Positions 1 to 34,687 of a stretch of DNA of 34,687 nucleotides are shown here, piece by piece (the first letter of the stretch is position 1; the number at the start of each line of letters is the position of its first letter). Source of the DNA: Methanothrix sp. (lineage in GTDB: Archaea > Halobacteriota > Methanosarcinia > Methanotrichales > Methanotrichaceae); NCBI GenBank assembly GCA_026394555.1, contig JAPKXZ010000052.1:165376-200062 (forward strand), written 5' to 3'. The notes under the pieces are model-generated. The model saw only the letters and a list, made by a program, of their open reading frames with translations, ran no database searches and was not told the origin of the DNA. The translations under genes and the position numbers were made by a program.

Positions 1-1068
1 GGTGGACTGTCCTTCCTGCAATTTATCGATGGTCACCCTGCCATAGAGCCCTCCTGGGTTCTCGACCTCCAGGCGATCGGCAAACATACGCACCTGAATA
101 TGGCTACCGCGCACGAATTGGCTGTAGTCCCTGTGGGCTACAGCATTGACTATGGCCTCTCGCAGGGCAACCTCGGGATACTCATAAATGTCCTGCCTGG
201 TAACGCCTCGGATAAGGCTGCCCTTGCGCATGCTGGCCATTACGTAGGCCACAGCGTCATCAATAATCTCTTTTATCGTGCCCTCGAACTTGCGGTTATC
301 CAGGAAACGTTCTCCTGATGGGGCTTCCTCTGTCGTCGTGGTGCCGTAATATTGCAGATAAGCTATGAAGAGCTGCAGTTCAAAAATCTGAGGATAAACG
401 CCGAACATCAGCATTCCGGCAAGAGTCGGATGCAGGATGCCATCGACCTCAACGACGATCTGAAGTTGCTTCAAAATCTGCTCAAAAGGCAGATTCCAGT
501 AAGGGGCGTTGGGACGGGCCTCCTTTCTTCGCGCGACGTATTTCTCAAGCTTCGCTCTGTCCAGGTCCTGCATAGTGGCCCGAAGGACTGGTTCCTCATC
601 AAATGTCGGCTGGGTGCGGGAGCTGATGAAGCTGTAGATCTCGTAGTCGCTCATTCGCCGAGTGGAGTTCCCCACGCGGATAAAGGAGCCTTCATGCAGG
701 CCATGAGGACGGTGGTAGCAGGGCTTCTGATCATAAGCGCCCTCCGGGACTTCTACGGCCACAAGGGTCTCGCCCTCGATCTCCTCCACAGAGAAGCTGG
801 GGCGAAGCGGCGGCTCCATCTGGGCGGCCAGGCCGCTCATGTCCTCCTGAAGCTTGCGAGGGTTGCCAACGCCCACGACCTTGAAGCCGGCGTCCTCGTC
901 CAGGCCGAATAGCAGTATGCCGCCTCCGGCGCGGTTGGCGAAAGCGGAAAGGGGCTTGAAGAGGTCGGCAGGGGTGCCTGTGTGGGCTGCCTTGGCTTCC
1001 ACGCCCTCGAGCTCCCCGTGGCGGCGGCAGAGGTCGGCGATGAGGCGAAGGATTGATTCGTGGTCCAT
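1..1068 (-). CDS. AlbA_2/Schlafen-like DNA-binding domain protein with GHKL-type ATPase region (partial, runs off the window)
   Basis: An open frame runs without a stop from an ATG at 1068 to the window edge (356 codons), so the C-terminus is missing. The N-terminal part, about residues 15-140, reads like the AlbA_2 (divergent AAA-4/Schlafen-type) putative DNA-binding domain: EGVEAKAA, then FANRAGGGILLFGLDEDAGF, then a segment ending GSFIRVGNSTRRM. Near the truncated end are the features of the GHKL ATPase found in this family: an N-box (EAIVNAVAHRDYS) and a glycine-rich strand (VENPGGLYG). Such proteins are usually annotated as transcriptional regulators or RecG-like helicase relatives. The frame is closed upstream by TAA at 1096-1098. 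The gene is divergent from the small gene at 1138, and the A+T-rich stretch at 1086-1108 probably holds promoters for both. Family membership is well supported; the target is unknown. Confidence 0.85.
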   Translation of the reverse strand, partial: MDHESILRLIADLCRRHGELEGVEAKAAHTGTPADLFKPLSAFANRAGGGILLFGLDEDAGFKVVGVGNPRKLQEDMSGLAAQMEPPLRPSFSVEEIEGETLVAVEVPEGAYDQKPCYHRPHGLHEGSFIRVGNSTRRMSDYEIYSFISSRTQPTFDEEPVLRATMQDLDRAKLEKYVARRKEARPNAPYWNLPFEQILKQLQIVVEVDGILHPTLAGMLMFGVYPQIFELQLFIAYLQYYGTTTTEEAPSGERFLDNRKFEGTIKEIIDDAVAYVMASMRKGSLIRGVTRQDIYEYPEVALREAIVNAVAHRDYSQFVRGSHIQVRMFADRLEVENPGGLYGRVTIDKLQEGQST

Positions 1069-1137
1069 CTTGAGGCTCTCTATGCAGCAGCTTATTTATT
1101 TGTATTTGTGGCAGACGAAGGACAAGGCTGGTAGACC

Positions 1138-1311
1138 ATGACTGAACAAAATCGCAAGTACGTAACAAAGGAGATCGGCAAGCTTCTATCCGAGATCTGG
1201 CGGATCAAGGGGCTGGCAGAGCAGGAATACGGCCCACAGCACCCCATCACTAAGAAGCTCGCCAGCATGCATGCAGATGCTCAGGCGCTGCTACAGGAGA
1301 AACATAGATGA
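1138..1311 (+). CDS. Small charged protein, translationally coupled to MC1 gene
   Basis: This short frame encodes 57 residues, beginning MTEQNRKYVTKEIGKLL and ending in QALLQEKHR. It is charged and predicted largely helical, with no Cys or membrane segment. The TGA stop at 1309-1311 overlaps the ATG of the MC1 gene at 1308-1310 (ATGA), a classic coupling arrangement. Coding-like composition and the overlap support a real gene, but I do not recognise the family. A TATA-like TTATTTAT lies about 45 bases upstream. It may be a co-expressed nucleoid or regulatory partner of MC1; that is inference from position only. Confidence 0.55.
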   Translation: MTEQNRKYVTKEIGKLLSEIWRIKGLAEQEYGPQHPITKKLASMHADAQALLQEKHR

Positions 1312-1571
1312 GAAACTTCGCCCTGCGGGACGAGAACGGCAATGAGATCGGAGTTTTTACTGGCTAAGCGCCCCGCCAGGCGGCCCTGAAGGCGGCCAAC
1401 CGGGGCCACACGGACATCAAACTTCGCGAGCGGGGCACGAAGAAGCTGCACGTATTCACAGGCGAGAGGGTGCAAGTGGACAAGCCCAAGAGCGCGCCGG
1501 CCTGGATGCCTAACAAGATCTGGAAGTCCGTGGTCAAGAAGGTGGGTATAGAGACGCTGGAAGAGCTTTGA
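1308..1571 (+). pseudogene. Chromosomal protein MC1, interrupted by an in-frame TAA
   Basis: The frame reads MRNFALRDENGNEIGVFTG, then TAA at 1365-1367, then in the same frame APRQAALKAANRG, LRERGTKK, AWMPNKIWK and a final TGA at 1569-1571. This matches the archaeal DNA-bending protein MC1 almost end to end; known MC1 proteins have a lysine where the TAA stands (GVFTGKQPRQAALKAANRG), so one base change from AAA or AAG explains it. MC1 is a monomeric, very basic, about 90-residue protein that bends DNA and is the main nucleoid protein of Methanosarcinales. An AGGAG ribosome binding site lies 9 bases before the ATG. Without suppression or a downstream restart (no good ATG before residue 60) the product would be 19 residues. 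Either it is a recent nonsense mutation or a sequencing error; other MC1 copies may exist outside this window. Confidence 0.85.
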
Positions 1572-1817
1572 AGCCTCGCGTTTAGCGTTTTTGAAGCAGA
1601 AGATCCGATGTCGGGAGGGCGTCCTGTCGACGGGGAAGATCCGGCGAGTCCCTCACCGCCTCCAGCACCTTTTTCGCCGCCGAGCACCTCTTTGCCCTGG
1701 TGGTATCAGCCGCCATCTGCTCCAAGTCCTTGACATCGATCTATTGTCCGATTAGGATGCCTGAGTAGTTGCCTGTAACAGAAATATCTTAATACGAAAA
1801 TCGCATGAGTAATTGTC

Positions 1818-2450
1818 ATGGTTGAACCTGTCGATGCCATACGGGCAATTCACAATGCGTTCCGGAATGATTTAGAGCGTATCGATTCTGCCGCGTTGGA
1901 CTCTGCAAGGGGAAAGGAGGGGCTTGCCGCCGCCATCGAACGTTTCCAGTTCTTCAACGAAGTATTGGTCTGGCATGCCCACGGAGAAGAGTTAGCAATC
2001 TTCCCCCTGCTCGATAATGTCGCCCCCCTGGTTGCAGAAGCCTATGTAAAAGACCACCGTGGTTTGGATTTTGCATATGACACATTGAGCAAATCATATT
2101 CTGCACATGACCTTTTGCAGACTGCCAGGGCAACTGCTGCATTCCGTTTTCATCTCAATATCCATCTGGACAAAGAAGATACACACCTCTACCGTATTTT
2201 CAAGGAACGAGTCACTCTACCTGATCAAGGGAAGGCGATTGGTATCATGTCCAGCACTGTTCCCAAGGAACGATTCCCCGAATTGGTGGCGTGGATGTTC
2301 CCACTGATGGGAAACGACGATAGAGAGAACATGACCCGCATCTGGCAGATGGTGATGCCTGCGCCTACCTTCGAGGGAGTTAAAGAACTCATCAAAAAGG
2401 CCATAGGCAGCGACTGGGCCGAACTCACGCGCCGTATCCCAACATTATAG
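1818..2450 (+). CDS. Hemerythrin-like (HHE) domain protein
   Basis: The 210-residue protein has the His/Glu pattern of the hemerythrin HHE cation-binding family across its first 125 residues: His12 in IHNAFR, WHAHGEE near residues 52-58, KDHRGLD at 78-84 and the HLNIHLDKED helix with His112, His116 and Glu120. These residues would hold a non-haem di-iron centre that binds oxygen or senses iron or redox state. The C-terminal 80 residues continue as a helical region seen in longer members. It is cytoplasmic, with no signal or membrane segment. In an anaerobic methanogen, oxygen or NO sensing or storage is plausible but not shown. The gene stands alone, ends in TAG, and is followed by a DUF1699 gene 96 bases downstream with its own ribosome binding site. 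Confidence 0.85.
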   Translation: MVEPVDAIRAIHNAFRNDLERIDSAALDSARGKEGLAAAIERFQFFNEVLVWHAHGEELAIFPLLDNVAPLVAEAYVKDHRGLDFAYDTLSKSYSAHDLLQTARATAAFRFHLNIHLDKEDTHLYRIFKERVTLPDQGKAIGIMSSTVPKERFPELVAWMFPLMGNDDRENMTRIWQMVMPAPTFEGVKELIKKAIGSDWAELTRRIPTL

Positions 2451-2546
2451 AGATGATTGCTTCTGTCGCAATCGTTTTAGTATGATGTGTACAGCGGAAG
2501 TGTCTATTAATATTAGGGAATGCATCTTAGGGTCTGGAGTGCAAAA

Positions 2547-2954
2547 ATGAGACTTAGAGTAATCAGCGCCAGAAATGAGATCCCCAATTTGAATCCAAAT
2601 GAGAAGACAGTTCACCTGGCTTTTCGGGCCAGCAATGTAGATTTCCTTAACCTGATGCAAAGATGCCCCAGGCTAAGAATGATTCAGGTTCCGCCATCCT
2701 ACCGCAAGACCATGTCCAGTGCCATCCAAGTATTCCTGGACATGCAGGGCATTGAGATGCTGGAAGGCGACGTGTGGGGCCACAGAAAAGACCTGGATGA
2801 GTACTTCACCGTGGGCGATTCCACGCTTGAGGAGATTCGCGCCCTGGCCGCTAGCGGCGCATCCGCGGACGATGTGGCCAATCAGATTCAGAGGAAGGCC
2901 AGGATCGGCTCAGAGCTGATCAAGTACATTGCCAAGAACAAGATTACCGCTTGA
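2547..2954 (+). CDS. DUF1699 family protein
   Basis: This 135-residue protein matches my memory of the methanogen-specific DUF1699 family: NPNEKTVHLAFRASN near the N-terminus, then the very conserved MQGIEMLEGDVWGHRKD in the middle (residues about 69-85). No function is known. There is no signal peptide or membrane segment, and it has one Cys. I chose ATG 2547 over a start 27 bases upstream because TGGAGTG just before it can act as a ribosome binding site and the protein then begins directly with the conserved strand RLRVISARNE. The C-terminal 35 residues (STLEEIRALAASGASADDV) look like a small helical, perhaps helix-turn-helix, extension. The gene ends in TGA and is followed by a long gene-free stretch. 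Confidence 0.8.
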   Translation: MRLRVISARNEIPNLNPNEKTVHLAFRASNVDFLNLMQRCPRLRMIQVPPSYRKTMSSAIQVFLDMQGIEMLEGDVWGHRKDLDEYFTVGDSTLEEIRALAASGASADDVANQIQRKARIGSELIKYIAKNKITA

Positions 2955-3621
2955 GCCCGGACGCTGTGCCTGGCTCAGCTAAACCCCTATCTATTTTTGT
3001 TATTGATCTATGGCAGCTTTCGACCGCCAACTACAAATATCTATAATGATTATACAGATAGTTTGCCGCTTCATGCCATTGATAGGGTGGCGGGCGTGCC
3101 GTGGGCTTAACGTATCTGATGATTCTCTGATGACAAGGGTGTTTGCCCCACCATGGGGCTGGCCGATCAAAATCCCTTGGTACAGGAGATGCATGCCGTC
3201 GTGGCACTGCATTTGGCTACGAGCCTGTGAAGCTGATATTTCGGCGGGCTGAAAAAGTTGCGCGCTGTAACTGGCGCAGTAATCTGCCGGATCTCACGCT
3301 AATACACGGTCGGGGCATGAAGCGGCACAATTAGAAGCCAAAGGCGAGAGAGCAAGCACCATGGCCCCATGAGAACGGGTTCCTGCTGTGTGAAATTCCA
3401 GCTCTGTGCCGCCTTCGAGCCCGGCTTATTAAAGTCGAGCTTCGGGCAGGGTCAGGCTGTCACTTCGCGGTGAATGGCTCCTCCTAAAAGGGCGCTGTGG
3501 ATCGGCGCTGGCCTGCCTGGGACTTGATATCTCATCTCTTTGGTTATTTCTTCTTGGTAGAGAAAGGTCTTTTCTAACTTGAAGCGAAAGCCTTTTATCT
3601 CGGCAATTGACGTATAGTATA
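2955..3621. other. Gene-free, G+C-rich, hairpin-rich island; candidate structured RNA
   Basis: No convincing protein gene is visible on either strand; the short frames present lack family resemblance. About 3085-3540 is clearly richer in G+C than its A+T-rich flanks and contains several clean hairpins: GCCCCA/TGGGGC around 3148-3162, ATGCATGCC/GGCACTGCAT around 3190-3215, TGCGC/GCGCA around 3263-3285, and a small TCAC/GTGA hairpin near 3460-3472. A TATA-like stretch lies at about 3035-3055 on the plus strand. I looked for the conserved cores of RNase P RNA, SRP RNA and tRNA and did not find them. It may be a non-coding RNA or a decayed gene; the strand is undetermined. Confidence 0.35.
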
Positions 3622-3683
3622 TTGGCGAAAGTCGATGGCCATCTTTCCCTCCTACATCCAATTGACTTTGCCTCCCTCCTTCT
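3622..3683. repeat. Intergenic inverted-repeat element, copy A
   Basis: Read on the minus strand the element starts AGGAGGGAGGCAAAGTC, continues through a second GTAGGAGGG box, and closes with GACTTTCGCC, so its ends form an imperfect inverted repeat (GGCAAAGTC / GACTTTCGCC). A closely similar element lies at about 10602-10662. Both are intergenic. On the minus strand the inner AGGAGGG precedes an ATG and could be a ribosome binding site for a peptide of about 15 residues, which is probably incidental. Confidence 0.5.
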
Positions 3684-3763
3684 TATCCATCAAACGCGAT
3701 CATGAGATTCTAAAGCATCCGGTTTCATTCATGATTGGATTATCTACTGCAAAAATCCTGAAG

Positions 3764-3771
3764 TTATTTAA
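3764..3771 (+). promoter_or_regulatory. TATA box for the disulfide oxidoreductase gene
   Basis: TTATTTAA lies 26 bases before the ATG at 3798. Archaeal transcription starts about 25 bases past the TATA box, so the transcript would start within a few bases of the ATG and be almost leaderless. This agrees with the absence of a ribosome binding site before the ATG. Confidence 0.5.
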
Positions 3772-3797
3772 GCCACAACCTCGATCCTACTGCTACC

Positions 3798-5207
3798 ATG
3801 GACAAATTCGACCTCATCGTCATCGGCTCGGGCGCAGGATCGCATGTGGCTTCTCAAGCCAGACACCAGGGCCTAAAAGTCGCCCTGGTGGATCAGGGCC
3901 CAGCGGGCGGCACCTGTCTGAACAACGGCTGCATCCCTTCCAAGATGCTCATCTATCCGGCGGATGTTATCAGGACTATTCAGGATGCCGGAGTCGTGGG
4001 CGTGCACGCCGAGATCAATGAAATCGATTTTCCGGCCATAATGAGCCGCATGCACAAAGTGGTGGACAAAGCGCAGAGCAACCTGGAAGAGGCTCTGAAA
4101 AGCAAAGAGAATTTGACCTATTTTCAGGAAAAGGCGGAGTTCATCGACGACTATGTTTTGCAGGTAGGCGGTAAAACCATTACCGCACCAAAGATTGTAA
4201 TCGCCACAGGCGCCCGGTCTCTGGTGCCGCCCATTCCCGGCCTCCTGGAGACGGGCTTTTTGGACAACGTCTCATTGCTGCGGCTGCAGGCATTGCCTGC
4301 AAGCCTGATCATCATTGGAGCGGGCTACATCGGCTGCGAATTCGGCCACTTCTTCTCGGCCATGGGTACAAAGGTCACCATCCTGGGGCGCGGCCCGCTG
4401 GTGCTTAAGGGCGAAGATCCGGAAGCTTCGGGGTTGGTGCAAAAAGTGCTCTCCCTGTACATGCGGGTGATCACCGGCCATGAGGTAATCTCCGTCGAGA
4501 GAAAGGGTGACAAGAAGGTCGTCTCTGCCAAAAATATTGAGGACGGCAGTGTCCAGCAGTTTGAAGCCGACGAGATCCTCCTGGCTGCGGGACGCCGGTC
4601 CAACTCCGATCTGCTCCATCCGGAGAAGAGCGGCATAGAGACCGACAGCAATGGCTGGATTACTGTGAATGAGTTTCTGGAGACGGGCAAAAAGGACATC
4701 TGGGCGATAGGTGACGTCATTGGCAAGCACATGTTCCGGCATACGGCCAACTACGAGTCGGAGGTGGTCTCTCATAATCTGCTCCGTGCCAAAGATAGCG
4801 AGGACCGGGAAGCTGCTGACTACCATGCCGTGCCTTATGCCGTCTTCACCCACCCCCAGGTGGCAGGCGTGGGCATGAAGGAGGCGGAGGCGCTTGCCGC
4901 CGGGCTAAAAGTGCTGATCGGGCGGGCCAAGTACATGGACGTGGCCAAGGGTGTGGCCATGGCCGAAGAGCACGGCCTGGTTAAAGTGGTACTGGAAGAG
5001 GAGACGGGACGCATCCTGAGAGCAACGGTTGTCGGTCCCATGGCGTCAGAGCTGGTGCAGCAGGTGGTCTACCTCATGAACACCGAGTACCAGGATTTGA
5101 TGCCGGTTATAAAGTCACAGGTAATTCACCCCACCATTAATGAGGTGCTGGTGCGCGCCTTTTCGGAGCTGGAGCATCCAATTCATCAGCATGGTCCGAG
5201 CAAGTAG
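3798..5207 (+). CDS. Pyridine nucleotide-disulfide oxidoreductase (dihydrolipoamide dehydrogenase / mercuric reductase-like)
   Basis: The 469-residue flavoprotein has every class I disulfide reductase landmark: an N-terminal FAD-binding GSGAGS (residues 10-15), the redox-active pair Cys40/Cys45 in GGTCLNNGCIPSK, a second dinucleotide fold IIIGAGYIGCEFG near residue 173, the FAD motif WAIGDV, and the C-terminal HPTINE box with His444 and Glu449, the proton-relay pair supplied to the partner subunit in a homodimer. It oxidises a dithiol or reduces a disulfide using NAD(P)H. The true substrate cannot be fixed from sequence: no 2-oxoacid dehydrogenase E1/E2 or lipoate genes are nearby, so a low-molecular-weight disulfide or metal substrate is as likely as lipoamide. 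It has the usual family length, no signal peptide, and ends in TAG. Confidence 0.85.
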   Translation: MDKFDLIVIGSGAGSHVASQARHQGLKVALVDQGPAGGTCLNNGCIPSKMLIYPADVIRTIQDAGVVGVHAEINEIDFPAIMSRMHKVVDKAQSNLEEALKSKENLTYFQEKAEFIDDYVLQVGGKTITAPKIVIATGARSLVPPIPGLLETGFLDNVSLLRLQALPASLIIIGAGYIGCEFGHFFSAMGTKVTILGRGPLVLKGEDPEASGLVQKVLSLYMRVITGHEVISVERKGDKKVVSAKNIEDGSVQQFEADEILLAAGRRSNSDLLHPEKSGIETDSNGWITVNEFLETGKKDIWAIGDVIGKHMFRHTANYESEVVSHNLLRAKDSEDREAADYHAVPYAVFTHPQVAGVGMKEAEALAAGLKVLIGRAKYMDVAKGVAMAEEHGLVKVVLEEETGRILRATVVGPMASELVQQVVYLMNTEYQDLMPVIKSQVIHPTINEVLVRAFSELEHPIHQHGPSK

Positions 5208-5228
5208 CCAGCGGATAAAGAGTAGCAT

Positions 5229-5270
5229 CATGCCCCAGCCAGAAAAGACTGGAGCTTACCTGGGGGCATG
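5229..5270 (+). other. Nested hairpin downstream of the oxidoreductase gene
   Basis: CATGCCCCAG at 5229-5238 pairs with CTGGGGGCATG at 5260-5270, and the interval holds an inner CCAG/CTGG hairpin. It starts about 20 bases after the stop codon. It could stabilise the 3' end of the transcript; it lacks the T-run expected of an archaeal terminator. Confidence 0.4.
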
Positions 5271-5307
5271 CTGCGTGGATTTTCTTGTGGTGTATTAATG
5301 ATAAAGA

Positions 5308-5562
5308 TCAAAATGCCTTGCGGACCCAAGAGCGGAACCCATGTATCCGCATATGGAATAGCAGGATCAGGTCCGGATCGTGTGACTTGATTAATTCCAG
5401 TAGGTCAGTGATGACAGTCCTCTCAGATCCCTCCAACTTTGAACGATGTAGATAGCTAATATCTATCCCGGCATCGAGTGACCACCTGCTAAAGCTGTGC
5501 CTCAGCAGATGCGACGTGATCCTCTTTCGCTCTATCTTGATGTGGAATGCCCGCCAGAGAGA
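5308..5562 (-). pseudogene. Chimeric remnant: tyrosine recombinase piece joined to a DNA polymerase B-like piece
   Basis: An open minus-strand frame of 84 codons, bounded upstream by TAA at 5563-5565 and ended by TGA at 5308-5310, has no good start. Its first half reads LWRAFHIKIERKRITSHLLR and continues HSFSRWSLDAGIDI, the box containing the catalytic HxLRH of XerC/D-like tyrosine recombinases. The second half reads GSERTVITDLLELIKSHDPD then LIL, which resembles the exonuclease region of archaeal family B DNA polymerases. The two halves do not belong together in any protein I know, so this appears to be a deletion or recombination scar. The recombinase assignment is good; the polymerase assignment is weaker. 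Confidence 0.5.
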
Positions 5563-5716
5563 TTAGCAAGCAATATGCATCTATTTCTTGCCGCGTTTTG
5601 GCTTCTGGTTTTTTTCTCCATCAAGCTTCTTCGCTTTCTGATCCTTCTTGCTAACTTTTTCTCTCTCATTTCCGTCTCCTTGTTGCATACTTATTTCACC
5701 TCACTTCGTCCTTTTG

Positions 5717-5899
5717 TCATTTCAGCCAATCCGATAAACCTGACCGCATATACGCTTCTCGCCTGTGATTCGGGCTTGCTTTGAGATAAATCCCCGTGGC
5801 AGCCAAGGATGCATGACCCAGTTGATCCTGGAGATCCCCCAACTGGTACACCGCTATCAAGGCTCCAGACCGCCTTCGAGGCAGCAACCTTTGAGACAC
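5717..5899 (-). pseudogene. C-terminal fragment of a tyrosine recombinase/integrase
   Basis: The last 40 residues before the TGA read LQDQLGHASLAATGIYLKAS and then NHRREAYMRSGLSDWLK, the LGH box and the nucleophile-tyrosine helix (IYLKA) of phage-type integrases. The preceding residues do not continue into the expected catalytic domain, so this is a decayed 3' end. Together with the remnant at 5308-5562 it marks the site of a lost mobile element. The order of the two pieces on the minus strand (C-terminus first) shows that they are not one gene with simple point mutations. Confidence 0.6.
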
Positions 5900-5927
5900 G
5901 TAGCTATGCCCTTGAAAAAAGAAAACA

Positions 5928-6503
5928 TCAGGGCTTCATAAGCTCTCTTCCCAGGGAGAAAGCTTTGCCAATGAATCTTCCTACGCCATTGTATTTGCGC
6001 CCCTCCGGAGAAAACAGAACCGGTCGAATCTTCTCAATATCCGGCAGACCATCGGCTCCCAGACACGACTCGTCAGCCTTGACATCCAGGATCTCTCCGA
6101 TGAACTCTGTGTGAAGACCGATTTCAACGAAGCGATGCAGCTTGCACTCAATAGCTACCGGAAATTCCTTTACCAGCGGCGCATCTACTAGTTCGCTTTT
6201 TAGCGGTGTCAAACCACTTGCTGCAAACTTATCCACGTCTCTACCAGAGACCAAGCCGAAATAGTCCGCATGCTTGGCGTAATCCTCTGAGGGTAGGCAT
6301 ACGGTGAATGCCTTGCGATTCATGATGTTGCCATAGGTATAGGTAGCTTTCCGAAGAGAAACGGCAATGCATGGCGGGCTGGAGCAGCAGATACCAACCC
6401 ATGCAGCTGTCATTACATTAGGCTTCCCGGAAGGATCATATGTCCCTATCACAGAGACAGGCGTGGGATAAAGGAGGGTCTTCGCCCCCAGTGACTTTTT
6501 CAT
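5928..6503 (-). CDS. Flavin reductase-like domain protein (FMN-binding, flavoredoxin type)
   Basis: The 191-residue product begins [20 protein letters not shown], followed by [16 protein letters not shown] and the [12 protein letters not shown] segment, the signature of the flavin reductase-like split-barrel domain that binds FMN. The second half ([20 protein letters not shown], then GEILDVKAD) also fits the family. Members such as flavoredoxin transfer electrons between ferredoxin or flavin and partner proteins in anaerobes. The frame is open 72 codons further upstream, but a TATA box (ATTTATAG on the minus strand, about 6529-6540) places the transcript start close to 6503-6512, so I choose the ATG at 6503; ATG at 6506 or 6512 is possible. 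The gene is divergent from the coiled-coil gene at 6645 and ends in TGA. Confidence 0.8.
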
Positions 6504-6644
6504 CATTATCATCTGGTTAATGACAGAAACTATAAATCTTCTGGCGTACTCTATTAGTTTCGCCACTTTGCGAAGTGTTCCCGGTTTTAGATTTCGGTGG
6601 GACAAAACCCCAGTCGCGGACTGGAACAGGAGGACATACGAGGG

Positions 6645-7283
6645 ATGCTGACAGAACTGGAAGATAAGAGAGGCAAACTCGGGCAGGAGTCCCTTGCCTT
6701 CAAGGATCGAATAAGCCAACTGAACGCTGAAGCGAGCAAATGGGCCGCCAAGCGAAATGAGCTCAACAAGGCCACCAAAGAGTTGATTGACAAGGCCTAT
6801 GAGTCCAAGAAGCTGAGGGACGAGAGTAACAAGAATGTGGCCCAGTCCAAAAAGAAGAGGGATGAGTCCAACGAGAAGATCAACCAGCTCTCTCTAAAGA
6901 TAGACGATATCCGAAAGAAGCACAACCTCTCCGGTGAGCGCACCATTAGAGATCCGCGCCACGAGATAGATCTTCTGGAGTTTAGGCAACAAACGGAGGT
7001 TTTAAGCCCGGATAAAGAGAAGCAGCTGGTCGATAAAATTGCTGCCCTTCGCGCTGAGCTCAAAGGAAGAAAAGAGCCGCTTGAGAAGAATGAGGAGCTT
7101 GGGAAGCTTCTCGATGAAGCGCAAGCCTTGAGAGATCAGTCATCTAATTACCACCATCAAGTAATTAAGTTCGCGGAAATGGCCCAAGAATATCACGATC
7201 AGATGATTGGTGCCTTCAAAGAAGCCGATCAGACTCGTGCCGAAGCCGATGCCGCTCAAAAGGAGTTCTTGAAGGCTCAGTGA
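6645..7283 (+). CDS. COG1340-type archaeal coiled-coil protein
   Basis: This 212-residue protein is almost entirely charged heptad-like sequence predicted to form long coiled coils. It contains the family-defining segment [20 protein letters not shown] (central region) followed by [13 protein letters not shown]. This combination is typical of the archaeal COG1340 proteins, sometimes mis-annotated as phosphoserine phosphatase; no phosphatase motif is visible. The function is unknown. I choose ATG 6645 because GGAGG at 6629-6633 lies 11 bases before it; a GTG at 6597 would add 16 residues without a binding site. The gene sits between a flavin reductase (divergent) and an AEC permease 26 bases downstream on the same strand. 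Confidence 0.75.
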
Positions 7284-7309
7284 CCTTTCCTCGATATTTT
7301 TTGTACAAT

Positions 7310-8266
7310 ATGACTGCGAATATACAGGTGTTTGAATCCGTATTGGCCTTCTCGTTGGTGGTAGTCTCCTGTATCATTATGAAAAAAAAGTCCCTCGTGA
7401 AGGAGGAGGATGTGGCTTTGTTCGCACGGCTCCTCACACAAGCGGCACTTCCGGCTTTTATCTTTTTTCAGCTTTCGACACACCCCGTATCGAGTCGCCA
7501 GTTCTTGATGGTCTTGGCCATGGTTGTGACGGGCATCGTTTCCATGGGAGCTGCCTGGCTCGCGGGAAAAGGTCTGCGACTTGACAAGCCAAAAATTGGT
7601 GCTCTAATGCTCACCTCCTCCTTTGGCTCCACAGCGTTAATCGGTTATCCGCTCATCCAATTTTCTTTTCCGAATAATCCTTTAGCACTGACGGATGCCA
7701 TCCTCCTCAGCGAACTTGGCGTGGGACTTCCCATCTTTATCCTTGGCCCTGTCGTCGCCATGCATTTCGGAGAATATTCAGGTAACATCGGGACTCAGAG
7801 GAGTGTTTTCACTGAGTATTTTCGATCGCCCATTTTTTTTGCTACCGTGCTGGGCCTCATTATCGCTCCTCTTCAGATTCCTGTTAATCAATGGTTTCTG
7901 GCACCAATCTACGAAGCACTGAGCATCATTGGCAATGCCGTGGCTGTACTTGCTTGTCTCATTCTTGGACTTCAGCTCAAACGAAAGTCGTTGAAGGGAA
8001 TCTGGACGCTATTAATTATTTCCGTACTCATCCAGATGGTGCTGCAACCTTGGGTTGCTCACTTGCAGGCTGGCCTCTACCACCTCAGTGTCGAACAGAC
8101 CCAGGTACTCACGCTCATAAGCGCCTTGCCTGCCGCTGTCTTGGGATCGGTCTTCGCTACGCATTATAAGTGCGCAAGCGACACCACTTCGGCGCTCATC
8201 ATGATACATCTACTTCTCGCCATAGTCCTCGTCCCACTCACCTTTGCGGTGCTGAATATGACCTGA
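7310..8266 (+). CDS. AEC family (auxin efflux carrier-like) membrane permease
   Basis: The 318-residue protein has about ten hydrophobic helices in two five-helix halves, the architecture of the AEC/membrane transport family (Pfam Mem_trans). Typical features include an N-terminal FESVLAFSLVVVSCIIMKKK, the first-half segment LLTQAALPAFIFFQL, the central SSFGSTALIGYPLI stretch with a crossover Gly/Pro-rich region, and a C-terminal LISALPAAVLGSVFATHY. Bacterial members export or import dicarboxylates such as malate or other organic anions; the substrate here is unknown. An upstream GTG at 7280 overlapping the previous stop would add 10 residues; ATG 7310 fits the family N-terminus better. Because of the 26-base gap it may be co-transcribed with the coiled-coil gene. 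Confidence 0.8.
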   Translation: MTANIQVFESVLAFSLVVVSCIIMKKKSLVKEEDVALFARLLTQAALPAFIFFQLSTHPVSSRQFLMVLAMVVTGIVSMGAAWLAGKGLRLDKPKIGALMLTSSFGSTALIGYPLIQFSFPNNPLALTDAILLSELGVGLPIFILGPVVAMHFGEYSGNIGTQRSVFTEYFRSPIFFATVLGLIIAPLQIPVNQWFLAPIYEALSIIGNAVAVLACLILGLQLKRKSLKGIWTLLIISVLIQMVLQPWVAHLQAGLYHLSVEQTQVLTLISALPAAVLGSVFATHYKCASDTTSALIMIHLLLAIVLVPLTFAVLNMT

Positions 8267-8298
8267 TGATATCATCACGATCGTTCGTCCAAGGAGGC

Positions 8299-8318
8299 CC
8301 ACGAATTTATTCGTGGGT
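8299..8318. repeat. Perfect 8-bp hairpin, possibly an IS200/IS605-type end
   Basis: CCCACGAA and TTCGTGGG flank a 4-base loop, followed by TAGTTGAC. Hairpins of this sequence type are common at the ends of IS200/IS605-family elements. No transposase or TnpB gene is present nearby, so it would be a solo remnant. It could equally be a 3'-end structure of the AEC gene, which stops 32 bases upstream. Confidence 0.35.
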
Positions 8319-8433
8319 AGTTGACAATAGAAAACTATTTTTCATATCCCATCCACTTTCGTAGTGGTGGATCTCTATAAACACAATCAATGAACTATCC
8401 GGTATTCCGGCTATCCGTCCTCAAATTAAAAAG

Positions 8434-10560
8434 GTGGCTTTGCAGTTATCACTGGGCGAGAGAGAGGTTTTGGCCGTCGTAGAGTTGCTGGACGGCGGCG
8501 CGTCGCTGCCCTTCATTGCCAGATACCGAAAAGAGGCCACAGGAAATCTGGATGAGGTCGTAATTGCCAGGATACGCGATCAACTCTACAAAAATCGGCA
8601 GCTCGAAGAGAGGCGAGCCGCCATCCAAAATTCTCTGGCCAAACGAGAGCTACTCACACCGGATCTGCAAGCCAAGCTGCAGGCAGCCGACACTCTGGTC
8701 AGGCTGGAGGACATTTACCTTCCTTTCCGGCTCAAGAGGAAGACGCGGGCCACGGCAGCGAAAGAGCGCGGCCTGGAGCCGCTGGCCAAGAGGATCTTCG
8801 CCCAGGACCAGAGCGGCCTGGACCCGGAAAATGAGGCATTATCCTTTGTGGATGCCGGGAAGGGCGTCGCCTCTACAAAAGAGGCCCTGGCCGGAGCAAG
8901 GGACATCATGGCCGAGTGGATGAGCGAAGATGCAGAAGCGCGATGCAGAATGAGGGCCCTCTATCAATCGCAGGGCTTGCTACGGTCTGTGGCAGTTGCC
9001 GGAAAAGGAGAATCGTCTGATGGAAAAGACGACGCAAAATTCAGGGATTATCTGGACTTTTCCGAAGCCCTCGCCCGGGCCAGCCCGCACCGGCTCCTGG
9101 CCATGCTGCGAGGAGTGAAGACGGGCGCGCTCAGCCTGCACGTGGCTCCATTGGAGGAGGACGGTCTGGCGGTTTTAGAGGAGCTCTTCATAAAACGAAA
9201 TGGCCCGGCGGCAGATCAGGTGATGCAGGCGGCTATGGACGGCTACCGGCGGCTCCTCGCCCCCTCCATGGAAAATGAGACGCTGGCGGCGGCACGCGCC
9301 CATGCCGAGGAGAAAGCCATCGAGGTCTTTTCCGAAAACCTGCGCCAGGTGCTCCTGGACCCGCCTCTGGGACAAAAGTGCGTCCTGGCCGTCGATCCCG
9401 GCCTACGGACGGGCTGCAAGCTGGCTGTACTTGATCGCCTGGGCCAGTTGCAAGAGAGCCATGTGATCTACCCCCACGATACTCAGAAGAAGAGGGAGGA
9501 AGCGGCAGCCCTGGTGGGCGCGATCTGCAAGAGGAAAGGCATCGAGGTGATTGCGGTGGGCAACGGCACAGCGGGCAGAGAGACGCAGGCCTTCTTGCAG
9601 AGCCTGCGGCTGGAGCCACCAATCATGATGGTCAACGAGTCGGGAGCATCGGTTTATTCGACGTCGGATGTGGCCCGGCAGGAGTTTCCAAATGAGGATG
9701 CCACTGTGCGCGGCACAGTCTCCATTGGGCGGCGGCTCATGGACCCGCTGGCAGAATTGGTCAAGATCGAGCCCAAGGCCATTGGTGTCGGCCAGTACCA
9801 GCATGATGTGGACCAGCCCGCGCTGAAGCGCGCTCTGGACGATGTGGTCTCCTCCTCTGTAAATCTGGTGGGGGTGGATGTGAATGCCGCCAGCCGGGAG
9901 CTTTTGGCCTACGTCTCCGGCCTGGGGCCGAAATTGGCCGAAGCGGTGGTGAAGTACAGGAATGAGCACGGCCTCTTTGGCTCGCGCCAGGATCTGCACA
10001 AGGTGCCGCGCCTGGGGCCCAAGGCCTTCGAGCAGGCGGCGGGATTTTTGCGCATTCGTGATAGCTGCAATCCCCTGGACGGCACGGCGGTGCATCCGGA
10101 GAGCTATCCTCTGGTAGAGCGAATGGCGGGCGATTTGGGCGTTACCGTCCGGGAGCTGATGCAAAATGAGAGCCTCCTGAAAAAGCTGGATCCAAAGAAA
10201 TATATCAGCGAGAAAGCGGGCGCTGCCACGCTGCAGGACATTTTGGAAGAGCTGTCCCGGCCAGGCCGCGATCCCAGAGCGGAGTTTGAGGCCTTTTGCT
10301 TTGCTCCGGGAATCGAGAAGATGGAAGATCTCAAGGTGGGCATGAAGCTGCCAGGGCTTGTCACCAATGTCACCGCCTTCGGGGCCTTCGTGGACATTGG
10401 TGTACATCAGGACGGGCTGGTGCATATCAGCCAGCTTCGCGATGGCTACGTGAAGAATCCAACCGACGTGGTGAAAGCCAGGCAGAAGGTCATGGTCAAG
10501 GTGCTGGATGTGGATATGGAGAGGAAGAGGATATCGCTTTCGATGAAAAAATCAAACTGA
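8434..10560 (+). CDS. tex: Tex-family S1 RNA-binding protein
   Basis: The 708-residue protein follows the Tex layout: an N-terminal helical domain with SLPFIARYRKEATGNLDE, an RNase H-like YqgF domain beginning CVLAVDPGLRTGCKLAVLD (about residue 313) and including VIAVGNGTAGRETQAFL, two helix-hairpin-helix units (around YVSGLGPKLAEAVVKYRNE and KVPRLGPKAFEQAAGFLRI), and a C-terminal S1 domain (GLVTNVTAFGAFVDIGVHQD, then GLVHISQL). Tex binds nucleic acid and is related to eukaryotic Spt6; in bacteria it affects transcription and toxin expression. Tex is less common in archaea than in bacteria, so ancient transfer is possible. The start is a GTG with a weak context; a CTATAAAC TATA-like box lies about 60 bases upstream. 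It ends in TGA. Confidence 0.93.
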   Translation: MALQLSLGEREVLAVVELLDGGASLPFIARYRKEATGNLDEVVIARIRDQLYKNRQLEERRAAIQNSLAKRELLTPDLQAKLQAADTLVRLEDIYLPFRLKRKTRATAAKERGLEPLAKRIFAQDQSGLDPENEALSFVDAGKGVASTKEALAGARDIMAEWMSEDAEARCRMRALYQSQGLLRSVAVAGKGESSDGKDDAKFRDYLDFSEALARASPHRLLAMLRGVKTGALSLHVAPLEEDGLAVLEELFIKRNGPAADQVMQAAMDGYRRLLAPSMENETLAAARAHAEEKAIEVFSENLRQVLLDPPLGQKCVLAVDPGLRTGCKLAVLDRLGQLQESHVIYPHDTQKKREEAAALVGAICKRKGIEVIAVGNGTAGRETQAFLQSLRLEPPIMMVNESGASVYSTSDVARQEFPNEDATVRGTVSIGRRLMDPLAELVKIEPKAIGVGQYQHDVDQPALKRALDDVVSSSVNLVGVDVNAASRELLAYVSGLGPKLAEAVVKYRNEHGLFGSRQDLHKVPRLGPKAFEQAAGFLRIRDSCNPLDGTAVHPESYPLVERMAGDLGVTVRELMQNESLLKKLDPKKYISEKAGAATLQDILEELSRPGRDPRAEFEAFCFAPGIEKMEDLKVGMKLPGLVTNVTAFGAFVDIGVHQDGLVHISQLRDGYVKNPTDVVKARQKVMVKVLDVDMERKRISLSMKKSN

Positions 10561-10601
10561 GGCGAAATCCTTAAATATCGGCGAACGCTTACAGTCTAAT
10601 C

Positions 10602-10662
10602 GGCAAAAGTCGAAGACCATCATATTATCCCTCCTACACTAAGACTTTTGCCTCCCTCCTAT
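10602..10662. repeat. Intergenic inverted-repeat element, copy B
   Basis: This is the second copy of the element at 3622-3683. Here the ends form a perfect 10-bp inverted repeat, GGCAAAAGTC at 10602-10611 and GACTTTTGCC at 10643-10652, followed by TCCCTCCT. On the minus strand it carries the same two AGGAGGG boxes. It starts about 40 bases after the Tex stop codon. The two copies suggest a short mobile element or a conserved regulatory or RNA motif. Confidence 0.5.
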
Positions 10663-10755
10663 TCATCCTTAATTCACATCTCAAACAAAGGTATTCATAA
10701 AATAGGCTTTTCTGTCCTCAACTAACGCGGATATCTTCCCATGGGATACGGGTCA

Positions 10756-10908
10756 TTAGAACTTAATTGGATGGGACTGATAAATCCGTTGCGCTTCTCT
10801 AAGTTGTCGCTTCTGCTGCGGTGTTACGGCGTAGACTTCTTCGCTCTGCAAAAATACTTTTGCGTCCTCTTCGCTTAGAGTTAAACCGAGCCTGAGTGCT
10901 TTGGCCAT
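10756..10908 (-). CDS. Small hypothetical protein or 3' gene remnant
   Basis: A minus-strand frame encodes 50 residues from ATG 10908: it begins MAKALRLGLTLSEEDAKVFL and ends QLREAQRIYQSHPIKF. The reading is coding-like (balanced, charged, amphipathic) and remains open another 16 codons upstream (PKVTCIDNGDVRD) to a TAA, so it may be the 3' end of a longer, lost gene. The size and charge recall small antitoxins, but I recognise no family. There is no clear ribosome binding site. It lies alone in the gene-poor region between Tex and the DPYQP-repeat protein. Confidence 0.35.
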   Translation of the reverse strand: MAKALRLGLTLSEEDAKVFLQSEEVYAVTPQQKRQLREAQRIYQSHPIKF

Positions 10909-11120
10909 ATCGCGCACGTCTCCGTTGTCTATACAGGTTACCTTTGGTAATAGGTATTACCAGGTATTTGAGCCGTCAAAGCTAATAACTTTTCCTAGGA
11001 AAATCTACCACAAGATAATTCTTTGCATTGCTCCATTTAGTTCCAATCATGCGCATTATGTGGATGCTGCAAATAGAGCATTTTTTGTTGATATTAATGA
11101 GCCGATCCTAGCCCATTACC

Positions 11121-11204
11121 TCAGGGCGCTACGCCGATAAGGACAAAGATTATCACTATCATCAGGAGCAGCAACAACAAGCACGCATGGTTTTTCGGAC
11201 TCAT
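11121..11204 (-). CDS. Possible 27-residue single-membrane-segment peptide
   Basis: From an ATG at 11204 a frame encodes MSPKNHACLLLLLLMIVIIF followed by VLIGVAP, a basic N-terminus and one strongly hydrophobic segment of about 19 residues. GGGATGTGA, resembling the archaeal anti-16S complement GGAGGTGA, lies 7 bases upstream. Membrane micropeptides of this kind are rarely annotated. The evidence is only the binding-site match and the membrane-like composition, so it may be fortuitous. Confidence 0.3.
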   Translation of the reverse strand: MSPKNHACLLLLLLMIVIIFVLIGVAP

Positions 11205-11733
11205 GCTTTTTTCACATCCCAATGTTCACGTAAATTTTGTCCTGCTTGGAGATGGGATGCAATAACGTAATTTTAGACTGTTATCCGCTAAAGCGGCTAG
11301 TCATAATTAATAATTATTTTGCTCATGTATGGGCAGATCGGTTTGCTCTTTGATACTCGTTAGTTCTATATTTTATGAGAATCGACCAAATCGCCCGCCT
11401 ACATCCATGATGAGTGAGATAGAAAGTAGCTCCAAAGAGCTTTTTAAAATAAATGGATCGCAGCATTGCGGTCATATACATACCGAAATTGAAAGCATAT
11501 AATAATCTTATTGTGAAAGTTGGTTGGTTAGAATGGTTAGAATCGAAAAAGCACCTAAAATATAAATATATTTATATTTTTTTAAAATTTAATGTTTCAA
11601 CTGATTGTAGTTTTTTTGCGGAAATGTAGAATATGCTGGCAATATAGAGCAGAATCGAAAAATGCGCAGGGATGAAAACCCTGCCGCAAATAGTCACAAT
11701 CTTATCATTAACCAATAGTTGTTCCCTTTATAT
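11205..11733. other. A+T-rich intergenic region with a perfect palindrome
   Basis: I see no protein or RNA gene here. The region holds a tandem pair of GGTTAGAAT (11526-11543), a 24-base perfect palindrome made only of A and T at 11557-11580 (AAAATATAAATA and its complement) and a following T/A-rich run. A short AGAATCGAAAAA motif occurs on both sides of the palindrome (about 11540 and 11654). It could be a regulatory or replication-linked site, or simply A+T-rich spacer. Confidence 0.4.
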
Positions 11734-12351
11734 CTACCCCACGTTATGTCTCAGAGTATCACTATATGGGCCATTATCTACATGATATCTACTTATGTGT
11801 GTTCCCCTTGAATCTGCAAAGAACCATATTCGGTACTGTCTGAAGGCATTAACGCGCCCGATGTTGTATTCTCGATTTCGACCATTTGGGTATGTCTCTT
11901 CAAGTATTAGCTGTCCTGAGGTGGCCGGAATCATAACTGCTCTTGCATAGCTATTCAAAGGCATGCTAACGGATTGCGTAAACCTAGTACCATCCCTATT
12001 AGTAATCCAGAAACTGTTCTGACTACCGCCAGGCCAGCCATATGCCATTTTGTCCTGCGGTATGCTCGCTATTGAATAGTCGCTTGAGGTACTTTCATCA
12101 ATGAGGGTACCTGTACTCTCTGAAATGCTAAATGAGTACATGTCTCCATCATTTTGATTCGGGTCAGGTTGGTATGGATCGGGTTGGTATGGATCGGGTT
12201 GGTATGGATCGGGTTGGTATGGATCGGGTTGGTATGGATCCGGGTCTGATTGGTGTTTATCGGTGATAACAACAAAATCATCATCGTATGCTGCTACGCT
12301 AGCAATTCCCAATAAAACTATAAAGCAAAGTAGCGCTATTTTTATTGCCAT
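11734..12351 (-). CDS. Secreted protein with DPYQP tandem repeats
   Basis: The 205-residue protein starts with a signal peptide (MAIKIALLCFIVLLGIASVAA, residues 1-21) and is followed by an acidic stretch and five copies of a Pro-Asp-Pro-Tyr-Gln unit (residues about 36-65) that probably form an extended linker. The remaining 135 residues contain no Cys and are rich in Ser, Asn, Tyr and Arg (MAYGWPGGSQNSFWITNRDG), suggesting a beta-rich extracellular domain; I do not recognise it. A strong ribosome binding site (AAGGAGGG) lies 7 bases before the ATG and a TATA box about 50 bases upstream, so it should be well expressed on its own. It probably acts at the cell surface or sheath. Confidence 0.75.
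   Translation of the reverse strand: MAIKIALLCFIVLLGIASVAAYDDDFVVITDKHQSDPDPYQPDPYQPDPYQPDPYQPDPYQPDPNQNDGDMYSFSISESTGTLIDESTSSDYSIASIPQDKMAYGWPGGSQNSFWITNRDGTRFTQSVSMPLNSYARAVMIPATSGQLILEETYPNGRNREYNIGRVNAFRQYRIWFFADSRGTHISRYHVDNGPYSDTLRHNVG
12161..12250 (-). repeat. 15-bp tandem repeat encoding PDPYQ units
   Basis: Six consecutive 15-base units lie inside the secreted-protein gene. The four at 12176-12235 are identical (GGATCGGGTTGGTAT), while the outer two have diverged. Identity of the inner units at the DNA level points to recent expansion by slippage. The unit is a multiple of three, so copy number can change without breaking the frame. Confidence 0.9.
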
Positions 12352-12400
12352 TACAGTTTCCCTCCTTATATTATGGTAATTGGTGTTGAATAGGATTTCG

Positions 12401-12412
12401 TATATTTATATG
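12401..12412 (-). promoter_or_regulatory. TATA box of the secreted DPYQP-repeat gene
   Basis: On the minus strand GCATATAAATATA lies about 50-60 bases before the ATG at 12351. This would give a leader of roughly 25-30 bases that includes the AAGGAGGG ribosome binding site. Confidence 0.5.
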
Positions 12413-12479
12413 CATCGATCGTGATATTTTAAATACTGTTAGAAAACTTTCATAGTCAGAGTTTCTGCCCAACGTTACC

Positions 12480-12767
12480 CTATTGAAAACAAGAAGCGGC
12501 TATGCCATCTAGGGTGGCAATAATGGTCTCATCTCCTGGCCTCCGATGAAAGTATCGCACAGCGGGCTCTTCCGCGTTCCCTAAGGCCACACAAGCCATC
12601 GCTATGTCGGCTTCCATAGTATCCCTAGTTGGCCAGCCGTCGCGATCATCACAGTCGCAAGCGTCGTGCTCCTGGGTGCATCCGAGAAGATCGTCCCAAC
12701 CAAGCCCCTGGTGTTCCCGCTTTGCTGCCTTGAGTTCAGCGATGGCCTTCGTGTATGCCGCCCACAT
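12480..12767 (-). CDS. Hypothetical Cys-containing small protein, divergent from the aldo/keto reductase
   Basis: The 95-residue product starts MWAAYTKAIAELKAAKREHQ, includes TQEHDACDCDDRDG (residues 31-44) and ends CFQ. Four Cys and several Asp/His residues in the middle (GCTQEHDACDCDD) could bind a metal; I recognise no family. A longer open frame continues upstream through the reductase gene, but a TATA box at 12796-12805 would start the transcript about 8 bases before ATG 12767, so I take that start. The Trp/Cys-rich, balanced composition argues for a real protein and not a shadow frame. Function unknown. Confidence 0.45.
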   Translation of the reverse strand: MWAAYTKAIAELKAAKREHQGLGWDDLLGCTQEHDACDCDDRDGWPTRDTMEADIAMACVALGNAEEPAVRYFHRRPGDETIIATLDGIAASCFQ

Positions 12768-12795
12768 TTTGCCCACAGGATCACGAAGCTCTACC

Positions 12796-12805
12796 TTTTT
12801 TATAC
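12796..12805. promoter_or_regulatory. Shared, apparently bidirectional TATA box
   Basis: TTTTTTATAC reads as a TATA element in both directions (GTATAAAAAA on the minus strand). It lies 35 bases before the reductase ATG at 12840 and 29 bases before the minus-strand ATG at 12767, suitable distances for both genes, so one TBP site may serve both. Confidence 0.45.
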
Positions 12806-12839
12806 TCTGTCGCGCATTTATCCCATTGGGAAGATTATT

Positions 12840-13688
12840 ATGACGATTACTACGAGGCTCTTCGGAAAGTCGGGCCCGCCCGTCACTCAGGTGGGCCTGG
12901 GCGGGGAGGGCGTGCTGCGCACCCACGGGCGCGAGCAAGAGGCTAAGGCCGTCATTGAGCAGGCTGCCGCGCAGGGCATAACCTACTTCGACTCGGCCCA
13001 GGCTTATGCAGGCAGCCAGGGCTACTATGGCAATTTTTGGCGCAGCCACCAGGAGCTGCGCTCCGGCATCTTTCAGACCAGCAAGTCCGCTGCCCGCGAC
13101 TACCTGGGCGCGAAGGCCGACCTGGCCGAGTCCCTGAAGATAATGGGCCTGGATCGCCTGGACCTGTGGCAGATTCATGATCTACGGACTCGCCAGGATA
13201 TCGAGGAGATGGAGGGGCCGCTCGGTGCCCTGCGGGCATTCGTGGAAGCCAAAGACGCAGGACTGGTGCGCTACCTGGGCGTCACCGGTCATCATGCCCC
13301 CAGAATCCTGGAGCACGCTGTGAAAAACTGGCCGGTGGATGCTGTGCTCATGCCCGTCAACCCAGCGGAAGCCGTCCTGGGCGGATTTCTGGATCTAGTC
13401 ATGGCCGCTGCCCTGGATCGTGGCCACGCCGTTATCGGCATGAAGGTGCTGGGCGGTTCACACTACATCTCCCCAGAGGACGGTGTGACGGTGGAGCTGC
13501 TGCTGCGCTTTGCCCTTTCCCGAGATGTCAGCACGATCGTTGTGGGCTGTTCCAGCCCCGGAGAGGTGCAGGCGCTGGCCCGCGTAGGCAGCGAGTTTCA
13601 GCCCCTGGCAGCAGAGGAGGAGAAGAAGCTGCTGGTGCTGTTCCGGCCCCATGCCCGGAGGAAGGCGTACTACCGGGGAGCGATTTAG
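12840..13688 (+). CDS. Aldo/keto reductase (intact copy)
   Basis: The 282-residue protein is an aldo/keto reductase TIM barrel with the full catalytic tetrad: Asp51 and Tyr56 in FDSAQAY, Lys82 in TSKSAARD and His113 in WQIHDLR. The C-terminal VVGCSSPGEVQALARVGSEF segment is the NADP(H)-binding strand and helix. Family members reduce aldehydes and ketones; substrate unknown. A longer frame runs 58 codons upstream but starts inside the divergent gene, so ATG 12840, 35 bases from a TATA box, is preferred. A decayed duplicate lies 1.56 kb downstream with the Doc-like gene between them, showing that this locus duplicated. It ends in TAG. Confidence 0.88.
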   Translation: MTITTRLFGKSGPPVTQVGLGGEGVLRTHGREQEAKAVIEQAAAQGITYFDSAQAYAGSQGYYGNFWRSHQELRSGIFQTSKSAARDYLGAKADLAESLKIMGLDRLDLWQIHDLRTRQDIEEMEGPLGALRAFVEAKDAGLVRYLGVTGHHAPRILEHAVKNWPVDAVLMPVNPAEAVLGGFLDLVMAAALDRGHAVIGMKVLGGSHYISPEDGVTVELLLRFALSRDVSTIVVGCSSPGEVQALARVGSEFQPLAAEEEKKLLVLFRPHARRKAYYRGAI

Positions 13689-13816
13689 CAGGAAAGGCGC
13701 TTGAGATTTTTTGCTATTTTAGCGATTCGTGTTAACTTCCTAAAACTAAAACTTTGCTAACAGAATTTTAGTAGGAAGCTTGAAGACCTTGAAGTTTCAT
13801 TGAATGCCTGACTCGA

Positions 13817-14194
13817 ATGGAAGAACTCACAGAAAAGAAGATTATACAAATCCATGATTTCCTCATCGAGGAGACGGGCGGAAATTCGGGCATTCGCGAT
13901 TCGGCCACATTGTACTTTTTAGTTGAAGCCATCAATCACGAGACGGACCTGTTCAGAAAGGCAGCTCAAGCGTTTTTCTTGGCAGAACGTCATCCTTTTT
14001 GGGATGGTCAGAAAAGGACTGCTTTCGTGTTGGCCGATTATATTTTACGAGAAAGGGGCTATTGCTTTGATAAGAAAGACAAAGCAGAGATAATGCGTGT
14101 TATGGTGAGAATAGCTCAATACACATGCCCCGAGGGAGAAGAGATAGACACAATAGCGAAATGGTTAAAAAAGACTGTTGTGAGGCTGGAGTAA
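13817..14194 (+). CDS. Doc/Fic-family toxin-like protein
   Basis: At 125 residues this matches the length of Doc, the short Fic-fold kinase toxin that phosphorylates EF-Tu. It has the Doc N-terminal helix (IIQIHDFLIEETGGNSGIRD), the segment RKAAQAFFLAERHP and the Fic loop HPFWDGQKRTA starting at His59. The canonical Asn before Lys-Arg (as in DGNKRTA) is Gln here, which may alter activity. Doc genes normally follow a Phd-type antitoxin gene; no such gene precedes it (only about 130 bases of A+T-rich DNA with an imperfect CTTCCT...AGGAAG inverted repeat). The only neighbour that could act as antitoxin is the small convergent gene abutting its stop, which is speculative. It lies between the two reductase copies, as expected for an inserted cassette. 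Confidence 0.8.
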   Translation: MEELTEKKIIQIHDFLIEETGGNSGIRDSATLYFLVEAINHETDLFRKAAQAFFLAERHPFWDGQKRTAFVLADYILRERGYCFDKKDKAEIMRVMVRIAQYTCPEGEEIDTIAKWLKKTVVRLE

Positions 14195-14392
14195 TCACAT
14201 TTTAGCGAGTTCTTCCAACATATCTTTATGGTATGCGACGCTATCAAGGAAATGCTTGCGTTCGCTAGGAGATAGGGCACTTAACCTTTCTTCAGTGGGC
14301 ACCAAATACCCACCGGAGGGCCTCATAGGCACCGCCGCGCCCTCAAGTATATCTGAGCATACCATATTATCATCTACCTTCCGGTCTTCCAA
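14195..14392 (-). CDS. Small hypothetical protein convergent with the Doc-like gene
   Basis: A minus-strand frame of 65 codons starts with TTG, with an ATG at codon 9. It contains PMRPSGGYLVPTEERLSALS and ends with HKDMLEELAKM. The composition looks genuine: charged with an amphipathic C-terminal helix. Its stop codon directly abuts the Doc-like stop at 14194. I recognise no family and cannot tell whether it is an antitoxin, an unrelated gene or a remnant. Confidence 0.4.
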   Translation of the reverse strand: MEDRKVDDNMVCSDILEGAAVPMRPSGGYLVPTEERLSALSPSERKHFLDSVAYHKDMLEELAKM

Positions 14393-14533
14393 CTAGCACT
14401 TTCAGCCGAGTTTGGAATTGCTTGGGGAACAATTGTTTCCTGGGTATATATAGATATTTGCGGCAACAGTGGGGCCAATTCATCCTCACCCTGAAGGGCT
14501 CTGGTCTTCTTGGCCCCTACACCCCCAAAGATA

Positions 14534-15248
14534 GGCATAACCTACTTCGACTCGGCCTAGGCCTAGGCAGGCAGCCAGGGTTATTATGGCAATTTTTGGC
14601 GCAGCCACCAGGAGCTTTGCCCCGGTATCTTTCAGACCAGCAAGTCCGCCGCCTGCGACTATCAGGGCGCCAGGGCCGATCTGGCAGAGTCCCTGGAGAT
14701 CATGGGCCTGAAGAGCCTGGACCTGTGGCAGATTCATGATCTACGGACTCGCCAGGATATCGAGGAGATGGAGGGTTCGGGCGGAGCCCTGCGGGCATTC
14801 ATGGAAGCCAAAGACGCAGGACTGGTGCGCTACCTGGGCGTCACCGGCCACCATGCTCCTAGAATCCTGGAGCATGCTGTGAAAAGCTGGCCGGTGGACA
14901 GCGTTCTTATGCCCATTAATCCCGCAGAAGCCGTCCTGGGCGGATTTCTGGATCGAGTCATGGCCGTTGCAAAGGATCGAGGTCTCGCCATCATCGGCAT
15001 GAAGGTGCTGGGCGGTTCACACTACATTTCCCCAGAGGACGGGGTGACGGCAGAGCTGCTGCTGCGCTTTGCCCTTTCCCAAGAGATCAGCACGGCAATT
15101 GTGGGCTGCAGGAGCGCCGGGGAGGTGCAGGCGCTGGCCCAGGTGGGCAGAGAGTTCCACCCCCTGGCAGCAGTAGGAGGAGAAAAAGCTGCTGGAGCTG
15201 TTCCGGCCCCAGGCCAGGAGACTGGCGTACTACCGGGGAGCGATTTAG
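14534..15248 (+). pseudogene. Aldo/keto reductase, decayed second copy
   Basis: This is a duplicate of the reductase gene at 12840, aligning from copy-1 base 12975 to its end and about 20 bases beyond, with the first 45 codons missing. In frame it carries two TAG codons at 14558-14560 and 14564-14566, replacing Gln54 and the catalytic Tyr56, then reads well from Ile-Met-Gly-Leu through KDAGLVRYLGVTGHHAP and MKVLGGSHYISPEDGV. A single-base insertion near 15176 (GCAGTAGG versus GCAGAGG) shifts the last 20 codons. Three independent lesions plus 5' loss make it non-functional. Many differences are silent, so the duplication is not recent. Confidence 0.9.
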
Positions 15249-15269
15249 CAGGAAAGGCGCTTGGGCAAG

Positions 15270-15284
15270 CCTCGCGTAGCGAGG
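15270..15284. repeat. Small perfect hairpin after the reductase pseudogene
   Basis: CCTCGC and GCGAGG flank the loop GTA at 15270-15284. It lies where similarity between the two reductase copies ends (about 15265), so it may mark the duplication boundary or be a 3' structure. No other function is evident. Confidence 0.35.
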
Positions 15285-15430
15285 TAATCATGTACGAAAA
15301 TGCGGCGGGCCGGGGGTGTGTCGCGAACCCTGGCTTCTCTCGCCCTGGTATTTCCTGCAGCGGCCAATGATATGTGATCGACTTGAATAATAAACGGCCA
15401 TCTACCTAAAAAATAGTCCAGCGGACTCAC

Positions 15431-15877
15431 TCAAGTCCCGCAGCTCTCCCCCTCTTCGCCCTCGTGACTCGCCTCCTTGACTTCCTCCGGCTTGATCTTG
15501 CCAATCTTCACCCAGTAGTTCTTGATGGCGGCATGCAGTGCGTCAGCCCCGAGGTTAGAGCAGTGCATCTTCTGGGGCGGCAGCCCCCCCAATTCGTCCG
15601 CCACATCCTTTCTGGTGATCAACATGGCCTCGTCCAGAGTCTTTCCTTTGGCCATCTCTGTGACCATGCTGGAGACGGCTATGGCTGAACCGCAGCCGAA
15701 GGTCCTGAATTTGATGTCGTCTATTTTGTCTTCCTTGACGGTGATGAATATCTCCATGAGATCGCCACAGACGGGATTGCCCACCTGTCCGTATCCGTCC
15801 GGGTTCTCGATCACCCCTACATTTTTGGGGTTCATGAAGTGTTCCATAACTTTCTTGGAGTAACCAATCTGTGCCAT
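15431..15877 (-). CDS. iscU: IscU/NifU-like Fe-S cluster scaffold protein
   Basis: The 148-residue protein has the complete scaffold set: Cys37 and Asp39 in NPVCGDLM, Cys62 in TFGCGSAIA and His105-Cys106 in KMHCSNL. These bind the nascent [2Fe-2S] cluster in the cytoplasm before transfer to apo-proteins. The C-terminus (EASHEGEEGESCGT) is an acidic tail with one extra Cys. AGGTGA just before the ATG is the ribosome binding site, and the gene starts 15 bases after the iscS-like stop, making it the last gene of the tusA-dsrE-iscS-iscU operon. It contains only the U-type domain, without the C-terminal Nfu domain of full NifU. Confidence 0.95.
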   Translation of the reverse strand: MAQIGYSKKVMEHFMNPKNVGVIENPDGYGQVGNPVCGDLMEIFITVKEDKIDDIKFRTFGCGSAIAVSSMVTEMAKGKTLDEAMLITRKDVADELGGLPPQKMHCSNLGADALHAAIKNYWVKIGKIKPEEVKEASHEGEEGESCGT

Positions 15878-15892
15878 TTTCTTTTCACCTGT

Positions 15893-17047
15893 TTATAGCG
15901 GAGAGAGTGCCCTCAGCCTTTCTACTGTCTTTTTCGTTGCATTAACGATTGCAGTTATCTGGTCGGGGTTGTTCTGCCTGCCAATCGTCATGATCATGGA
16001 GCCATGCGCCTGCTCATGTTTTAAGCCTATGGCCAAAAGCACATGGGAGGCCTCCAAAGTACGTGAGGAGCAGGCCGAGCCCGTGGATACCTGAATGTTG
16101 AACATGGCATCCATGGTGAGGAGAATGCTCTCCCCCTCAATGCGGCTGAAGCGGAAGCTGGCATGATGCGGGAGCCGCTTCGTAGGATGACCGGTGAGGT
16201 ATGACTCCTCGATCTTGAGGATCTCCTTGATCAGACCATCCCGGATGGCCTGCAAACGCTGGCTTTCTTCTGCCTTCTCCAGCTTCGCCAGCCTGGCCGC
16301 CTCGCCAAATCCCGCCAGAGCATAGAGATTCTCGGTGCCGGGCCGCTGGCCCTTTTCCTGACCGCCGCCGAAAAGCACCGGTTGAATGCGAACGCCTGGG
16401 CGCACGTACAGCGCGCCCGCCCCCTGGGGACCGTAAAGATCGTTCGAGGAAAGGGTGAGCAGATCGATGCCGTCCTTTTGCACATCGATAGGGATCTTGC
16501 CCGCGGCGGCAGCGCCGTCCACGTGCAGAAACTGCCCTTTCTCGTGCACAAGATCGCTCACCTCTTTTATGGGCTGAATGGTTCCAATCTCGCTGTTGGC
16601 GTACATCACCGATGTGAGTACGGTCTCCTTAGAAAGCAGTCCCTCCAGGGCCGCCAGATCGATAATGCCCATGCTGTCCACCGGAACCAGGGTAAGGTCA
16701 AAGCCGCCCTTCTTAAGATCTTTCATGGGATTAAGCACGGAGATGTGCTCTATTTGGCTGGCCAGCAGCTTCTTGCCCTTTGCTGCGTTCCTCTGCACCA
16801 CTCCCCGAATGGTCAGGTTGTTGGCCTCGGTGACACCTGCTGTAAAGACGATGCTCTCCGGGCTTTCTGCATTTATCAGCTCCGCCACTTTTGCCCGCGC
16901 CTCCTCCTGAGCCGCCTTTGCCGCCAGGCCCCGAGAATGCAGAGCCGAAGGATTGCCAAAATCATTGCTTAGATAGCGCTCTGCAAATTCGGCAACCCTG
17001 GGGTCTACGGGAGACGCAGACTGGTAGTCTAAATAAATTTTGCACAT
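15893..17047 (-). CDS. iscS: IscS/NifS-like cysteine desulfurase homologue lacking the PLP lysine
   Basis: The 384-residue protein aligns throughout with group I cysteine desulfurases: N-terminal YLDYQSASPVDPRV, GVTEANNLTIRG, His101 in IEHISVL, the GGGQEKGQRPGTEN box, and the loop with active-site Cys326 in STGSACSSR. The PLP-binding motif is changed. Where active enzymes have Ser-x-His-Lys-x-x-Gly-Pro, this has SSNDLYGPQG, with Asn202-Asp203 in place of His-Lys; the Gln of the usual DAAQ motif is also lost (DGAAAAGK). The IscS of Archaeoglobus fulgidus likewise has Asp for Lys, reportedly lacks desulfurase activity, and supplies a cysteine ligand to the IscU cluster. By analogy this protein is probably an assembly partner and not a sulfur donor. 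GGGGAT before the ATG is the likely ribosome binding site. Confidence 0.92.
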   Translation of the reverse strand: MCKIYLDYQSASPVDPRVAEFAERYLSNDFGNPSALHSRGLAAKAAQEEARAKVAELINAESPESIVFTAGVTEANNLTIRGVVQRNAAKGKKLLASQIEHISVLNPMKDLKKGGFDLTLVPVDSMGIIDLAALEGLLSKETVLTSVMYANSEIGTIQPIKEVSDLVHEKGQFLHVDGAAAAGKIPIDVQKDGIDLLTLSSNDLYGPQGAGALYVRPGVRIQPVLFGGGQEKGQRPGTENLYALAGFGEAARLAKLEKAEESQRLQAIRDGLIKEILKIEESYLTGHPTKRLPHHASFRFSRIEGESILLTMDAMFNIQVSTGSACSSRTLEASHVLLAIGLKHEQAHGSMIMTIGRQNNPDQITAIVNATKKTVERLRALSPL

Positions 17048-17075
17048 GTCATATCCCCATTATCATAATAATCTC

Positions 17076-17101
17076 TCTAGAAGCTGATTCTAGAAGCTGA
17101 T
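17076..17101. repeat. 13-bp tandem duplication at the end of the dsrE-like gene
   Basis: TCTAGAAGCTGAT occurs twice in direct succession (17076-17088 and 17089-17101), duplicating the last codons and stop of the DsrE-like gene. The first stop reached by the ribosome preserves the protein, so the duplication is harmless. Confidence 0.85.
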
Positions 17102-17449
17102 GGTCGAGTCTGCATCCAGCGCCAGGTCATTTAATGTTCCTGCTCCGGCAATTTTTGCCTCGGGAATGAAGTCGCCCCGCGCCATGCCAAGGAGTTGTGT
17201 GCTCTGCTCGCAGATGTACATCTTCACACCGGAGGCGAGGGCCTGATCGATAACATCTTTGAGAGAAGGAAAGCTTCCTATCTTGATCTTCTCCGCCTCG
17301 CCTTTCTTCATGGCGGTTATGCCCTTGATCATAAAGAAGATGGAGGCTTCCACATCCATCGCACAAGCAGTCATGCCCAGGATAAAGGGCGCGTAAAGTC
17401 TCTCCGGCGTATCCAGGCCGCTAGTCTGAACGTATAGGATCTTGCTCAT
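17090..17449 (-). CDS. DsrE-family sulfur-carrier-like protein
   Basis: The 119-residue protein fits the DsrE/DsrF-like fold: MSKILYVQTSGLDTPERLYA at the N-terminus, a central helix with FFMIKGITAMKKG, and Cys80 in KMYICEQSTQLLGM at the position of the conserved DsrE cysteine that carries persulfide. In sulfur metabolism such proteins pass sulfur to or from TusA. GGTGGTGAT precedes the ATG as a ribosome binding site. It lies 36 bases downstream of the TusA-like gene and 42 bases upstream of the iscS-like gene, all on the minus strand, so it probably delivers or channels sulfur for Fe-S assembly. The direction of transfer is inference. Confidence 0.85.
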   Translation of the reverse strand: MSKILYVQTSGLDTPERLYAPFILGMTACAMDVEASIFFMIKGITAMKKGEAEKIKIGSFPSLKDVIDQALASGVKMYICEQSTQLLGMARGDFIPEAKIAGAGTLNDLALDADSTISF

Positions 17450-17485
17450 AATAATATCACCACCATTTCACTATTTTCCGTGCTC

Positions 17486-17740
17486 TTACTTCTTCCTTCT
17501 TATCCAGAAGGTGATGATATTTCCGGACTTCTCCAGCCGGAGGACCTCATGGCCTGCTCGCTTGGCCCAGCGGGAGATGTCTTCCTCGGCGGCAGGATCG
17601 TCCGCTTCTACTTTCAAGGTCTGCCCTACCTCTATGTTCTCAATCTCTTCCTTGGTCTTCGCGATGGGCATGGGGCAAAAAAGGCCCACACAGTCCAGCT
17701 CGGCATCATGAGCTTTAGCTAAATTCTGATCCGTTCTCAA
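17486..17740 (-). CDS. TusA/SirA-like sulfur carrier protein
   Basis: The protein (84 residues from a TTG start) has the TusA/SirA fold signature: LDCVGLFCPMPIAKTKEEI, in which Cys22 of the CPMP motif is the persulfide carrier, followed by VGQTLKVEADDPAAEEDISR. TusA proteins shuttle sulfane sulfur between enzymes in the cytoplasm. No ATG exists in frame; TTG 17740 lies only two bases after AGGAGG, closer than usual, so the start is uncertain. It is the first gene of the four-gene operon that ends in IscU, and no other gene precedes it on this strand. Confidence 0.87.
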   Translation of the reverse strand: MRTDQNLAKAHDAELDCVGLFCPMPIAKTKEEIENIEVGQTLKVEADDPAAEEDISRWAKRAGHEVLRLEKSGNIITFWIRRKK

Positions 17741-17951
17741 AACCTCCTCATCTTAAAATGGATTCATTCCGTTCGCCTGATGCATATTGTTGGGTTCTAT
17801 TCTATAAGTATCTTCTTAGAGCATTTAGAAAAACTGGATCACTAACCGAAAAATTTATACTTGATTACCAATATTATATTAGTAGCGAAAGACTTCAAAA
17901 TTTAGAAAGTTATTATCATTCGATGTACAGATTGGGATTTAGGTGAACTAC

Positions 17952-19412
17952 ATGTCTGAATTGTATAGAAAAATGATAAATGAAGCCCTTATGGCCCAGC
18001 ATGCCGATGTAGAGACTGTAAAGAGAAAAAGAGGACAAAGCTTCACCGTTGAGGACACCAGAGCCTATCTGGATGTCGTCAACAAGATGAAGGCCCTCGA
18101 GAATCAGTCCAAATCAGTTTTTAAGCTGCATGTGGACTCCGTAAATGCTCATTTCAACATCCTTTCTTCACTCACCAAGACCATCCGGCCGGAGGACGAT
18201 CCCTTCGTAGAACACTACCAGACACCGGCCATCCTGGAGATCATCTGCGAGGAGGATGAAAAGTTCAAAAAGAGCCTGGATGCTTTCATAGGCGCAGTGG
18301 GAAGGGCAGAAGCCCTGATCGGCCTGGAAGCGGCCAGGAGGTATGGCGGCTTTTATGGCCCCACCTGCGTGGTGGACTTCGCCCTCATTCCGGGCAGCAC
18401 CAGCAACGTGGTCAACCGAATCTTGAAGACGATCGATATTCCCGATGCCCACAAACAGGCCATCCTGGCCGCCAAATCATGGGGCATGAACACCTCCTAC
18501 GGCATTGGCGAGGTCTTTGCAAACCAGGTGGAAAAGGGCGCCACCCTGGCACAGGCCGTAAAAAGGGAGATCGATGAAGTCAAATACATCTACGAAAGCC
18601 CCATCGAAGCGCAGGGCAAGCTGATGGACGCATTCGGCCACACATCCTTCGATGTACGCAAATACATGTCCCAGTACAAGAAGCGGATGACTGCGACGGT
18701 TAAAGAGGCCATGAACGATGGCGTTCACTACGGAAATATTCTGACCGTTCCCGCCTACTGCGTGGGAGACATCTCTCACCACATTGCTCAATCCACATTC
18801 AATATGTGCAAGGACGATGTGATCATGGCTGTGATCGAGGCGACCACAGAAGTCATGGACTCGACCCTCAACAAAGCCGCTGACAAGATCAAAAATGAGT
18901 ATCAGCTCTTGAGCCTGGCCACGGGCTCCTCGGCGGCAGCAGTAGAATACATTCTGGAGCTGGATGGATTTAATGCCATCATGGTCGTGGATCTACTCAC
19001 CAAGAGATTCCACAATTACGTCCAGCTCTATCCAACCCGAGGCGCGGCGGCGGAGCTACACAACTGCGACTTCATGGACATGATCTACCGCGGCTGGAAG
19101 CTCCTCGACCGGTCCATGAGACAGAGAAACGGCTTGGGCGGCAGGCTGGTTCCCAAGGTCTCGGGCTTTGACATCGATCTGGAGCCGATTCATAAGAACG
19201 AGGTTCTCATGAATCCGCAGCGCTACGCCTATCCTGCCTGTGCCATAACCGTCCGGTTCTCCGCCCTGATGAGGCTGGCCGACTATCCCTGCCTGCTCAC
19301 CAGCGAGCCGGTAACAGCCACCATGATGACCAATATCATCGCCCTGCATATGCCTGCTCACCAGCGAGCCGGTAACAGCCACCATGATGACCAATATCAT
19401 CGCCCTGCATAA
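17952..19412 (+). CDS. DUF2193 family protein with a C-terminus frameshifted by a 61-bp duplication
   Basis: The protein matches the methanogen DUF2193 family (about 500 residues, function unknown): conserved-looking stretches include GGFYGPTCVVDFALIPGSTS and YSVP-like ILTVPAYCVGDISHHIAQ. A GTG 9 bases upstream is possible; ATG 17952 follows a GGTG. At 19290-19411 a 61-base tandem duplication shifts the frame, so translation ends at TAA 19410-19412 after an aberrant HQRAGNSHHDDQYHRPA tail. Without the duplication the frame continues KETPASPARVCKGCASASLV to TAG at 19510-19512, giving 499 residues. The lost tail holds a CKGC pair and another Cys that may bind metal. It lies upstream of DUF2180 and aquaporin genes. 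It is either a recent mutation or an assembly artefact. Confidence 0.85.
   Translation: MSELYRKMINEALMAQHADVETVKRKRGQSFTVEDTRAYLDVVNKMKALENQSKSVFKLHVDSVNAHFNILSSLTKTIRPEDDPFVEHYQTPAILEIICEEDEKFKKSLDAFIGAVGRAEALIGLEAARRYGGFYGPTCVVDFALIPGSTSNVVNRILKTIDIPDAHKQAILAAKSWGMNTSYGIGEVFANQVEKGATLAQAVKREIDEVKYIYESPIEAQGKLMDAFGHTSFDVRKYMSQYKKRMTATVKEAMNDGVHYGNILTVPAYCVGDISHHIAQSTFNMCKDDVIMAVIEATTEVMDSTLNKAADKIKNEYQLLSLATGSSAAAVEYILELDGFNAIMVVDLLTKRFHNYVQLYPTRGAAAELHNCDFMDMIYRGWKLLDRSMRQRNGLGGRLVPKVSGFDIDLEPIHKNEVLMNPQRYAYPACAITVRFSALMRLADYPCLLTSEPVTATMMTNIIALHMPAHQRAGNSHHDDQYHRPA
19290..19411 (+). repeat. 61-bp perfect tandem duplication inside the DUF2193 gene
   Basis: Bases 19290-19350 and 19351-19411 are identical direct copies beginning TGCCTGCTCACCAGCGAGCC. 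Because 61 is not a multiple of three, the copy shifts the frame of the C-terminal 33 codons. The absence of any difference between the copies indicates a very recent event or an assembly error. Confidence 0.95.
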
Positions 19413-19542
19413 AGAGACGCCAGCTTCTCCGGCAAGGGTATGCAAAGGCTGCGCCTCGGCGTCTTTGGTCGACTTCAGGCATGCTTACTGCCAGTACAAA
19501 GAGGCGGTATAGAGTGATTAATATGAAGCACCAGAGGATATC

Positions 19543-19752
19543 ATGAAATGCTTTCTCTGTGCCCTGGAAAAAAAGGATACTGATGCCGTGGCGATTTGCA
19601 TCGTCTGTGGAATGGGGGTTTGCATGGATCATCTGGTGCGTGAAGAGGTGGACGTCTGGGAAGGCGGCTATCCCTTCCCCGCCAAGAAGCTGAAGAGAAA
19701 GCTTCCCAGAATACTGTGTAAGCCCTGCTACTCCGTCTACCACGAGGGATGA
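19543..19752 (+). CDS. DUF2180 family small zinc-ribbon-like protein
   Basis: The 69-residue protein matches the DUF2180 family known from methanogens: MKCFLCALEKKDTDAVAICI, then VCGMGVCMDHLV, the segment VDVWEGGYPFPAKKLKRKLP and a final ILCKPCY. Seven Cys plus His arranged as CxxC, CxxxxxC and CxxC pairs suggest one or two bound zinc ions. The role is unknown. It ends 3 bases before the aquaporin gene, so the two are almost certainly co-transcribed, and it follows DUF2193; a shared role in osmotic or membrane physiology is possible but unproven. Confidence 0.85.
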   Translation: MKCFLCALEKKDTDAVAICIVCGMGVCMDHLVREEVDVWEGGYPFPAKKLKRKLPRILCKPCYSVYHEG

Positions 19753-19755
19753 AAC

Positions 19756-20493
19756 ATGTCTTTGATGAAGAGGTCTCTGGCAGAGCTGGTAGGAACGTTT
19801 CTACTGGTCTACTTCGGGGCAGGTTCCGCGGCCATCACTCTCATGATCGCTCGGGGAACAAGTCCTCCCAATCCCTTCAACATTGGCATCGGTGCCTTGG
19901 GGGGTTTAGGTGACTGGTTTGCCATCGGAATGGCCTTTGCCATAGCCATCGCCGCATCCATTTACGCTTTAGGCAGGATCTCTGGAGCGCATCTCAATCC
20001 GGCGGTCACCATTGCTCTCTGGGCAACGAGACGTTTCCCTGCTGCTGATGTCGGGCCTTACATTGCCGCCCAGCTCGTGGGAGCCGCGTTAGCCAGCTTT
20101 CTTTTTGCGGCCTGCGTGGGCATGGATGCCGTCAATGTCGGAGGGCTGGGGGCGACAGCTCCCTTCCCCGGCATAAGCTATGCCCAGGCGATATTGGCAG
20201 AGGCGATAGGCACATTTCTGCTCATGCTGACCATCATGGGTGTGGCTGTAGACGAGAGGGCGCCCCCTGGCTGGGCCGGTCTAATAATTGGACTTACCGT
20301 GGGCGGGATTATCACTACTACCGGAAACATTGCAGGAGCATCATTGAACCCGGCCAGGACCTTTGGACCATATCTCGGAGACTACATACTTGGACAAAAC
20401 AGCCTCTGGCAATTTTTTCCCATCTACATCGTGGGACCGATTGCCGGTGCTTTGATTGCAGCTTTTGTTTATGATTATCTGTCCAGGGATTAG
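19756..20493 (+). CDS. MIP-family aquaporin (AqpM-like)
   Basis: The 245-residue protein has six membrane helices and both signature half-helix motifs: NPA at 81-83 in SGAHLNPAVTIALW and NPA at 198-200 in GASLNPARTFGPYLGD, with the pore Arg201. The length and the long first extracellular loop (ARGTSPPNPFNIGIGALGGL) resemble archaeal AqpM from Methanothermobacter, which conducts water and, weakly, glycerol; gas or H2S passage has been suggested. The gene starts 3 bases after DUF2180 and is the last gene of that group. The T-rich stretch after the TAG stop probably ends transcription. Confidence 0.95.
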   Translation: MSLMKRSLAELVGTFLLVYFGAGSAAITLMIARGTSPPNPFNIGIGALGGLGDWFAIGMAFAIAIAASIYALGRISGAHLNPAVTIALWATRRFPAADVGPYIAAQLVGAALASFLFAACVGMDAVNVGGLGATAPFPGISYAQAILAEAIGTFLLMLTIMGVAVDERAPPGWAGLIIGLTVGGIITTTGNIAGASLNPARTFGPYLGDYILGQNSLWQFFPIYIVGPIAGALIAAFVYDYLSRD

Positions 20494-20498
20494 GCTGC

Positions 20499-20515
20499 AA
20501 TTTTATTTTTATTAG
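20499..20515 (+). terminator. T-rich terminator after the aquaporin gene
   Basis: Two T-runs (TTTT and TTTTT) separated by single A bases start about 8 bases after the aquaporin stop. Archaeal RNA polymerase terminates on such U-tracts without a hairpin. A TATA-like ATAAATTTAT for the next gene follows at about 20566. Confidence 0.5.
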
Positions 20516-20624
20516 AAAAAATAATAATTTCAATAGCAGAAGCGATAGTCGGTCCATGCTGCCCATAAATTTATCTTTTAATCCGTCCATCAATTTCACT
20601 AATCAATGAGTGGAGGAACAAGTT

Positions 20625-21569
20625 GTGTTTGTAAGAAATAGGATTTTGCTATGCCTTTTGTTCATAGCAGCAGTGCTGTGCACGATTTCAGGCTTCGCCC
20701 AGGATAGCGGGGCGGCAAAAATGGGAGTTATCGATGCGGCAAACGAGCTGGGCCTCAAAGAATTCGCTGCGGCCATGGACGGCGCGGGACTGGCGAATAC
20801 TCTGAATAACCAGGGTGTGCTCATAATCGGCCCAGGGTCCTTCGTGATCTTCGCGCCCAGCGATGAGGCCTTTGCAGCCGTTACTGATGTTGACATGAAC
20901 ACCATCAAGGAGAACTCTACAGAGCTGAAAAGGATACTCAGCTATCACGTAGTCTGGAATGACGGTCGCTTTGAAAACATCTCCGAGCTCTCCTCAGCCA
21001 AAACACTGCAAGGAGAGAATTTGACCATTGATAATACCGCCGGCATGAAGGTAAATGGAGCCAATGTCACAGCGTCCAAGAGCTACGACAACGGCACCAT
21101 CTATGTGATCGACAAAGTGCTGCTGCCAAAGACCGCTTCAAGCCAAGGTGTAGCTGAGGCCGCCAATGATCTGGGCGCCAAAAAGTTCGCGTCCGCCATC
21201 AATTCCGCGAGCCTCGCAGAGACGCTCAACGGCCAGGGCCTGATGGGTTTTGTTAGTTTAGCTGGTGGGCCCTTTACGGTATTCGCCCCAAGCGACGGCG
21301 CATTTGATAATGCCAAAGCGACCCTTGATGCCATCGGCAAGAAAGATGCAGGCATGATGAACCTACTGTCCTACCATATAGTGGATGCCAAGGACCTGCT
21401 CAACATGACAAAAATCAATTCCGCCAAGACCATGCAGGGAGACTCCCTGGCAGTCGATCTAAACATGGGCTTGGTGGGCGGTGCCAATGTCTTGAAGTCC
21501 GAGAGATACGCTAACGGCATTGTCTACGTTATAGACCAGGTGCTTGTGCCCATAAGGCTCGCCATGTAA
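20625..21569 (+). CDS. Secreted protein with two fasciclin (FAS1) domains
   Basis: The 314-residue protein begins with a signal peptide (RNRILLCLLFIAAVLCTISG then FAQ, about residues 4-26) followed by two FAS1 domains. Domain 1 covers about residues 33-170 and domain 2 about 172-310. Each has the FAS1 marks: a phrase FVIFAPSDEAF or FTVFAPSDGAF, then LLSYHI/ILSYHV, and near the end YVIDKVLLP or YVIDQVLVP. FAS1 domains mediate extracellular adhesion. The two domains are similar enough to have arisen by internal duplication. I choose GTG 20625 because GGAGG at 20612-20616 lies 8 bases before it; a TATA box lies near 20567. It is probably attached to or released at the cell surface; no C-terminal anchor is visible. 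Confidence 0.88.
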   Translation: MFVRNRILLCLLFIAAVLCTISGFAQDSGAAKMGVIDAANELGLKEFAAAMDGAGLANTLNNQGVLIIGPGSFVIFAPSDEAFAAVTDVDMNTIKENSTELKRILSYHVVWNDGRFENISELSSAKTLQGENLTIDNTAGMKVNGANVTASKSYDNGTIYVIDKVLLPKTASSQGVAEAANDLGAKKFASAINSASLAETLNGQGLMGFVSLAGGPFTVFAPSDGAFDNAKATLDAIGKKDAGMMNLLSYHIVDAKDLLNMTKINSAKTMQGDSLAVDLNMGLVGGANVLKSERYANGIVYVIDQVLVPIRLAM

Positions 21570-21589
21570 AGAGATAGATAGATTCATTC

Positions 21590-21595
21590 TTTTTT
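21590..21595 (+). terminator. T-run after the fasciclin gene
   Basis: Six consecutive T bases lie 21 bases after the TAA stop of the fasciclin gene, in a T-rich context. This is typical of archaeal U-tract termination. Confidence 0.4.
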
Positions 21596-21660
21596 CGGGA
21601 TCGTGGAATTTATTCTCTCGATAAAATTTTTTTGATTTTTAGGTTTAGGATTTGATACAA

Positions 21661-23175
21661 ATGGCAAACGGTGATTTAGACCTGGAATTAAGCTCCGCCT
21701 TTGACGGAATTTATGACACACAAAACGGAATTGCCGTCTTCAAGATGCTGATAGACGGTAACTGGCGAAGTAGCGAGAGAGGAGAGCTGCTGGACGTTCA
21801 TACTCCAATCGACGGCAGCATCGTGGCAAAGGCCCAGATGGCAACTGTAAGCGATGTCGTTTCAGCAACGAAGGCGGCCAAAGAGAACAGGGGAATCAAT
21901 GAACTGCCTGGCAGGGAACGCATCGAGATCTTTGAACGCACCGTAGCCCTGATGGAAAAGCACCGGGACGAGTTCGTGCGTGTGCTTCAGATTGAGGCCG
22001 GCAAGACAAAAAGCGATGCAAAAGGAGAGTTTGATGCTGCCGTGCAGAGGCTACGACTCTCTAGGCAAGAGGCCGAGCGGTTTTGGGGAGAGGTAATCCC
22101 AGGGGAATGGAACTACAGCACCAAAGAGAAGATGGCCGTTATAATCCGCGAGCCGGTGGGCGTGGTGGCTGCCATTATTCCCTTCAACTATCCCCTATTC
22201 ATTGCCGCCGCCAAGATCGTGCCTGCCCTTCTGGCCGGAAACTCGGTGGTTATAAAGCCCTCCAGCAGCAATCCCATATCCGCCATCCTGCTGACCAGAG
22301 TTCTGGAGAACGCTGGAGTGCCCAAAGGAAGCATGAACCTGATAACGGGCAGGGGAGAAGAGAGCGGAGACGCGTTGGTAAAGAGCGAGAATGTGGATAT
22401 GATCAACTTTACGGGCAGCACTCCCGTGGGAAAAAGGATCTCTCAAATGGCGGTTATGAAGAGGCTTCACCTGGAGCTGGGAGGAAAGGCCTACGCCCTG
22501 GTCCTAGAGGATGCAGATCTGGATCTGGCTGCCGCCAAATGCGTCCATGGATCGTTAAAGTTTGCAGGGCAGAGGTGCGATGCCGTAAGCGCCATCCTGG
22601 CCACAGAGCCAATAGCTGAAACCTTAAGCGTCAAGATAGTTACGGAGGTTGACAAATGGAAACTGGGCGATCCCAGGGACCCATCGGTCACCATCGGTCC
22701 AGTCATTAGCCTTCGGGCTGCAGCCAGCATAAATGACCTGGTCAAGGATGCCGTAACAAATGGAGCCCAGCTATTGAGGGGTGGCAAATTCCAGAGCACA
22801 TACTTTGAGCCCACGGTACTTGACTATGTTCCCCCGCATGCAAAAATTGCCCGAGAAGAGGTCTTTGGGCCAGTGATCAGCATTATCCGCTGCAAGGACG
22901 AGCAAGAGGCTCTGAATTTTGCCCGACAATCTAATTTCGGCCTGGAGTCATGCGTCTTTACCAGGGACTTCTCCCGCATGTGGCGCGTGGCCAGGGCCCT
23001 GGAATGCGGCGAGGTTACCATCAACGATTATCCATCCCATGGCGTGGGCTATTTCCCATTCGGTGGAATAAAACAATCCGGACTGGGGCGAGAGGGCATC
23101 GGTTACAGCATCGAGGAGATGACCAACCTCAAGACCATCGTCTTCAATTTAGCGCCTGGCAAAAGAGAAATATAG
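21661..23175 (+). CDS. GapN-type aldehyde dehydrogenase (non-phosphorylating glyceraldehyde-3-phosphate dehydrogenase-like)
   Basis: At 504 residues this is a full aldehyde dehydrogenase. Catalytic residues are all visible: Asn176 in PFNYPLF, Lys199 in VIKPSSS, the Gly motif FTGSTPVG, Glu272 in LELGGKAYAL and nucleophile Cys306 in FAGQRCDAVS. Several stretches (IPGEWNYSTKE, YFPFGGIKQSGLGREGIGYS and a final TIVFN) agree closely with crenarchaeal GapN, which oxidises glyceraldehyde-3-phosphate directly to 3-phosphoglycerate with NAD(P)+. The related lactaldehyde dehydrogenase of coenzyme F420 synthesis (CofA) is the main alternative. ATG 21661 is preferred over a TTG 9 bases upstream. The gene stands alone and converges on the rhodanese gene with a one-base gap. 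It ends in TAG. Confidence 0.85.
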   Translation: MANGDLDLELSSAFDGIYDTQNGIAVFKMLIDGNWRSSERGELLDVHTPIDGSIVAKAQMATVSDVVSATKAAKENRGINELPGRERIEIFERTVALMEKHRDEFVRVLQIEAGKTKSDAKGEFDAAVQRLRLSRQEAERFWGEVIPGEWNYSTKEKMAVIIREPVGVVAAIIPFNYPLFIAAAKIVPALLAGNSVVIKPSSSNPISAILLTRVLENAGVPKGSMNLITGRGEESGDALVKSENVDMINFTGSTPVGKRISQMAVMKRLHLELGGKAYALVLEDADLDLAAAKCVHGSLKFAGQRCDAVSAILATEPIAETLSVKIVTEVDKWKLGDPRDPSVTIGPVISLRAAASINDLVKDAVTNGAQLLRGGKFQSTYFEPTVLDYVPPHAKIAREEVFGPVISIIRCKDEQEALNFARQSNFGLESCVFTRDFSRMWRVARALECGEVTINDYPSHGVGYFPFGGIKQSGLGREGIGYSIEEMTNLKTIVFNLAPGKREI

Positions 23176-23176
23176 A

Positions 23177-23851
23177 TTATCTTTTAAGGGGGCATGTCCT
23201 CGATCTCCAGCCGGCCATGCCTCCTAAAATGACGGCCAGTCTCTTCCAGCCCCGCGCCTTTAGAAAGCTTGCCGCCACCATGGACCGCATGCCGCTGCCG
23301 CAGAAGACGTATACTTCCCGATCTTTAGGCACCTCGTCCAAACTCTTTGCGATAGCAGTAATGGGAATATGCTGTGCTTTGTCGATTCTGCCGTCTCTTA
23401 AAAGCTCGCTCTCCGATCTGACATCCAAAATCCAAGAAGGCTCACCCTCATCCAGCAAGCGGCAGAGCCCCTGCACGGTAAGCATTCTGATGGCAGCCGA
23501 CTCCAGTCCGGACATATGCCAGCTCAGCATGCCTCCCGCCAAAAATCCGGCGATGTCATCGAACCCCAGGCGCAGGAGAATGACAGCTATGTTCTCGACA
23601 AAATTGCCCTCGCCAACGAGAAGAATGGGCCGGTCGTAGCTAAGAAACCAACCGGCAAAACTGGCTAAACCCTCCTGCCAGATGGATTGGGAACAGGGAA
23701 CGTGAGCGGCCCCGAAGGCCAGCTCCTGGCGCGTGTCCAGGATCTGCGCATTCTGCTTCTCGGAAAGGGCTAAAAAGCTCTTGGCATCCAGGGGCTGGGG
23801 GGAGGGCAGGGCTCCCAGAATCGGCCTGCCTTCCAGATTCACCTTTTCCAT
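23177..23851 (-). CDS. Tandem rhodanese-domain protein (second half of an MBL-rhodanese fusion cut by TAG)
   Basis: The 224-residue product holds two rhodanese-like domains. The first (AQILDTRQELAFGAAHVP to GGMLSWHMSG, about residues 35-115) lacks the active-site Cys: its loop reads LLVGEGNFV. The second (WILDVRSESELLRDGRI to LGGMAGWRS, about 139-218) has a good active-site loop VFCGSGMRSM. Rhodaneses transfer sulfane sulfur. The frame is continuous upstream with the MBL-fold gene: between them lie only TAG 23879-23881 and PDRPPYFRR before this ATG, so the ancestral protein was probably a single MBL-rhodanese-rhodanese chain as in other prokaryotes. This part could still be translated on its own from ATG 23851, but no good ribosome binding site is seen. 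Confidence 0.85.
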   Translation of the reverse strand: MEKVNLEGRPILGALPSPQPLDAKSFLALSEKQNAQILDTRQELAFGAAHVPCSQSIWQEGLASFAGWFLSYDRPILLVGEGNFVENIAVILLRLGFDDIAGFLAGGMLSWHMSGLESAAIRMLTVQGLCRLLDEGEPSWILDVRSESELLRDGRIDKAQHIPITAIAKSLDEVPKDREVYVFCGSGMRSMVAASFLKARGWKRLAVILGGMAGWRSRTCPLKR

Positions 23852-23878
23852 GCGGCGGAAATAGGGAGGCCTATCCGG

Positions 23879-24544
23879 CTAGCTCTTTAACATTGAGGCC
23901 ACGAACTGCTCTTGGCTCTCCTGCAGCCTGGCATTGTGCTTTTTCTCTAGACCAATGGTAGTCCAGAGGCGCTCGGCAATTAGCTCGCCGCAGACCGAGC
24001 CGGACCCATGCGCCGGGCAGAGGATGACCTCGTCGCCCAGCGGCAGCAACCGCTTGAAGAGGCTCTCGTAAAGCAGTCCGGCGTTTTCCGCAGCCAAATC
24101 TTTGCCCATCAGATCGATTCGGCCCACCTCTCCGGCAAAGAGGGTGTCCCCGCAAAAGAGCATCCAGGGAATGCCGGACGGATCGCGTAGCAGGTAACTC
24201 ATGCTTCCCGGAGTGTGGCCGGGCGTGGCAATGGCCTCGACCTCCAGGCGGCCCACTCTCCATCTCTGGCCGGAGGCGGCAGGCTGTCCGTACTGGTAGT
24301 CCCATTGACCGTCGGCATGCCAGACCTGTGCCTCCGTTCGTCCGGCCAGCTCCATTGATCCTACAAAGAAATCCTCATTCCTGTGCGTCTCCAGGACGTA
24401 GGCAATCCTCATTCCCGCCCCGCTGGCCATTTTTATATAGTCGTCAACGTCTCTTCTGGGATCAATTACCAGAGCCTGGTTCTTGTCGCCTACCAGGTAG
24501 GAGTAATGAGCAAGGCCTGCCGAGACAATCCTTTCCAAGAGCAT
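23879..24544 (-). CDS. Metallo-beta-lactamase-fold protein, persulfide dioxygenase-like (ETHE1/CstB type)
   Basis: The 221-residue MBL-fold domain begins MLLERIVSAGLAHYSYLVGD and has the family signatures ATPGHTPGSMSYLL (about 106-119), FCGDTLFAGEVGRIDL (about 129-144) and CPAHGSGSVCGELI. In ETHE1 and CstB proteins this fold oxidises glutathione or CoA persulfide using one iron. The first metal motif departs from HxHxDH: it reads ETHRNEDFFVG, so two of its ligands are Asn and Phe; a related sub-family with HRNED exists, so this may be ancestral and not decay. The chain ends SMLKS at TAG 23879-23881, after which the same frame continues into two rhodanese domains. It lies in a minus-strand run with TspO and HPPD-like genes. 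Confidence 0.85.
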   Translation of the reverse strand: MLLERIVSAGLAHYSYLVGDKNQALVIDPRRDVDDYIKMASGAGMRIAYVLETHRNEDFFVGSMELAGRTEAQVWHADGQWDYQYGQPAASGQRWRVGRLEVEAIATPGHTPGSMSYLLRDPSGIPWMLFCGDTLFAGEVGRIDLMGKDLAAENAGLLYESLFKRLLPLGDEVILCPAHGSGSVCGELIAERLWTTIGLEKKHNARLQESQEQFVASMLKS

Positions 24545-24558
24545 TTATTACACCCCTA

Positions 24559-25239
24559 TTAACGAGATCTGTGATTGCATTTTTTGCAATTAAAGACATC
24601 ATCTGCACTGAGGAGCACCGGTTTTGGAGGATAAATATCATAACTTCCGCCGCAGCAATTGAGCCAGCCGTCTTTAAAGCTATTTCTAGAGTAGCTGTTG
24701 TTAATGGCAAATTTTTTGGATATATGATATGTGCCAATGTATTCCTCTTCGATCTCTATGGCCGGATTTTTCCAGGCATGGCCATCGCTTCCTGAAAGCA
24801 CACCGATATGGACCTTGCCATTCGTAACGGTTTCATCGATCTGCATCTTTGTTGTGGCAAAGTTTATGTTCTCGTATTCGCCCCGCATGCTACGCGAAGT
24901 GGCCGCATATTCCGTTCTCCCGGAAACTTCATCTGCAAAGCCTACCTCGTGGCTCATTGACGTGGCGGAATTGGCATTAGAAAGCTCTGTTCGGCTGCCG
25001 ATTTTAGAGCCAACGGCAATAGGATGAGATGAATAGTAGCCGCTTCCTACAGAAAGGTCCACGGGAGCGCCGGAGATTATGTTTTGGCCTGTAAAAGAGA
25101 TAGATGAATTATTGTAAGATGAATTGCCCGTGATGGAATCTTCAGAAACGGAATCCTCAGAAAACGCGATAGCGACAGTTGTCGCCGCAAGCATGAACAT
25201 GACTGATGATAATAATAACACAATAATTCTATTATGCAT
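24559..25239 (-). CDS. Secreted protein of unknown function with a C-terminal Cys cluster
   Basis: From ATG 25239 the 226-residue protein has a signal peptide (RIIVLLLSSVMFMLAATTVA). The mature part is rich in Ser, Asn, Tyr and Gly, with NSSYNNSSISFTGQN near the start and many possible N-glycosylation sites, and contains no Cys until the C-terminus, where CCGGSYDIYPPKP and DVFNCKKCNH provide four Cys in pairs that could bind a metal or form disulfides. I recognise no domain. An upstream start at 25347 would overlap the TspO gene and add 36 residues before the signal, so the later ATG is preferred. Probably exported by Sec to the cell envelope. Confidence 0.7.
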   Translation of the reverse strand: MHNRIIVLLLSSVMFMLAATTVAIAFSEDSVSEDSITGNSSYNNSSISFTGQNIISGAPVDLSVGSGYYSSHPIAVGSKIGSRTELSNANSATSMSHEVGFADEVSGRTEYAATSRSMRGEYENINFATTKMQIDETVTNGKVHIGVLSGSDGHAWKNPAIEIEEEYIGTYHISKKFAINNSYSRNSFKDGWLNCCGGSYDIYPPKPVLLSADDVFNCKKCNHRSR

Positions 25240-25303
25240 GGTTGTAAGCACCGTTTTAGTATCGAATGCTGTGCTTATATTTGAATCGGTCGGAGCAAAG
25301 CTT

Positions 25304-25792
25304 TCAGGTATTGAGCCTCCAGATGGTGTAATTGAGAAAAGCTGCAAAGCTCACCCAGAGAATATAAGGAACGAGAAGCAGGGCCGCATCTTTGCTGATG
25401 GACCAAAACCGAATGATATTTTGCAGTATGAGAAGCCAGAGGACCACAATTACTATGACTGCGACCAGGGGAGACTGCAAACCAAAAAAGGCATAGGACC
25501 AGAGCATATTGACCAGGAGCTGGGCTGCAAATACGCCTAAGGCAATTTTGACGTTCCTGCTGCTTATCCCCTTTCGCCAGATCAAAAAAAGAGACAGGCC
25601 CATGAGGGCAAAGATAGCGATCCAGACGGCAGAGATGATCAATCCTGGCGGCGCAAACCAGGGCTTAACAAGGGTCGGATACCAGGTAGTAACTGAGCTT
25701 GCCGTAAATACCGAGCCGATGACTCCGGCGCTCTGGCATATAGCTATGCATAAGATGAGCCTGGCAAGCTCTCTCAACGTAATGGAATTCAT
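25304..25792 (-). CDS. TspO/MBR family membrane protein
   Basis: The 162-residue protein has five hydrophobic helices and the TspO marks: WYPTLVKPWFAPPG after helix I, VWIAIFALMGLSLFLIW, the fourth-helix region LVNMLWSYAFFGLQSP and a final LNYTIWRLN. TspO (tryptophan-rich sensory protein, peripheral benzodiazepine receptor homologue) binds porphyrins and influences tetrapyrrole or stress responses. A TTG at 25822 would add 10 residues; ATG 25792 gives the usual family length. It lies 84 bases downstream of the HPPD-like gene on the same strand and may be part of its transcript. Confidence 0.92.
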   Translation of the reverse strand: MNSITLRELARLILCIAICQSAGVIGSVFTASSVTTWYPTLVKPWFAPPGLIISAVWIAIFALMGLSLFLIWRKGISSRNVKIALGVFAAQLLVNMLWSYAFFGLQSPLVAVIVIVVLWLLILQNIIRFWSISKDAALLLVPYILWVSFAAFLNYTIWRLNT

Positions 25793-25876
25793 CAGCCAAC
25801 CCTTGCCTTTTTTGCGCTGCAAATTTTTAGAAGGCTTTGCTATCCATAAGCATCTCTTGGATATATTTATTTCTGT

Positions 25877-26911
25877 TCACTGCTTCGCCGTGGCGGCCGT
25901 TAGGCTGGTCACATTTGATTTGGTGAAGAAGCCGTCAAAATCGCCATATCGATGAATATACTCTAAAACCAGGAGAGTATTTTTAGAAGGCTGGCTGAAG
26001 ATCTGCTTCAGCCCTTCCTCAGGAGAGCCTACCAAATAGAGGAGGAATTTCATTCCATCTTTTCCCAGAGCCTCTACCGTCGCAACAATCTCTTCCGTCT
26101 GGAAGGCAATGTGATGGACGCGAGGGCCGAAGTTGCTGATAAACTTCTCTGTGGGCCCGGAGGCTTCCTGGCTGACAAATGGAGTAATACCGGAGGTGAA
26201 GACCATAGCAAAGTCCGAAGAGGAGAGGCGGGCTACGCTGGTGATGGAATTGAGGCTTTTCACGTAAATGGCGAAATCAAAATTGTAGTTGGTGAGCCGC
26301 ATGAACTCCAGTATGGCAGGATCACGATCCTGAGCCCTGACCCGGGTAGCGGCGTGGTCCAGCCAGCGAATACTGCCGAGATGAGTGGATGTGGGCATAT
26401 TCGCGTCAATACGTTGGCTCTCAGGAGAGGAATAGATGCCCCTCTCGCCCTTCCATTCGATGAATCCCAGAGAGTTCCCGGTGAACTTGGAAGGCATTGT
26501 CTGGACAAAATAGTAGTTGCCAAAATCAAGTATTCCGCTCTGGAATTTTACGTTTGCCTGGGCTTGCAGGCATACATACCTCTCGATATCATTGGTCTCA
26601 AAGACAAAGGTCTCCAGACGGGTGTTTGGCAAATCACGTGTCTGGGGGGCGACATTGACCTCCGAGAAAGGATTGCCGCCCTTAAGCCGGGAGCGAATGA
26701 GGAAATCTGCCGAACGAAACTTAGCAGAGCCTGGGACTTTGAGAACAAAGGTTTTATGGGTTGTATCTATAAATGCCTCCTGAAACTGAAGGCCGCTATA
26801 TCTGATGAGCTCCTCGACGGCTGCTTTTTGCAGATGTGGCTCGGTGTTGATGATTACTGCCTGAAGGCCGCCCACTAGATCCTCCCGCCCAAAGAGCCTT
26901 CGCTCTTCCAT
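25877..26911 (-). CDS. HPPD-like VOC-superfamily dioxygenase (4-hydroxyphenylpyruvate dioxygenase family)
   Basis: The 344-residue protein has the double vicinal-oxygen-chelate layout of 4-hydroxyphenylpyruvate dioxygenase. The C-terminal half keeps the Fe(II) triad: His186 in RWLDHAATRV, His267 in VHHIAFQTEEI and Glu317 in LVLEYIHRYGDFDGFF, the last segment resembling the EIIQR...GFG...N ending of HPPD. The enzyme class needs O2, which is unexpected in a strict anaerobe, so the substrate or even the reaction may differ. I choose ATG 26911 because AAAAGGAG lies 11 bases before it; upstream ATGs at 26956 and 26962 overlap the end of the cupin gene. It follows the cupin gene by 28 bases, and the two are very likely one operon. 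It might protect against oxygen or remodel an aromatic cofactor; neither is shown. Confidence 0.75.
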   Translation of the reverse strand: MEERRLFGREDLVGGLQAVIINTEPHLQKAAVEELIRYSGLQFQEAFIDTTHKTFVLKVPGSAKFRSADFLIRSRLKGGNPFSEVNVAPQTRDLPNTRLETFVFETNDIERYVCLQAQANVKFQSGILDFGNYYFVQTMPSKFTGNSLGFIEWKGERGIYSSPESQRIDANMPTSTHLGSIRWLDHAATRVRAQDRDPAILEFMRLTNYNFDFAIYVKSLNSITSVARLSSSDFAMVFTSGITPFVSQEASGPTEKFISNFGPRVHHIAFQTEEIVATVEALGKDGMKFLLYLVGSPEEGLKQIFSQPSKNTLLVLEYIHRYGDFDGFFTKSNVTSLTAATAKQ

Positions 26912-26939
26912 GATGTGGTCCGCTCCTTTTCTCAAAATT

Positions 26940-27353
26940 TCATCGCTGTTTTGCATATCCATTTTTCTCTGCCTTCCCCATTGTTTCATTCTCTTTAACC
27001 ACTTCATCTTCCGCCCGCCAAGAGGGGCTAACTATGCAAATAAATTTTAGAATAATGTCACCAGTATTTAGGATATGTTGCCAGGAGCCAGGCAAGATTA
27101 TGACGGCCTGGCCGGCTTGAACCTGGGCCTTCTCGGAATCGATGTGCATCTCGCCCTCTCCCTCCTGGATAAAGTAGACCTCGGTGGAGGTTTTCAGCTG
27201 ATGAGGGAGAGATGCCTTGCCGGGCGGCAGCACAGCGTAGGCGATGCTGTAGGGAAGGTCCAGCCCCTCTTGGCCTGGATGAAGAAGCTCGCAGAGATAG
27301 GTATTATCTGCCGCCTGAAAGTATCTGCAATTTGCCAAATCTTTTATGATCAT
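26940..27353 (-). CDS. Cupin-domain protein
   Basis: This 137-residue single-domain cupin has the two family motifs: motif 1 around LPHQLKTSTEVYFIQEGEGEM (His51, Glu58) and motif 2 around VIILPGSWQHILNTGD with His93. The usual second His of motif 1 is Gln52, so metal binding may rest on His51, Glu58 and His93. The C-terminal tail (DEVVKENETMGKAEKNG) is charged and disordered. No ribosome binding site precedes ATG 27353. It is the first gene of the pair with the HPPD-like dioxygenase; many cupins are dioxygenases or isomerases or store metal, so a role in the same reaction is possible. Confidence 0.85.
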   Translation of the reverse strand: MIIKDLANCRYFQAADNTYLCELLHPGQEGLDLPYSIAYAVLPPGKASLPHQLKTSTEVYFIQEGEGEMHIDSEKAQVQAGQAVIILPGSWQHILNTGDIILKFICIVSPSWRAEDEVVKENETMGKAEKNGYAKQR

Positions 27354-27465
27354 TTATCTACAACCATGCTTTGCTCTTTGCTCAATTGCACTCTACTTGT
27401 CGTTACTACTACCACTACTACTACTACAAGAAGATTTTTGCGATTTTTGCATGAGCATCTTCGAC

Positions 27466-27861
27466 TCATATAGAATCCGCAGAATAGATGACCAGATTAT
27501 TCCCATGCGAGAGAATTGATGAGACGATCCAATTCACCAGATCAGGCATCATGGAGATTAAGCTAACCAGGTGAGAGGAGAGGGGATATTCATCTCCCTC
27601 ACATGAGTGTGTCTTCCAATCGTGCAGCTCCAAGATAGCATCATTGATGCCGTCTTCAAAGACCGAATAGAGGTTTCCATTCTCAGCTAGAGAAAAGCCG
27701 TCGATGATGTGCGCCTGAATATTCTCACCTCTAGAGTCGCAGGTTCGAATGCATAGAGAGGCCCGGCTGTCTGCCCGCAGGATGAAGAAGTACCTTCCCG
27801 GGTGCAAAAGGAGGTCACCGTGCAGATCTCTTCTGCGAACCTCGATTCCAATGCGTATCAT
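27466..27861 (-). CDS. Hypothetical protein
   Basis: From ATG 27861 the protein has 131 residues, beginning MIRIGIEVRRRDLHGDLLLH and including LRADSRASLCIRTCDSRGEN, LELHDWKTHSCEGDEYPLSS and a C-terminal IVSSILSHGNNLVI. I recognise no family; the first half looks like a beta-rich fold. GGGTGAGT lies directly before this ATG, while an upstream ATG at 27891 would add 10 residues. It is divergent from the QueE gene, with A+T-rich promoter DNA between. It is probably cytoplasmic. Confidence 0.6.
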   Translation of the reverse strand: MIRIGIEVRRRDLHGDLLLHPGRYFFILRADSRASLCIRTCDSRGENIQAHIIDGFSLAENGNLYSVFEDGINDAILELHDWKTHSCEGDEYPLSSHLVSLISMMPDLVNWIVSSILSHGNNLVIYSADSI

Positions 27862-27994
27862 ACTCACCCTACCCAAACCCAGTTCATGCAAATTATTTAA
27901 CTATAATCTTAAATAGTTGCCATTTATGATTTATATATTTTCTGGTCCGAGGTTAGGAGAGCATTTATCTTTGTTGCAGAGAGAAAGAAGCCAA

Positions 27995-28594
27995 ATGCGC
28001 CTGATAGAGATATTTTATTCCATACAGGGCGAGGGCCCGGCCATGGGAAGGCCGGCCACCTTCGTTCGGCTGGCCGGCTGCAACCTAACTTGTGAGGGAT
28101 GCGACACAGACGATAAGCCCGCCCTGGAATTATCCGTTCCTGATGTGCTGGGAAGCCTTCAAGGCAATAGAGTAGTCATCACGGGAGGAGAGCCCACCCT
28201 GCAGATGGAACCGCTGTCGGAATTGATATCCCTGCTAAAGACCCAGGAAAAAGAGATTCACATTGAGAGCAATGGCACCAACCTCATTCCCGAAGAGATC
28301 CTGGAAAAGATTAATTGCGCGGTTGTCAGCCCCAAGCGCGGATCAGATTTCCATCTCGACTTTTGGGCCGGCAAAAAGAATGTCCACCTCAAATTTGTAT
28401 TGGGCAAAGCTCCCTGGTGCTGGACCTCTGCACTCTTAGAAGATCTTGTCCCTTCCCTGGTAAAGGAGAGGGTCTGGATTATGGCCTACGGCACAGACCA
28501 GGATATGCCCGGAGCGCGAGTGGCCTGGGATCTGGCACTGCATTTGGGCGTCAACTACTCTGACCGGCTGCATATCCGGTTGAAGAGAAGATAG
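27995..28594 (+). CDS. queE: 7-carboxy-7-deazaguanine synthase (QueE), radical SAM
   Basis: The 199-residue protein matches QueE: the start MRLIEIFYSIQGEGPAMGRP, the [4Fe-4S]-binding Cys29-x3-Cys33-x2-Cys36 in GCNLTCEGCD, and the SAM motif TGGEPTLQ (about residues 63-70). QueE rearranges 6-carboxytetrahydropterin to 7-carboxy-7-deazaguanine, the first deazapurine of archaeosine (archaea) and queuosine (bacteria) synthesis. It is somewhat shorter than bacterial QueE, as archaeal members often are. An ORF extends upstream to 27917, but the conserved start and a TATA-like CATTTATC at about 27962 indicate ATG 27995 with a nearly leaderless transcript. No other archaeosine genes lie in this window. 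Confidence 0.92.
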   Translation: MRLIEIFYSIQGEGPAMGRPATFVRLAGCNLTCEGCDTDDKPALELSVPDVLGSLQGNRVVITGGEPTLQMEPLSELISLLKTQEKEIHIESNGTNLIPEEILEKINCAVVSPKRGSDFHLDFWAGKKNVHLKFVLGKAPWCWTSALLEDLVPSLVKERVWIMAYGTDQDMPGARVAWDLALHLGVNYSDRLHIRLKRR

Positions 28595-28690
28595 ATTTGT
28601 CCTCAGCCACGAATGCTCTCTACTACATCTATGGAACGCATTAAGCTCCTGTTTTTCAGTCTCATCATTGCCGCAATAATAGCCACATCT

Positions 28691-28906
28691 CTAAATTTTG
28701 ATCTCTTCCTCTATCATGAACATCTCCGGCCACCTTCCCCATTTTGCAGAGCTTCTATGTTCCATGATCCGGCTCTTCTCCTCAGGCCGGCACTTCTCTT
28801 TAAGCCTTCTGATAATCATATCCTCTACATCGCAACGGCGTGTGTGGAAAACCTCTGCCAGGATCTGTTTTGCCGCCTCCAGTTGCAGAGCCCGGGCATC
28901 GGCCAT
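28691..28906 (-). CDS. Small hypothetical charged protein
   Basis: From ATG 28906 the protein has 71 residues beginning MADARALQLEAAKQILAEVF and ending MFMIEEEIKI; a start at 28963 would add 19 basic residues. It is helical and strongly charged, with two Cys. The composition is coding-like, and the frame overlaps no other gene. It is convergent with QueE, ending 97 bases after the QueE stop. I recognise no family. The rest of 28595-29117 holds no other gene that I can support. Confidence 0.5.
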   Translation of the reverse strand: MADARALQLEAAKQILAEVFHTRRCDVEDMIIRRLKEKCRPEEKSRIMEHRSSAKWGRWPEMFMIEEEIKI

Positions 28907-29117
28907 ATTTGATTTTATCAGATGCTTTCGTGGTGTTCTTATGCGCAGAGGAACTATTGCCATAGCAGGCTAGTAGTACGTGTAAGAATAAGTAGTTTTC
29001 CTGGAAAAAGATTGCATAAAACATTATTTACAATCACAAAAGTATGAATAACATACAATATTCATATCGTCTTTGCCGCAAGGTTTTCATACACCAAGCT
29101 TCGCAAATAGATAAATT

Positions 29118-31979
29118 GTGAACGCTTTCGGCCTGCTTCATGATCAGATCAGAGCTAAGCTAGTGGAAGAGTCCATCTTCGAGCCGACAAAGCCGCAAGA
29201 AGAGGCCATTCCTTTCATCCTCTCCGGAGAAAATGTGCTGCTCATCGCGCCCACCGGCACGGGAAAGACGGAAGCGGCCAGCCTGCCCATCTTTCACAAG
29301 ATTCTCACCAGCGAGCGCAAGGGTACAAAGGCCGTCTACATCACGCCACTACGTGCCCTGAACCGGGATATGTTGCGCAGGTTTCAAGAATGGGGGGAGA
29401 AGCTGCACATCACGGTAGCCGTTCGGCACGGCGACACCAGCCAGGCGGATCGGAGAAAACAGGCATTAAAGCCGCCGGACCTGCTGATCACCACCCCGGA
29501 GACGCTGCAGATAATGCTGACCGGAAAGCTCCTGCGCCAAAATCTCTCCACGGTCAAGATCGTCGTGGTAGATGAGGTGCACGAGATGGCCTCCTCCAAG
29601 CGCGGCTCGCAGCTGGCCGTGCTCCTGGAGAGGCTGGCGGAGCTTGCCGGCGACTTTCAAAGAATTGGGCTTTCTGCAACGGTGGGCTCGCCAGAGGCCG
29701 TGGCCAGGCTGCTCGTCGGAACGGCTAGGAGCTTTCGCATCATCCAGACGGATGTGGAGAGGGCCAGCGATTTTCAGATAGTAAGTCCCCAGCCCACGCG
29801 GGCTGACTATACCATGGCCGGCACCCTGGAATGCGATCCCCGTCTGGCGGCGCAGATTCGCTTCATCCGGGAGACGGTGCAAAACAAGAAGTGCCTCATC
29901 TTCGTCAACACCCGTCAGGCGGCGGAGGTCTTAGGCTCTCGGTTTCGCCAGCTGGGCGAGCCTATTGGCGTGCACCACGGTAGCCTCTCGGTAGAGGCAA
30001 GGGTGGAAGCTGAGGAGGCATTCAAGGCCGGCGATTTGCGGGGCCTGATCTGCACCTCCTCTATGGAGCTTGGAATTGATATCGGCGATGTAGACCACGT
30101 CATTCAGTACAGTTCGCCACGTGAGGTCTCGCGCCTTTTGCAGCGCGTCGGCAGAGCCGGGCACAAGATCGGTCTCATCTCTTCCGGGACCATCATCGCC
30201 ACCTGTGCCGATGACGTGGCCGAAGGCTGTGCCATTGCCCGCGGGGCGGCAGCCGGCGAGCTGGAAGCCATCCTGATTCATGAGAAGCCGACCGATGTGC
30301 TCGCTAACCAGATTGTGGGGCTGGAGATGGATTTCGGGGAGATCGACCGGGAAAAGGCACACAGAATCATCAGCAGGGCCTATCCCTTCCGGCTGCTATC
30401 CAGAGAGGAGATGAACGGCGTCATCACTCAAATGGAGGAGAACAGGCTGGTGTGGCTGGAGGGCGACCTCTTGCAGAGGACCCGCAAAGCGCGGGAGTAC
30501 TACATCGAAAACCTCTCCATGATCCCGGATGAGAAGAGGTATAACGTCTACGACATCGTAGGCCGCCGCTCCGTGGGAACTTTGGACGAGGCCTTTGTCA
30601 TCAGCTTCGCCGAGCAAGGAGCCACCTTCGTCACCAAGGGGGAGATCTGGGAGATCACCGAGATTGGAGATAATGAGATCAAGGTGGTGCCCATCCACCG
30701 AAGCGGTGAGATTCCCAGCTGGACGGGAGAGGAGATTCCCGTTCCCTTCGCTGTGGCCCAGGAGGTGGGACGCATGCGCCGGGAGATCCGGCAGGTGCTG
30801 GAGCTGGAAAGCGAAGGAGGCCAAGGTAGCCAAAGTAGCGAAAGCGTAGGCAGAGGCGGAGGCGACGCCGGTCACACAAGAGATCTGGCCGTGTCCATGC
30901 TGCAGGGAAAGTATCCGGTGGACAGGGAAGCTGCAGAGGAGCTGGTCGATCTTATTAAAAAGCAGATTGAGAAAAACCTGCCCGTTCCCGATGAATCTCA
31001 TATCGTGGTGGAGAGCGGAGGGGAGGGTGCCGTCATCAACGCCTGCTTCGGTCACAAGACCAATGACACATTGGGCCGGGTAATCACCGCCATCCTTTCC
31101 GCCCGATTCGGCAGCAGTGTGGCCCTGCAGATTGATCCTTATCGAATCGAGCTGACACTGCCCAAAGCCCTGTTGGCCGAGGAGATCAAAAAGCTGCTCT
31201 TGGAGCTGGATCCGACCTACGTGGAGCCCATCCTGGAGATGACTCTCAAGAACACCACACTTTTGCGCTGGAAGATGGTGCACGTGGCCCGCAAATTCGG
31301 GGCCTTCTCCCGGGATGTGGACTATCAGAGAGTGAGCATGGCCAAGCTTCTGGCCGTCTTCGAGGGCACGCCCATGCACCGGGAGGCACTGCGGGAGATT
31401 TATCATGACCGGTTGGACATCGAGCGAGCCCGCTCGGTTCTGGAGAGGATTCGGGACGGCTCAATCGAGATCGTCACCTGCGGGCTTTCGCCCATAGGTA
31501 CAAGCGGCCGGGGCGGGGGCCGGGACGTCACCTCGCCTGAGCACGCCGATGCCGCGGTCATTGATCTCTTAAAGAACCGCATCATGAACGACCGGGTCCT
31601 TTTGTTTTGCGTGAACTGCAAGAAATGGAAGAGCATGCGCCAGGTCGAGCGAGTGCCGGAGCAGCCCGAATGTCCTTTATGCGAATCACGCATGATCGCA
31701 GCCTTGAAGCCCTGGGAGGAGGAGGAGATCAAGATCGTCAAGAAGCCGGAGAAGAAGAAGACCGCTGAGGACAAGCGCAGGACAAAGCGGGTCTTTCGCA
31801 ATGCCAATTTGGTCTTGAGCTACGGCAAGACCGCCGCTATCGCTTTAGCGAGCCGGGGGCTTGGCCCGGAGACGGCGGCGCGGGTGGTGGGGAAGATGCA
31901 GAGTGATGAGCTGGATTTTTACAGGGATATTCTGAAGGCGGAGAGGGAGTATGCCAGAACGAAGAGATTTTGGGGATAA
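29118..31979 (+). CDS. Lhr-like DEAD/DEAH-box ATP-dependent helicase
   Basis: The 953-residue protein is a superfamily 2 helicase of the Lhr (large helicase-related) group. Motif I is APTGTGKT (residues 44-51), motif II is DEVH (152-155), motif III SAT (186-188), and the RecA-2 domain has VFVNTRQAAEV-like, SSMELGIDIGDVD and LLQRVGRAGH (motif VI). It is followed by the winged-helix and Lhr core regions. Near residue 833 lies a Cys cluster, CVNCKKWKSM then CPLCESRM, probably a zinc ribbon, and then a basic tail (KKPEKKKTAEDKRR). Archaeal Lhr proteins unwind or anneal DNA and RNA in repair or RNA handling. The GTG start lies shortly after an AAATAGATAAAT stretch and the N-terminus is short. Which archaeal Lhr subgroup it belongs to needs a tree. 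Confidence 0.93.
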   Translation: MNAFGLLHDQIRAKLVEESIFEPTKPQEEAIPFILSGENVLLIAPTGTGKTEAASLPIFHKILTSERKGTKAVYITPLRALNRDMLRRFQEWGEKLHITVAVRHGDTSQADRRKQALKPPDLLITTPETLQIMLTGKLLRQNLSTVKIVVVDEVHEMASSKRGSQLAVLLERLAELAGDFQRIGLSATVGSPEAVARLLVGTARSFRIIQTDVERASDFQIVSPQPTRADYTMAGTLECDPRLAAQIRFIRETVQNKKCLIFVNTRQAAEVLGSRFRQLGEPIGVHHGSLSVEARVEAEEAFKAGDLRGLICTSSMELGIDIGDVDHVIQYSSPREVSRLLQRVGRAGHKIGLISSGTIIATCADDVAEGCAIARGAAAGELEAILIHEKPTDVLANQIVGLEMDFGEIDREKAHRIISRAYPFRLLSREEMNGVITQMEENRLVWLEGDLLQRTRKAREYYIENLSMIPDEKRYNVYDIVGRRSVGTLDEAFVISFAEQGATFVTKGEIWEITEIGDNEIKVVPIHRSGEIPSWTGEEIPVPFAVAQEVGRMRREIRQVLELESEGGQGSQSSESVGRGGGDAGHTRDLAVSMLQGKYPVDREAAEELVDLIKKQIEKNLPVPDESHIVVESGGEGAVINACFGHKTNDTLGRVITAILSARFGSSVALQIDPYRIELTLPKALLAEEIKKLLLELDPTYVEPILEMTLKNTTLLRWKMVHVARKFGAFSRDVDYQRVSMAKLLAVFEGTPMHREALREIYHDRLDIERARSVLERIRDGSIEIVTCGLSPIGTSGRGGGRDVTSPEHADAAVIDLLKNRIMNDRVLLFCVNCKKWKSMRQVERVPEQPECPLCESRMIAALKPWEEEEIKIVKKPEKKKTAEDKRRTKRVFRNANLVLSYGKTAAIALASRGLGPETAARVVGKMQSDELDFYRDILKAEREYARTKRFWG

Positions 31980-31980
31980 T

Positions 31981-31991
31981 TAAAAAAAAAG
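31981..31991 (-). terminator. U-tract terminator of the secreted-protein operon
   Basis: On the minus strand nine consecutive T bases lie about 12 bases after the stop codon at 32003. It is a typical archaeal U-tract terminator and also lies directly after the helicase stop, where it reads as A on the plus strand. Confidence 0.55.
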
Positions 31992-32002
31992 ACCAATCCC
32001 CT

Positions 32003-32566
32003 CTAGCTCTTCGTCTTCCAGAAGACAAGCAGCATGGCAAGAATTGCCGAAACGGCACCAAAAGCAGGAGTCTTCTGGGCAGGGGGCTCCTTAGCTGTGG
32101 TCTGATTGCCATTGCCATTATATGCTTGCAGCGCCGGTCCCGTTGGCATTGACGATCTCTCAGGCTCAATTGCCGCAGGGCTCTTTGCCGCTACCACATT
32201 AATGAAGGCCGTCTTCTTGCCGGAGGGCGATCCTGTGGCGGCAACATCCACCACAAAGGAGTAGTTACCTGGCGGCACATCTGCTGCCTTGACGGAGCAG
32301 TTGTATTGGGTCACCCCAGTCGGATAGACGTTTTTGATCATCTTGGGGCAGATGAAATCAATTCCTTCGGTTTGGTTCTTGAAGACCAGCTCGACATAGG
32401 CTCTCTCGCTGCCCAGGCCCTTGACCGAGACGGTGAAGTTGGCTTCGCTATGGGGCGTCATAACAATGGGCGTTACCTCAATCACCTTGAACCAGAAGGA
32501 GGCATTGGCCTGGCCCGCCAGGAGCAAGAGAAGGAGAATGAGAAGAACAGAGAAGTGATTTTTCAT
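32003..32566 (-). CDS. Secreted Ig-like protein with a PGF-CTERM-like C-terminal sorting signal
   Basis: The 187-residue protein has a signal peptide (MKNHFSVLLILLLLLLAGQA followed by NAS), one beta-sandwich domain of CARDB/NEW3-like pattern (VTPIVMTPHSEANFTVSVKG, then VPPGNYSFVVDVAATGSPSG), a Ser/Pro/Ala/Asn-rich linker and a C-terminal TPAFGAVSAILAMLLVFWKT followed by KS. The end has the layout of archaeal sorting signals (PGF/PEF-CTERM): a Pro-x-Phe motif, a hydrophobic helix and a basic tail, which an archaeosortase would process to anchor the protein at the surface. The exact motif (PAF) differs from PGF. Three NxS/T sites suggest N-glycosylation. It follows the small secreted protein gene by 22 bases. 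Confidence 0.75.
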   Translation of the reverse strand: MKNHFSVLLILLLLLLAGQANASFWFKVIEVTPIVMTPHSEANFTVSVKGLGSERAYVELVFKNQTEGIDFICPKMIKNVYPTGVTQYNCSVKAADVPPGNYSFVVDVAATGSPSGKKTAFINVVAAKSPAAIEPERSSMPTGPALQAYNGNGNQTTAKEPPAQKTPAFGAVSAILAMLLVFWKTKS

Positions 32567-32588
32567 GAGGATTAAGTTGTCTTGAAGA

Positions 32589-32882
32589 TTATAAAGAGGT
32601 TTCGGAGATATAATATTTATGCCAATTATTATTTTTATTAAGATACCAAAATCTGGAAGGCATAAAACGCCAGTAGTCAAATATGCGAGATTCAAAGCTC
32701 CAATAGTTGTTATAGGTTCCCTGATTTGGGTTGAAATACGAACCCAAAACAACAGCACCAGTTTCATGAGGGTCCATGTTGCCGATAAGGCCATGGCCGA
32801 TATGAATTGGCGCGGGATGAGCGGCACCTTGCCCGATCAACAGAGTAAGGCAAAAGCATAATGCAGCAATATATTTTTTCAT
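32589..32882 (-). CDS. Small secreted His- and aromatic-rich protein
   Basis: From ATG 32882 the protein has 97 residues: a signal peptide (MKKYIAALCFCLTLLIGQGA followed by A) and a mature part HPAPIHIGHGLIGNMDPHE that is rich in His, followed by a Tyr/Trp/Phe/Asn-rich C-terminal part (FWYLNKNNNWHKYY). Several His residues in the first 25 mature positions could bind a metal. I recognise no family. A TATA-like TTATTTAT lies about 40-50 bases upstream. It is the first gene before the sorting-signal protein and next to the trailer end of the CRISPR array. Confidence 0.6.
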   Translation of the reverse strand: MKKYIAALCFCLTLLIGQGAAHPAPIHIGHGLIGNMDPHETGAVVLGSYFNPNQGTYNNYWSFESRIFDYWRFMPSRFWYLNKNNNWHKYYISETSL

Positions 32883-32954
32883 CTCGTATCCATCCGACAT
32901 TAGTGTTTTGAATCTACGGGAATAAATAACTTAGTCTCTGCATCAAGCAGAGCC

Positions 32955-34179
32955 TCTTCAATTGTGCCACGACTTTTCAGTCATGGAAATACTACCAGAC
33001 GGAGTTGGTATCTGAGAATGTGCGACTGTGTTTCAATTGAGCCACGACTTTTCAGTCATGGATAGTGAAGCAGCTGTTTGCACAGGGTGGATATGCAGAT
33101 ACGTTTCAATTGAGCCACGACTTTTCAGTCATGGAAATATATGCTTGAACTTCCCGCTGCGGTAACAAACTCAACGGGTTTCAATTGAGCCACGACTTTT
33201 CAGTCATGGATAGGCTGACATTGTAATGTCCTCCACGATTTGGTAATAGCTGTTTCAATTGAGCCACGACTTTTCAGTCATGGATAGAGGAATATTGCTG
33301 CTCTGCCTACTCTGCTGTGTCATGGTGTTTCAATTGAGCCACGACTTTTCAGTCATGGATAGGCAGCCCAGTCCGGCCTGAGGATGTAGGTAATGTCTCT
33401 GGTGTTTCAATTGAGCCACGACTTTTCAGTCATGGATAGAACTATTTTCTAGTAGTGCTGGGTAACGCGATACTCGCGTTTCAATTGAGCCACGACTTTT
33501 CAGTCATGGATAGACTTTATTAAGGAATTTGATCAAGATCTTAACACGACTGTTTCAATTGAGCCACGACTTTTCAGTCATGGATAGATCATTGCGTCAC
33601 TTGCTTTTCTGGCAATAAGATGGTGTTTCAATTGAGCCACGACTTTTCAGTCATGGATAGATTGGGGTTGCTTTCACCCCGCCCGCCGGAGTCAATATAT
33701 GTTTCAATTGAGCCACGACTTTTCAGTCATGGATAGATAGGCGGAGGGCCGACGCAGCATTGTCGTAGAATTCCAGTTTCAATTGAGCCACGACTTTTCA
33801 GTCATGGATAGTCTTCATCTCTTTGCCACAAGAGAGACACTTGAAAATTGTTTCAATTGAGCCACGACTTTTCAGTCATGGATAGGCGGTTTACGACCCC
33901 AGTAATCCCAAAAAAAAACCTGCGTTTCAATTGAGCCACGACTTTTCAGTCATGGATAGTATGTGGCAACGATCTAACAAGAGGGTAGGATTAAGCAGTT
34001 TCAATTGAGCCACGACTTTTCAGTCATGGATAGGCTGATGAATTGACGGATTGGCAGAAGCGACAAATTGGGTTTCAATTGAGCCACGACTTTTCAGTCA
34101 TGGATAGTCTACTTTTTTCGCGCGAGGCTTCCCATGAGACAAGGTTTCAATTGAGCCACGACTTTTCAGTCATGGATAG
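32955..34179 (-). CRISPR. CRISPR array with 17 repeats of 36 bp and 16 spacers
   Basis: The 36-base repeat starts GTTTCAATTGAGCC and ends CAGTCATGGATAG on the plus strand. I find 17 copies, starting at 32955, 33030, 33103, 33178, 33252, 33327, 33404, 33478, 33552, 33625, 33701, 33776, 33850, 33924, 33998, 34072 and 34144, with spacers of 36-41 bases. On the minus strand the repeat ends in ATTGAAAC, the typical 5' tag of archaeal type I/III crRNA, and CCATGACT-GAAA-AGTCGTGG forms an 8-bp stem with one G-U pair and a GAAA loop; on the plus strand that pair would be a C-A mismatch. The array is therefore read leftwards, with the leader on the right. The leftmost repeat (32955) has several changes, and that repeat and the one at 33103 end GGAAAT, as expected at the old end. 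There are no cas genes except the cas2-like remnant at 34428. Confidence 0.97.
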
Positions 34180-34427
34180 GGCAGTCATTTTTGGGCCTTT
34201 GCCGTTATCGAAAAAAAGCCGAAAAACGCGGATCGACCGGACTGCCAAACATTTTTTGGATTCTAGCCATTTTATTAAATCCGATTCGCTATGCGCAGAT
34301 TCAGCGCGGATCGTCGACACTCTATATAATTTTTATAATTGTGCGTATGTCTTCACGGGAGTTTTCGTAATACTGGCTCGTCTTGAGCCTCTATAACCTC
34401 CCGGAACCACTTCTCTTCCCAAGTCAA
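34180..34427 (-). promoter_or_regulatory. CRISPR leader
   Basis: This A+T-rich stretch lies at the new end of the array. On the minus strand TATA-like elements occur near 34321-34340 (AATTATATAG) and near 34258 (TTAATAAAA), and a long T-rich run lies near the first repeat. An inverted repeat, GGCAGTC at 34180 and GACTGCC near 34239, spans the first 65 bases next to repeat 17. No gene is visible here. Confidence 0.6.
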
Positions 34428-34562
34428 TCATTCTATAATAATTTTCCGCTCATCGTGCGATTTGTGAACCCCCATGAACACAATTCTTTCCTCGACCCTG
34501 CCGTCATTTGGGCCGAGATCTATGATCATAACTCGATCCTCATCCGGATTATAGTTATTCTC
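34428..34562 (-). pseudogene. Fragment resembling the C-terminal half of Cas2
   Basis: A minus-strand frame of 44 codons, bounded upstream by TAG at 34563-34565 and ended by TGA 34428-34430, reads NYNPDEDRVMIIDLGPNDGR and continues to a final HDERKIIIE. The pattern (acidic DPxED, hydrophobic strand IxDLGP, then a spacer with basic residues, then Gly and a final strand of Ile/Val) is that of the C-terminal half of many Cas2 proteins. The N-terminal half, which carries the first strand and catalytic Asp, is not found in any frame of the 125 bases upstream. It lies directly upstream of the leader in the order cas2-leader-array, the usual arrangement. It could be translated as 33 residues from ATG 34529 but would not be functional. 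Confidence 0.5.
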
Positions 34563-34687
34563 CTAACTTTTTACACTAAAAATTTATCCACCCAGGATTT
34601 TGAATATCCATCTTTTCTATAATAAAGTATATTTAAAGCGCAGTCATGGCTTTTGACAATCGCTTCATTAAAATATGTGTATTTGGA

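Follow-up and report, generated by a model that had tools for sequence, protein, structure and literature searches.

An IscS homologue can support iron-sulfur cluster assembly as a cysteine desulfurase only if it retains the lysine that holds PLP, and the question raised by the present locus is what such a protein does, and where its sulfur would come from, when that lysine is gone while the partner scaffold gene iscU lies next door. The locus was analyzed within a 34,687-nucleotide stretch of DNA from Methanothrix sp. (hereafter, the window), in which the following features of the IscS homologue were located:

15893-17047, minus strand: iscS homologue without the PLP lysine, 384 aa, with Asp203, Asn202 and Ala180; His101 and Cys326 kept
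16439-16441, minus strand: Asp203 (codon GAT), at the position of the Schiff-base lysine; aligns with the lysine of the other IscS of the same genome and with Asp199 of Archaeoglobus fulgidus IscS
16442-16444, minus strand: codon of Asn202, next to Asp203
16508-16510, minus strand: Ala180, at the position of the PLP-contacting glutamine
16070-16072, minus strand: Cys326 in the active-site loop STGSACSS, equivalent to A. fulgidus IscS Cys321
16745-16747, minus strand: codon of His101

An IscS homologue lacking the PLP lysine

The translation of the open reading frame contains DLLTLSSNDLYGPQGAGALY and includes the motif TLSSND203LYGPQG, where S-x-H-K is expected in desulfurases. The SxHK lysine of a catalytic IscS/NifS desulfurase is absent, SSND standing in its place, and alignment with the other IscS of the same genome, which reads SAHKLYGPKG, puts residue 203 of the window protein at the lysine position. 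The protein also reads HVDGAAAAGK where the DA(V/A)Q motif is expected, exchanging Gln180 for alanine. The first-pass annotation had read the locus as an IscS with a Lys-to-Asp change in SSNDLYGPQG, loss of the DAAQ glutamine in DGAAAAGK and retention of His101 and Cys326, and each of these residues is found in the open reading frame as described; the interval it quoted (16425-16445) covers residues 202-208. All NCBIfam desulfurase models score the window protein under their curated cut-offs (408.9 versus 530.75 for NifS, 374.4 versus 643.2 for IscS and 331.6 versus 480 for DndA).

The best PDB matches are the A. fulgidus IscS entries 4eb5, 4eb7 and 4hvk (E 6e-128), with 52% identity to 4eb5, and the same entries rank first in a fold comparison using the predicted monomer, which has a mean pLDDT of 81 and a cysteine loop (residues 311-332) of low confidence. 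Entry 4r5f, titled as a D199K mutant of A. fulgidus IscS, was also matched. A. fulgidus IscS has been reported to have no desulfurase activity (PMC7585200), and in its complex with the D35A variant of IscU the cluster is held by three IscU cysteines and IscS Cys321 (PMC9769115). The window protein resembles it in the SSND motif, in the Asp at the lysine position (Asp199 being native there), in the Ala at the glutamine position, in the retained cysteine loop and in the adjacent iscU. Catalytic loss in an IscS without the lysine is therefore already known from A. fulgidus, and the window gene is a further example. By analogy, the window IscS would share both the desulfurase loss and the cysteine ligation of the IscU cluster, which are published for A. 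fulgidus only.

Other known systems are more distant. With E. coli IscS and the bacterial ISC system the window protein shares the fold, the cysteine loop and the IscU partner, but E. coli IscS is an active PLP desulfurase with SxHK. Methanosarcina acetivorans IscS1 (MA0808) likewise lacks the PLP lysine, has its own IscU and is clustered with further genes (PMC7585200), but differs from the window protein in having Thr at the lysine position, Asp for His101 and His for Gln180, and in falling on a separate branch. The MIS system (MisS-MisU) is, like that of the window, a two-protein IscS-IscU machinery of methanogens; as cited in PMC12442378 (Garcia et al. 2022), it is described as a cysteine desulfurase plus scaffold, unlike the window IscS.

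Conservation and selection

Same-genus and same-family genomes carry Asp (in one case Glu) at position 203 in proteins of 70-94% identity, nearly all of them in the same operon, which rules out an assembly error or a mutation unique to this genome; the possibility left by the first-pass annotation, that close relatives retain lysine and the change is peculiar to this assembly, is thus answered by relatives with Asp or Glu. Comparison of the window iscS with eight same-genus relatives gave dN/dS values of 0.07-0.19, indicating strong purifying selection. Across the D/E clade, Asn202 is found in 78/78 homologues, an acidic residue at 203 in 78/78 (Asp in 73, Glu in 5), Ala180 in 76/78 and Cys326 in 78/78, and Ser103 and His101 are invariant in the 78. 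The low dN/dS together with the conserved Asn202, Ala180 and acidic residue 203 shows that the replacement residues are selected rather than decayed, and a decaying pseudogene was rejected on the same grounds. A recent transfer into this genome was also considered and dropped: a first sample of genomes across the phylum contained no second family member with the gene, and about twenty carriers from the family emerged when the family itself was searched.

Distribution and phylogeny

Genes of the D/E type occur in Halobacteriota, Bathyarchaeota, Hadarchaeota, Lokiarchaeota, Thorarchaeota and Thermoplasmatota. A few bacterial records are labelled Nitrospinota, Deltaproteobacteria, Actinomycetota and Bacillota; since most D/E records come from metagenome bins, individual bacterial assignments may be mistaken. 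In trees computed with the trait columns excluded, all homologues with D/E203 form one clade (support 98/94 in the first tree and 100/93 in the second) that includes both the window IscS and A. fulgidus IscS, and within this clade Glu replaced Asp four separate times. Coloring homologues by residue 203, as had been suggested, thus gives a single D/E group, and this clade, the low dN/dS, and the presence of Cys326 and loss of Gln180 in all 104/104 Lys-less homologues uphold the earlier proposal that PLP chemistry was lost long ago and the cysteine loop retained.

Two further Lys-less groups were recognized. The Thr type, from Methanosarcinaceae-like genomes, reads SAHT, combines Lys-to-Thr with His101-to-Asp and Gln180-to-His, was matched through its STGSACFS loop to M. 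acetivorans IscS1, and forms a branch separate from D/E with one Gln-type row beside it. A Gln/Arg group comprises Planctomycetota, Omnitrophota and Hydrothermarchaeota records. One Hydrothermarchaeota record (L056, 2586-5209) contains two adjacent IscS-like genes with tusA close by, one bearing Arg and the other bearing Lys but with Ile at the glutamine position. The best tree separates the D/E, T+Q and Q/R groups; the AU test does not reject a tree that unites every Lys-less row in one clade (p 0.128), nor one joining D/E with T+Q (p 0.587), and the latter even scores slightly better. Repeated independent loss of the lysine was accordingly dropped as a proven point, the single Lys-less clade not being rejected, and the inactive IscS has possibly arisen more than once, as Asp/Glu, Thr and Gln types.

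The tusA-dsrE-iscS-iscU operon

Beyond the residue changes, the window gene belongs to a conserved operon, a context that the first-pass annotation did not describe, as it did not describe the published A. fulgidus precedent. It is the third of four genes on the minus strand, separated in tusA-to-iscU order by gaps of 36, 42 and 15 bases. Its neighbors are:

17486-17740, minus strand: TusA sulfurtransferase, 84 aa, TTG start; Pfam TusA E 7.5e-26, CPMP motif, Cys22
17090-17449, minus strand: DsrE-family protein, 119 aa; Pfam DsrE E 3.3e-18, conserved Cys80 (17210-17212)
15431-15877, minus strand: IscU scaffold, 148 aa; Pfam NifU_N E 1.6e-48; Cys37, Asp39, Cys62 and Cys106 kept

The TusA protein scores 90.2 bits against a Pfam cut-off of 28.6 and carries the CPxP motif as CPMP, and no second TusA was found in the genome. 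The IscU, with its NifU_N domain, three cysteines and aspartate, is likewise the only NifU_N protein found there, and its gene lies 15 bases downstream of an iscS that keeps the loop cysteine. Among aligned neighbors the TusA nucleophilic cysteine is present in 54/54, the DsrE cysteine in 41/42 and the IscU cysteines in 54/54, 54/54 and 50/54. Elsewhere the genome encodes a Lys-bearing IscS that has no IscU beside it, together with a SufB-type and a SufS-like protein.

In this last respect the Methanothrix genome differs from that of A. fulgidus (G117), which seems to have no counterpart of either the Lys-bearing IscS or the SufS-like protein. Of the two A. fulgidus IscS copies, L128 matches the solved chain at 99.7% identity and L127 at 87%, and both lie beside iscU and dsrE; L127 has the arrangement tusA-dsrE-iscS-iscU with tusA within 4.2 kb, and at L128, the solved-structure copy, tusA genes are found about 6 kb upstream. 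Each of five Archaeoglobus-family genomes has, apart from Lys-less IscS, a single PF00266 protein at E<=1e-20, which is distant and aminotransferase-like; lacking other PF00266 desulfurase candidates, these organisms must obtain their sulfur from elsewhere.

Several features of the window lie outside the operon. In a CRISPR-like array at 33104-33665 the repeat GTTTCAATTGAGCCACGACTTTTCAGTCATGGATAG occurs about eight times, and the spacers between the copies, each of them different, measure about 36-40 bases. A DUF2193 gene (17943-19412) contains in its 3' part a perfect 61-bp tandem duplication (19290-19411) that seems to shift the frame and shorten the C-terminus relative to the Pfam profile. 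Two aldo/keto reductase copies (12666-13688 and 14422-15370), the second split over two open reading frames and apparently broken, flank a Doc/Fic-type toxin gene (13817-14194, TIGR01550 above cut-off).

Linkage of Lys-less IscS to TusA and DsrE

Gene neighborhoods were compared for the IscS matches listed from 197 genomes of the phylum, from same-family genomes and from named relatives, with flanks of about 4-6 kb; counts refer to the 182 IscS loci with full flanks (73 Lys-less, 109 Lys-bearing). Of the Lys-less genes, 67/73 have TusA within 4.2 kb, versus 0/109 of the Lys-bearing ones (Fisher 3e-43, a value that is uncorrected for kinship and only descriptive, since the named relatives were fetched by similarity to the D-type IscS, making the Lys-bearing sample non-random, and since the loci are related by descent). 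DsrE is near 52/73 versus 1/109, and IscU near 73/73 versus 76/109; these proximity counts are not independent, deriving mainly from two to three clades, much of which may reflect the dispersal of a single operon, and a tree-based independent-pairs test had too few pairs to reach significance. The order TusA-DsrE-IscS-IscU accounts for 51/73 Lys-less loci and TusA-IscS-IscU for 14, with IscS-IscU-TusA in two Gln-type loci; six of the 73 have no nearby TusA and 21 no DsrE. The Thr-type (Methanosarcinaceae) and Gln-type genes are also TusA-linked. Within one set of Thr-type loci (L247-L268), the tusA-dsrE-iscS-iscU cluster was observed in 18/22.

A bias in TusA detection was considered and rejected, as an independent scan for the CPxP motif gave 38/39 versus 2/77, the two being false by eye. 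TusA is present in 107/197 genomes, so it is not simply absent where only Lys-bearing IscS occurs. Comparison of the D/E-type loci revealed no other gene family common to most of these neighborhoods. Among the papers searched, which were largely openly accessible ones and not the original A. fulgidus reports, none described a TusA/DsrE link to Lys-less IscS.

Possible sources of sulfur

Lacking the lysine, the window IscS cannot take sulfur from cysteine, so that sulfur most likely comes as a TusA persulfide, directly or via DsrE. We consider the protein to be probably an orthologue of the Lys-less A. fulgidus IscS that is non-catalytic and fed with persulfide by TusA/DsrE, with Cys326 relaying sulfur to, or ligating the cluster on, IscU. 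The protein would no longer be a cysteine desulfurase but would still fold as an IscS, pair with IscU and carry the mobile cysteine loop; by orthology to A. fulgidus, Cys326 would be placed beside the nascent [2Fe-2S] cluster on IscU as ligand, sulfur relay or both. Conservation of the operon suggests that sulfur may pass from TusA-SSH, perhaps through DsrE, to Cys326, to the IscU cysteines or to both. TusA itself could be loaded here by the Lys-bearing IscS, by the SufS-like protein or from inorganic sulfur.

Following the published view of A. fulgidus IscS (PMC7585200, PMC9769115), Cys326 might serve only as a temporary cluster ligand while IscU builds from free sulfide, with TusA and DsrE working in some other process, for instance tRNA thiolation or molybdopterin sulfuration. 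A supply of sulfide could be enough for IscU, which would count against a relay, and clusters of Methanococcus maripaludis use sulfide, not cysteine (PMC10500019, PMC12442378). This account leaves unexplained, however, why TusA accompanies Lys-less but not Lys-bearing IscS across archaeal and bacterial phyla, including the rearranged order in Gln types, and we regard it as rather unlikely, though the most serious competitor to the relay. The direction of transfer can also be questioned: TusA is a sulfur acceptor in E. coli, where sulfur flows from IscS to TusA, opposite to the direction proposed here. The structure of that complex has been solved (3lvj) and is among the PDB matches to the window protein. 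On this model Cys326 would receive a persulfide from another desulfurase or from polysulfide and hand it to TusA/DsrE, making the operon a hub for sulfur distribution; but an IscS without PLP chemistry is no sulfur source and still needs an upstream donor, and neither a Lys-bearing IscS nor a SufS was seen in the Archaeoglobus-family genomes examined, so that we judge it improbable.

It is also conceivable, at a very low probability, that the window IscS binds PLP or PMP non-covalently and runs a different PLP reaction. There are other PLP-fold enzymes that function in the absence of this lysine, and most D/E types retain both His101 and Asp177, the partner of the pyridine nitrogen. Against this, the Thr type is without His101, some D/E types have Asn177, and no member of the D/E clade has Gln180 or His202. 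The persulfide-fed relay is the reading we prefer for the window protein.

Conclusions

Extended beyond this locus, the relay would amount to a desulfurase-independent ISC system in archaea and some bacteria, in which an inactive IscS, possibly arisen repeatedly, docks on IscU, takes persulfide from TusA, often via DsrE, and passes it on, so that cluster sulfur would come by way of TusA instead of from cysteine at IscS; for this broader claim our confidence falls a little short of even, and we offer it tentatively. Published work has so far explained Lys-less IscS as a cluster ligand, with sulfide providing for everything else. The near-exclusive tie between loss of the lysine and a tusA(-dsrE) neighbor provides a concrete and testable sulfur donor for the inactive IscS and its IscU, and to annotate such genes as cysteine desulfurases is to misrepresent how many archaea handle sulfur.
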